Below are positions 1 to 47,581 of a stretch of 47,581 nt of DNA, piece after piece. The notes beneath the pieces are model-generated. The model had not been told where the DNA came from. It ran no database searches and saw nothing but the letters and a program-made list of their open reading frames with translations. A program made the translations under genes and the position numbers. The stretch covers positions 1-47,581 of the forward strand of contig JANQJR010000047.1 in NCBI GenBank assembly GCA_028281525.1. The letters are read 5' to 3'. Source of the stretch: Magnetovibrio sp. GTDB lineage: Bacteria; Pseudomonadota; Alphaproteobacteria; Rhodospirillales; Magnetovibrionaceae. Every line of letters begins with the position of its first letter. Positions within the stretch are counted from its first letter, which is position 1.

Positions 1-2
1 GC

Positions 3-1361
3 GTGGAGCGCGCGGCCATCGGTTTTTTCAGTTGGGCCGCCCTGGGCTACGGCTTCAAGTTCGTGTGGGCGCCGTTGATCGACAAACTGCCGGTGCCGGT
101 GCTGTCGCGTGTGCTCGGACGGCGGCGTTCCTGGTTGCTGGTGGCCCAAGGCCTGATTTTGGCGGCCCTGGCCTGGATGGCGGTGACCGATCCCGTCCAG
201 AACCTGACCACCATGGCGTTGGGTGCGGTGATGTTGGGTTTTTCCAGTGCCACCCAGGACATCGTTATTGACGCGTACCGCATCGAAGCGGCTGAAGAAA
301 ACCTGCAAGGCCTGATGAGCGCCGCCTACATCGCAGGCTATCGTTTGGGCATGCTGGTGGCCGGCGCGGGTGCGCTGGAGTTGGCGGGTATCTTGGATGT
401 GGTGGAAGGCTACGATTACAACGCATGGCGCACCACCTATTTCGCGATGATGGGGGTGATGGGCGTGGGCGTTTTGACCACCTTGGTGATCCGCGAGCCC
501 CAGTACCAAAACGGCACATCCGAAAAGCTGCAAAGCACCATGGATTACGTGCGCTTCGTCGCCCTGTTCGTGCTGGCGGCCAGCGCGTTCGTCGCGGTGT
601 TCGTATTGTGGGGGCGCTATGAGGTCCCCGTTAAAGGGTTCCTCGGCCAGAGCGTACGTCTGGGTGTTGCCGTTTTGGCGGCGCTGGTGACCGGCTGGGC
701 CTTGGTGCGTGCGCGCCTGATTTCTCACGGCGTGGCCCAGGAAACCTATGTCGATCCGTTCATGGATTTTTTCCACCGTTATGGCCGCACGGCGCTGTTG
801 GTGTTGGCGTTGGTGGCGACGTTTCGCATCTCCGACGTGGTCATGGGCGTGATGGCGAACGTGTTTTATGTGGACTTAGGGTTCGAGAAGCAGGACATCG
901 GACGCATCACCAAGGGCTTCGGCCTGATCGCCACCATCATCGGTGGCTTCGTCGGCGGGTTGCTGACCGCGCGCTACGGGGTGATCAAGACCTTGTTTGT
1001 GGGCGGCGTGCTGGTCGCCGTAACCAACGCGCTGTTCGCCGTGTTGGCGGGCATGGGGCCGCAAATCTGGATGCTCGCCGCCGTGATCGCGGCGGACAAC
1101 CTGTCGGGCGGGATCGCGTCCGCCGCGTTCGTGGCGTATTTGTCCGGTCTGACATCGAAAGGTTTCACCGCGACCCAGTACGCGTTGTTCAGCTCCATGA
1201 TGTTGTTGCTGCCCAAGTTGATCGCGGGCTATTCCGGTGTGGCGGTGGAGGTGGTGGGCTACGCCACGTTCTTTATCGGCTGCGCCGCGATCGGGGTTAT
1301 CCCTTTGGTCCTGATCGTGTTCGTCGCGCGTATCATGCCGAGAATCGCGCCAAAACATTAG
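3..1361 (+). CDS. AmpG-like MFS permease, 5' end cut by the window
   Basis: Inner-membrane transporter of the AmpG type in the major facilitator superfamily. Family members import anhydromuropeptides (GlcNAc-anhMurNAc peptides) for peptidoglycan recycling. The visible 452 residues are almost all hydrophobic helices. Near the start they carry the AmpG-type loop FKFVWAPLIDKLPVP followed by LGRRRSW, and then SSATQDIVIDAYRIE, the conserved SATQDIAIDAW-like segment of AmpG. The frame opens at the window edge and begins inside the first family loop, so the GTG at position 3 is not a credible start. About 40-60 residues are missing upstream. It ends with TAG at 1359-1361. The family is well supported; the exact substrate is inferred from similarity. 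Confidence 0.82.
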   Translation: MERAAIGFFSWAALGYGFKFVWAPLIDKLPVPVLSRVLGRRRSWLLVAQGLILAALAWMAVTDPVQNLTTMALGAVMLGFSSATQDIVIDAYRIEAAEENLQGLMSAAYIAGYRLGMLVAGAGALELAGILDVVEGYDYNAWRTTYFAMMGVMGVGVLTTLVIREPQYQNGTSEKLQSTMDYVRFVALFVLAASAFVAVFVLWGRYEVPVKGFLGQSVRLGVAVLAALVTGWALVRARLISHGVAQETYVDPFMDFFHRYGRTALLVLALVATFRISDVVMGVMANVFYVDLGFEKQDIGRITKGFGLIATIIGGFVGGLLTARYGVIKTLFVGGVLVAVTNALFAVLAGMGPQIWMLAAVIAADNLSGGIASAAFVAYLSGLTSKGFTATQYALFSSMMLLLPKLIAGYSGVAVEVVGYATFFIGCAAIGVIPLVLIVFVARIMPRIAPKH

Positions 1362-1444
1362 GGTTTTTGCATATTAAGGCGGTCATAAAAAACCCGCCAA
1401 AGCGCTGGACCTGATGTCTGATCCATGGCATACAGCACCTATTG

Positions 1445-1467
1445 TGCGGCGCAACATAAACGCCGCA
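1445..1467. other. hairpin in the ppa leader
   Basis: A perfect 7-bp inverted repeat TGCGGCG / CGCCGCA is separated by nine bases and lies 31 bp before the preferred ppa start. No T-run follows, so it does not look like a terminator. It could be a leader hairpin or operator; function unknown. Confidence 0.4.
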
Positions 1468-1498
1468 TCCCCACGCGATTCAAACACGGATGGTTCAA

Positions 1499-2044
1499 AT
1501 GGATATCTCCCAGCTTCCCATCGGCGACAACGCGCCCTACGAATGCAACGTTATCATCGAAGTGCCCATGGGCGGCAACCCGGTGAAATACGAACTGGAC
1601 AAGGCCTCGGGCGCCATGTTCGTGGACCGCTTCCTGCACACCGCCATGCACTATCCGTGCAATTACGGCTTTATCCCTCACACCCTTTCTGACGATGGCG
1701 ATCCGGTGGATGCCGCGGTGTTGGGCCAGCACATGGTTGCGCCGGGCGTGGTGATCCCGTCGCGCCCCATCGGCGTGCTGATGATGGAAGACGAAAGCGG
1801 CATCGACGAAAAGATTCTGTGCGTACCGGTGGACCGTCTGCACCCCTATTATGAAAACGTCGGCAGCTTCCGCGATATCCGCCCGATCATGCTGGAACAG
1901 ATCGCCCACTTCTTCGCCCACTACAAGGACCTGGAAAAGGGCAAGTGGGTGGAAGTGCGCAAGTGGGGCGAAGCGGAAGAAGCGTTCGAGCTGATCCGCC
2001 AGGGCGTCGAACGCGCCAAGGAAAAAGACAAGGCCGAAGGTTAA
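1499..2044 (+). CDS. ppa: inorganic pyrophosphatase (family I)
   Basis: Soluble cytoplasmic Mg-dependent pyrophosphatase. It hydrolyses PPi to two phosphates and so drives biosynthetic reactions that release PPi. The protein is about 181 residues, normal for bacterial family I hexamers. Visible signatures are VIIEVPMGG with KYELDK near the N-terminus, the substrate-site stretch FVDRFLHTAMHYPCNYGFIP, and DDGDPVDAAVL, the DxDPxD metal-binding motif. Two in-frame ATGs exist, at 1490 and 1499. The second is chosen because family members begin with MDI directly before the conserved start; neither has a strong Shine-Dalgarno sequence. A good terminator follows at 2073-2108, so the gene appears monocistronic. 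Confidence 0.95.
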   Translation: MDISQLPIGDNAPYECNVIIEVPMGGNPVKYELDKASGAMFVDRFLHTAMHYPCNYGFIPHTLSDDGDPVDAAVLGQHMVAPGVVIPSRPIGVLMMEDESGIDEKILCVPVDRLHPYYENVGSFRDIRPIMLEQIAHFFAHYKDLEKGKWVEVRKWGEAEEAFELIRQGVERAKEKDKAEG

Positions 2045-2072
2045 GCCTCAACCTTAAACGAAACCACTCGGC

Positions 2073-2108
2073 AAGGGCGGCGCGGAAAGACTCCGGCGGC
2101 GCCCTTTT
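2073..2108 (+). terminator. rho-independent terminator after ppa
   Basis: AAGGGCGGCGC and GGCGGCGCCCTT form a GC-rich stem with one small bulge, followed by TTTT at 2105-2108. It sits between ppa and the macro-domain gene. Confidence 0.72.
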
Positions 2109-2110
2109 GC

Positions 2111-2116
2111 TATACT
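2111..2116 (+). promoter_or_regulatory. candidate -10 box for a leaderless macro-domain transcript
   Basis: TATACT lies seven bases before the ATG at 2123 and directly after the ppa terminator. No Shine-Dalgarno sequence precedes the ATG. If this is a real -10 box, transcription would start at or next to the start codon. I see no convincing -35 hexamer at the expected distance. Confidence 0.35.
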
Positions 2117-2122
2117 GCGCCC

Positions 2123-2656
2123 ATGGGAGAGGACCTTTTCGCCCGCTTAAGCGTGATCGAAGCCGACATCACCACCTTGGATGTCGACGCCATCGTCAAC
2201 GCCGCCAATCCGCAACTGGTTGCGGGGGGCGGGGTGTGCGGTGCGATTCACCACGCCGCCGGACCGGAGCTTTCGGTGGAATGCGGCACCCTGGGCGGGT
2301 GCGCCACCGGCGACGCCAAAATCACGCGTGGCTACAACCTGCCGACAAAGTACGTGGTGCATGCGGTCGGCCCCATCTGGCACGGCGGCGGTTCCCGAGA
2401 AGACGATCATCTGGCGTCGAGCTATCGCCGCGCCTTGGAAGTCGCAGCGGGGAAGGGGGTGGCGACCATCGCCTTTCCCGCCATCTCCACCGGCATCTAC
2501 GGTTTCCCTCCGGAGCGTGCGGCCAAGATCGCGGTGGCCACGGTGGCCGATTTTCTGGCCGGGCACGAACTGCCGAAACAAGTGACGTTCTGCTGCTTCG
2601 GGCCGGACAGCGCGGATTTGCACGCCCGCGCCCTGGAAGCGCTGAAAAACCCTTGA
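2123..2656 (+). CDS. macro-domain protein, O-acetyl-ADP-ribose deacetylase type
   Basis: A single macro domain of 177 residues, resembling E. coli YmdB and the MacroD class. Such enzymes remove ADP-ribose esters or hydrolyse O-acetyl-ADP-ribose. Diagnostic segments are EADITTLDVDAIVNAAN at residues 14-30, the loop GGGVCGAIHHAAG, and the diphosphate loop PAISTGIYGFP around residue 120. The ATG start is favoured because it gives the usual short lead to the first beta strand. No ADP-ribosyltransferase partner is adjacent, so a toxin-antitoxin role is not suggested. The substrate is inferred from the family. Confidence 0.85.
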   Translation: MGEDLFARLSVIEADITTLDVDAIVNAANPQLVAGGGVCGAIHHAAGPELSVECGTLGGCATGDAKITRGYNLPTKYVVHAVGPIWHGGGSREDDHLASSYRRALEVAAGKGVATIAFPAISTGIYGFPPERAAKIAVATVADFLAGHELPKQVTFCCFGPDSADLHARALEALKNP

Positions 2657-2695
2657 TAAGGTGACGCAAAAGAAACTCACGGGAGGCCTGTTTTG

Positions 2696-3640
2696 ATGAC
2701 GTTCACCACTTTGCGCCGCGTCCTGTTGGTCAGCGCTTTTGCCGCTGCCGCCATTGCGCCCTTGAGTGCGGACGCCCAGTCCGGGCGCTATTCCACCTGG
2801 GCTCCGCCGGGCAGTGGCCAGGCTGCGGACGCGAGCACGCAAAATCTGTTGAAAGATCTGAAGACCCTAGTGGATGAGGCCGAAAAAGCCCGCGCGGCGG
2901 ACCGTCTGTTTCTGAAAGACCTGCGCGATTTGATGGCGCGCTATGAGCGCCCGTGGTCGGACCGGGTGTTGTTCGACGACTTCATGGACGGCGATTTCAC
3001 CAAGGCCCCCACCTGGAACCTGATCACCGGCGAGTTCTGGGTGGAGCAAGGCTATGGCCTGCGTTCCAAGGCGGTGGTCGGCGCGGCGGCCTCTTCGGGC
3101 GGCGATGGCAAGTTGAGCAAGGAGGAGCTTGCCATCTCGATCCTCGGCGCGGTGCTGCAGGGCGCGAACAAGAACAAATCCCAGAGCCAGCAAGCTCAAC
3201 CCGCGCCCAAGGCGGAACCGGCCGTGCTAAGCGCCAAGACCCGCATCTCCAACGCGTTTGCCATCACCGCCCAGTTTTCGTCCTGGACCGGGGAAGGCGA
3301 TTACGCCTTCGCCGTGACCCAGGGGAGCGGTGGCGCGGGCTACCGCGTGGTTTATGCGCCCAAGCAGACCGCGCGCGGCGCGTCCCTGGAACTGCTGCGC
3401 GTCACGTCCCGGGGCGAAGGGCGCATCGACAGCGTGAGCATCGACGGGCTGGAGGACCAGAAAGTCCATAGCTTGGATTGGACCCGTGCGAAAGACGGCC
3501 GGATGGTGGTGACGTTGGACGGAAAACAGGTGATGCGCGCGCGCGACACCAGCTTCCGCGACCCGTTCGACGCCGTCGCCCTGATCAACGCCGGCGCCGA
3601 CGTAATCGTCAAATCGGTGGAGGTGCTGGGGGTGAAGTAG
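2696..3640 (+). CDS. exported protein of unknown function with a LamG-like beta region
   Basis: I do not recognise a named family. The 314-residue product starts with a clear Sec signal peptide: a basic LRR, a hydrophobic run VLLVSAFAAAAIAPL, and probable cleavage after SADA. Residues about 40-90 are helical and charged. From about 95 onward there is a beta-rich region with alternating aromatic residues (FDDFMDGDFTKAPTWN, GEFWVEQGYGL) that ends DVIVKSVEVLG. This pattern resembles concanavalin-like, single-domain sugar-binding folds. A low-complexity KSQSQQAQPAPKAEP linker interrupts it around residues 160-180. The ATG is preceded by GGGAGG at 2681-2686. It is probably periplasmic; the function is unknown. 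Confidence 0.75.
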   Translation: MTFTTLRRVLLVSAFAAAAIAPLSADAQSGRYSTWAPPGSGQAADASTQNLLKDLKTLVDEAEKARAADRLFLKDLRDLMARYERPWSDRVLFDDFMDGDFTKAPTWNLITGEFWVEQGYGLRSKAVVGAAASSGGDGKLSKEELAISILGAVLQGANKNKSQSQQAQPAPKAEPAVLSAKTRISNAFAITAQFSSWTGEGDYAFAVTQGSGGAGYRVVYAPKQTARGASLELLRVTSRGEGRIDSVSIDGLEDQKVHSLDWTRAKDGRMVVTLDGKQVMRARDTSFRDPFDAVALINAGADVIVKSVEVLGVK

Positions 3641-3660
3641 GCCCCAGCCTTACCAGCGAT

Positions 3661-3690
3661 GTCATTGCGCGAAACGCGGCGACTTCGCGT
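3661..3690. repeat. possible truncated copy of the GTCATTGCG repeat
   Basis: GTCATTGCGCGAAACGCGG resembles the left end of the hairpin repeat at 27567-27667 (GTCATTGCGAGCGAACGCGG). No matching right end is found before the next gene, so it would be a remnant in this convergent intergenic space. Confidence 0.35.
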
Positions 3691-3721
3691 GCACCCCTTT
3701 CACGTGTGGGTCGTTTGGGGT

Positions 3722-5299
3722 TTACGGCTTCAACCCCAAGCTCATCATCGCGAAGTACAGGGTTGCGGCCAAAGCTGCGGCGACGGGCACGGTGATCACC
3801 CACGCCGCCGCGATGGTCCAGGCATGCTGGCGGCGCACCAGTTTGCGCTTCTGGGCTTTGCGTTCCGCTTTAGAACCTGTGGATTCGGGATCCGTGGGGA
3901 CGTGCTGCAATGCGGGCGTCACGTCCTCCACCGTGTGCAGCGCCGCGCCCGCACCGGCCTCGGCGGCGGCGAGACGGTCGTAGTGGCGCTGCTGTGCGTG
4001 GCGGCGGTTGAGATATTCGCGCAGAAACCCCACACCGAACACGCCGCCCACCGCGATGTGCGTGGAGCTCACCGGCAGACCCAAAGCCGAGGCGATGATC
4101 ACCGTGATGGCGGCCGAAAGCGCCACGCAAAAGGCGCGCACCGGATTGAGCTTGGTGATTTCCTGGCCCACGGTGCGGATCAGTTTCGGGCCGAACAGCA
4201 TCAGGCCGATGGAAATGCCCACCGCGCCCACCAGCATCACCCACAGGGGAATCCCCGCCTTGGTGACGATTTCGCCGCTGCCGGACGCGGACACGATCGC
4301 CGCCAAGGGGCCGACCGCGTTGGCCACATCGTTCGCGCCGTGGGCGAACGACAGCAGAGCCGCGGATATGATCAACGGGATGACGAACAAGGTATTGACG
4401 GACTTGCGCCGGTTTTCCAGGTTTTGCGCTTTGGCCGTGATGCGCGCGCGGGTCAACGCCCAGGCGGCCCCGTAAACCGCGATGCCGGCCAGGATCGTTT
4501 CCGTCCAACTGGGCTTGTAGAGCTTCTTGATGCCCTTGGTCATCAGATACATAGTGAACGCGCCCGCCATGATCGCCACCACCACTGGGACCCAGCGCTT
4601 CGCTGCCGCGATTTTGTCGTCCTTGAACAAGACGTTGATTTTCAGGAAGTACAAGAACGCCGCGGCGATGACCCCGCCTAAAACCGGAGAAATCACCCAG
4701 CTGGCCGCGATCTTCGCCATGGTTGGCCAGTTGACCGCGCCGAACCCCGTCGCGGCGATGCCCGCGCCCATCACCCCGCCGACGATGGCGTGCGTGGTGG
4801 ACACCGGTGCGCCGAAATAGGTCGCCAGGTTGAGCCACAGCGCCGCGGCCAACAGTGCCGCCATCATGGCCGTCATGAAGGTGGTGGCGTCGGGCATGAG
4901 ACCCGGGTCGATGATGCCTTTTTTGATGGTCGAAACCACGTCGCCGCCCGCGATCAGCGCGCCGCCGGCCTCGAACACCGCGGCGATCAAGATCGCACCG
5001 CCCAGCGTCAGCGCCTTGGAGCCCACCGCCGGTCCGACGTTGTTGGCGACGTCGTTGGCGCCGATGTTCATCGCCATATAACCGCCGATCACGGCGGCGG
5101 CGATGACAAACGGGCTTACATGCACGCCCTGATTGGCGGCGAAAATCCAAACGCCGACCAAGAACAACAGGCCGAAGCCGATGCGTGCTGCAACTTGGCC
5201 TTGGGTTTGGGTCGCCGCCTCCAAGGTGGAGAGTTTTTTAAGATCCTTATCCAGGGTGGTCTTATGTTTCGCATTGGGTGCAGTTGGCGTATCGGCCAT
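3722..5299 (-). CDS. pit: PiT-family inorganic phosphate transporter
   Basis: Polytopic inner-membrane phosphate transporter of the PiT family (low-affinity, cation-coupled Pi or metal-phosphate uptake). The product is about 525 residues. The family's duplicated signature is present twice: GANDVANNVGPAVGSK in the first half and GANDVANAVGPLAAI in the second. Each half carries several hydrophobic helices, including PVSTTHAIVGGVMGAG and PVSSTHIAVGGVFGVG. Before the last membrane segment is a charged cytoplasmic stretch (EYLNRRHAQQRHYDRL). The start at 5299 has a strong GGGGGAG ribosome-binding site; a start 18 bp further upstream is less likely. No phoU-like accessory gene is adjacent. A Pho-box-like site lies about 60-80 bp upstream. 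Confidence 0.93.
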   Translation of the reverse strand: MADTPTAPNAKHKTTLDKDLKKLSTLEAATQTQGQVAARIGFGLLFLVGVWIFAANQGVHVSPFVIAAAVIGGYMAMNIGANDVANNVGPAVGSKALTLGGAILIAAVFEAGGALIAGGDVVSTIKKGIIDPGLMPDATTFMTAMMAALLAAALWLNLATYFGAPVSTTHAIVGGVMGAGIAATGFGAVNWPTMAKIAASWVISPVLGGVIAAAFLYFLKINVLFKDDKIAAAKRWVPVVVAIMAGAFTMYLMTKGIKKLYKPSWTETILAGIAVYGAAWALTRARITAKAQNLENRRKSVNTLFVIPLIISAALLSFAHGANDVANAVGPLAAIVSASGSGEIVTKAGIPLWVMLVGAVGISIGLMLFGPKLIRTVGQEITKLNPVRAFCVALSAAITVIIASALGLPVSSTHIAVGGVFGVGFLREYLNRRHAQQRHYDRLAAAEAGAGAALHTVEDVTPALQHVPTDPESTGSKAERKAQKRKLVRRQHAWTIAAAWVITVPVAAALAATLYFAMMSLGLKP

Positions 5300-5356
5300 G
5301 GATCGAGCTCCCCCCATATCAGCCCCGCACGGATACTTTTATTGTGTCTGCAAGCT

Positions 5357-5376
5357 ATGTAACAGATTTGTTACAA
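5357..5376 (-). promoter_or_regulatory. Pho-box-like site or palindromic operator upstream of pit
   Basis: On the minus strand the sequence reads TGTAACAAATCTGTTACA. It is a perfect 7-4-7 inverted repeat at 5358-5375. It can also be read as two direct TGTNAC half-sites with 11-bp spacing, the arrangement of a PhoB box. It lies 58 bp and more before the pit start codon. Confidence 0.5.
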
Positions 5377-5510
5377 TCGGGACAGGTGGGAATCTTCGCC
5401 GCGTGTGGGTAACTCTACCCGGCACGAAGGTTGTTTGGGGCTGTAGGGCAGGGCAGACAATTCAGAGACGCCGATCGTCGCCCGGCTTCAGCATCATCAA
5501 AGGGCCGGAT

Positions 5511-6062
5511 TCAGTCATCCAGGGGATAGGGCTTGAGCCCATCGATGCTTTGGGCGTTTTTATCCGCCCAGTATTGACGCACGCCGTCGATGCCTTTTTT
5601 GTCCCAATGCTCCACCAGCTCTTGGCGGTCGCCCCGGTAGTCAAACAGCGGCACGGACATGCCGCATGAATCCTGAGTTTGGTCCACGTCGATGACCATG
5701 ACCTGGCGCGCGCCGGGGTAGTCCGGGAACAGCGCCGCAAACCGATGCCATTCGTCGCTGGTTTGCGTCACCACCCGGCCGTGGCCGTAAAGGCGGATGA
5801 TGCTGGGCGCGCCCTCGAACGCGCAAAACATGAGCGTAATGCGGCCGTTGTCGTTCAAATGCGCCGACGTCTCGTTGCCGCTGCCGGTCAAGTCCAGGTA
5901 GGCCACGCAATTTGCATCGAGAATGCGAAAGCTGTCCATGCCCTTGGGTGAGACGTTGACGCAGCCTTCTGTGGCTGTGGGCGCGGTGGCGACGAAGAAC
6001 ACTTTCTGTTCTTGGATGCGGTCGCGCTGTTGGTCGGTGATCGTATCGAAGAACTTCGCCAT
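5511..6062 (-). CDS. pyridoxamine 5'-phosphate oxidase-family (FMN-binding split barrel) protein
   Basis: A 183-residue flavin-type split-barrel protein. It starts MAKFFDTITDQQRDRI, then a strand KVFFVATAPTA, and the motif GCVNVSPKGMDSFRILD, typical of the PNPOx-like group that includes uncharacterised oxidoreductases. Further strands VAYLDLTGSGNET and RITLMFCAFEGAPSIIRLYG follow. These proteins usually bind FMN, F420 or haem; which one cannot be told from sequence alone. It lies 42 bp downstream of maeB on the same strand and is probably co-transcribed. The gap between them is made of short tandem repeats that supply the AAGGGG ribosome-binding site. Confidence 0.85.
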   Translation of the reverse strand: MAKFFDTITDQQRDRIQEQKVFFVATAPTATEGCVNVSPKGMDSFRILDANCVAYLDLTGSGNETSAHLNDNGRITLMFCAFEGAPSIIRLYGHGRVVTQTSDEWHRFAALFPDYPGARQVMVIDVDQTQDSCGMSVPLFDYRGDRQELVEHWDKKGIDGVRQYWADKNAQSIDGLKPYPLDD

Positions 6063-6104
6063 GAACTTTAGATCGCCCCTTTAAATGGCCCGTTAAATCG
6101 CCCG

Positions 6105-6110
<6 letters not shown>
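6063..6110 (-). repeat. 12-bp tandem repeat between maeB and the PNPOx-like gene
   Basis: On the minus strand the units ATTTAACGGGCG, ATTTAACGGGCC, ATTTAAAGGGGCG and a degenerate ATCTAAAG follow one another. The first unit contains the maeB stop codon. The third contains the AAGGGG that serves as ribosome-binding site for the downstream gene. Confidence 0.6.
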
Positions 6111-8384
<2,274 letters not shown>

Positions 8385-8430
8385 AAGGGGAGGTCTTTCA
8401 AATAGGAGTGATGCGCCAGCCTCACACCGG

Positions 8431-8937
8431 TCAGGCGGGGCGGCGTTCGTGCATATGTACGTTGGCCCCGTCGAACTGTTCAAGCACTTTCAGGGCTTCG
8501 GCTTCTTTGACGCCGTCGGCACACGTCACCCACAAGATCACGCCGCCTGCAGCGAGCGCATTCGCGAAGTTTTCCGTTTGCGGCGTCGCGGTCACTTCGT
8601 CGAGCACTTCCTTGGCCGCCACGCCCGCCGTCGCCGCGCCGATCACGGATGCGATCATTGCCGCCGTCGGCCCGCCCGCGAGCAGGATCGCGCCGGAGGC
8701 GACCAAAGGGCCTTCATACTTGATTTCGCCGACCAGCGCGGTGAGCACGTCCTTGAACGGCTTGCCGGGTTTGCCCGCCGCGTCCAGGGATTCGTGGCTG
8801 TCCAATACGGACAGGTCGGAGCGCTCGAACCCGTTGTCCAACAGGTGGTGCACGGCGGCTTCGAACGATTCGCGGTTTTTGAAAACGCCCACGGCTTCGC
8901 GGACGGCGGGTGAGGGATGGGTCAAGGTGGCCTCCAA
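8431..8937 (-). CDS. small stress-type protein with glycine-rich hydrophobic core (YflT/DUF1269-like)
   Basis: A 168-residue protein of unknown function. The N-terminal part (REAVGVFKNRESFEAAVHHL, then NGFERSDLSVLD) matches the ferredoxin-like half seen in general-stress YflT-type proteins, which read a residue strip and then a hydrophobic stretch. Residues about 75-115 form a Gly/Ala-rich hydrophobic hairpin (VASGAILLAGGPTAAMIAS, GAATAGVAAKEVLD) that could insert in or associate with membrane. The C-terminus returns to a short beta-alpha unit (GGVILWVTCADGVKEAEAL). It lies 46 bp upstream of maeB on the same strand and may head that transcript. Its function is not known to me. Confidence 0.7.
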   Translation of the reverse strand: MEATLTHPSPAVREAVGVFKNRESFEAAVHHLLDNGFERSDLSVLDSHESLDAAGKPGKPFKDVLTALVGEIKYEGPLVASGAILLAGGPTAAMIASVIGAATAGVAAKEVLDEVTATPQTENFANALAAGGVILWVTCADGVKEAEALKVLEQFDGANVHMHERRPA

Positions 8938-9044
8938 AAATGACTTTCTTACTTTTATTTTAGGCCCTTAGGGTCTGGACCTATGTTACGTCGCTTCTAT
9001 CCACAGTCCAACCCCGTTTGACGTGTTGATCGGGGGGCTTCGCG

Positions 9045-11822
9045 GTGGGTAAGGTGGTCGACCTTTTAGAACCGGATTCCCATGACGCCAAGATGAATTC
9101 TGAGCCCGCAAGCCCCAACGCGCCCAAACCCAAGGACAGCGCAGCTACGCCCCAGACCACACCCATGATGGCGCAGTTCCTGTCCATCAAGGAGGCCCAT
9201 CCGGACGCGTTGTTGTTCTATCGCATGGGCGATTTTTACGAGCTGTTTTTCGACGACGCGGTCAAAGCCGCCGAAGCCCTGGACATCACGCTGACCAAGC
9301 GCGGCAAACACAACGGCGACGATATCCCCATGTGCGGCGTGCCGGTGCACAGCCACGAACAATATCTTTCGCGCCTGATCCGCAAGGGTTATCGCGTTGC
9401 CGTGTGCGAACAGACCGAAGACCCGGCGGAAGCGAAAAAGCGCGGCGCCAAGTCCGTGGTGCGCCGCGAAGTGATCCGCGTGGTCACGCCCGGCACCATC
9501 ACCGAAGATTCGCTTTTGGATGCGCGCGCCAACAATTACCTGGCCGCCATCGCCGAAGCGCAAGGCGCGCTGGGGCTCGCTTGGATTGATGTCTCGACGG
9601 GACAGTTTTTCGCCCAGGCATCCGGTGCGGATCAACTGGGTGCGCAGTTGGCGCGGCTCAAGCCCGGCGAAGTGCTGCATCCGGACAGCCTCTATGAGCG
9701 CGAAACCTTCAAACCCGTGCTGGGCGATTGGCGGGAGGCCTTGACCCCGCAGCCGGTTGCGCGGTTCGACAGCACCAATGCGAAAAAACGCCTCGAAGCG
9801 GTGTTCGGCGTGAAGACGCTGGAGGCCTTCGGTGGGTTTTCGCGCGCGGAAATCGCGGCCGCCGGCGCGCTCTTGGATTACGTGGAGCTGACGCAAAAGG
9901 GCAAACTGCCACGCATTTCACCGCTCATGCGCATTGCATCGGGCGGTGTGATGGAGATCGATGCTGCGACGCGGCGCAATCTGGAACTGTCCGAAACGCT
10001 CACCGGTACGCGCAAAGGCTCGCTGTTGTCCGTGATCGATCGCACCGTCACCGGCGCGGGCGCGCGCGAACTGGCGGAGCGTTTGGCCGCGCCGCTGACC
10101 GACGTTCAAGCCATCGAAGCGCGGCTTTGCGACGTGCAGTTCTGCATCGATGAACCGCGCACCCGCGAAGACTTGCGCGCACTTTTGAACCGTTGTCCGG
10201 ATTTGGAGCGTGCGCTCACGCGCATCACGTTGGCGCGCGGCGGTCCGCGCGATCTGGCTGCGATCAAGGATGGTCTGGGCCTGACGGCGGAAGCACGCGA
10301 TTTGTTTCAGGGCATGACCATACCCAAGGGCCTTGAAGGCAGTTTGGAAAACTTGGGCGCGCACGGTGAGCTGGTAGGGGAGCTTTCGGCGGCGCTGGAC
10401 GACGAGCTGCCGGTGCTGGCACGCGACGGGGGCTTCGTGCGCGCAGGGTTCCGTCCCGACCTGGATGAATTGAGGACGCTCCGCGACGAAAGCCGCCGCC
10501 TGATTGCGGGTCTGCAAGGCGACTATCAGGCGGACACCGCCATAACGTCGCTGAAGGTCAAGCACAACAACGTGCTGGGATACTTCATCGAAGTGCCCGC
10601 CAAGCAGGCCGACAAGCTGATGGCTGAAATCAAGGGTGGGGCCAAGGGGGGCGAAAGCCCCTACATCCACCGCCAAACCATGGCCAATGCGGTGCGCTTT
10701 TCCACGGTGGAGCTTTCGGAACTGGAAGGCAAGATTGCGCGCGCCGCCGACGGCGCGGTGGCGCTGGAGCTGGAGGTGTTCGAGACGCTCTGCACCCGCG
10801 TCATCCAAAACGCCGACGTCATCGCCTTGGCCGCCCGCGCCTTGGCCAAACTGGATGTGGCGGCGGGTTTGGCCGAATTGGCGGGGGAGCAGCGTTTGAC
10901 CCGCCCGGTGGTGGATCAAAGCCGCGACTTCGAAATCGGCCAAGGCCGCCACCCGGTGGTCGAAGCCGCCCTCACTGAGCAAGACGGCGAAAAATTCATC
11001 GCCAACGATTGCGCGCAAAACGACGAAGCCGGGCGCTTGTGGCTGTTGACCGGACCCAACATGGCCGGTAAATCGACGTTCCTGCGCCAAAACGCATTGA
11101 TCGCGGTGTTGGCACAGATGGGCAGCTTCGTGCCTGCGGCCTCGGCGCGCATCGGCGTGGTGGACCGGCTGTTCTCACGTGTCGGCGCGGCTGACGATCT
11201 GGCGCGCGGACGCTCGACCTTCATGGTGGAAATGGTCGAAACGGCGGCGATTTTGAACCAAGCGGGTGAACACGCCCTGGTGATCCTGGACGAAATCGGG
11301 CGTGGCACGTCGACCTTCGACGGCCTGTCCATCGCCTGGGCGGTGATCGAACATCTGCACGAGGTCAACACGTGTCGCGCGCTGTTCGCCACCCATTACC
11401 ACGAACTGACGGCGCTGCAAGCCAAGCTCGACGGGCTTACATGCCATGCTATGAAAGTCAAGGAATGGCAGGGTGAAGTGGTGTTCCTGCACGAAGTCGG
11501 GCCGGGTGCGGCGGACCGCTCCTACGGCATTCACGTGGGCCAGCTTGCGGGCCTGCCGCCGAAGGTGGTGGCGCGTGCCGAACAGATCCTGAAATCGTTG
11601 GAGGAAGGGGAGCAATCCTCCACCGTCACCAAGCTTGCCGACGATCTGCCGCTGTTCTCCCATGCGCCCGCGAATCCCGGCCAGCCTCATGGAAGTCAGG
11701 GCGGTCCGCGCCAATCGTCCGAAGTGGAGGATGCGGTCAAGGCCGTGCTGCCCGATGAAATGACGCCGCGCGAAGCGCTCGATTTCCTCTACCGGCTTAA
11801 GTCCATGGATGCGGACGGCTGA
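9045..11822 (+). CDS. mutS: DNA mismatch repair ATPase MutS
   Basis: Recognises base mismatches and small loops and starts methyl-independent or MutL-dependent repair. The protein has about 925 residues, slightly longer than E. coli MutS. The mismatch-binding domain has the Phe-X-Glu reader in [15 protein letters not shown] near residue 60. The ATPase has Walker [15 protein letters not shown] at about 670 and Walker [18 protein letters not shown] at about 745. A charged linker and a C-terminal tail ([15 protein letters not shown]) follow. The GTG at 9045 is preceded by GGGGGG at 9031-9036. An internal ATG at 9093 is the alternative, and the first 40 residues are poorly conserved. It is divergent from the stress-protein gene. 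Confidence 0.96.
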
Positions 11823-11898
11823 ACGTCCGGCCTTGTTTTGACCATATTAAAGTGCTGCGTTACCCTCTCTGCTTCCTTCTCGGATAGGACAGCGTGTC

Positions 11899-12381
11899 AT
11901 GGCATTTGCAAAGACGATGAAACTCGCGGCGCTCGGTATTCTTGTGGTGGCGGGCGGATTGGGCGTGTGGTCGTACTCGACCGATACGAATGGCGTTTCC
12001 AGTGCCGAAGCCGCCAACATGGTGGTCTACAAATCCCCCACCTGCGGCTGCTGCACGGCGTGGATCGAACACATCGAGGACAGCGGCATCACCGTCGATG
12101 TGCGCGACACCTACGATCTGGAGCCGATCAAGGCGCAAATGGGTGTTCCGGGGCAGATGGAATCTTGCCACACCGCGATGATCGACGGCTACGTCATCGA
12201 AGGCCATGTGCCCGCTTCTGATGTCAAACGCTTGCTCCAAGAAAAACCCGAGGCCCGCGGACTGGCGGTGCCCGGCATGCCCATTGGTTCGCCCGGCATG
12301 GAGCAAGGCGACATCAAGGACCCCTACGCCGTGGTGTTGTTCGGCGAAAAGGGCTATCAAATCTATTCCCGCCACAACTGA
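11899..12381 (+). CDS. DUF411 metal-binding protein, N-terminally anchored or exported
   Basis: A 160-residue DUF411 protein. The N-terminus is a signal peptide or anchor (MKLAALGILVVAGGLGVW). The mature part starts with a thioredoxin-like strand MVVYKSPTCGCCTAWIEHI, whose CxxC-type pair (CGCC) is the hallmark of the family. Then come SCHTAMIDGYVIEGHVPA, with a Cys-His pair, and PGMPIGSPGME with several methionines. Family members are found near copper-handling genes and are thought to bind Cu in the periplasm; here no other copper gene is adjacent. AGGA stands ten bases before the ATG. The family is secure, the metal is inferred. Confidence 0.88.
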   Translation: MAFAKTMKLAALGILVVAGGLGVWSYSTDTNGVSSAEAANMVVYKSPTCGCCTAWIEHIEDSGITVDVRDTYDLEPIKAQMGVPGQMESCHTAMIDGYVIEGHVPASDVKRLLQEKPEARGLAVPGMPIGSPGMEQGDIKDPYAVVLFGEKGYQIYSRHN

Positions 12382-12417
12382 GTTCGGCTGAGCATTGCGG
12401 TTTTTCGACCCTAGCTC

Positions 12418-12472
12418 CAGCGAAGCGGCGTGTCCCACAGAGCACGTCCCGTTCGTTCGGCACGCCGCTGGG
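12418..12472. repeat. imperfect inverted repeat downstream of the DUF411 gene
   Basis: CCAGCG-AAGCG-GCGTG on the left pairs with CACGCCGCTGG on the right, leaving a five-base bulge and a loop of about 28 bases. No T-run follows, so a classical terminator is not supported. The rest of 12382-12600 holds nothing else I can name. Confidence 0.4.
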
Positions 12473-12608
12473 GCATTCGTACGGCATTCGCGGCCATCAT
12501 TAATCCAGTGCGGATCGGACAAATCCAACGCCGCCATATTTTCACGAATTCTTTTTCGTTGACGCCTTTATCGGGCGCATCGAGAAACCACATCGCATTT
12601 TTAAAAAA

Positions 12609-12640
12609 TGTAACGACTGTTACATGTAACGTATGTTACA
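12609..12640. promoter_or_regulatory. two abutting 16-bp palindromic operators before the TetR gene
   Basis: TGTAAC-GACT-GTTACA at 12609-12624 is followed without a gap by TGTAAC-GTAT-GTTACA at 12625-12640. Both half-site pairs are perfect. They lie 36 bp and more before the TetR start codon, which suggests cooperative autoregulation. Confidence 0.75.
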
Positions 12641-12675
12641 CTTCACGAACAATGTCGCATTGAGGATATCCAATC

Positions 12676-13290
12676 ATGCCGATCCCTTCCTCGTCTGCCC
12701 CCGCCATGTCGCCCCCTGCTCCCCTTCCCATTCGCCAGGACACCAAGACCCGGTTGTTGAGCGGTGCAACCCACTGGCTTTTGAACCATGGCGCGGAAGC
12801 CTTTTCCCTGCGTCTGGTGGCGCGCGATTTGAACACGTCTGCGCGCATGCTGGTGTATCACTTCGGCTCGAAAACCGGCCTGCTGGAAGCGGTGTTGGCG
12901 GAAATCGCCCGACGCTGGATGTTGGGCGTGCAACAGTTCGAAGCCGCCGGCCTGGCCCGGCAATTGCGCGTGTTGTGGAGCGATCAATTGATGCGCCCGG
13001 ACGCGCAAAAGCTGCATGTGCTGACCCTGCAATTGTGGGCCACGGGTCTGACGAGCCGCGACCCGGCTTACAGCCCGTTTGTCAAAACCCTGTCCAAGGG
13101 TTGGATCGAGGTGTTGGCGCGCCATTTTTTGACCCACGGCCACGGCGCAGAAGATGCCCGAGCGCGGGCGATGTTGTGCGTCGCGGCGATCGAAGGGCTG
13201 TTGCTGCATCATATGAGCGATGATGCCTTGCCTGCCGATGCGGCGTTCCGGCATCTCATGGACGTGGTCGAAGGCTGGCTGCAAAGCTAA
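12676..13290 (+). CDS. TetR/AcrR-family transcriptional regulator
   Basis: A one-component repressor-type regulator of 204 residues. The N-terminal helix-turn-helix spans about residues 22-65: TRLLSGATHWLLNHGAEAFSL, then VARDLNTSARMLVYHFGSK, which is the family's recognition helix with the YHFxSK ending. The rest is an all-helical ligand-binding region with no recognisable ligand class. GAGGA stands nine bases before the ATG. Two tandem palindromes lie directly upstream and are probable binding sites. The neighbouring genes on either side face away or are unrelated, so targets other than itself are not evident. The ligand is unknown. Confidence 0.88.
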   Translation: MPIPSSSAPAMSPPAPLPIRQDTKTRLLSGATHWLLNHGAEAFSLRLVARDLNTSARMLVYHFGSKTGLLEAVLAEIARRWMLGVQQFEAAGLARQLRVLWSDQLMRPDAQKLHVLTLQLWATGLTSRDPAYSPFVKTLSKGWIEVLARHFLTHGHGAEDARARAMLCVAAIEGLLLHHMSDDALPADAAFRHLMDVVEGWLQS

Positions 13291-13332
13291 GCTGGCGCCG
13301 GTGCCCACATCAGCGGATGGCCCAGCGGACGT

Positions 13333-14085
13333 TCAGCCCTGCACGGCGATCTCGCAAAGCTTGTCCAACTCTTCCGGCACGTCGTCGGGGCACTGCCCGC
13401 AGAGCATGTTGGCGGGCACCGCCAGATCCATCTTTTGCGGATAGGGCAAACCCAACTCCGCCATGATCTTGACGAACTCCGCTTCGCCGGTGCCGTCCTT
13501 CAAGCGCGGATTGCGGGTGCGTTCTTGGGCGATGGAAGAAACGGAACGCCCCTGATAGTCGTGGCCCGGATAGACCAAGGCGTCACCGGGTAAAGTAAAC
13601 AGCTTGCTGTGTACAGACTTGTAGAGCACCGCGGACGAGCCGCCCTGGAAATCCGTGCGCCCACAGCCGTCGATCAACAGGCAATCGCCGGTCATCACCG
13701 CTTGACCGGCTCCTAAGTCCAGCAGGTACGACAAATGGTGGTCCGTGTGGCCCGGCGTGAACAGGGGCTGGAGCGTGAGTGTACCGACGTTGAGAGGTGC
13801 ATCCTCGCTGACCAGGATGTCGGCGCACCCGATGGCGGTTTTGGACGGTACGGCGATTTTCGCCCCCGTCAGGGCCTGGAGTTTCAAAGCCGAGGTCAGG
13901 TGATCGGCGTGAATGTGGGTGTCCAGCGTGTAGGCGAGTTCCAGCCCCAGGTCCGCCAAGAGATCAAGATCGCGTGCGAAGGTTTCCAGCACCGGATCGA
14001 CCAGCACCGCCTGGCGGGTATCGCTGCAGCCGATCAGGTAGGTGTAGGTGGACGATTGCGGTTCGAACAGTTGGCGAAACACCAT
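13333..14085 (-). CDS. MBL-fold hydrolase, persulfide dioxygenase (ETHE1)-like
   Basis: A metallo-beta-lactamase-fold protein of about 250 residues resembling ETHE1/Blh persulfide dioxygenases, which oxidise glutathione persulfide to sulfite. The iron ligands are visible in DTHIHADHLTSALKL (HxHxDH), TPGHTDHHLSYLL and VMTGDCLLIDGCGRTDFQGG. The last of these carries the family's GRTDFQ segment. A further motif is ALVYPGHDYQGR. The start at 14085 (MVFRQLFEPQSSTYTYLIG) fits the usual length. Upstream ATGs at 14178 and 14217 would add residues without family support. It follows a glutathione transferase gene on the same strand, consistent with glutathione-linked sulfur chemistry. Confidence 0.85.
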   Translation of the reverse strand: MVFRQLFEPQSSTYTYLIGCSDTRQAVLVDPVLETFARDLDLLADLGLELAYTLDTHIHADHLTSALKLQALTGAKIAVPSKTAIGCADILVSEDAPLNVGTLTLQPLFTPGHTDHHLSYLLDLGAGQAVMTGDCLLIDGCGRTDFQGGSSAVLYKSVHSKLFTLPGDALVYPGHDYQGRSVSSIAQERTRNPRLKDGTGEAEFVKIMAELGLPYPQKMDLAVPANMLCGQCPDDVPEELDKLCEIAVQG

Positions 14086-14191
14086 GGGCGCGCATTCCGG
14101 TTCCAGTCGGTCAAAAGGGTTCTCTTCGGATGTGGTCCCGAAGCGGGTCAGATCAAGGGCGGACGCCGGCCCTGCCATCGAAGCGCCACAA

Positions 14192-14848
14192 TCAGGGCCG
14201 GATGATGGTCTCGGCATCGCCGGGCCGCCAAGGAGGAAACTTATCCATCACGGCGGTAAAGGGCGGTGTGTCGATAAACGCGGAAAGCCAGCGCTGAACG
14301 CCGGTATACGGGGTGTCGAAAAACCAATCCCAATCCGCCAAAGCGAATTGGCGCACAAACGGGGCGATGGCGATATCGGCCAGGGTTTGGCGCTCACCCG
14401 ATAGGTGGGCGGAGTGGGCCAGGATGCCGTCCAGTCGGCGGACAAACTCCTCCCCCGCTTGGCGATGCGCCAGGGGGTCGCTGTCTTCATAGCGGCTGGC
14501 GTACTTGTAGCGGTCGAGATGTCCCTTGAAGTCCGCATCGCAGGTTTGCACCAGTTCGCCGGCTTCGGCGGTGGTGTCCAGCCAACCCAACGGATCGTTT
14601 TGGCCCAAAGCCCAGGCCATAACATCTAAGCTTTCGTCGATCACGTCGCCGCCCGGCAAAAGCAACACCGGCACGGTGCCTTTGGGCGAGAGTTCCAGCA
14701 TATGCGCGGGTTTGTCCTTGAGCACGACCTCGCGCAGTTCATACACCTGACCACCGGCCCACAGCGCCATACGCGCCCGCATGGCATAGGGGCAGCGGCG
14801 AAAACTATATAAAATCGGTAAATCGCGATTAGGGTCAGGACTCATCAT
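14192..14848 (-). CDS. glutathione S-transferase family protein
   Basis: About 218 residues. The N-terminal thioredoxin-fold domain has LPILYSFRRCPYAMRARMAL, with a CPYA active-site motif. It continues with the cis-proline and glutathione-binding elements SPKGTVPVLLL and DESLDVMAWAL. The C-terminal part is an all-helical GST domain (TLADIAIAPFVRQFALADW). The CPYA motif and acidic DES resemble the omega/beta-type thiol transferases. Two adjacent ATGs at 14848 and 14845 are possible starts and there is no clear ribosome-binding site. The start region overlaps a sequence closely matching the end of the mobile-like element at 14957-15226. The substrate is not predictable. Confidence 0.87.
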   Translation of the reverse strand: MMSPDPNRDLPILYSFRRCPYAMRARMALWAGGQVYELREVVLKDKPAHMLELSPKGTVPVLLLPGGDVIDESLDVMAWALGQNDPLGWLDTTAEAGELVQTCDADFKGHLDRYKYASRYEDSDPLAHRQAGEEFVRRLDGILAHSAHLSGERQTLADIAIAPFVRQFALADWDWFFDTPYTGVQRWLSAFIDTPPFTAVMDKFPPWRPGDAETIIRP

Positions 14849-14849
14849 T
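14829..14849 (+). repeat. copy of the TTAGGGTCAG end motif over the GST start
   Basis: TTAGGGTCAGGACTCATC continues to a final ATT at 14849. It matches 17 of 21 bases of the left end of the element at 14957-15226, in the same orientation. Read on the other strand it encodes the first residues of the GST, including both candidate start codons. Confidence 0.55.
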
Positions 14850-14956
14850 GCAGTTCGATTGGCGGATTTCTTTCTCGATCCCGGTGAGTATAGCTTATAT
14901 ACAACGCACAAGCGGATTCGCACGCAGGGCTGAAAAGGTTGGGGAACCCTCGGTAT

Positions 14957-15226
14957 TTAGGGTCAGGGCCCATTATTCTGTTGCGTTTGGTTTGCGAAAA
15001 CCGTTTCCTGACAAGGAAAAGGCACGCCGGAAGTGCGACACCACTTTCAAGTGGTTTTGACGCCGTTCAGGGAGCGGTTTTCGCAAATCCATCGGACGGG
15101 GTGCTTTTTCGTCTGGACGTCGTTGCCAAGTCCTTGTCATGGGTGGCATGACGGTGGTCTTGCCGCCTTGTCCAGACGAAAAGTCACCGCCGCCAAACGC
15201 ATCACAATAATGGGCTCTGACCCTAA
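14957..15226. mobile_element. 270-bp MITE-like element with 34-bp terminal inverted repeats
   Basis: The left end 14957-14990 starts TTAGGGTCAGGGCCCATT. The right end 15193-15226 is its reverse complement with only three mismatches over 34 bases. The interior holds two more nested inverted repeats: 14991-15011 with 15067-15087 (TTTGCGAAAACCG and partner), and 15106-15118 with 15170-15182 (TTTTCGTCTGGAC and partner), the latter enclosing GTCAT/ATGAC. No credible gene lies inside. TA dinucleotides flank the GGGTC...GACCC core on both sides, as expected for a TA target duplication. Its right edge touches the AAGGAG ribosome-binding site of glnD. Confidence 0.75.
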
Positions 15227-15235
15227 GGAGCGCGC

Positions 15236-18010
15236 ATGCGCCGGAACATCAAAAAGCCGCGCGGCGTCATTTGCCGCAAGACCTTCATGGCGGAACTGGA
15301 CGCCATCGCCGCCGCGCACGGCGGTGGTGCGGCTCTGAAAAAGCCCAAAGTGCGCGGCGAAATCCTCAAAGCGTTCAAGGGCGCTTTGGAAGACGGTCGT
15401 CGGGAAATCCGGCGCCGCTTCGAAGAGGGCGAAGCCAAGGGTCCGTCCACGCTGCGCGCGGGCGCGTTTTTGCTGGATCAACTGATCCGCACGTTGCACG
15501 AATTCACCATCACTCACATATACGAACTGCCGCTCGAGGCCATGAGCCTGGTCGCCACCGGCGGCTATGGGCGTGCGGAAATCTCCCCGCATTCGGATCT
15601 GGACTTGATGTTCCTGCTGCCCAAGCAGTCCGAAGCCGACATCAACGACGCGGTCGAATGGATGCTCTATATGCTGTGGGATATGGGCCTCAAGGTCGGG
15701 CACGCCACCCGCACGGTGGACGAGACCATCAAGATGGCGAAGTCCGACGTGACCATCTCCACCAGTCTGCTGGAGGCGCGTTGGATCAGCGGCGATCATG
15801 CCTTGTTCCAGACTTTCGAAGAACGCTATGAGCAAGATGTGATCCGGGGGAGTGAATCCAATTTTGTGAAGGCCAAGCTGGAAGAGCGTGACGAGCGTCA
15901 CGAGCGCATGGGCGACACCCGTTATGTGCTGGAGCCCAACATCAAGGACGGCAAGGGCGGACTGCGCGACCTGCAAACCCTGTTTTGGATCGCCAAGTAC
16001 ATCTACCGCATCGACGATATCGCCGGGCTGGTGGAAAAAGGCGTGCTGCACAAGGACGATGCGCGGCGTTACACCAAGGCGCAGCGGTTCTTGTGGACCG
16101 TGCGCGCACACATGCACTATCTGGCGAACCGCCCGGACGAGACCATCAGTTTCGACATCCAAGGCGAGCTGGCGAAACGCATGGGCTATACCGACCGCGC
16201 GGGCTCGCGTGCGGTGGAACGTTTCATGAAGCACTATTTCCTGGTTGCCAAGGACGTGGGCGATTTGACCCGCGTGCTGTGCTCGGTTTTGGAACACCAA
16301 CATACGAAAAAGCCGTTGTTCGCGTTGCCGTCGTTTAATTTCCGCAAGACGCGCATTCCCGGATTCCAAGTCGAGGGTGGACGTTTGACGGTGGAGCACG
16401 ACCGCGTGTTCGAAGAAGATCCGGTCAATCTGCTGCGCCTGTTCGCCGAAGCCGAACGCTACGACCTGGACATCCATCCCCACGCCTTGCGTCTGGTTTC
16501 GCGCAATCTGAAGCGGATCGACAAAACCGTGCGTAGCGATCCGGAAGCCAACGCGCTGTTTCTGGAAATGCTGACGTGGCCCAAGGGACCCAAGCGCGCG
16601 CTGGTGCGGCTCAACGAATCGGGCGTGTTCGGCAAGTTCGTGCCCGACTTCGGGCGCGTGGTGGCGCAGATGCAATACGACATGTACCACGTCTACACGG
16701 TGGATGAACACACCATCCGCGCCATCGATATCCTGTGGCGGATCGAACAGGGAAAGCTCGCCCAAGACCATCCGCTCAGCACCGAAGTGGTCAAGGACCT
16801 GCAATCCCGCCAGTCCCGCCGGGCGCTTTACGTCGCGGTGCTTCTGCACGACATCGCCAAGGGCCGTGAAGGCGACCATTCGGTGGTCGGCGCGGAGATC
16901 GCCAAGAGGCTCTGTCCGCGCTTTGGACTCAATGAATGGGAAACCGAAACGGTGTCTTGGCTGGTGCTCCACCACCTGGACATGAACCGCACCGCCTACA
17001 AACGCGATATCGACGACCCCAAAACCATCCGCGATTTCGTCGATCTGGTGCAATCGCCGGAGCGTTTGCGTTTGTTGTTGGTGCTTACCGTCGCCGACAC
17101 CCGCGCGGTGGGACCCAACGTCTGGAACGGCTGGAAGGCGTCGTTGCTGCGCGAGCTTTATTACAGTGCGCAGGAACTGATGACGGGTGGATTGCCGGTA
17201 CAGCGGCGCGAATCGCGGGCCGACCGGGCGCGCAAGAAGCTCATCGACAAGCTCGACCATTGGCCGACTGAAGAGGTCGATTGGTTCTTGGAGCAGGGCC
17301 ACTCCAATTACTTCCTCAGTTATGAGCCCGACCAGCTCGTCCGCCACGCCGAAATCGTCCGCGATGCTCAAGAAAAGGGCACGCCGTTGGTGCTCGAAAC
17401 CCGCTCAGTCGAAAACATCGACGTCACCGAAGTTCTGATCCACACCCACGATCACCCGGGTTTGTTCGCCTCCATCGCGGGTGCCATCGCGTTGTCGGGA
17501 GCGAGCATCGTCACCGCCAACATCACCACGTTCGGCAACGGCATGGCGCTGGACACCTTCTGGGTGCAAGACATCGAAGGGCAGGCCATCACCCGGGACG
17601 CCAAGCTGGGCCGGCTCAAGGAGCGCATCGAGGGCGTGCTCACCGGACGCATCCGTCCGCATGCGGAACTGGAATCCGAGCGTGACCGCCAGATGCCGTC
17701 GCGCACCCGCGTGTTCGAGGTGCCGCCCCGCGTCCTGGTCAACAACGAAGCGTCCCAGTCCTCCACGGTGATCGAGGTCAACGGCCGCAACCGGCTGGGG
17801 TTCCTGCACGACGTCACCCGCGCGCTCACCGACTTCGGCCTGCAGATCGTTTCCGCCCATGTCTCGACCTATGGGGAGCGGGTGGTGGACGTATTCTACG
17901 TGCGCGACGTGTTCGGCCTGAAGATCGATTCGGAGCATAAGATCGAGGGGCTCAAGCAGGTGCTGATGCGCGCCATTGGCACCGCCAAAGGCGATCCGAT
18001 AAAAAGTTGA
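15236..18010 (+). CDS. glnD: bifunctional uridylyltransferase/uridylyl-removing enzyme GlnD
   Basis: The primary nitrogen sensor: it adds UMP to PII proteins when glutamine is low and removes it when glutamine is high. The protein has 924 residues, normal for alphaproteobacteria. Domain order is a nucleotidyltransferase with ATGGYGRAEISPHSDLDLMF at about residues 105-125, then an HD domain for deuridylylation with VAVLLHDIAKGREGDHSVVG at about 530. Two glutamine-binding ACT domains follow, starting at about 730 (HTHDHPGLFASIAGAIA) and 845 (NGRNRLGFLHDVTRAL). The start has AAGGAG six bases upstream. Any promoter must lie in or beyond the inserted 270-bp element. Confidence 0.96.
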   Translation: MRRNIKKPRGVICRKTFMAELDAIAAAHGGGAALKKPKVRGEILKAFKGALEDGRREIRRRFEEGEAKGPSTLRAGAFLLDQLIRTLHEFTITHIYELPLEAMSLVATGGYGRAEISPHSDLDLMFLLPKQSEADINDAVEWMLYMLWDMGLKVGHATRTVDETIKMAKSDVTISTSLLEARWISGDHALFQTFEERYEQDVIRGSESNFVKAKLEERDERHERMGDTRYVLEPNIKDGKGGLRDLQTLFWIAKYIYRIDDIAGLVEKGVLHKDDARRYTKAQRFLWTVRAHMHYLANRPDETISFDIQGELAKRMGYTDRAGSRAVERFMKHYFLVAKDVGDLTRVLCSVLEHQHTKKPLFALPSFNFRKTRIPGFQVEGGRLTVEHDRVFEEDPVNLLRLFAEAERYDLDIHPHALRLVSRNLKRIDKTVRSDPEANALFLEMLTWPKGPKRALVRLNESGVFGKFVPDFGRVVAQMQYDMYHVYTVDEHTIRAIDILWRIEQGKLAQDHPLSTEVVKDLQSRQSRRALYVAVLLHDIAKGREGDHSVVGAEIAKRLCPRFGLNEWETETVSWLVLHHLDMNRTAYKRDIDDPKTIRDFVDLVQSPERLRLLLVLTVADTRAVGPNVWNGWKASLLRELYYSAQELMTGGLPVQRRESRADRARKKLIDKLDHWPTEEVDWFLEQGHSNYFLSYEPDQLVRHAEIVRDAQEKGTPLVLETRSVENIDVTEVLIHTHDHPGLFASIAGAIALSGASIVTANITTFGNGMALDTFWVQDIEGQAITRDAKLGRLKERIEGVLTGRIRPHAELESERDRQMPSRTRVFEVPPRVLVNNEASQSSTVIEVNGRNRLGFLHDVTRALTDFGLQIVSAHVSTYGERVVDVFYVRDVFGLKIDSEHKIEGLKQVLMRAIGTAKGDPIKS

Positions 18011-18124
18011 AGCCCTGGTTCTTATAGCCGCCCATTCTATTTTTAGAGTGACGACCGGTCATGCTCTCGTAATAGTAGTGACTCCAATATGTTCATTGCG
18101 ACAACACTTACGGGAGGGCACATC

Positions 18125-19138
18125 ATGGCACGCAGTACTTTGAGCTTTGGCTCGTTCAATCTTTTCAATCTAAACGAACCCGCCAAGCCGATGTATACCA
18201 ACAAAAAAGGTTGGTCCAAGGCGGAATACGACAAAAAAATCGAATGGTCGTCGCGTGTGCTGAAAGACATGCCGGCGGACGTATGGGGATTTCAGGAGTT
18301 GTGGCACAAGGACTCACTCGATCGCATGTTCAAACAAGCGCGCCTGGGCAGCCGGTACAAGCTGCTTGTACCGAAAGGCCATAATGGCGGCAGGATCGTG
18401 TGCGGCGGTGCGGTGCGCAAGGACATTTTGTTGGGCGAGCCGGAATGGATCGAAAAATTCCCCGATAATTTCGTCATGCAGAGTGGTGGCGATGATGCGC
18501 AGTCGTCAGACATCGCCGTCCAACTCGACAGCTTTTCCCGTCCGGTGCTGCATTTCCAAATCAAACCCAGTGCGAACAAGAAAGCCGTTCACGTTTTCGT
18601 TTGCCACTTCAAATCCCGCCGCCCGTCGAAAATCTATTACGAGTCCTGGTACAAATCGAATAAGGATTATTACAAGAAGCACAGCAATTCGATCGGCTAC
18701 GCGTTGGCCACCGTGCGCCGCACGGTCGAAGCGGCGGCGTTGCGCATGATCCTCACCGATCTGACGAAGAAGACGGACACGCCGGTGGTGGTGTTGGGTG
18801 ATTTGAACGATAGCCAACTCAGCAACACGTTGAACATCCTGACCGGTCAGCCGAAATATATCGTATCCGGGCGTAAGGGCGGCAGCGATGCGGCTTTGTA
18901 TTCTGCCGCGACGCTGCAGGAGTACCGCAGTCTGCGCGATGTTTATTACACGCACATTCACAACAACATCAAAGAATCCTTGGATCACATTCTGGTCAGT
19001 GAGGAATTCTACGACAATAGTAAGAAACGCGTCTGGACGTTCGAGGGCATGGACTTCCGCAATGACCACCTCAATGAAGATCATCACAAGGAATACGGCA
19101 CTTCCGATCACGGCGTCGTACGCGCGACATTCAAGTGA
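18125..19138 (+). CDS. endonuclease/exonuclease/phosphatase (EEP) family protein
   Basis: A 337-residue member of the metal-dependent EEP superfamily (DNase I, exonuclease III, sphingomyelinase and inositol phosphatase relatives). All catalytic elements are visible in order: GSFNLFNL with the Asn, WGFQELW with the metal-binding Glu, VCHFKSRRP with the His, VVVLGDLNDSQLSNTL, LDHILVS, and the terminal GTSDHGVVRATF with the catalytic SDH. There is no signal peptide. It is rich in Lys, Asn, Ser and Tyr and has visibly more AT than its neighbours, which suggests acquisition. GGGAGG lies before the ATG at 18125; an ATG at 18089 is less likely. The substrate is unknown. Confidence 0.85.
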   Translation: MARSTLSFGSFNLFNLNEPAKPMYTNKKGWSKAEYDKKIEWSSRVLKDMPADVWGFQELWHKDSLDRMFKQARLGSRYKLLVPKGHNGGRIVCGGAVRKDILLGEPEWIEKFPDNFVMQSGGDDAQSSDIAVQLDSFSRPVLHFQIKPSANKKAVHVFVCHFKSRRPSKIYYESWYKSNKDYYKKHSNSIGYALATVRRTVEAAALRMILTDLTKKTDTPVVVLGDLNDSQLSNTLNILTGQPKYIVSGRKGGSDAALYSAATLQEYRSLRDVYYTHIHNNIKESLDHILVSEEFYDNSKKRVWTFEGMDFRNDHLNEDHHKEYGTSDHGVVRATFK

Positions 19139-19223
19139 TGGGCGTAGCATTTTGACGCCATGCATCCGGTCTGCGCCCGTATGTCACTTGCGGGCCGGGC
19201 CTTACTTTCGCCATGGTGGGTGA

Positions 19224-19241
19224 TTAGGGTCCTGACCCTAA
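19224..19241. repeat. palindrome related to the element ends, upstream of murJ
   Basis: TTAGGGTCCTGACCCTAA is a perfect 8-2-8 palindrome. Each half equals the first eight bases of the terminal repeats at 14957 and 15226. It lies 78 bp before the murJ start. Confidence 0.6.
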
Positions 19242-19318
19242 GTACCCGCCCCTCAATTCAGCATCCGTTAAGCCCTCGCCGTTATGGTGGGGGCTTTGGG
19301 AGTTCGAGGAGCCAGTCC

Positions 19319-20884
19319 GTGCTTTTGCGCGCCATCGCCACCGTGGGGTCCATGACCCTGATTTCGCGCCTGTTGGGGTTCGTGCGCGACGTCGCCGTCG
19401 CGTGGGCCTTAGGCGCGGGGTGGATGGCGGACGTGTTCTTCGTCGCCTTCAAGTTGCCCAACCTGTTCCGCCGCCTGTTCGCCGAGGGCGCGTTCAATTT
19501 GGCGTTCGTGCCGATCTTCGCGGGCAAGCTGGAAACGGAAAAAGACCGAGACGCGGAACACGGCGCGGCGACGTTCGCCGCCCAGGCGCAAAGTGGATTG
19601 CTGGCTGTGCTTTTGCTGTTCACGCTGGTGGTCGAGCTGGCCATGCCGTGGGTGGTCGCCGCCATCGCGCCCGGTTTCGTGGACGAGCCGGAGAAATACG
19701 ACCTCGCCGTCGATCTGATGCGCATCACCTTTCCGTACTTGATTTTCATCTCCCTGGTTTCGCTGTTGGGCGGGGTCATGAATTCCCTGCACAAGTTCTG
19801 GCAGGCGGCGGCGACGCCGATCCTCTTGAACATCACGCTGATCACGGCGGTGTTCGCGCTCACACCTCTGATGCCGAGTCCCGCGCACGCCTTGAGTTGG
19901 GGTGTGGCCATCGGTGGTGCGGTGCAGTTGGCGTGGATGGTGTGGCACACGGCGCGCGCCGGCTGGATGCCGAAACTGGTGTGGCCGAAGTTGACCGACG
20001 ATGTGAAGCGATTGCTGAAACGCATCGGGCCGGTGGCCGTCGGCGCGGGCATTTATCAAATCAGTCTGTTGATCGACATCATCATCGCTTCGTTTCTGGT
20101 GGCGGGCTCCATTTCGTATCTGTTCTACGCCGACCGGTTGGTGCAACTGCCGTTGGGCGTGGTCGGGGTGGCGGTGGGCACCGCCCTGTTGCCGTTGCTG
20201 AGCCGCCAGATCAAGGCGGGCCGTGACGAAGAGGCGCTCGACAGCCAGAACCGCGCGGTGGAATTCGCGTTGCTGTTGACTTTGCCCGCGGGTGCGGCGC
20301 TGTTCGTCGTGCCGGACACCATCGTTTCGGTGCTGTTCGAACGGGGTGAGTTTTCAACTGAGGCCACGCACAAGACCGCCTTGGCGCTGATGGTGTTTGC
20401 CTTAGGCCTTCCGGCTTTCGTGCTGGTCAAAGCGCTTGCGCCGGGCTATTTCGCCCGCGAAGACATGTCCACGCCGATCAAAATCGGCGCTTTGGCGGTG
20501 GCGGTCAACGTCATCGTCGCGCTGAGCCTCATGGGACCGCTGCAGCACGTCGGTTTGGCCGCCGCGACGGTGATCAGCCAGTGGCTCAATGCTGGGCTGT
20601 TGGCCTATATCCTGATCCGGCGCGGGCACTTTCACCTCGACGGACGCATCAAACGCCGCATGCTGCGCACCATGGCCGCCACGGGGGTGATGGCGGGCGT
20701 GGTGTTGGGCGTGGATCATCTGCTGTTCGATCAATTTGCCGGTTGGCTCGGCGCGGGCACAGCGGAAAAAGTCACCGGGTTGGTTGCTCTGGTGCTCGGC
20801 GGCATGGCGAGCTTCGCGCTCTCCGCCCATGTCTTCGGCGCGGCGTCCTTGTCCGACGTCAAGGGCTGGATGCGCAAGGCTTAA
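19319..20884 (+). CDS. murJ: lipid II flippase MurJ
   Basis: Inner-membrane flippase that moves the peptidoglycan precursor lipid II to the periplasmic side. The product is about 521 residues with 13-14 hydrophobic helices. It starts LLRAIATVGSMTLISRLLGFVRDVAVAWALGAG, where the R-LGFVRD segment is the family hallmark, and continues with FVAFKLPNLFRRLFAEGAF, another conserved MurJ stretch carrying the essential arginines. The GTG at 19319 is chosen because it gives the normal family start and has a GAGGAG ribosome-binding site. In-frame codons before it back to 19160 are not family-like. trpS follows on the same strand. Confidence 0.95.
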   Translation: MLLRAIATVGSMTLISRLLGFVRDVAVAWALGAGWMADVFFVAFKLPNLFRRLFAEGAFNLAFVPIFAGKLETEKDRDAEHGAATFAAQAQSGLLAVLLLFTLVVELAMPWVVAAIAPGFVDEPEKYDLAVDLMRITFPYLIFISLVSLLGGVMNSLHKFWQAAATPILLNITLITAVFALTPLMPSPAHALSWGVAIGGAVQLAWMVWHTARAGWMPKLVWPKLTDDVKRLLKRIGPVAVGAGIYQISLLIDIIIASFLVAGSISYLFYADRLVQLPLGVVGVAVGTALLPLLSRQIKAGRDEEALDSQNRAVEFALLLTLPAGAALFVVPDTIVSVLFERGEFSTEATHKTALALMVFALGLPAFVLVKALAPGYFAREDMSTPIKIGALAVAVNVIVALSLMGPLQHVGLAAATVISQWLNAGLLAYILIRRGHFHLDGRIKRRMLRTMAATGVMAGVVLGVDHLLFDQFAGWLGAGTAEKVTGLVALVLGGMASFALSAHVFGAASLSDVKGWMRKA

Positions 20885-20972
20885 CCCACACTTGACCCAT
20901 CCCGCGCACCGGTCCATAACCCCTTCACATCCTTGACCATCAACCATCCGGTCCACACGGAAGGACACCTTC

Positions 20973-21971
20973 ATGAGCCGTATTTTTTCGGGCATTCAAT
21001 CCACCGGCAACCTTCACCTCGGCAACTACCTGGGCGCGGTGCGCAACTGGGTGCAGTTGCAGCACGACTACGAATGCCTTTTTTGCGTGGTTGATTTGCA
21101 TGCCATCACCCAGTGGCAGAACCCGGCGGATTTGAAGGCGTCCACCCGCGAAGTGGCGGCGGCGATGATCGCTTCCGGGGTGGACGCAAAAAAGCACATC
21201 ATCTTCAACCAGTCCCAAGTGTCCGGCCATGCGGAGCTGGCGTGGGTCTTCAATTGCGTGGCGCGGCTGGGCTGGCTCAACCGCATGACCCAATTCAAGG
21301 ACAAGGCCGGCAAAAACCGCGAAAACGCATCCGTGGGGCTGTATGCATATCCCAACCTGATGGCCGCCGATATCCTGTTGTACAAGGCCACCCACGTGCC
21401 GGTGGGCGAGGACCAAAAGCAACACCTGGAGCTGACCCGCGACATCGCGGCGAAGTTCAACAACGATTACGGGGTTGACTTCTTCCCCCTGCCCGAACCG
21501 ATGATCTTAGGCACCGCGACGCGGGTGATGAGCCTGAAGGACGGCACCAAGAAGATGTCCAAGTCCGATCCGTCGGAGCTGTCGCGCATCACCATGACCG
21601 ATGATGCCGATACCATTGCGAAAAAAATCCGCAAGGCCAAGTCGGACCCGGATCTTCTGCCCGATAGCGAAAAGGGTCTGGAAGACCGCCCGGAAGCGGC
21701 GAACCTGTTGGGCATCTATGCGGCTCTTTCGGACACCCCGCTGGACGACACCATCGCCAAGTTCGCGGGCGAGGGCTTCGGCACCTTCAAGCAACATCTG
21801 GCCGATCTGGCGGTGGCGAAGCTGGGGCCGATCCAGGGCGAAATGACCCGTCTGATGGATGATCCGGCCTATGTGGACGGGGTGCTCAAGGACGGGGCGG
21901 AGCGCGCGCGCGCCCTGTCCGAGCCGATCATGGCTGAAATCAAAGACATTGTCGGGTTCTTGAATGTTTGA
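20973..21971 (+). CDS. trpS: tryptophanyl-tRNA synthetase
   Basis: Class I aminoacyl-tRNA synthetase that charges tRNA-Trp. It is 332 residues long, as usual. The HIGH-equivalent is in [16 protein letters not shown] near residue 15, and the KMSKS loop is in [16 protein letters not shown] at about 193-198. The tryptophan pocket region [19 protein letters not shown] is intact. GGAAGGA stands before the ATG. It lies 88 bp after murJ, and a short hairpin follows before the NfuA-like gene. Confidence 0.97.
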
Positions 21972-21985
21972 AGTGCCCACAAAGC

Positions 21986-22003
21986 CCGCACATCCCTGCG
22001 GGT
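21986..22003 (+). terminator. weak terminator-like hairpin after trpS
   Basis: CCCGCA-CATCCC-TGCGGG forms a six-base-pair stem followed by TTGATT rather than a full T-run. It may only attenuate. Confidence 0.4.
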
Positions 22004-22067
22004 TGATTGACGGGCCGTTTGCCCCCATATTCCGGGCAACAGAGATTAATCAGCCGAGAGACAGCCT

Positions 22068-22616
22068 ATGTTTATTCAAACCGAAGGTACACCCAACCCG
22101 GCAACCCTGAAATTCCTTCCGGGTCAAGTGGTTATGCAGTCCGGGACCGCCAATTTCATCGACCCGGAAAGCGCCGCCAAATCCCCCCTGGCCGTACGTT
22201 TGTTCGACATCGAAGGCGTCGATAGCGTCTTTTTGGGCACGGACTTCATCACCGTCAGCAAGACCGATGATGTGCAGTGGGATGTGGTCAAACCGCGCGT
22301 CTTGGCGGCGGTGATGGATCACTTCACCCAAGGCCTTCCGGTGATGGAAGAAGGGACGGAAGTGGATACGGACGGTGCGGAAGATACCGAAACCGTCAAG
22401 CAAATCAAAGACCTGATCGAAACCCGCGTGCGCCCGGCGGTGGCCCAGGACGGCGGCGACATCGTCTTTCGTTCGTTCGAGGACGGCATCGTCTATCTGC
22501 ATATGCAAGGGTCCTGCGCGGGCTGTCCCAGCTCCACCGCGACGCTCAAAAACGGTATCGAAAACATGCTGCGCCACTACGTTCCGGAAGTGACCGAGGT
22601 GCGCGCGGTCAACTGA
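22068..22616 (+). CDS. NfuA/NifU-type Fe-S cluster scaffold protein
   Basis: A 182-residue iron-sulfur carrier. It has an N-terminal Nfu domain (MFIQTEGTPNPATLKFLPG) and a C-terminal NifU domain from about residue 105. The latter has the metal-binding pair in GSCAGCPSSTATLKNGIE (CxxC). Such proteins receive [4Fe-4S] clusters and hand them to client enzymes. MiaB, encoded further along in this window, is the type of radical-SAM enzyme served by Nfu carriers in other bacteria. GAGAG stands eight bases before the ATG. A terminator follows at 22681-22720, so it is probably expressed alone or with trpS. Confidence 0.93.
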   Translation: MFIQTEGTPNPATLKFLPGQVVMQSGTANFIDPESAAKSPLAVRLFDIEGVDSVFLGTDFITVSKTDDVQWDVVKPRVLAAVMDHFTQGLPVMEEGTEVDTDGAEDTETVKQIKDLIETRVRPAVAQDGGDIVFRSFEDGIVYLHMQGSCAGCPSSTATLKNGIENMLRHYVPEVTEVRAVN

Positions 22617-22680
22617 GCGCCCACTCGGACATCCACCCAGACAAGAGCGCGAATCGAGCAAATTTTAGATTTTTCCGAAG

Positions 22681-22720
22681 CCGCCTCCGGCCCGTTTGGC
22701 TGGGGGCGGATTCGTTTTTT
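22681..22720 (+). terminator. rho-independent terminator after the NfuA-like gene
   Basis: CCGCCTCCGGCC and GGCTGGGGGCGG form an imperfect stem around CGTTT, followed by TTTTTT at 22715-22720. Confidence 0.62.
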
Positions 22721-22901
22721 GTTGGTATTTCAGGACCTTCTAAAATGTGGATAAAAGGGGGTGGAATCCCCCACCGTTTTCCCGTAGAAGAGCGCCTTGT
22801 TTCGCCCCCGGCTGCAGACAATCAAGACCGGCTGCGAACGGAAGATCCGTCGATCGAGCGACCCAAAATAAGGGGCCGATCGGGAGGGGACAGGCCAAAA
22901 T

Positions 22902-22930
22902 ACCACAAGATGTGGTGTGGTCTTAAGACC
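22902..22930. promoter_or_regulatory. paired palindromes before the Bax-like gene
   Basis: ACCACA-AGA-TGTGGT is followed two bases later by GGTCTTAAGACC, ending 31 bp before the start codon. The position suggests operator or promoter-overlapping sites; the binding protein is unknown. Confidence 0.4.
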
Positions 22931-22961
22931 TTGGTAACGACAGATCGAGACAATAGCGGAT

Positions 22962-23999
22962 ATGAAAACGTTTCATTGGAGCTCATTGGGCGTCGCCGCG
23001 TCGATGGTGACCATTTTGTTCGGCGCAGCATGGCTGATACCCGCGCCGAGCGGCACGTCGGTCGCGCGCGCCACCTTCCCCGTTTACGACATTGTCAGCG
23101 CCGCACCGCACGTGGGCGTGCCTTTGCAACGCCTCCGGTACACGCCGCAGACGGCGGCCGAAACTGATAACGCGGCCTATGAGTTGGCCGACATGGAAAC
23201 CGCGTCCGGCCATCCCGATGGCGGTTTGGGCGGGTTGCACTCTCTTCTCGACTACGATCTGAACGCCGTGCTGCACGGCGCCGCCGAAGTTCCCAGGTTG
23301 ACGCTGGTGAACATGCCGGTGGACCTGTCCGCCATCCGCGAAACCGACGAACGCAAGGCAGTGTTCTTCAAATCGGTGCTGCCGTTGGTGCTGCAGGTCA
23401 ACGAACAGATCGTTCAAGACCGCCAACGTTTGTGGCAGCTCCATGCGGTTCAAGCCTCCGGCGAGGAGTTGAACGCGCTCGACCGTTTGTGGTTGGCGGC
23501 GATGGCGGAACGCTATGGCACCCAGCGCGGCGACGTCCAAGTCCTGCTGGATCGCCACGACATCGTACCGCCGTCCCTGGCCTTGGCTCAGGCGGCGTCG
23601 GAAAGCGCGTGGGGCACGTCCCGGTTCGTGCGCGAAGGTAACGCCATGTTCGGTGAATGGACCTTCAGCAAGGCCCACAAGGGCATCGTGCCGAACGGCC
23701 GGGAGCTGGGCAAACAGCACCGTGTGCGCGCCTTCGACAGCCTCACCGATTCGGTCAAGTCCTATGTCACCAACTTGAACAAGCACCGGGCGTATAAGGA
23801 ATTCCGTGCCGCACGCGCTGAGATGCGCGCCCAGGGCAAGCCGGTGAACGGCATGGTCCTGGCGGGTGCGTTGCACCGCTATTCGGAACGCGGCGCGGTC
23901 TATGTGGCGGAGTTGCGCGCGATCATCTCCGGCAACGACCTCGATCTGCTGGATACCGCCCAGCTCAACGCCGCGGGCGACGTGGAGCCGGTGATTTAA
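22962..23999 (+). CDS. Bax-like exported glucosaminidase-domain protein
   Basis: A 345-residue protein with an N-terminal signal anchor (SSLGVAASMVTILFGAAWLIP). From about residue 190 there is a glucosaminidase domain: PPSLALAQAASESAWGTSRF, with the catalytic-type Glu in SES, followed by GNAMFGEWTF and a final helical part YVTNLNKHRAYKEFRA. This matches E. coli Bax and related N-acetylglucosaminidase-fold proteins thought to cut peptidoglycan. The region between residues 40 and 180 is not recognised. It probably acts in the periplasm in cell wall turnover. A strong terminator follows the gene. Confidence 0.86.
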   Translation: MKTFHWSSLGVAASMVTILFGAAWLIPAPSGTSVARATFPVYDIVSAAPHVGVPLQRLRYTPQTAAETDNAAYELADMETASGHPDGGLGGLHSLLDYDLNAVLHGAAEVPRLTLVNMPVDLSAIRETDERKAVFFKSVLPLVLQVNEQIVQDRQRLWQLHAVQASGEELNALDRLWLAAMAERYGTQRGDVQVLLDRHDIVPPSLALAQAASESAWGTSRFVREGNAMFGEWTFSKAHKGIVPNGRELGKQHRVRAFDSLTDSVKSYVTNLNKHRAYKEFRAARAEMRAQGKPVNGMVLAGALHRYSERGAVYVAELRAIISGNDLDLLDTAQLNAAGDVEPVI

Positions 24000-24013
24000 G
24001 AGGCCCACTGGTT

Positions 24014-24033
24014 TTAAGGGCGGGGACCCTTAA
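24014..24033. repeat. short palindrome after the Bax-like gene
   Basis: TTAAGGG-CGGGGA-CCCTTAA is a perfect 7-6-7 inverted repeat. It resembles, but does not equal, the TTAGGGTC palindromes at 14957 and 19224. Confidence 0.4.
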
Positions 24034-24054
24034 TTCCCCCAAAATGGAAACGGC

Positions 24055-24083
24055 AAAAGGCCCACAGAATTGTGGGCCTTTTT
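24055..24083. terminator. bidirectional rho-independent terminator
   Basis: AAAAGGCCCACA-GAAT-TGTGGGCCTTTTT is a perfect stem with an A-run on one side and a T-run on the other. It can stop transcription from the Bax-like gene (+) and the GAF-GGDEF gene (-). Confidence 0.9.
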
Positions 24084-24120
24084 GTCGCCGGGATGGCTCT
24101 AAAAGATCAGGGGGGAGGGC

Positions 24121-25197
24121 CTAGGCCAGGGCGAAGTTGGCGTACAAGTTGTCCGCGCCACCGACGATATCGAAGCCGTCTTGGCCGGCGGCCTCGGCGG
24201 CGGCCAGCGCGATTCCGGCGGATTCCAGCACCACCCCGGGATCCGCGGGTGCGCGCGAGGTGGGCATGTAGAGCGTCAGGCCCACGCTGGCGGTGTAAGC
24301 GCGTTCGCCTTCGGGTGTGGGCAAGCGGCCTTTCTTGCGGATCGTGCGCACGATCTTTTCACCCAAGCCCGGCAACGTGGATGGCATCATACCCGGTGCG
24401 ATGACGGCGAACCGGCCGTCATCGAGCCCGGCGACGGTATCGTCTGAACGCGAGCACGACGTGATCAATCCGGCGGCCTGTTCGCGCAATGCGTGGCCCA
24501 GCGCCGGATCGCCGCCAGTGGCATCCGCGAAACCGTCGATGTTGATCAAGGCAACCGCTATGGGCGCTTTGGCCCGTGCCGCCCGCGCCGCCTCGCGGAT
24601 GAACATTTCATCGAATCCGGCGCGGTTCCAGACGCCGGTGTCCGTATCGAGCAGGCGGTCACGCTCCGCCGCTTCCAAGGATTTCAGCAAATCCAACTGG
24701 GCTTCGCCGAGCTGACGGTTGCTCAATACAATCTCCACCATGCGCCCGAGGTTTTGCAAGATGTCCTCTTCTTGCGCGTCGAGCGTGCGCGGCTGAGTGG
24801 AAATGACGCACAAGGTGCCAATGCGGTGCCCATCGTCGTTGGTCAGGGGTTGACCGGCGTAAAAGCGGATTTTCGGCCCCCCGGTGACCAGAGGATTGTC
24901 GAAAAAGCGCGGATCCTGGGTGGCGTTGGAAACAACGAAGATATCTTCTTCGTGAATGGCGTGACCGCAAAACGAAATGTCGCGGGGCGTTTGTGGGGCG
25001 TCCAGACCACAGCGGGACTTGAACCATTGCCGATTCCGGTCCACCAGGGACACCAGGGCGATTTCGGTGGCGAACACGTGCTGGGCGGTGCGGGTGATGC
25101 GGTCCAGATCGGCCTCACGGGCCGTGGACAGCAGATTCATCGCTTCCAGGGAGCGCACGCGCGGATGGTCGTTTTGCGGTATGGGGGCGGGTTTCAT
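24121..25197 (-). CDS. GAF domain protein with degenerate GGDEF domain
   Basis: A 358-residue cytoplasmic signalling protein. The GAF domain covers about residues 20-165 (ETEIALVSLVDRNRQWFKSRCGL type, then DISFCGHAIHEEDIFVV and PKIRFYAGQPL), the usual GAF of diguanylate cyclases. A GGDEF-like fold covers about 180-345, starting LLDTDTGVWNRAGFDEMF. At the active-site position, where enzymes read RYGGDEF, this one reads GLDDGRF, so the metal- and GTP-binding residues are lost. Catalysis is therefore unlikely; it may be a sensor or binding partner. GGAGG stands five to six bases before the ATG. No transmembrane segment is visible. Confidence 0.85.
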   Translation of the reverse strand: MKPAPIPQNDHPRVRSLEAMNLLSTAREADLDRITRTAQHVFATEIALVSLVDRNRQWFKSRCGLDAPQTPRDISFCGHAIHEEDIFVVSNATQDPRFFDNPLVTGGPKIRFYAGQPLTNDDGHRIGTLCVISTQPRTLDAQEEDILQNLGRMVEIVLSNRQLGEAQLDLLKSLEAAERDRLLDTDTGVWNRAGFDEMFIREAARAARAKAPIAVALINIDGFADATGGDPALGHALREQAAGLITSCSRSDDTVAGLDDGRFAVIAPGMMPSTLPGLGEKIVRTIRKKGRLPTPEGERAYTASVGLTLYMPTSRAPADPGVVLESAGIALAAAEAAGQDGFDIVGGADNLYANFALA

Positions 25198-25265
25198 CTC
25201 ACAAACCTCCGATGGTGGGCCGCCGGAGTCTATATTTGTGTGATCATAACTTTTTTCAAGAGGCG

Positions 25266-25287
25266 TTTAAACCCCTAGAAATGGGGG
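25266..25287 (-). terminator. weak hairpin after the MmcQ-type gene
   Basis: On the minus strand CCCC-ATTTCTA-GGGG is followed by TTTAAA, between the MmcQ-type gene and the GAF-GGDEF gene. Confidence 0.35.
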
Positions 25288-25288
25288 A

Positions 25289-25657
25289 TCAGTCTTGATT
25301 CAAACCCAACTCTTTTTGGCGCTTTTTGGTCAGGTTCAAGGACGCCAGACGGTGAGATTCGGCGATGTGATCCTTCAGTTCGTCATCCGTTAGGCCGGGC
25401 TCTTCGAAACACTGAATCCATTTCATGCCGCGCGACGCCAGATAGGGCGCGGGACGCAAACCCGGCGCATCCCGCAGAATTTCGTACGCCAAGTCGGAGA
25501 CTTTGAACGTGACGGCGGGATATTCGCCCTCATTCCACCCGCCGATGGCGAAGACCTTGGTGTCGACCTTCCACACGTGCGAACCGCCCCACTGCACCAC
25601 ATAGTTGGTGGCGGGGAGCGATCGGCAAAAATCGTTGAACGCATCGACGCTGAGCAT
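25289..25657 (-). CDS. MmcQ/YjbR family protein
   Basis: A 122-residue single-domain CyaY-like-fold protein. It shows the YjbR pattern: short helix DAFNDFCRSLPA, then strands VVQWGGSHVWKVDTKVFAIG and AVTFKVSDLAYEIL. Next comes PGLRPAPYLASRGMKWIQ with the family's conserved Trp, and a final helix DDELKDHIAESHRLA. It is annotated as DNA-binding in some relatives on weak grounds; the function is uncertain. It lies 25 bp downstream of the deacetylase gene on the same strand, so the two probably share a transcript. Confidence 0.88.
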   Translation of the reverse strand: MLSVDAFNDFCRSLPATNYVVQWGGSHVWKVDTKVFAIGGWNEGEYPAVTFKVSDLAYEILRDAPGLRPAPYLASRGMKWIQCFEEPGLTDDELKDHIAESHRLASLNLTKKRQKELGLNQD

Positions 25658-25682
25658 GCGGGAAGTATACGTGAAGCGCGCC

Positions 25683-26747
25683 TTACTTCACATAGAACAA
25701 CTGGCCGAACCAGAGCCAGCGCCCTTCCAGGCCTTCGCCGGACGCGGGCACGGTGCAATTCAACCGGGTGCGGCCCTGGGGCAGCTTTCGCGTCATGCGC
25801 ACTTCGACACGGGGGCCTAAGCGTTCGATCTTGAGCTTGCCCTCGTGGTTGGAAAAACATGCCAATTGGTCCGCGCGGGGAAAGCCGTCGGGCAGGGTGA
25901 AGCCGACATTGGGCGGATTGGCGCCCGGATCAACCACCGTATCGGCGGGGACCGCGTCCGTGACCGGCAAGGGCAGCGTCCCGGCGGCGGTGCGCAGCCG
26001 GCCGACATCTCCGAAATTTTCGTTCATGGCGAAGCGGGGCAGGCGGTAGATGTCCGTCCCCGCGCCGAACGCGCCGGAATGCTGACCGAACCCGGCGATG
26101 AAACCTTGGTCTTTGACGATGCGCACCACGTTGTCGGCAAACTCGCCGTAAGGGTACGCGATCAGGTTCGGCTGGAACCCCAACTCTTCGCGGAAGCGCG
26201 CGTTGGAGGTTTCCAGGTCTTCGATGTTGCGTTGATCGGAACTGGCGATCATGTGCAGGTGCGTTGCTGTCTGGCTGCCGATGGTGACCAGCGGGTCGGC
26301 GGCGATTTCGCGGATCATGTCCCAGGTCATGTAGCGGCCGAGACCCCGGTCCACCGGGTCGGTCGCGACGAACAGCGTGAACGGAATGCCGGCCTTTTTG
26401 AAGCGCGGCCACGCTTCGGTGTAGACGGAGCGGTACGCGTCGTCGATGCTGACGCCCACGGATTTCGCGGGAAACCCTTCTCCGGCCTTTAAGCGCTTGA
26501 CGATTTCCGGCAACGCCAGAACGGTATAGTCGCCCTCATTGAGCGCTGCGATGTGCGCATCCAATTGTTCCAGCGTGGTGTTGGTGGACGGATGGTCCCC
26601 TTCGCCGAAGCGGTGGTACATGACGATCGACGCGCCATCTTCCAGCGCCGGTTCTTGGGCCTGCGCCGGGCTGACCGTGACGTTCACATAAGCGGTCAAA
26701 TAAGCAATGGCCGCCGTCAGCATCGCCGTGCGAATTGAAAAAATCAT
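25683..26747 (-). CDS. exported polysaccharide deacetylase-family protein
   Basis: A 354-residue protein with a signal peptide ending near SPAQAQ. The NodB-type domain follows (about residues 35-240): IVMYHRFGEGDHPS, then SVGVSIDDAYRSVY with the paired aspartates, PFTLFVATDPVD, and IAYPYGEFADNV. The second metal motif reads GSQTATHLHM, so the first histidine of the usual HxxxH is a glutamine here. A beta-rich C-terminal part (LKIERLGPRVEVRMTRKL) follows, of unknown role. Family members de-N-acetylate envelope or extracellular polysaccharides. The enzyme class is well supported, the substrate and activity less so. Confidence 0.85.
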   Translation of the reverse strand: MIFSIRTAMLTAAIAYLTAYVNVTVSPAQAQEPALEDGASIVMYHRFGEGDHPSTNTTLEQLDAHIAALNEGDYTVLALPEIVKRLKAGEGFPAKSVGVSIDDAYRSVYTEAWPRFKKAGIPFTLFVATDPVDRGLGRYMTWDMIREIAADPLVTIGSQTATHLHMIASSDQRNIEDLETSNARFREELGFQPNLIAYPYGEFADNVVRIVKDQGFIAGFGQHSGAFGAGTDIYRLPRFAMNENFGDVGRLRTAAGTLPLPVTDAVPADTVVDPGANPPNVGFTLPDGFPRADQLACFSNHEGKLKIERLGPRVEVRMTRKLPQGRTRLNCTVPASGEGLEGRWLWFGQLFYVK

Positions 26748-26852
26748 CGTCTACGTTCCAAACTCTTGATCTGGTGGGCTATTGTTTCCATTTAGTGTCG
26801 AAGTACAAGTGATATTCGTCACCGCACACAGACATTTTCAGGGGGCTGTACC

Positions 26853-27554
26853 ATGAATTTCGAAAGCAAACACGTCGTCGTCACCGGCGGAACCGGCGCG
26901 CTGGGCACCGCCGTGGCCGGGCGCCTGCTGGACGGTGGGGCCACGGTGCATATTCCCGTTTTCAACGCCGAGGAGGCGAACCGCTTCCCCCACAAGGACC
27001 ATGACCGCGTGATTTTGGTGGCGGATGTGGATTTGACCGATGAGGCGAAAGTGGAACGCTTTTACCACGCGGTGGGCGACGTGTGGGCCTCGATTCACAT
27101 CGCCGGCGGCTTCGATATGTCGCCTCTGGTTGAAACCAGTGCGGACGCCTTCGACAAACAGATGAACATGAACGTCAAGACCGCATTCTTGTGCATGCGC
27201 GAAGCGGTCAAGGCCATGCGGGGCTTGGGCGGTGGCGGTCGCATTGTCAACGTCGCCGCCCGTCCAGGGGTAGAGCCGCGCCAGGGCGCGGGTATGGCGG
27301 CCTACGGCGCGTCCAAAGCCGCGGTTGCGGCTTTAACGCAAGCGTTGGGCGAAGAGTTGGCGCATGAAGGCATTTGGGTCAACGCCGTGGCGCCGTCGAT
27401 CCTGGATACGCCCGCCAATCGCGCCGCCATGGCGGACGCGGACTTCGACGCCTGGCCCAAGGTCGAAGACGTGGCCGCGACCATCGTGCATCTGGCTTCG
27501 CCGGAAAACGGTGCGGCGCGCGGCGCGGTGGTGCCGGTTTACGGTAAAGCCTAG
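26853..27554 (+). CDS. short-chain dehydrogenase/reductase (SDR) family protein
   Basis: A 233-residue Rossmann-fold protein. The dinucleotide motif is VVVTGGTGALGTAVAGRLL near residue 10. The catalytic Tyr-Lys pair is in MAAYGASKAAVAALTQAL. Where most SDRs have a serine 13-14 residues before the tyrosine, this sequence reads VNVAARPG, so the catalytic serine appears to be absent. AGGGGG stands seven bases before the ATG. It is divergent from the deacetylase gene. The substrate is unknown; it could be a non-classical or non-enzymatic member. Confidence 0.86.
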   Translation: MNFESKHVVVTGGTGALGTAVAGRLLDGGATVHIPVFNAEEANRFPHKDHDRVILVADVDLTDEAKVERFYHAVGDVWASIHIAGGFDMSPLVETSADAFDKQMNMNVKTAFLCMREAVKAMRGLGGGGRIVNVAARPGVEPRQGAGMAAYGASKAAVAALTQALGEELAHEGIWVNAVAPSILDTPANRAAMADADFDAWPKVEDVAATIVHLASPENGAARGAVVPVYGKA

Positions 27555-27566
27555 AAACAGGAACCG

Positions 27567-27667
27567 CGTCATTGCGAGCGAACGCGGTGAGCGCGGCAAT
27601 CCAGGGAAAAAACGAAGAGTCTGGATTGTTTCGTCGCCCTTAGATTTAAGTGCTCCTCGCTATGACG
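27567..27667. repeat. hairpin-forming dispersed repeat (GTCATTGCGAG family)
   Basis: The ends CGTCATTGCGAG and CTCGCTATGACG are inverted with one mismatch. Inside, CAATCCAG (27597-27604) pairs with CTGGATTG (27621-27628). The layout CGTCATTGCGAG...CAATCCAG...CTGGATTG...TGACG is a widespread small bacterial repeat. It fills most of the gap between the convergent SDR and dipeptidase genes and carries no gene. Confidence 0.75.
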
Positions 27668-27719
27668 AATGTTTATGGGCCGCGCGCGCGTTTAAGGCAC
27701 CGTCATCGGCTTGTTTAGA

Positions 27720-28280
27720 TCATGGCGCCGTCATCGGCGCAGGCAGGTCGGCATCGCCGAGCAGTTCGAAATCGCGCGAATCGAACAGCTGAAAATGCCA
27801 CCACTCATTGCGGTAGAAATCCCAGCCCGCTGTGGTCATGATACCCATCAATAGCAAGCGATTTTTTTGCGCCAGCGGACTCACATGCGGGTTGCCGTGA
27901 TGGCTTTTGATATTAAACAAATCGAACGGCGTGCCCATGTCCAGGTCCGCACCGTTGGCCTCGTTGACCAGGGTCAGGTCCACGGCGACGCCGCGCGAAT
28001 GGGGGGAGCCACGCCGGGGATCGGCCAGGAAATCCGGATCGGGGGTGTGCTTCCACAGCTTCCATTGCGCTTCCGATGGGCGGAAAGCATCGAATATTTT
28101 AAGTTTGTAGCCCTGAATTGCGGCCAGATCGCGCGCCACCAACAAAAGTTTTTCCGCTTCGGGGTGCAGGTAACACGCCGCGCGCGCGTAAACCGGCTTG
28201 CCGGTGAAGTTGTTGGGCGTCGCGTATTTCAAATCCAACACAACGTCGTGGGTGTGGGGGGTGATTTCGATCAAAGACAT
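27720..28280 (-). CDS. D-alanyl-D-alanine dipeptidase (VanX/DdpX-like)
   Basis: A 186-residue zinc peptidase of the M15D family. Zinc ligands and catalytic residues are visible in GSPHSRGVAVDLTLV (the SxHxxGxAxD motif) and NEWWHFQL (the ExxWH element). The N-terminus has LDLKYATPNNFTGKPVY, typical of DdpX. No signal peptide is seen, so it probably acts in the cytoplasm on D-Ala-D-Ala from cell wall recycling. There is no vanH or vanA ligase nearby, so a glycopeptide-resistance role is not indicated. The end of the gene lies close to the dispersed repeat. Confidence 0.9.
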   Translation of the reverse strand: MSLIEITPHTHDVVLDLKYATPNNFTGKPVYARAACYLHPEAEKLLLVARDLAAIQGYKLKIFDAFRPSEAQWKLWKHTPDPDFLADPRRGSPHSRGVAVDLTLVNEANGADLDMGTPFDLFNIKSHHGNPHVSPLAQKNRLLLMGIMTTAGWDFYRNEWWHFQLFDSRDFELLGDADLPAPMTAP

Positions 28281-28342
28281 GGGGAGGATCTGCGCTCCTG
28301 ATCTGGTATCGCGGGTTCGCTCAGAGTATAACGGGCCAGGCC

Positions 28343-28381
28343 TTCAATCCAGGTTTTCAATCCAGGCCTTCAATAAAGGAT
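28343..28381 (+). repeat. three 13-bp tandem repeats in the tsaB leader
   Basis: TTCAATCCAGGTT, TTCAATCCAGGCC and TTCAATAAAGGAT follow one another exactly. The third, diverged copy supplies AAAGGA, the likely ribosome-binding site of tsaB. Confidence 0.75.
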
Positions 28382-28388
28382 AAAGCCC

Positions 28389-29090
28389 ATTTCAAAACCG
28401 CTCACCCTCTTGGCGTTCGACAGCGCGACCTCCGGCTGCTCCGTGGCGGTGTGGCAGAGCGGCCGGGTCTTGGCCCATGAGGCCCGCGAAGTCGGTCGGG
28501 GTCAGGCGGAAGTGTTGCTGCCCATGGCAGGTGACGCTTTGAAGGTGGCGGGGCTCAGCCCCCAAGACATAGACGGCGTTGCGGTCACCCGCGGACCGGG
28601 CGGCTTTACCGGCATGCGCATCGGCTTGGCTGCGGCGCGGGGTTTGGCCTTGGCGCTGGGGGTGCCGTGTATCGGTGTGACCACACTGGAAGCGGTGGCG
28701 TGGGGAGCGCGTGCGGACGAGCGCCGGGATCATACGGTTTTGGCCGCCATCGAAAGCAAGCGCGAAGACATCTATGTGCAGCTTTTCGATCAGAACCTGG
28801 GGGCTTTGACGGAACCCATGGCCGTGACGGGGCCGGCATTGGCTGATCAAGTGCGTGCCTACCCGGCGCCGCTGGCGGTGGGCGACGCGGCGCTGCGCGC
28901 CCGCGACATGCTGAGCCAGGAAGGGTTTGATATCGCCATCAGCACCGCCCCGGCCATACCCGACACCCGTCTGGTGGCGGAAATTGCCGCCGGGCGCTTT
29001 GATCCCAATCTGGGAACCCCGCCCGATCCGCTTTACCTGCGCCCGCCCGACGCCAGGCTGCCCAAGAATCAGGGCCGGGCCCGGCCATGA
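28389..29090 (+). CDS. tsaB: tRNA threonylcarbamoyladenosine biosynthesis protein TsaB, probable ATT start
   Basis: Partner of TsaD in making t6A37 in ANN-decoding tRNAs. The product is about 233 residues of ASKHA-like fold. The N-terminal strand reads SKPLTLLAFDSATSGCSVAV and the conserved loop is VTRGPGGFTGMRIGLAAARGLA. No ATG or GTG exists before the first conserved strand. The TTG at 28410 would remove it and has no ribosome-binding site. The ATT at 28389 gives a complete N-terminus and has AAAGGA eight bases upstream, so I annotate it as the start, with reservation. rimI overlaps the end by four bases (ATGA). Confidence 0.85.
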   Translation: MSKPLTLLAFDSATSGCSVAVWQSGRVLAHEAREVGRGQAEVLLPMAGDALKVAGLSPQDIDGVAVTRGPGGFTGMRIGLAAARGLALALGVPCIGVTTLEAVAWGARADERRDHTVLAAIESKREDIYVQLFDQNLGALTEPMAVTGPALADQVRAYPAPLAVGDAALRARDMLSQEGFDIAISTAPAIPDTRLVAEIAAGRFDPNLGTPPDPLYLRPPDARLPKNQGRARP

Positions 29091-29593
29091 GCAAGGCCAT
29101 GATGGAGGCTTCGGCGGTGCACATCCAAGACGCCGGTCCGGCCCACGTCGAGGCCCTGGCGGCTTTGCACGGGGAAAGTTTCGACGAGGGCTGGAGTGCG
29201 GAGTCCATTGCCGCCACTCTGGCGTCTCCCGGTGCGTTTGGTTTTATCGCCACGCAGGAGAGCGGCGGCGAGCCTTTGGCCTTCGCCTTGTTCCGTGTGG
29301 CGGTTTTTGAGGACGGCGGCGAAGCGGAGGTGCTGACCATCGCCACCCGCCCCCAAGCCCGGCGCCGGGGCGTGGCGCAGGCCTTGATGGAACGGGTATC
29401 GGCCCGGGCGCATGACCAGGGGGCGGAGAACATATTCTTGGAAGTCGCTGCCGACAATGCGCCCGCCATCGGACTCTACCGGGCATTGGGATTTGCGCAA
29501 ACCGGGGTGCGCCCGGCCTATTACGCCCGCCCGGACGGTGCACGCATGGACGCACGGATCATGCGCAAAAAACTCACACCTTTTGGCTTGTAG
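29087..29593 (+). CDS. rimI: ribosomal protein S18-alanine N-acetyltransferase
   Basis: A GNAT-fold acetyltransferase of 168 residues. The acetyl-CoA loop is RPQARRRGVAQALMERV (Q/RxxGxA type) around residue 92. The C-terminal catalytic region ADNAPAIGLYRALGFAQTGVRPAYY follows the RimI pattern. It acetylates the N-terminal alanine of S18 in the model organism. The location directly after tsaB with a 4-bp overlap is the usual alphaproteobacterial arrangement and supports the assignment. Confidence 0.9.
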   Translation: MSKAMMEASAVHIQDAGPAHVEALAALHGESFDEGWSAESIAATLASPGAFGFIATQESGGEPLAFALFRVAVFEDGGEAEVLTIATRPQARRRGVAQALMERVSARAHDQGAENIFLEVAADNAPAIGLYRALGFAQTGVRPAYYARPDGARMDARIMRKKLTPFGL

Positions 29594-29720
29594 AATGTTA
29601 ATATAATCCCATGTAGACAACCATCAGTAGGCCGTGGCGACATAGGGCCGGGCAAAACGGGGGGCATCACAAAACAGGACGGGGCGGCCATGGGGGCAGG
29701 CCGAGCGCAAGAGCTCGCCG

Positions 29721-31940
29721 ATGGATACGCATAACTACACCGATGAGGACTTCTACAATCGCGGCATGAACGCGATTTTGGACGTTCTCAACCGCATTGA
29801 GGGTTTGGACCAACTCATCGAGCAGTTCGCCGAAACGGCCTTGTCCGTGTTCGCGTGCGACCGGGTTTTCCTGCTGTCGCCCGTGGACGTTGAAGCCGAA
29901 GTCTTCACCATTCCCGTCGAGGCCGCCAAACCGCAATATCTTGGTGCATCTCGAGCCGGAATCAACGTGCCGGTGACGCCGGAACAACGCACGCTGTTCA
30001 AACACCTGCTGAAAAGCGATGGCGTTGTGTTGCTCGATCGTGCGCAACTGGAACCGGTGCACAACGAAACGCCGGCGTTCAAGAACAGCACCATTGAACT
30101 GCCCAAGTCGGCGATCTTGACCGCGCTCTACCCGCGCATCGGTAAGCCGTGGGCGGTTGGCCTGCACCAATGCACGCATGAGCGGGCATGGAGCGAGATC
30201 GAACAAAAGCTCTTCACCGACGTGGCCTTGCGTTTGAGCGAAACGCTTTCGAACCGGTTGCTGTTGCGCCATTTGCAAGACCGCGAGGAAACCCTGAAGG
30301 CCAGTGCGGAGCGTTTGCGCATGTCCCAGGAAATCACCCATGCCGGCACCTGGGACATGACCATCGCGACCCGTGAGATGGTTTGGTCGGATGAGCTGTT
30401 TCGTCTGCTTGGGCACACGCCGGGTGAAGTCGCGCCGCATTATGAGACCTTCATGAAGTGCATTCACCCAGACGATCTGGAACGGGTGCTCGCCACCATA
30501 GATGCGGCGGCGCAGGATGGCGGCGCTTACGACATGGAGCACCGGCTTGCGTGCAGCGACGAAACCGCGCGCACGGTGCGCCAGACCGGACGCACCTACG
30601 TCGACAAGGACGGCAAGCCGTACCGATTGATCAGCGTGGTCCAAGACATCACCGACCAGATGCAAAACGAATCGCGGCTGCGCATGCTGTTGGACTTGAA
30701 CAAAGACGCACCGTCTTTGAGCGAAAATGAAATCCTTGCACGCGCGTTGGACGTCGGCGTCGCCGTGACCAATTCGAAAATCGGCTATTTGCACTTGGTC
30801 AACGAAGATCAGCGGACCTTGAAGCTTTCGACCTGGAACGAGGCGGCGCGGCGGCTTTGCTCCGCGGCCTACGACAATCATTACCCGGTCGACCAAGCCG
30901 GCGTGTGGGCCGACGCGGTGCGCTTCAAGAGGCCTGTTGTGCACAATGACTATCCAGGACTGGAAGAAAAGAAAGGCTATCCCGAAGGCCACTTTCCGGT
31001 GACCCGTCACATGGGCGTGCCGGTGATGGATAGCGAAAAGGTGCGCCTGATCATCGGCGTCGGCAACAAGGACGCCGATTACACGGAGCATGACCTGCTG
31101 CAACTGCAGGCCGTCGCCGACGATATCCAGAAAATCGTCATGCGCCGCCGCGCGGATTTGGCGCTGGAAAGCCAGACCCAAGAATTGCAGCGCGCCATCA
31201 AGGCGGCCCAGTCGGCCGACCGGGCCAAATCGGAATTCTTGGCCAACATGTCCCATGAATTGCGCACCCCGCTCAATTCCATCATCGGTTTTTCACAGTT
31301 GATGGAACTCAAGACTTTCGGTGAACTTTCGGACAAATACGGCGAATACGTTCATCTGATCACCACCAGCGGCCAGCATCTGTTGGAAACCATCAACCAG
31401 ATTTTGGACCTGTCCAAGATCGAGGCGGGCAAGCTGGAGCTGGACCGCGAGCCGACGTACATCAACGCCATCGTGGCCGAATGCATCGGCATTCTCGATG
31501 CCCTGGCCATCGACAACCATGTCAAGGTCACCAACGATTTGAAGGATGCGCATGTGCTGATGGTCGATCCCGTGCGCTTTAAGCAGGTGATGTTCAACAT
31601 CATCGGCAACGCCATCAAGTTCACACGTGACGGCAAAGTGCGCGTATTTAACGATTGCGACGACCAAGAGCACCGCATTTTGGTATCCGACACCGGCGTG
31701 GGCATGACGCCGGAACAAACCGAAATCGCGCTCAAGCCGTTCCAACAGGCGCATGGCAACGCTTACGCGCGCCGCGCCGGCGGCACGGGCCTGGGTCTGT
31801 CCTTGACCAATAAGATCATGGAGCTTCACGGCGGGCGCATGGAAATCGCCAGCCAGGTCGATAAAGGTACGGTGGTGCGGCTGATTCTACCGGCCGATCT
31901 GGAGCCTGCACCGGACATGATGCCGGATCCCACAGCCTAA
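29721..31940 (+). CDS. sensor histidine kinase with GAF-PAS-GAF input
   Basis: A 739-residue cytoplasmic kinase without clear membrane helices. Domains in order: a GAF-like region (about 20-185), PAS (about 195-315, with HAGTWDMTIATREMVWSDEL and YETFMKCIHPDDLERVL), and a second GAF (about 335-490, with TNSKIGYLHLVNEDQRTLKL). Then come HisKA with FLANMSHELRTPLNSIIGF, phosphoacceptor His512, and HATPase_c (N box FNIIGNAIKFTRDGK, G boxes SDTGVGMTP and GGTGLGLSLTNKI). No response regulator is adjacent, so its partner lies elsewhere. It separates rimI from the mucR-fur part of an otherwise conserved block and probably has its own promoter. The signal is unknown. Confidence 0.92.
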   Translation: MDTHNYTDEDFYNRGMNAILDVLNRIEGLDQLIEQFAETALSVFACDRVFLLSPVDVEAEVFTIPVEAAKPQYLGASRAGINVPVTPEQRTLFKHLLKSDGVVLLDRAQLEPVHNETPAFKNSTIELPKSAILTALYPRIGKPWAVGLHQCTHERAWSEIEQKLFTDVALRLSETLSNRLLLRHLQDREETLKASAERLRMSQEITHAGTWDMTIATREMVWSDELFRLLGHTPGEVAPHYETFMKCIHPDDLERVLATIDAAAQDGGAYDMEHRLACSDETARTVRQTGRTYVDKDGKPYRLISVVQDITDQMQNESRLRMLLDLNKDAPSLSENEILARALDVGVAVTNSKIGYLHLVNEDQRTLKLSTWNEAARRLCSAAYDNHYPVDQAGVWADAVRFKRPVVHNDYPGLEEKKGYPEGHFPVTRHMGVPVMDSEKVRLIIGVGNKDADYTEHDLLQLQAVADDIQKIVMRRRADLALESQTQELQRAIKAAQSADRAKSEFLANMSHELRTPLNSIIGFSQLMELKTFGELSDKYGEYVHLITTSGQHLLETINQILDLSKIEAGKLELDREPTYINAIVAECIGILDALAIDNHVKVTNDLKDAHVLMVDPVRFKQVMFNIIGNAIKFTRDGKVRVFNDCDDQEHRILVSDTGVGMTPEQTEIALKPFQQAHGNAYARRAGGTGLGLSLTNKIMELHGGRMEIASQVDKGTVVRLILPADLEPAPDMMPDPTA

Positions 31941-32203
31941 CATTTACGGATGATGAGAATGTGAGCGCCGTCGGGCGGACCGTCGGGATCTTCAGGGCTC
32001 AGCGACACCACCTCGTCGCCGATTTCGCGCACGCTTCTCGGCACGTTTTCCAGCGGTTCCTTGGATTGCAGGCGCACTTGGGCGGTTTCGCCGGGCTGCA
32101 TCTTTTCGATGAGCAGTTTGGTGCGCACGAAGGTCATCGGACAAACGTCGCTTGTAATGTCCAAAAAATAATCCGGCGTATTCTTGTCTTTTGTTTCGTT
32201 CAT
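31937..32203 (-). CDS. TusA/SirA-family sulfurtransferase-like protein
   Basis: An 88-residue protein of the TusA fold. The motif is DITSDVCPMTFVRTKLLIEKM, where the conserved CPxP becomes CPMT. The catalytic cysteine is thus kept but the second proline is not. The C-terminus has GAHILIIRKC with an extra terminal cysteine. True TusA relays sulfur for s2U34 tRNA; variants with altered CPxP occur in other sulfur and selenium relays. The stop codon overlaps the stop of the convergent histidine kinase gene. It is divergent from mucR. The role is uncertain. Confidence 0.83.
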   Translation of the reverse strand: MNETKDKNTPDYFLDITSDVCPMTFVRTKLLIEKMQPGETAQVRLQSKEPLENVPRSVREIGDEVVSLSPEDPDGPPDGAHILIIRKC

Positions 32204-32331
32204 GCTTGCCCGTGACTTTTTCTTGCGTGAAGGCCCCAGAAGCCTTTATATAAGCGTCAAAATTGTTAAATGAAACTGTTCCTTCCGCCGCCATCCTTAA
32301 GTAGCGGTCCAGATATGATTGAGAGATACCC

Positions 32332-32760
32332 ATGACCGAAAAAATGGCAACCGCCGAAGTTCTTGAACTGACCACGGAAATCGTCGCCTCGTATGTCAGC
32401 AACAATTCGGTTGCGACCTCCGATCTGCCGGGCGTGATTCAAGACGTCTACAAAACCCTGACCGGGCTGGGCACCCAGGCGGCTCAACCGGATCGCCCCA
32501 AGCCCGCCGTACCGGTGAAGAAGTCGATCAATCCCGATTTCATCGTGTGTTTGGAAGACGGCAAGAAGCTCAAAATGCTCAAGCGCCATCTCAAGACAGC
32601 CTACAACATGACCCCGGAAGAATACCGCGAACGCTGGGGCCTGCCTGCGGATTATCCGATGGTCGCGCCGAATTACGCCAAGCACCGCAGTTCTCTGGCG
32701 AAGAAGATCGGCCTGGGCACAAAACCGCGCAAAACCGCGTCGCGCGCCAAGAAAAAATAA
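32332..32760 (+). CDS. mucR: MucR/Ros-family transcriptional regulator
   Basis: A 142-residue regulator of the alphaproteobacterial MucR/Ros group, prokaryotic zinc-finger-like DNA-binding proteins that bind AT-rich promoters and control envelope, motility and surface polysaccharide genes. The conserved middle and C-terminal region includes PDFIVCLEDGKKLKMLKRHL, TPEEYRERWGLP and YPMVAPNYAKHRSSLAKKIGLG. The tail is lysine-rich. The typical zinc-finger cysteine appears once (VCLEDG), with histidine in RHL. GAGAGA precedes the ATG. It lies upstream of fur on the same strand, and its own 5' region is AT-rich. Confidence 0.93.
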   Translation: MTEKMATAEVLELTTEIVASYVSNNSVATSDLPGVIQDVYKTLTGLGTQAAQPDRPKPAVPVKKSINPDFIVCLEDGKKLKMLKRHLKTAYNMTPEEYRERWGLPADYPMVAPNYAKHRSSLAKKIGLGTKPRKTASRAKKK

Positions 32761-32816
32761 TTTATCCGACTTATCCGCTGGGGCTTTACCTTCGATGGTG
32801 GGAATGGAAATATAAA

Positions 32817-32842
32817 GGTGGCGTCCGGTGATGGGTGCCACC
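32817..32842. other. inverted repeat between mucR and fur
   Basis: GGTGGC and GCCACC form a stem around a loop of about 14 bases in the mucR-fur gap. It is not followed by a T-run. It may be a leader structure or operator of fur. Confidence 0.4.
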
Positions 32843-32901
32843 AAATCATGAGCATGCGAAACGCGGCCACAAAAAAGCGGACATAGGGGAGGTTGACAAA
32901 A

Positions 32902-33363
32902 ATGGAATCCGGTACGCCGTCGCGTATTGAAGAGTTGTGCCAGGAACAAGGCATGAAAATGACCGGCCAGCGCCGGGTCATTGCGCGGGTGCTGTCCGAC
33001 GCTTCCGACCACCCCGACGTGGAGGAATTGCACCACCGCGCCAGCGCCATCGATGAGAAAATTTCCATCGCCACCGTTTACCGCACCGTGCGCCTGTTCG
33101 AGGAAGCGGGTATTCTGGAGCGTCTGGATTTCGGCGATGGCCGCGCGCGTTATGAAGAAGCCGGCGGCGACCACCACGATCACCTGATCGACGTCAATTC
33201 GGGCAAGGTCATCGAGTTTCAAAACGACGCCATTGAGGCCTTGCAGGTGAAGATCGCCAAGGAACAGGGCTATAAGCTGGTGGGGCACAAGCTGGAACTG
33301 TTCGGTGTGCCGTTGGGCGTCGACGAAGACGACAACCCCGGTGAAGATGCCGACGGGGATTAA
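32902..33363 (+). CDS. fur: Fur-family metalloregulator
   Basis: A 153-residue Fur-family regulator. The winged helix comes first (MKMTGQRRVIARVLSDASDHPDVEELHHRA, then ISIATVYRTVRLFEEAGILERL). The dimerisation and metal domain follows, with GDHHDHLIDVNSGKVIEF, the HHDH site of Fur-like proteins. The C-terminal cysteine clusters of enterobacterial Fur are absent, as often in alphaproteobacteria, where this member may act as Mur (Mn) or minor iron sensor while Irr/RirA dominate. The ATG at 32902 is preceded by GGGAGG with good spacing; a TTG at 32893 has none. A terminator follows. Confidence 0.92.
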   Translation: MESGTPSRIEELCQEQGMKMTGQRRVIARVLSDASDHPDVEELHHRASAIDEKISIATVYRTVRLFEEAGILERLDFGDGRARYEEAGGDHHDHLIDVNSGKVIEFQNDAIEALQVKIAKEQGYKLVGHKLELFGVPLGVDEDDNPGEDADGD

Positions 33364-33410
33364 CCCACGATTGACGGAAGCGCTTGTCAGCGCTAAATTT
33401 CGCGGAAATC

Positions 33411-33432
33411 GGGGGCTTTGGGCCCCTCTTTT
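33411..33432 (+). terminator. terminator-like hairpin after fur
   Basis: GGGG and CCCC flank a short loop (CTTTGGG), followed by TCTTTT. It lies just before the miaB ribosome-binding site. Confidence 0.5.
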
Positions 33433-33453
33433 CGTTTGTTGAGGACGGTTCGC

Positions 33454-34821
33454 GTGGCGAAAAAGCTGCACATCAAGACCTACGGCTGTCAGATGAACGT
33501 CTACGATTCTGAGCGAATCGCGGAAGTTTTGCGCCCGCTTGGCTACGCGCCCACGGACCGGGCGGAGGGCGCGGACATGGTGATCTTGAACACCTGCCAC
33601 ATCCGCGAGAAGGCTGCGGAAAAGGTCTATTCCGAACTGGGCCGCCTGCGCCTGCAAAAGGATGCCATGGCGGAACACGGCCAGCGCATGGTGCTGGCGG
33701 TGACCGGCTGTGTCGCCCAAGCCGAAGGCGAAGAGGTGCTCAAGCGCGCGCCGTTCGTCGACATGGTGTTCGGCCCGCAGACCTATCACCGCCTGCCGCA
33801 AATGGTCGCCGAGGCCGCGCGCGCAGCAAACCAGGTGCTGGATACGGACTTTCCCGCGGAAAGCAAGTTCGACGCGCTTCCGCAAGAACGCAATGTGGAC
33901 GGCGCGGCGGCGTTTCTGGCCATTCAGGAAGGGTGCGATAAGTTTTGCACCTATTGCGTGGTGCCCTATACGCGCGGCGCGGAATATTCCCGGCCTGCTG
34001 CAGACGTGTTGGCCGAGGCAAGACGTTTGGTCGGAGCGGGGGCCCGGGAAATCACCTTTTTGGGTCAGAACGTCAACAGTTACCACGGCGAAGCGCCAAG
34101 CGGCTCTGGAGGCGGGGCCGAATGGAGCTTGGCGCGCCTGATCTTTGAGGCCGCCGAGATCGATGGATTGGAGCGCATCCGCTACACCACCAGCTATCCG
34201 GCGGAGGTCGATGATGATCTGATCCAAGCGCACGCCGACGTGGACAAGCTGATGCCCTATCTACACCTGCCGGTTCAGGCCGGGTCCAATCGTATATTGC
34301 AGGCTATGAATCGTAACCACACGGTGGATGCCTACCGCGCACTGGCCGACAAATTGCGCGCTGCCCGCCCCGATCTGGCGCTGTCGTCAGATTTCATTGT
34401 CGGTTTCCCCGGTGAAACGGACCGGGATTTTCGCGATACCTTGAAACTGGTCGAAGACGTCACTTTCATCCAGGCCTATTCGTTTAAATATTCCGCCCGT
34501 CCCGGCACGCCGGCGGCAAACATGGAGTTTCAGGTGGATGAAGCGCTCAAAGCCGAGCGTTTGGCCGAATTGCAAGCGCTGTTGAATGCCCAAACACTGA
34601 ACTTCAACAAGGCCTGCGTGGGCCGGCGTATGCCGGTGCTGCTGGATCGAACGGGTAAGAAGCCGGGCCAATTGGCCGGACGCAGTCCGTACATGCAAGC
34701 CGTGGTGGTGGATGCATCTGAAGAATTGCTCAACCGCACCGTTGATGTCACCATAATCTCAGGTGGGCCCAATTCGTTGTTGGGCACAGCCGATCCAAAA
34801 AATCAGAAAGCGTGCGCGTGA
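33454..34821 (+). CDS. miaB: tRNA-2-methylthio-N6-dimethylallyladenosine synthase
   Basis: Radical-SAM methylthiotransferase that adds the ms2 group to i6A37 of tRNAs. It has about 455 residues. The N-terminal cluster domain has the three cysteines in IKTYGCQMN, LNTCHIREKA and VTGCVAQAEGE. The radical-SAM motif is CDKFCTYCVVPYTRG (CxxxCxxC). The TRAM domain lies at the C-terminus (GRSPYMQAVVVDA). The GTG at 33454 has GAGGA eight bases upstream and gives the normal family start; an upstream TTG is not needed. The gene overlaps phoH by four bases (GTGA), which starts the miaB-phoH-ybeY run. Confidence 0.96.
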   Translation: MAKKLHIKTYGCQMNVYDSERIAEVLRPLGYAPTDRAEGADMVILNTCHIREKAAEKVYSELGRLRLQKDAMAEHGQRMVLAVTGCVAQAEGEEVLKRAPFVDMVFGPQTYHRLPQMVAEAARAANQVLDTDFPAESKFDALPQERNVDGAAAFLAIQEGCDKFCTYCVVPYTRGAEYSRPAADVLAEARRLVGAGAREITFLGQNVNSYHGEAPSGSGGGAEWSLARLIFEAAEIDGLERIRYTTSYPAEVDDDLIQAHADVDKLMPYLHLPVQAGSNRILQAMNRNHTVDAYRALADKLRAARPDLALSSDFIVGFPGETDRDFRDTLKLVEDVTFIQAYSFKYSARPGTPAANMEFQVDEALKAERLAELQALLNAQTLNFNKACVGRRMPVLLDRTGKKPGQLAGRSPYMQAVVVDASEELLNRTVDVTIISGGPNSLLGTADPKNQKACA

Positions 34822-35921
34822 GCAAGCGAACAACAACCAAATCGAAGCCCAAACCCAAAACGCCCGCCGCCAAGGCCCGGGGCAAAACCATGGTCACAGC
34901 CACGACCAGGGATAGCGGTGAGCAACAGCACACCGCCAACTTGACTTTCGACGACAACCAGCTGGCGCAGGTGCTGTTCGGCGCGCATTCGACGCATCTG
35001 GTGCAAATCGAAACGGAGCTGGGCGTGCAGATCACCACGCGCGGCGCCGACGTGTCCATCACAGGCGGACCCAGCGCGGTGGTCCAGGCCGAGCGCGTGC
35101 TTATGGGCCTTTATGACCGCCTCACCCAAGGTGCGGAGGTGACCAACGCCGAAGTGGCCGCCGCGCTGCGCATGGTCATCCAACCGGGCGGCAAGCTCGC
35201 GGACGTCAATGTCGAAGTGCGCACCAAGCGCCGTACGATCTCGCCCCGCTCCGCCACGCAAGCCGCGTACCTCAAGGCCATCGATGAGTGCGAACTGGTG
35301 TTCGGCATCGGCCCGGCCGGGACCGGCAAGACATATCTCGCCGTCGCAAAAGCGGTCGAACGGCTGGTGCGCGGCGATGTGGACCGCATCATCTTGTCGC
35401 GTCCGGCGGTGGAAGCGGGCGAGCAACTGGGTTTCCTGCCCGGCGATATGCAGGAAAAGGTCGATCCCTATCTGCGCCCGCTCTACGACGCGCTTTATGA
35501 CATGCTGCCCGCGGACCAGGTGGTCAAACGCTTGGAAAACGGTGAGATCGAGGTTGCGCCGCTGGCTTTCATGCGCGGGCGGACTTTGGCCAATGCGTTC
35601 GTCATCTTGGACGAAGCGCAAAACACCACGGCGGTCCAGATGAAGATGTTTTTAACCCGTTTGGGTGAAAACGCGCGCATGGTGGTGACCGGCGATTTGA
35701 GCCAGGTGGACCTGCCGCGCGGCATCCGTTCAGGCCTGCGCGACGCCTGCGAAATCTTGACCGAAGTCGATGGCGTGGCGTTCACCCAGTTCGATGCGTC
35801 TGACGTGGTGCGTCATAAAATCGTGACCCGTATCGTGGATGCTTATGCGGCCGCCGAAAAACGCCGCAAGGCCGCTGCACGCTACGAAAAACAAGAAAGC
35901 GGGACATCTTCAAAGCCATGA
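34818..35921 (+). CDS. PhoH-family ATPase (YbeZ-like)
   Basis: A cytoplasmic P-loop ATPase of about 367 residues. The N-terminus is basic and low complexity (SKRTTTKSKPKPKTPAAKARG). A KH-like part follows, then the PhoH domain with Walker A VFGIGPAGTGKTYLAVAKAV at about 160-180 and Walker B NAFVILDEAQNTT. Its position directly before ybeY, with a 4-bp overlap, is conserved; the two work together in 16S rRNA and ribosome maturation in other bacteria. The GTG at 34818 overlaps the miaB stop; GTG 34812 and ATG 34890 are alternatives. The family is certain. Confidence 0.94.
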   Translation: MSKRTTTKSKPKPKTPAAKARGKTMVTATTRDSGEQQHTANLTFDDNQLAQVLFGAHSTHLVQIETELGVQITTRGADVSITGGPSAVVQAERVLMGLYDRLTQGAEVTNAEVAAALRMVIQPGGKLADVNVEVRTKRRTISPRSATQAAYLKAIDECELVFGIGPAGTGKTYLAVAKAVERLVRGDVDRIILSRPAVEAGEQLGFLPGDMQEKVDPYLRPLYDALYDMLPADQVVKRLENGEIEVAPLAFMRGRTLANAFVILDEAQNTTAVQMKMFLTRLGENARMVVTGDLSQVDLPRGIRSGLRDACEILTEVDGVAFTQFDASDVVRHKIVTRIVDAYAAAEKRRKAAARYEKQESGTSSKP

Positions 35922-36430
35922 CCAGCCCCCTCCCCGACCTGTGGATCGATATCAACGTCGAAGGTGGCGATTGGACCAAAGCCCTGCCCGATTACCGCAA
36001 ACTTACGGAGCGCGCCATCCAAGCCGCCGTCGCGGTGGCGGCCGTGTGCGAAGATGAAGATGAATCCCAGTGGGAAATCAGCGTGTTGCTGACCGACGAC
36101 GCGCAGGTTCAAACGCTTAACCGCGATTGGCGCGGCCAGGATAAACCCACCAATGTCCTGTCGTTCGGCGCCCCCCCTGCGGACGATTTGCCCGAAGGCG
36201 TGCCGATGATGTTGGGCGACATCGCGGTGGCGCTGGAAACCACCCAGCGCGAGTCTGAGGAGATGGGCAAATCCTTGGCGGATCATTTTTCTCATCTGAT
36301 GGTTCATGGTATGCTGCATTTGTTGGGATTCGATCATGAAACCGAGGCGCAAGCGGACGAAATGGAACCTCTGGAAATTGAAATTCTTTCAGGTTTGAAT
36401 ATCGAAAACCCGTATCCCGACCGTGCTTAG
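35918..36430 (+). CDS. ybeY: endoribonuclease YbeY
   Basis: Zinc-dependent single-strand RNase of 170 residues needed for 16S rRNA 3' end maturation and ribosome quality control. The metal site is in LMVHGMLHLLGFDHETEA, the HGxLHLxGFDH motif with three histidines. The strand region QTLNRDWRGQDKPTNVLSF is also family-typical. The start overlaps the end of the phoH-type gene (ATGA), so translation is likely coupled. corC follows 36 bp later. Confidence 0.96.
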   Translation: MTSPLPDLWIDINVEGGDWTKALPDYRKLTERAIQAAVAVAAVCEDEDESQWEISVLLTDDAQVQTLNRDWRGQDKPTNVLSFGAPPADDLPEGVPMMLGDIAVALETTQRESEEMGKSLADHFSHLMVHGMLHLLGFDHETEAQADEMEPLEIEILSGLNIENPYPDRA

Positions 36431-36466
36431 CACAGTCTTGTTTGTAAGAAGGACGCAACAGTTCCG

Positions 36467-37447
36467 ATGAACGACGAGGACTCGTCTATCAAGCCGGCGA
36501 CCGATCAAAATGGCTCGGCGGGCCGGCGCGAAAAGTCCCCCTTTAAATCCATGATCGACTGGCTATCGGGCCGGAACGGCGAAACCGCGCGTGACGCCTT
36601 GGAAGAGCTGATCGAGGAATCCGAGGACGGCGAAGCGTCTCTGGGCGCGGACGAGCGCCAGCTGCTGCTCAACATTCTCGAACTTAAGGACCAGACCATC
36701 GCCGACGTGATGGTGCCGCGCGCCGACATCGTGCCCATCAAGGCCGACGCCTCCTTGGAAGAAGCCATCGAAATCGTCACCGAAGAAGCGCACTCGCGCA
36801 TGCCGCTCTATCGCGAGACGCTCGATGATGCGTTCGGCATGGTGCACGTCAAAGACCTGCTGGCGTGGCGGGGCCGGGACGTGGAATTCACGCCGGCCAA
36901 CATCGTGCGGCCGGTTTTGTTCGTTGCGCCTTCCATGCAGGTTCTGGAATTGTTGTTGGAGATGCGCGCCAAGCGCGTGCATATGGCTTTGGTGGTCGAT
37001 GAATTCGGCGGCGTCGACGGATTGGTGACCATTGAGGACCTGGTCGAAGAAATCGTCGGCGAAATCGAGGACGAATTCGACCAGGACGAAAAACCGATGC
37101 TGGAACGCCGCGCCGACGGCACCTGGGACGCGGGTGCGCGCACGGCCTTGGAGGATTTGGAAACAATCCTCAGCACCGAGTTGTTTTCCGAGGACGAGCG
37201 CGACGAAATCGACACCCTGGGCGGTTTGGTGTTTTCCATTGCCGGGCGGGTGCCGTCGCGGGGCGAACTGCTCAGCCATAGCAGTGGGTTGGAGTTCGAA
37301 GTTCTGGATGTGGATCCGCGGCGCATCAAGCGTCTGCGCGTGAGGGTCCCGCGTGAGCTGACCCATGGCGTCAGCGATGCCCACGAAGTCGCCGCCGAAC
37401 AGGGCCTGCTCACGGGCAGCCAAAAGCAAAAAGCCAGCGGGGGCTGA
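36467..37447 (+). CDS. corC: CorC/HlyC-type CBS-domain protein
   Basis: A 326-residue soluble protein with two CBS domains (about residues 80-200, with DVMVPRADIVPIKADASLEE and MALVVDEFGGVDGLVTIEDL). A C-terminal CorC/HlyC transporter-associated domain follows (about 215-300). No membrane-anchoring DUF21 domain is present, so this is the short YbeX/CorC form. The partner genes phoH and ybeY in the same run are the standard set. It was linked to Mg/Co efflux and recently to ribosome assembly in model bacteria; which applies here cannot be told. lnt starts three bases after the stop. Confidence 0.93.
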   Translation: MNDEDSSIKPATDQNGSAGRREKSPFKSMIDWLSGRNGETARDALEELIEESEDGEASLGADERQLLLNILELKDQTIADVMVPRADIVPIKADASLEEAIEIVTEEAHSRMPLYRETLDDAFGMVHVKDLLAWRGRDVEFTPANIVRPVLFVAPSMQVLELLLEMRAKRVHMALVVDEFGGVDGLVTIEDLVEEIVGEIEDEFDQDEKPMLERRADGTWDAGARTALEDLETILSTELFSEDERDEIDTLGGLVFSIAGRVPSRGELLSHSSGLEFEVLDVDPRRIKRLRVRVPRELTHGVSDAHEVAAEQGLLTGSQKQKASGG

Positions 37448-37449
37448 AT

Positions 37450-39054
37450 TTGCTGCAGCGGCTGCGGATCGATCCCGGCAAATTGCGCGCCAAGGTCCGG
37501 GCGCTCGGCACATGGCGCGCGCGCGGGCTGGCCTTCGTTCTGGGCTTTGCCGCGGTCGCGGCGATGCCGCCGACTTATCAAATCTATGTTTTGATCCCCG
37601 CGTTTTCCGGTCTGTTGTGGCTGGCGGCCGATGCGCCGACCAAGTGGCGTGCATTCGCGGTGGGATGGTTCTTCGGCGCGGGCTTTTTCACGGCGGGGCT
37701 GTATTGGGTGTCGTTTGCGCTGTTGGTGGACGCCGCCAAATTCGCCTGGCTCATTCCCTTCGCGGTTCTGGGGTTTGCGTTTGGCATGGGCTTGTTCGCG
37801 GCGTTCGCAGCCCTGGCGGTGCGCGTATCCCCGGGACCGCTGTGGACCCGCGCATTGGTTCTGGCGGGGGTTTGGACCCTGCTGGAATGGTTGCGCGCGT
37901 GGTTTTTAACCGGTTTCCCTTGGAATCCGGTGGGTAGCGTTTGGGCGGTGAGCGATGTGACCATTCAAGGTGCGGCGTGGGCTGGTGTGTTCGGCCAGTC
38001 CCTGTTGACGGTGCTGATCGCGGCCGCGCCCGGGGCGCTGGCGGAACCGGCGCGCGCGCCTAAGGTGCTGGCCGGGGTTGCCGTGCTGGGCATCGCCCTC
38101 ATGACGGTGGGCGGCATGCACCGCTTGTCCCAAGACGGCGGCGGTGTGCATGATGGCGTGCGCTTGCGCCTGATCCAGCCCAACATCCCCCAGGCGGAAA
38201 AGTGGCGGCCTGAACTGCGCGCGCGCAATATGCAAATTCAATTGGCCCTGATGGCCGCCCCGCCGAGGGACGGCGCGCGCGCGCCGACCCATGTGATCTG
38301 GGCGGAAACGTCCGCGCCGTTCTTTATCGAAAATCACAAGGCGTGGCGGCGCGTTGTTGCGGACGCCACGCCTCAGGAAGGGTTGACCATTCTGGGCGCG
38401 CCGCGGGCGGTTCGAGCGGGCGGTAATGCGGATGGAGGCGTGGACGGGAGAGGGGCCCTTCAAGTCGCCAATTCCCTGTTGGCGTTCGACGGCGAAGGCG
38501 CTTTGGCAGGCGTGTTCGATAAATTCCATTTGGTGCCGTTTGGCGAATACGTGCCGTTGCCCGAATGGATGCCGTTGGAAAAGGTCACCCAGGGCGTCGG
38601 CGCGTTCACGGCGGGCCCCGGCCCGGTCACGTTGGAACTCAAAGGCCTGCCGCCGGTCTCTCCGTTGATCTGTTACGAAATCATCTTTCCCCATGAGGTC
38701 ACCGACGGTTCCGGACGTGCGCAATGGTTGTTGAACCTCACCAACGATGCCTGGTACGGAAACACCGCCGGGCCTTATCAACATTTCGTGAGTGCGCGCC
38801 TGCGCGCGGTGGAGCAAGGCCTGCCCACGGTGCGTGTCGCCTATACCGGCATCAGCGCCATCATCGATGCTTATGGACAAGTTCAGGGGCGCATTGGATT
38901 AAGCGAACGGGGCTTTCTCGACGGCCCGTTACCCAAGGCAATCCAACGCCCTGGGCTCTATGCGCGGTTTGGCAACCCGGTGCCGGTGAGCTGCGCCATG
39001 GTGGTTTTGCTGCTGGGTTTTGCGATGGGTTTGAGAGCGCAGAATCCACTTTAA
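37450..39054 (+). CDS. lnt: apolipoprotein N-acyltransferase
   Basis: Inner-membrane enzyme that adds the third acyl chain to lipoproteins. It has 534 residues. The N-terminal part has six hydrophobic helices (about residues 25-220), followed by a periplasmic nitrilase-like domain. The catalytic triad is visible: Glu in HVIWAETSAPFF (about 285), Lys in FDKFHLVPFGEYVP (about 357) and Cys in SPLICYEIIFP (about 407). One C-terminal helix closes the protein. The TTG start is supported by a GGGGG ribosome-binding site and by its closeness to the corC stop. Lnt is essential or near-essential in most Gram-negative bacteria. Confidence 0.94.
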   Translation: MLQRLRIDPGKLRAKVRALGTWRARGLAFVLGFAAVAAMPPTYQIYVLIPAFSGLLWLAADAPTKWRAFAVGWFFGAGFFTAGLYWVSFALLVDAAKFAWLIPFAVLGFAFGMGLFAAFAALAVRVSPGPLWTRALVLAGVWTLLEWLRAWFLTGFPWNPVGSVWAVSDVTIQGAAWAGVFGQSLLTVLIAAAPGALAEPARAPKVLAGVAVLGIALMTVGGMHRLSQDGGGVHDGVRLRLIQPNIPQAEKWRPELRARNMQIQLALMAAPPRDGARAPTHVIWAETSAPFFIENHKAWRRVVADATPQEGLTILGAPRAVRAGGNADGGVDGRGALQVANSLLAFDGEGALAGVFDKFHLVPFGEYVPLPEWMPLEKVTQGVGAFTAGPGPVTLELKGLPPVSPLICYEIIFPHEVTDGSGRAQWLLNLTNDAWYGNTAGPYQHFVSARLRAVEQGLPTVRVAYTGISAIIDAYGQVQGRIGLSERGFLDGPLPKAIQRPGLYARFGNPVPVSCAMVVLLLGFAMGLRAQNPL

Positions 39055-39156
39055 GTCATTCAAAAACATACTTAAGTATTCATACGGTTGAATTGCCCTC
39101 CAATCGCGTGAGAGGCCTTGACCTGCCACACGTCACAGGAGTAAGAGAAGGCACAA

Positions 39157-39179
39157 ACGCTATGCAAAATTTAGCGTTA
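39157..39179. promoter_or_regulatory. candidate operator of the XRE regulator
   Basis: AACGCTA-N9-TAGCGTT is a perfect 7-9-7 inverted repeat. It is directly followed by TATTATAAATAG, which could be a -10 region. It lies 49 bp before the regulator's start codon. Confidence 0.5.
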
Positions 39180-39227
39180 TTATAAATAGAAAAGATACAC
39201 CTCTTGGACGAGAAGGACCCCCCTCTC

Positions 39228-39698
39228 ATGGCTGCCAACGCCAATTTTAAAGACACCCCCGATCGCCCGCCTTTGGGCACGCCCCGTCCCGTCGATGTGC
39301 ACGTCGGCGCGCGCTTGCGCCAACGCCGCACCCTGCTCGGCATGAGCCAGGAAAAACTCGGCGAAGCGGTGGGCCTGACCTTTCAACAGATCCAGAAGTA
39401 CGAACGTGGCGCCAACCGTATCGGCGCCTCGCGTCTCTATCAGTTGAGCAATGTGCTCGACGTTTCGGTGAGCTATTTCTTTGAGGAAATGCCCGGCGAA
39501 GTGCAAAAGACCCGTGGCGACTATGCTGCGCCGCTTCAAGCCGACGACATCGAATCGGTGCAATCCGCCGATCCCATGGCGCGCCGCGAAACCCTGGAAT
39601 TGGTCCGCGCGTACTACAAGATCGAAGATCCGAAAGTACGCAAGCGTGTGTTTGAATTGACCAAATCCATCGCCAACGCCGCCGGCGCGGAAGACTGA
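39228..39698 (+). CDS. XRE-family transcriptional regulator
   Basis: A 156-residue regulator with an N-terminal helix-turn-helix of the Cro/C1 type (VGARLRQRRTLLGMSQEKLG, then GLTFQQIQKYERGANRIGAS). A conserved C-terminal part follows (RRETLELVRAYYKIEDPKVRKRVFEL). This member next to metK is widely conserved in alphaproteobacteria. ATG at 39228 with AAGGA upstream is chosen over TTG 39204. A palindrome at 39157-39179 is a likely autoregulatory site. A strong terminator separates it from metK, so the two are not simply one transcript. Confidence 0.92.
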   Translation: MAANANFKDTPDRPPLGTPRPVDVHVGARLRQRRTLLGMSQEKLGEAVGLTFQQIQKYERGANRIGASRLYQLSNVLDVSVSYFFEEMPGEVQKTRGDYAAPLQADDIESVQSADPMARRETLELVRAYYKIEDPKVRKRVFELTKSIANAAGAED

Positions 39699-39731
39699 TT
39701 GCGTTGAGCGTCGAAAATATGTAACAAGTGC

Positions 39732-39760
39732 GGGCGCCGGGCTTGAAAACCCGGCGCCCC
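39732..39760 (+). terminator. strong hairpin terminator between the XRE gene and metK
   Basis: GGGCGCCGGG and CCCGGCGCCC are perfect partners around CTTGAAAA. The T-run after it is short (CTGCTTT). It lies directly before the SAM-II-like element. Confidence 0.72.
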
Positions 39761-39775
39761 TGCTTTATGTGCAGG

Positions 39776-39826
39776 GACCGTGGATGGATTTGGACCGCTT
39801 GCCACCACGCTAAAAAAGGCTAAGTG
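39776..39826 (+). ncRNA. SAM-II-like riboswitch candidate before metK
   Basis: Stem P1 is CGTGG (39779-39783) with CCACG (39805-39809). The loop holds GATTTGGACCGCTTGCC, with the conserved GATTT, CCG and CTTGC elements of SAM-II. After the stem comes CTAAAAAAGGCTAAG, matching the TAAA and GCTAA blocks of the 3' strand. The pseudoknot pairing CTT (39798-39800) with AAG (39816-39818) can form but is short. Known SAM-II RNAs sit before methionine biosynthesis genes and shut off translation when S-adenosylmethionine binds. The metK start is about 90 bases further, so the expression platform is unclear. Confidence 0.68.
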
Positions 39827-39914
39827 GGCGCGATTAGGCCGTCTTTCAGGTCCAAACGCCCCGGGTCCTTTGAGCGTTTTATGTAGGATCAACTCAAGAC
39901 GGGGATATAAAACC

Positions 39915-41108
39915 GTGGCGAAAGACAATTACCTTTTTACCTCCGAATCCGTTTCCGAAGGCCATCCGGACAAAGTCTGCGACCGTATTTCCGACGGCGT
40001 GGTCGACGCCTTCTTGGCCGCCGACCCGGAAGCCCGTGTGGCCTGCGAAACGCTGACCACCACCAACCGCATCGTATTGGCCGGCGAAGTGCGCGGTCCG
40101 GCGCCGCTGGTCGATGCCGACGGCAACGTCGATAAGCAGCGCATCGAAGAGATCGCGCGCGATGCGGTCAAGGAAATCGGCTACGAACAGGACGGCTTCC
40201 ATTGGCAGACCGCCGACGTCGCCGTGCATCTGCATGCCCAATCCGTCGACATCGCCCAGGGCGTGGACGCCGGCACCGGTGTGGACACCGAAGAAGGCGC
40301 GGGCGACCAAGGCATCATGTTCGGTTATGCGTGCCGCGAAACCGAAATCCTCATGCCCGCACCCATTTTCTTCTCTCATGAAATCCTGCGCTCCATGGCT
40401 GATGCGCGCCATTCCGGCGCGGACCGGGGCTTGGGTCCCGATTCCAAAAGCCAGGTGACGCTGAAATACGAAGGCGGCAAGCCGGTGACCTGCACCTCCG
40501 TGGTGGTGTCGACCCAGCATGGCGCGGACCTGTCGCGCGACGACGTTGCGGCCATCGTCATGCCGCACATCGAACACGTTCTGCCCGATGGCTGGATGCC
40601 GCCGGAAAACGAAATCTACATCAACCCCACCGGCAAGTTTGTGATCGGCGGGCCCGACGGCGACTGCGGTCTCACGGGCCGCAAAATCATTGTCGACACC
40701 TATGGCGGTGCGGCCCCGCACGGCGGCGGCGCGTTCTCCGGCAAGGATCCGACCAAAGTCGACCGCTCCGCAGCCTACGTGGCGCGCTATCTGGCGAAAA
40801 ACGTGGTGGCGTCGGGCGTGGCGGATAAGTGCACCATCCAGCTCGCCTATGCCATCGGCATTTCCAAGCCGCTGTCGGTTTATGTCGACACCCACGGCAC
40901 CGGCCAAGTGGACGAGGACAAGCTGTCCGACGTCTTGCAGGGCTTGGTCGATCTGTCGCCCAAAGGCATTCGCACGCATCTGGGGCTCAACCGCCCGATC
41001 TATGCGCGCACCGCCGCTTACGGCCACTTCGGCCGCCAGCCGGACGGCGACGGCGGTTTCTCCTGGGAAAAGACCGACATCGCCGAGGCGATCAAGGGGG
41101 CGTTCTAA
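39915..41108 (+). CDS. metK: S-adenosylmethionine synthetase
   Basis: Makes SAM from methionine and ATP. It has 397 residues, a little longer than E. coli MetK. Conserved elements are [20 protein letters not shown] at the N-terminus, [16 protein letters not shown] around residue 125, the P-loop-like [19 protein letters not shown] around 275, and the C-terminal [10 protein letters not shown]. The GTG at 39915 is chosen because the family begins here and GGGGA lies ten bases upstream. The frame stays open to 39780 but the added residues are unrelated. trmB starts 14 bp after the stop. Confidence 0.96.
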
Positions 41109-41121
41109 ACGCCAACCTTTC

Positions 41122-41823
41122 ATGATGGCGGATCAGGACAGCACCGATCCCGGATATTTACGATCGTACGGCCGGCGGCGCGGCAAAAAACTGCGTCCCG
41201 GCCGCGAACGTTTGATGGCGGAACTTTTGCCGAAGATTGCCGTCAAGCCGGGCGTGCCGCTAACGGACCAGTTTCCTTCAAACATCCGCGAACTGTGGCT
41301 GGAAATCGGCTTCGGCGGGGGCGAGCATCTGGCCGCCCAGGCGGGCGGCCATCCGGATGTCGGCATTGTGGGCTGTGAGCCGTTCGTGAACGGTGTCGCC
41401 AAACTGTTGACGCAGATCGACGCCTTAGGTCTGGACAACGTGCGCATCCATGCGGACGACGCGCGCGATATTTTTCCCGACATTCCCGACGGGGCGCTGG
41501 ACAAGGTCTTCTTGCTGTTTCCCGACCCGTGGCCCAAGGCCAAGCATCACAAACGCCGTCTGGTCCAGGCCCCGTTCTTGGACGACATGGCGCGCCTGCT
41601 CAAGGACGGCGGTGAATTCCTCTTCGCGTCAGACCACATGGGCTACGTGCGCTGGGTGCTGAAACGTCTGATCGACCATCCCGATTTCGACTGGATGGCG
41701 GAAAGCCCCGCCGATTGGCGTGACCCGCCCGATGATTGGACGCGGACCCGCTATCAGCAAAAGGCGTTGGCGGGGGACGTCATCGTTTATTTGCGCTTTC
41801 GCCGCCGCCCGCGCGGGCGGTGA
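41122..41823 (+). CDS. trmB: tRNA (guanine-N7)-methyltransferase
   Basis: SAM-dependent enzyme that makes m7G46 in the tRNA variable loop. It has 233 residues. The SAM-binding motif is LWLEIGFGGGEHLAAQ and the family signature is LLFPDPWPKAKHHKRRLVQ. The C-terminal end TRYQQKALAGDVIVYLRFRR is typical, so the gene truly runs to 41823. As a result it overlaps the 3' end of the opposite-strand membrane protein by 44 bp. Two adjacent ATGs (41122, 41125) are possible starts; no good ribosome-binding site is visible. It is probably co-transcribed with metK. Confidence 0.95.
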   Translation: MMADQDSTDPGYLRSYGRRRGKKLRPGRERLMAELLPKIAVKPGVPLTDQFPSNIRELWLEIGFGGGEHLAAQAGGHPDVGIVGCEPFVNGVAKLLTQIDALGLDNVRIHADDARDIFPDIPDGALDKVFLLFPDPWPKAKHHKRRLVQAPFLDDMARLLKDGGEFLFASDHMGYVRWVLKRLIDHPDFDWMAESPADWRDPPDDWTRTRYQQKALAGDVIVYLRFRRRPRGR

Positions 41824-44275
41824 CGCCCACGACCCCGGCCAAGGCGTAGAGCAAGGCAGCGGCGGCGATGACGAGGCCGAAGCCGAAATGCACCGCCAGG
41901 ATCGTCGCGCCGATCGCGCCGATCACCGAAAAACAGCCGTTGACGCCCCAGGCCCAGGCCACCAATCGCGGCGCGTGCGCGTTCACGCGGCCCAGGCCCA
42001 ACGGGAACGGCATGCCCATGAAAAAGGCCAGCGGGGCGATCAACGCCAGCGACAAGGCGATGCGCCCACCGCCACCCAAGTCCCAGGCGACGGCGAACAC
42101 CCCCGGCAAAGCCGCTTGGTAGACCAACACGCCGCATGCGACCAGTCCCGCCGCCCAACCGGTGGGACCCAGGGCGCGCACCGGTCCGCGTTTCACCCGT
42201 GTTGCCATCCATGCCTCCGCCCACGCGGCAAAACGGGGCGCGATGGCGCTGCCCATTCCGGCGAACACCAGAAATCCCGCCAGCACCACGGCGACGGCGT
42301 AAACGGGATGGCCGAGAAACAGGATGAACCGCTGGATGAAGGCGATCTCGACGAACATGAAGGCAAGCCCCAAACAGGTGAAATAGACCATCACCCGCCC
42401 CGTTCCGACGGAGGACCGGACGGGACGCCGGCGCAGCCACAAGGGCAAGAGGATCAGCGCCGCGGAGAGCACCGTCGCTTGCACCAGGGTCGCGAACAGC
42501 ACCGGATAGCCCCACTCGATCATGCCCGCGCCGCCCACGCTGCGCAGGGCCAGGAATTCGCCCAGGCTCCGCCAACGGAAAAAATCGAAGAAATACGGCC
42601 TGTCGTCCGTGGCGGGGCGAATGTCGAACTTATAGGCGTTGAGGAACCGCTCCCGTTTTGCACCCACCAGGGCCTGCGTGGCTTGGTGGAAGTAGGGCTC
42701 CTGCAGGATGTTGAAACGGTTGGCTTCCTCGGGCTTCATGCCGGGTGCGTAGGCCAGATCGAAAGCGCGCCGGGCGGCGAAGGCGCGGATGACGTCCACG
42801 TCCGCGGGCGCGATATCGGCGGCACGCACTAGGATCGTAACGGTGTTCCAGCCGCGCACCATGGCGATGCGCCCGGCGGGTTCCGTGACGCCTTGACGTG
42901 TCAAAGCGCGGAGCGCCGTGGCGAACAGTTTCAGGCTGTCGCGCGGTGGCAGTTTGAGCCAGCGGGTCACGGCCAGATAACCGCCGGGTTTGAGGCGGCT
43001 GAGATAGGTTTCGAACGCTTCGAGCGTGTAGACGTAGCTTTCGCTGAGGCCGTGCACGCCCGCCGCGCCGGCGGCGAAGGAATCGAGCAGCGGAATTTGG
43101 ATCAAGTCCCATGTCGCGGAGCTGGCAGTCACGAACGCGCGCGCATCGGCCACGTGCACGCGGACATCGGGCCGCCCGTAGAGATCGCCCGCGAACGTGC
43201 GGTGGGTGTCTTGCACCAGCCGCACCACGCCGGGGTCGAGTTCCACCGCGTCGACCGCGTGCGCGCCGTGGTAAAGCGCTTGCAGGACATCCGCGCCGCC
43301 CCCGGCGCCCAGCACCAGCACCTCGGGATCGGACAGAAGATGATACGGCAGGGCCGAGGTGGTGTAGCCGAGATACCCGAGCGCGTCGAGGTCCCCGGAA
43401 AAGGCGGTGATGGGCATGGGCCCGCCGCCGTCGGCGAAGATGCCGAGTTGCGCCGGGGGTTCGGTCTGGTTGAGGAGGCTGAGCCCCGGCGCATGACGGA
43501 ACGGGACCGTGGGGCTTTGCACCACGCTCAAGAGGCTCAGGGGGCTTGAACGTTCAGCGATGACCTGCGCGCCGGGCACGTTCAGCGCCATGCTCAAGCT
43601 TTTGTAGGGCGACATCACGGGGGCTAGCCATGACGGCGGCAGGACCAGAACCAGGGCCGCGCCCATCACCACAGCAACCGCTACCCAGCCCCGATGGCGC
43701 GCCAGCCGCAGGGCCGCGCCCGCCGCCGCCGCGACGCCCAGGGCTGCGACGCCTTTGAGGATGTCTTGGGGCGCGAGGACCATCAAGGCGGCGATCATGC
43801 CCAGCGCGCCGAGGCCGGAGCCCACTAGGTTCACGGCGTAGACGCGCCCGATGACGTGGGCGTATCTTTGAAAGGTAAGGCCGATGCAGTTGGCCCCGGC
43901 GAAAAACGGCACCGTGAACAGCGCGTAGAAGGCCAGCAGATAAAGCAACTGCGTCGGCCGCCACACCACCTCCAACGGATTGAAAGGCAGGTGTTGGGCC
44001 AGTGCGAACCCCGCCAGGCCGCTGATTCCAAAAAACAGCGCATTGACGACGAAGGCGGCGGCGAAGCGGCGTTGAATCCAGGCGCGGGCCAGAAACAGGA
44101 AGGTGCCGCTGGCGCCGAAGCCGAGCAGGGCGATGCTGATCGCCATGTAGGCGAAGTGGTGCCACTGCACGATGGCGAACAGCCGCATCAACAGCACTTG
44201 GTAGGCCAACACGGCGAACGAGATGGCGAAGACGGCGCTGAGGATGGACGGAGGGACGCGCTTCGGCTGCGTCAT
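41780..44275 (-). CDS. polytopic membrane protein with spermidine-synthase-fold domain
   Basis: An 831-residue protein with three parts. Residues 1 to about 230 hold about seven hydrophobic helices (LSAVFAISFAVLAYQVLLMR). The middle (about 280-560) is a spermidine-synthase-like Rossmann domain with the SAM-type loop VLVLGAGGGADVLQALYHGA, acidic strand end VDAVELDP, and VHVADARAFV. From about 590 onward there are another seven or so helices. The aminopropyltransferase catalytic segment (normally DxxDP) reads DLIQIPLLDSF, so genuine spermidine synthesis is doubtful. It starts with ATGA overlapping the stop of the exported Pcm gene, so the two form one operon. The function is unknown. Confidence 0.82.
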   Translation of the reverse strand: MTQPKRVPPSILSAVFAISFAVLAYQVLLMRLFAIVQWHHFAYMAISIALLGFGASGTFLFLARAWIQRRFAAAFVVNALFFGISGLAGFALAQHLPFNPLEVVWRPTQLLYLLAFYALFTVPFFAGANCIGLTFQRYAHVIGRVYAVNLVGSGLGALGMIAALMVLAPQDILKGVAALGVAAAAGAALRLARHRGWVAVAVVMGAALVLVLPPSWLAPVMSPYKSLSMALNVPGAQVIAERSSPLSLLSVVQSPTVPFRHAPGLSLLNQTEPPAQLGIFADGGGPMPITAFSGDLDALGYLGYTTSALPYHLLSDPEVLVLGAGGGADVLQALYHGAHAVDAVELDPGVVRLVQDTHRTFAGDLYGRPDVRVHVADARAFVTASSATWDLIQIPLLDSFAAGAAGVHGLSESYVYTLEAFETYLSRLKPGGYLAVTRWLKLPPRDSLKLFATALRALTRQGVTEPAGRIAMVRGWNTVTILVRAADIAPADVDVIRAFAARRAFDLAYAPGMKPEEANRFNILQEPYFHQATQALVGAKRERFLNAYKFDIRPATDDRPYFFDFFRWRSLGEFLALRSVGGAGMIEWGYPVLFATLVQATVLSAALILLPLWLRRRPVRSSVGTGRVMVYFTCLGLAFMFVEIAFIQRFILFLGHPVYAVAVVLAGFLVFAGMGSAIAPRFAAWAEAWMATRVKRGPVRALGPTGWAAGLVACGVLVYQAALPGVFAVAWDLGGGGRIALSLALIAPLAFFMGMPFPLGLGRVNAHAPRLVAWAWGVNGCFSVIGAIGATILAVHFGFGLVIAAAALLYALAGVVGVTARAGGGESANKR

Positions 44276-45054
44276 GGGGCCCCGCGCACCAGGGGCACGA
44301 ACGCCACCGGCAGGAGTTGGCGCGTGGTGACCTGACCCGCCGAATCCTTTTCGACCAGGACCAGTTGCTGCGTGACGAACGCCCCTCCCACGGGAATCAC
44401 CATGCGTCCCCCGGGCTTGAGCTGGCGCACCAGGGGCGGCGGAATGTGGCCCGCGGCGGCGGTGACGACGATGCCGTCGAAAGGCCCGCACGCTTCCCAA
44501 CCGTAATAACCGTCGCCGATGCGCGCTTCGATATTGGCGTAGCCTTGCCGGCTCCAGGCTTTTGCCGCGGTTTTGCCCAGTTCGGGTATGATCTCGATGG
44601 TGCAGACCTTGTCCACCAGCCCGGACAGTACCGCCGCCTGATAGCCCGATCCCGAGCCGATCTCCAGCACCACATGGTCCGGTTCGGGGGCCAGCAGATC
44701 GGTCATGAGGGCGACGATGAAGGGCTGCGATATGGTTTGTCCGTGGCCGATCGGCACGGGACGGTCGGCGTAAGCCAGTTGCGCCAAAGGGCGGGGGGAC
44801 AGTGTGTTGCGGCCCAGGAAGGCGTGGCGCGGCACCGTATGCATGGTCTCCATGATCTGAGGCGACAGGTGCGCCCGCCCGGTGGCCGATGCGGCGGAGC
44901 GCGCATGTTCGGCGATGGTTTCGATCATGTCCGCACGCAGCGCGGCGAACGGATCGTCCTGCGCGAGGGCTTGCGGGCCCCAGCAGAGCCCCAGCGCGAC
45001 GGTAACGAGAACGCCCGCTTTAAGGGTCCGATTCGTCATAATGCCGCCGGTCAT
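44272..45054 (-). CDS. exported protein-L-isoaspartate O-methyltransferase-like protein
   Basis: A 260-residue Pcm-family protein. The N-terminus is a signal peptide or anchor (LKAGVLVTVALGLCWGPQALAQ with an AxA cleavage site), unusual for an enzyme that needs SAM. The methyltransferase part is otherwise complete: PRHAFLGRNTL, GHGQTISQPFIVALM, the SAM loop VVLEIGSGSGYQAAVLSGL, GDGYYGWEACGPFDGIVVTAAAGHIP, and LKPGGRMVIPVG. Cytoplasmic Pcm repairs isoaspartyl residues in damaged proteins. GGAG stands eight bases before the ATG at 45054; ATG 45039 is an alternative and still keeps the signal. The downstream partner overlaps by four bases. Confidence 0.88.
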   Translation of the reverse strand: MTGGIMTNRTLKAGVLVTVALGLCWGPQALAQDDPFAALRADMIETIAEHARSAASATGRAHLSPQIMETMHTVPRHAFLGRNTLSPRPLAQLAYADRPVPIGHGQTISQPFIVALMTDLLAPEPDHVVLEIGSGSGYQAAVLSGLVDKVCTIEIIPELGKTAAKAWSRQGYANIEARIGDGYYGWEACGPFDGIVVTAAAGHIPPPLVRQLKPGGRMVIPVGGAFVTQQLVLVEKDSAGQVTTRQLLPVAFVPLVRGAP

Positions 45055-45249
45055 GAAACGTGCTCCAGAACGCCGCTTGGTCGGACGGGGATGGATAGAA
45101 GACGGTTTCCAACAACCTTAGCACATCTTGCCGCCCGGGTGCGCCTTGCTCATACCGGGCCGATACCGGGTGCATACAGGCGAACCCGACAACAAATCCT
45201 TGCGCCCGGGCGTGCTTGGGTGTACAAACCCGACCGTTAACAGTCTCGC

Positions 45250-45299
45250 TGTCCACAGGATGGACAATGAGGTGGGCGCCCCGGGCTCCCGCCTTTTTT
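45250..45299 (+). promoter_or_regulatory. candidate attenuator in the rimP-nusA leader
   Basis: A small hairpin TGTCCA-CAGGA-TGGACA (45250-45266) is followed by the stem GGTGGG with CCCGCC (45271-45293, one G-T pair) and then TTTTTT (45294-45299). This terminator-like unit lies 40 bp before rimP. No gene upstream on this strand could be its target, so it probably controls read-through into rimP-nusA. Confidence 0.6.
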
Positions 45300-45339
45300 G
45301 TTTCCTGTTTTCGGCCCGCAGGCTTAAGGACGATGGAAT

Positions 45340-45846
45340 ATGGATTTGGCGAAACGCATCGAAGCGATCATTCAGCCCACCGTCGCGGATTTGGGCTTTG
45401 AGATCGTGCGCGTGCAAATCTCCGGGGCCAAGCGCCCGCGCCTGCAGATCATGGCGGAGCGCCAAGACGGCACCGGCATCGACGTGGAGGACTGCGCCGA
45501 TATTTCGCGCGCCGTCTCCGCGATCCTTGACGTGGAGGACCCGATCAAGGGGGAATTCACGCTGGAGGTGTCATCGCCCGGCATCGATCGTCCGCTGACA
45601 CGGCTTAAGGACTTCGAAACCTGGGCCGGGTTCGACGCCAAGATCGAACTGTCTTTCCCGCTGGAAAGCAGCGACGGGCGCAAACGCTATACGGGCCGCT
45701 TGTTGGGGCTCGACAACGAGGACAAGATTTTGATCGAAGGCGAAGACGGCGAGCAGTTCGCGCTTCCTTTCGAAGACGTACAACGTGCGAAATTGTTGCT
45801 GACCGACGAACTGATCGCGGCGGCCACCACGGAGCAGAACACATGA
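45340..45846 (+). CDS. rimP: ribosome maturation factor RimP
   Basis: Helps assemble the 30S subunit. It has 168 residues with the two-domain RimP pattern: ADLGFEIVRVQISGAKRPRL, then GTGIDVEDCADISRAVSAILD, and EVSSPGIDRPLTRLKDFE, the most conserved segment. The C-terminal Sm-like part starts at KRYTGRLLGL. AAGGA lies nine bases before the ATG. nusA overlaps the end by four bases (ATGA), so the two are translated together. This is the standard start of the rimP-nusA-ylxR-infB operon. Confidence 0.95.
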   Translation: MDLAKRIEAIIQPTVADLGFEIVRVQISGAKRPRLQIMAERQDGTGIDVEDCADISRAVSAILDVEDPIKGEFTLEVSSPGIDRPLTRLKDFETWAGFDAKIELSFPLESSDGRKRYTGRLLGLDNEDKILIEGEDGEQFALPFEDVQRAKLLLTDELIAAATTEQNT

Positions 45847-47438
45847 GCGATACCATTCAAACCACCGGCGTGCACGTGCGCCCCGAACTTCTGACCGTCG
45901 CCGACACGGTCGCCCGCGACAAGGGCATCGACCGTGACGAAGTGCTGGAAGCCATGGAACAGGCCATCCAGCGCGCCGGCCGCTCGAAGTACGGGCACGA
46001 ACACGACATCCGCGCGCACATCGACCGCAACACCGGCGAAATCACGCTGGCGCGTTATATCGAGGTGGTCGCGGACGACGCGGAAATCGAAAACGAATAC
46101 ATCCAGTTGCCGGTGTCGCGCGCCAAGCGCAAGAAAGACGACGCTGCCGTGGGTGAATTCATCATCGATCCGTTGCCGCCCATCGACTTCGGGCGCATCG
46201 CGGCGCAGACCGCCAAGCAGGTGATCGTGCAAAAGGTCCGCGAGGCCGAGCGCAAGCGCCAGTACGAAGAATACAAAGATCGCATCGGCGAAGTGGTCAA
46301 CGGCATCGTCAAGCGTATCGAATTCGGCAACGTGGTGGTTGATCTGGGCCGTGGCGAAGCGCTCATGCGCCGCGACGAAACCATTCCGCGCGAACACTTC
46401 AACAACGGCGACCGAGTGCGCGCGATCATCATGGACGTGCGCGAAGAGCAGCGCGGACCGCAAATCTTCCTGTCGCGCACGCACCCCGATTTCATGGTCA
46501 AGCTGTTTGCACAGGAAGTGCCGGAAATCTACGACGGCGTGATCGAAATCATGGCCGCGGCCCGCGATCCGGGATCGCGCGCCAAGATCGCGGTGCATTC
46601 CAACGACAGCTCCATCGATCCGGTGGGTCCGTGTATCGGCATGCGCGGCTCGCGCGTGCAGGCCGTTGTCGGCGAACTGCAGGGCGAAAAGATCGACATC
46701 ATCCAGCACTCCGTCGATCCCGCGACGTTCATCGTCAATGCGCTCGCGCCCGCCGAAGTGGTCAAGGTGGTGTTGGACGAAGAAAAGAACACCATCGAAG
46801 TGGTGGTGCCGGACGATCAGCTTTCGCTCGCCATCGGGCGGCGCGGCCAGAACGTGCGTCTCGCTTCGCAGCTTTCGGGCTGGAATATCGACATCCTGAC
46901 CGAAGCGGAGGAATCGGAACGCCGTCAGCAGGAATTCCAGGCGCGCACGCAAATGATCATCGACGCTCTGGATGTGGACGACGTGATCGCGCACCTGTTG
47001 GTCACGGAAGGTTTCACAAGCATCGAAGAGGTCGCCTTCGTACCGCTGGACGAATTGACCACCATCGAAGGCTTCGACGAAGACGTGGCCGAGGAATTGC
47101 GCGCCCGCGCGCGTGCCTATCTGGAGCGCCGCGATGAGGAGCTCAACGAAAAGCGCCGCGAGCTTGGCGTCCAGGACGACGTGCTCGAGGTCGAAGGCGT
47201 CGGCGTGGAAATGGCTGTGGCGCTGGGCGAACAGGGCATCAAGACCCGCGACGACTTGGCCGATCTGGCCGGGGACGAACTGGTCGAACTGCTGCCGCCG
47301 CTGTTGAAGATGGGCGAGGATCAGGCCAACGAGCTGATCATGCAGGCGCGCGCGCACTGGTTCGCGGATGACGAAACCGGCGGCGAAGGCGATGGCGAGG
47401 CCGCCGCCGATGAGGCCGCCGAGGGCAAAACGGAGTAA
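45843..47438 (+). CDS. nusA: transcription termination/antitermination factor NusA
   Basis: Binds RNA polymerase and nascent RNA to control pausing, termination and antitermination. It has 531 residues. Domain order: the N-terminal polymerase-binding domain (about 1-130), S1 domain (about 140-205, with GEVVNGIVKRIEFGNVVVDL), and two KH domains (about 205-350, with VGPCIGMRGSRVQAVVGEL and LAIGRRGQNVRLASQLSGW). A C-terminal acidic pair of helix-hairpin-helix repeats follows (about 370-500). The tail is rich in Gly, Glu and Ala. The start overlaps rimP. Confidence 0.97.
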   Translation: MSDTIQTTGVHVRPELLTVADTVARDKGIDRDEVLEAMEQAIQRAGRSKYGHEHDIRAHIDRNTGEITLARYIEVVADDAEIENEYIQLPVSRAKRKKDDAAVGEFIIDPLPPIDFGRIAAQTAKQVIVQKVREAERKRQYEEYKDRIGEVVNGIVKRIEFGNVVVDLGRGEALMRRDETIPREHFNNGDRVRAIIMDVREEQRGPQIFLSRTHPDFMVKLFAQEVPEIYDGVIEIMAAARDPGSRAKIAVHSNDSSIDPVGPCIGMRGSRVQAVVGELQGEKIDIIQHSVDPATFIVNALAPAEVVKVVLDEEKNTIEVVVPDDQLSLAIGRRGQNVRLASQLSGWNIDILTEAEESERRQQEFQARTQMIIDALDVDDVIAHLLVTEGFTSIEEVAFVPLDELTTIEGFDEDVAEELRARARAYLERRDEELNEKRRELGVQDDVLEVEGVGVEMAVALGEQGIKTRDDLADLAGDELVELLPPLLKMGEDQANELIMQARAHWFADDETGGEGDGEAAADEAAEGKTE

Positions 47439-47454
47439 GACGGGAGGCCGGGCC

Positions 47455-47581
47455 ATGACCACCGGCCCCAGACGCCGCCCGGAACGCAAATGCATCGTTT
47501 CGGGCGAGACGAAACCGCAGACCGAAATGTTGCGTTTCGTCATCGGCCCGGGGGACCGGGTGGTGTTCGATGCGGCGGGGA
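47455..47581 (+). CDS. YlxR-family RNA-binding protein, 3' end cut by the window
   Basis: The first 42 residues are visible: MTTGPRRRPERKCIVSGE and then PQTEMLRFVIGPG, with the ERKCIVSGE signature of the YlxR/DUF448 family. GGGAGG lies before the ATG at 47455. In this operon YlxR precedes infB; in alphaproteobacteria it is often fused to or followed by an L7Ae-like part, which would lie outside the window. Confidence 0.88.
   Translation, partial: MTTGPRRRPERKCIVSGETKPQTEMLRFVIGPGDRVVFDAAG

Follow-up and report, generated by a model that had tools for sequence, protein, structure and literature searches.

An exported Pcm and its co-conserved 14-helix SpeE-fold membrane protein: a possible periplasmic isoaspartate-methylation pair

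Enzymes that depend on SAM are assigned to the cytoplasm, as SAM is made there, and a SAM-dependent methyltransferase with a signal peptide therefore raises the question of how it could work outside the cytoplasm. Such an enzyme is encoded in the window analyzed here, a 47,581-nucleotide stretch of Magnetovibrio sp. DNA, where a Pcm gene and the gene for a large membrane protein form a two-gene pair at 41780-45054 on the minus strand (Table 1). The reading frames of both genes were confirmed. A sequence-only reading of this DNA had reported tight coupling of the two, and the coordinates and frames agree: the Pcm stop codon and the start codon of the membrane-protein gene overlap. Of the 76 paired loci, 22 likewise show a 4-base overlap of the two genes. 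Read by eye, a GGAG lies 8 nt 5' of the Pcm ATG.

Table 1. Coordinates of the gene pair and its features in the window
Feature	Position	Strand	Basis
Exported Pcm (protein-L-isoaspartate O-methyltransferase), 260 aa, P0002	44272..45054	-	Pfam/NCBIfam profiles, alignment
Signal peptide, residues 1-31, probable cleavage ALA/QDD	44962..45054	-	by eye; like stretches in homologues
14-helix SpeE-fold membrane protein, 831 aa, P0001	41780..44275	-	frame, profile, topology
ATGA overlap, Pcm stop/membrane-protein start	44272..44275	-	sequence
Helices 1-7, residues 10-214, N-terminus inside	43634..44248	-	loop charges; limits hand-set
Predicted periplasmic domain, residues 215-586	42518..43633	-	N-in orientation 38/38
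SpeE/SAM-type Rossmann part, residues 313-440, GAGGG, E345, D377, D398	42956..43339	-	profile, alignment
Helices 8-14, residues 587-817, C-terminus inside	41825..42517	-	loop charges; limits hand-set

The Pcm protein (P0002) was matched by PF01135 at 184.5 bits (cut-off 20.3) and by the NCBIfam equivalog models PRK00312 (204.4, cut-off 188) and TIGR00080 (180.6, cut-off 159.05); the one sister Pcm tested (L165) scored below the latter two cut-offs, at 163.3 and 146.1. When 40 paired Pcms, among them the one from the window, were aligned, Q106, T107, S109, Q110, P111, G133, G135, S136, G137 and E154 were invariant (40/40). We take Q-T-x-S-Q-P to be the Pcm substrate loop and the glycine-rich stretch to be SAM motif I; the SAM-binding core, described earlier as intact, is thus preserved together with the active-site loop. 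In family, substrate loop and SAM motif the enzyme resembles cytoplasmic Pcm/PIMT (PF01135; solved structures 4l7v and 3lbf), to which it adds a signal peptide and a co-conserved membrane partner.

By eye, its N-terminus comprises a short segment with Arg and Lys, a hydrophobic stretch and an ALA/Q site. A signal by a strict rule was found in 72 of 80 assessable paired Pcms, against 3 of 22 Pcms without a partner gene within 1.5 kb, and paired Pcms from three classes share the hydrophobic stretch. Among more distant sister Pcms, signals of Sec, Tat or lipoprotein type were recognized by eye, Tat-like in L111, L116, L121, L138 and L218, and with RR and a lipobox in L114 (= L162). That the type of signal differs between Pcms suggests that export has been kept. 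The signal peptide proposed earlier was accordingly upheld; a Pcm domain predicted to be cytoplasmic had been named as the outcome that would speak against the pair and, judged on signal-like N-termini, the pair was not refuted. The genome itself encodes further Pcm copies besides the exported one.

The membrane protein (P0001) has two sets of seven helices separated by a SpeE-fold domain, the architecture that had been read from the sequence. By loop charges the N-terminus is inside in all 38 sequences, and each half taken alone gives the same orientation (38/38), which places the domain in the periplasm by prediction. The domain of P0001 is slightly net acidic. Invariant residues in or beside the helices include R31, G52, E643, G673 and G754. 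Neither Pfam nor NCBIfam gave P0001 a transporter-family match, MFS-type included, up to E 1. A suspected duplication of the helical halves was dropped to a hint, as HHalign of the halves was not significant (probability 0.9 and 0.3 percent); in a gapless scan, TM1-2 against TM9-10 ranked first (z 4.3).

Residues 318-432 of P0001 matched Spermine_synth (PF01564) at 25.9 bits (cut-off 22.9), which points to a SpeE-type SAM fold shared with spermidine synthase (solved structures 6qmm and 3o4f). Conservation was scored over 53 sequences, to which the close set of 38 contributed 24 and the sisters only full-length members. In the SAM-type motif E345 is present in 53/53, G327 in 51/53 and G325 in 50/53, and the block after the motif is also conserved (D398 49, E412 49, Y416 47, T417 50, G432 53 and W439 47 of 53). 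The D-x-x-D-P segment, presumably the catalytic segment of aminopropyltransferases, had been described as lost, and this stood only in part. The D-C-T-D-P of 3o4f aligns to P-L-L-D-S in P0001, so the first Asp and the Pro are gone, whereas the second Asp (D398) is retained in nearly all homologues; the first position varies among them. P0001 differs from SpeE and from PRK03612, which we take to have a membrane-anchored form, in this missing Asp and Pro, in its 14 helices and in reaching none of the NCBIfam SpeE equivalog cut-offs (score/cut-off 33.2/472, 29.7/260, 20.3/537 and 20.2/249.55).

The pairing was examined in the 80 closest loci among the matches listed, which by title come from alpha-, beta- and gammaproteobacteria. 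A Pcm gene lies on the same strand in 76 of these and is adjacent in 75; the remaining four, where no Pcm is visible, are contig ends. In 75 of the 76 loci whose upstream gene is visible, the genes stand side by side, an arrangement that is not due to chance. An apparent Pcm-membrane protein fusion (L043) was dropped as such because its joint is a run of N, and it is counted among the 75 adjacent pairs. Pairing is kept in 25 of 29 distant sisters of the membrane protein, a count that leaves out split, cut or second-view loci (L110, L120, L123-L128 and L150-L155). In most cases Pcm lies upstream, but it is downstream in L113, L114 and L137 and divergent in L218; with gene order differing in this way, the link between the two genes is not one inherited order. 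Distances between Pcms and between membrane proteins were correlated over 35 pairs (Mantel r 0.459, a value that includes shared species history; 0 of 2000 permutations as high). The co-conservation on which the sequence-only reading had staked its proposal was thus borne out.

The pair is sporadic, being absent from the 5 other genomes of the genus and the 12 other genomes of the family. In G003 and G004, where the pair is missing between them, trmB and rimP are neighbors, the pair is also found on plasmids, and no third gene is common to many loci among the 25 largest frame clusters of the 80 loci; these observations indicate that the pair behaves as a unit. Clusters present in more than nine loci lie over the pair or its opposite strand, judged from example positions, and the largest other cluster (nine loci) resembles ABC ATPases. 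Three Pcms without a partner within 1.5 kb (L178, L194 and L197) nevertheless carry a signal by the strict rule; a search of their genomes (G153, G155 and G292) for the membrane family was negative at E 1e-30, and the L178 Pcm nests among paired Pcms. Some exported-looking Pcms without a partner imply that the partner is not required in every lineage. Conversely, L117 has the membrane gene with no Pcm nearby, and Pcm is lacking beside a clade of related membrane proteins that share this make-up (L115, L135, L136, L217 and L219), so the fold itself is not bound to Pcm. Two other assignments were rejected: anti-phage defense, as PADLOC gave only partial matches of both proteins, to mad2 (34.6 and 82.9 bits), and phage cargo, given one weak match in a phage collection and none for P0001 in PHROGs.

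That Pcm and the membrane protein work together outside the cytoplasm is well supported by these predictions; that the substrate is isoaspartyl, that the partner binds SAM and that transport takes place are what we infer from them. Pcm would be exported and would methylate isoaspartyl sites in envelope proteins or peptides, with the 14-helix protein as its dedicated inner-membrane partner. The SpeE-fold domain on the periplasmic side probably holds SAM, which Pcm would use, while the membrane part most likely carries SAM out of the cytoplasm, takes SAH back, or both. We give about even odds to the pair being a periplasmic isoaspartate-methylation (protein-repair) module with a SAM-delivering/SAH-recycling membrane partner.

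Other explanations were weighed against this module. The membrane protein could be a second periplasmic SAM-dependent enzyme, acting by methyl or aminopropyl transfer on Pcm's substrate, and not a SAM supplier. The conserved block after the SAM motif exceeds what binding alone may need, and RefSeq names the protein a SAM-dependent methyltransferase; however, the aminopropyltransferase motif lacks its first Asp, the SpeE equivalog scores are far below their cut-offs, many of the invariant residues are at helices, and SAM would still be needed outside, making this explanation unlikely. Somewhat less probable again is that Pcm modifies a peptide or polyamine-like substrate for which the membrane protein is the transporter or sensor, SAM arriving by another route. 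In L052 (= L156) the two genes are separated by an oligopeptide-type ABC cassette, and in L166 such a cassette follows them immediately. In L048, genes for a peptide-type binding protein and an ATPase precede Pcm on its own strand, and L094 has ATPases of this type downstream, on the opposite strand. Genes of peptide ABC systems are common, though, and chance may explain the four cases: when the L052 cassette was compared by BLAST with the frames of the 80 loci, L048 was the only locus besides L052 with the binding protein, and a widely shared third gene is lacking.

PIMT homologues form succinimide or isoaspartate in some RiPP pathways, and the pair might likewise be dedicated to forming one of these in a single exported substrate. 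P0002 has secondary matches to the peptide-maturase methyltransferase models TIGR04188 (102.3 bits) and TIGR04364 (113.3 bits), but both fall well short of what these models require (380 and 320), whereas the cut-offs of the repair-enzyme models are exceeded, and no shared precursor or ATP-grasp neighbor was found among frames of at least 100 aa, a size that short precursors could escape; we regard this reading as improbable. It is very improbable that the N-terminal stretch does not export Pcm, leaving a cytoplasmic enzyme beside an unrelated membrane protein. RefSeq gene models begin inside or downstream of the stretch in the two records consulted, and 8 of the 80 paired Pcms fail the strict signal rule, but against this the stretch recurs across three classes, Tat-like signals replace it in sisters, and two other Pcms of the Magnetovibrio genome are without it.

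The proposed periplasmic repair module has a precedent in outline. MsrQ supplies electrons to MsrP, and SAM/SAH carriers exist in intracellular bacteria and mitochondria; the latter resemble P0001 in the proposed task of moving SAM across a membrane but belong to other families. An exported soluble enzyme with a co-conserved polytopic partner, as predicted here from sequence, is analogous to MsrPQ, which uses electrons on methionine sulfoxide where the pair is proposed to use SAM on isoaspartate; no homology is claimed. In the passages of PMC7451513 that concern it, MsrPQ likewise consists of an exported soluble repair enzyme and a membrane partner, for periplasmic methionine-sulfoxide repair. 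It is a tentative view, held at slightly less than even odds, that a widespread unnamed system exists in which a 14-helix SpeE-fold protein delivers SAM to, and removes SAH from, an exported isoaspartyl methyltransferase, as a second envelope repair pathway beside MsrPQ. No description of the Pcm/membrane-protein pair was found in the open-licence full-text literature, and such a system may have been overlooked in part because gene models can trim the signal peptide. The observations suggest an undescribed way of running SAM chemistry where SAM is normally unavailable. With an exported SAM enzyme and a SAM-type domain on the same side, whether bacteria can supply periplasmic SAM becomes testable, and the pair would bear on the relief of isoaspartate damage in long-lived envelope proteins.

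The PIMT gene of R. palustris matters for survival in growth arrest, according to passages of PMC5705917 that are silent on export of the enzyme. A pcm near msrPQ, as in a paper on Woeseiales, was considered for L066, L085 and L100 and rejected; these loci show no MsrPQ, but AmmeMemoRadiSam-like genes (gene starts by eye).

The Pcm gene and the gene of its membrane partner overlap in the sequence ATGA. P0002, the Pcm protein (protein-L-isoaspartate O-methyltransferase), scored 184.5 bits against PF01135 in a profile search and 204.4 bits against NCBIfam PRK00312 (cut-off 188); its closest solved structure is 4l7v, and its N-terminus, judged by eye, resembles a Sec signal with an ALA|Q site. 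P0001, the partner, is built of seven helices, a SpeE-fold domain (25.9 bits against PF01564; cut-off 22.9) and seven further helices. The 3' end of its gene overlaps a convergent trmB by 44 bases (41780-41823), and the gene next after trmB is metK (both named by eye).

Genes of the pair in the window
Gene	Coordinates	Strand	Product length
Pcm gene (P0002)	45054-44272	minus	260 aa
SpeE-fold membrane-protein gene (P0001)	44275-41780	minus	831 aa

The close loci examined were the best 80 of at least 548 relatives found by scanning genome contigs (titled alpha-, beta- and gammaproteobacteria), and are therefore the closest homologues, not a random sample. Within this set, Pcm lay on the same strand in 76 loci and immediately upstream of the membrane gene in 75, including L043, where a run of N intervenes, and L027, where the contig end cuts Pcm. 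In L052 (787-6001, equivalent to L156), an oligopeptide-type ABC cassette separates the two genes, Pcm lying 5.2 kb upstream, and the four loci in which Pcm was not seen (L078, L079, L087 and L092) have at most 201 bases of sequence ahead of the membrane gene. The four-base overlap recurs in 22 of the 76 paired loci. Such a cassette also directly follows the pair in a lineage distant from that of L052 (L166:9219-16001), and in three gammaproteobacterial loci (L066, L085 and L100), two of them titled Woeseiaceae, the pair is immediately preceded by genes that resemble AmmeMemoRadiSam (named by eye).

A search of 60 genomes, the source genome included, found a full-length P0001 homologue in four others, with Pcm present each time. 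Wider samples, each including the own genome, gave P0001 matches at E 1e-30 in 17 of 289 genomes for the class and in 24 of 398 for the phylum. The top eight Pcm matches of the class sample (369.8-392.2 bits; the next, 337.6) all came from the eight genomes that encode a close-type membrane protein (>550 bits, whole or split; lists compared by hand).

More distant full-length homologues, or sisters (29, each below 560 bits), had a Pcm-like gene within 1.5 kb in 25 cases. Pcm was downstream of the membrane gene in L113, L114 and L137, and divergent from it in L218, a locus on a Rhizobium jaguaris plasmid; L115, L117, L135 and L136 had no Pcm within 1.5 kb or in the larger stretches examined. 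In a quick, midpoint-rooted tree built from 56 membrane proteins, for which the program warned of long branches, the 50 labelled Pcm-adjacent fell together with L117 on one side and five without Pcm (L115, L135, L136, L217 and L219) on the other; the branch parting them had 100 percent SH-aLRT support. L087 was labelled Pcm-adjacent there, though its contig stops too early to show the gene.

A strict signal rule, asking for 12 residues ahead of the Pcm core with no charge and a mean hydropathy of at least 1.9, held for 72 of 80 assessable close-family paired Pcms (81 examined; L027 is cut). Among the eight failures, six had one charged residue within the stretch scored and three had values of 1.74-1.86, one of them showing both. 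The rule also held for 8 of 9 close-type Pcms from the class and phylum samples and 16 of 25 sister Pcms, and for 3 of 22 Pcms with no partner within 1.5 kb, these being the best-scoring of their genomes and not a random draw; neither of two other Pcms examined in the source genome satisfied it. By eye, sister signals range from Sec-like to Tat-like, the latter in L218 and in four of the nine failures (L111, L116, L121 and L138). Of the other five failures, L112 and L114 have their signals further upstream, L148 fails by a single charge, and no clear signal was seen for L137 or L143 within the stretch scanned. The L112/L169 Pcm carries an N-terminal hydrophobic anchor and that of genome G121 (L114/L162) an RR signal with a lipobox (both by eye). 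In the two close plasmid records opened, both with a paired Pcm, the RefSeq Pcm start lies downstream of an in-frame signal peptide (L215, 4330-4971) or inside it (L216, 4218-4901); such starts may partly account for Pcm export having gone unnoticed.

Loop charges were counted, with helix limits set by hand, in 38 P0001-family sequences including that of the window. The N-in orientation gave a Lys/Arg excess inside in all 38, and each half alone agreed in all 38. This orientation would make residues 215-586 periplasmic, which predicts one compartment for both the SAM-type domain and the exported Pcm. Across 53 homologues (24 close, 29 sister), the SAM-motif residue E345 is invariant; 51 retain G327, 50 retain G325 and 49 retain D398. 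Sixteen further residues, in or beside helices, are kept in all 53 (R31, S47, G52, Y146, G152, Y631, F632, G636, E643, L654, G673, G675, G754, S783, G798 and Y810). This would be unexpected in a plain anchor, so the membrane part very likely plays some active role.

The analysis shows the pairing, signal-like N-termini, a predicted topology and intact Pcm motifs. That Pcm and its partner function jointly outside the cytoplasm is highly probable. The exported Pcm would methylate isoaspartyl residues in the periplasm, the SpeE-fold domain would bind SAM, and SAM or SAH might pass through the helices. That the partner somehow serves SAM supply or turnover for Pcm is an even call, and actual SAM transport is slightly less likely. 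Apparently exported Pcms without a partner, and the Pcm-less clade of related membrane proteins, count against the SAM mechanism, as do the lack of a recognised transporter family in P0001 (Pfam, NCBIfam) and of significant duplication between its helical halves (HHalign). The full case, in which the partner delivers SAM and removes SAH for Pcm in a second envelope-repair pathway beside MsrPQ, is lower again and tentative; in logic the pair resembles MsrPQ (PMC7451513). Each domain is already known; no description of the combination, its periplasmic placement or the near-constant pairing was found in the open-licence literature searched.

Two observations bear on mobility. In the window the 3.5 kb of the pair lie between trmB and rimP; among five other genomes of the genus, these two are directly side by side in G003 and G004 (gaps of 154 and 209 bases), G002 and G005 have rimP with no trmB in the stretch examined (names by eye), and G001 gave no rimP match. 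Plasmid matches to P0001 came to 16 records, of which 10 reach a coverage of 80 percent or more of the protein, from Phyllobacterium, Sinorhizobium, Microvirga, Paraburkholderia and Rhizobium. Pcm adjoins the membrane gene in both close records opened; in the three distant ones it is divergent in one and absent in two. One small genome (G292), which also holds an exported-looking Pcm without partner, carries several Spermine_synth-like proteins near one another on contig C57 (L208, L209, L211 and L213), some with signal-like N-termini.
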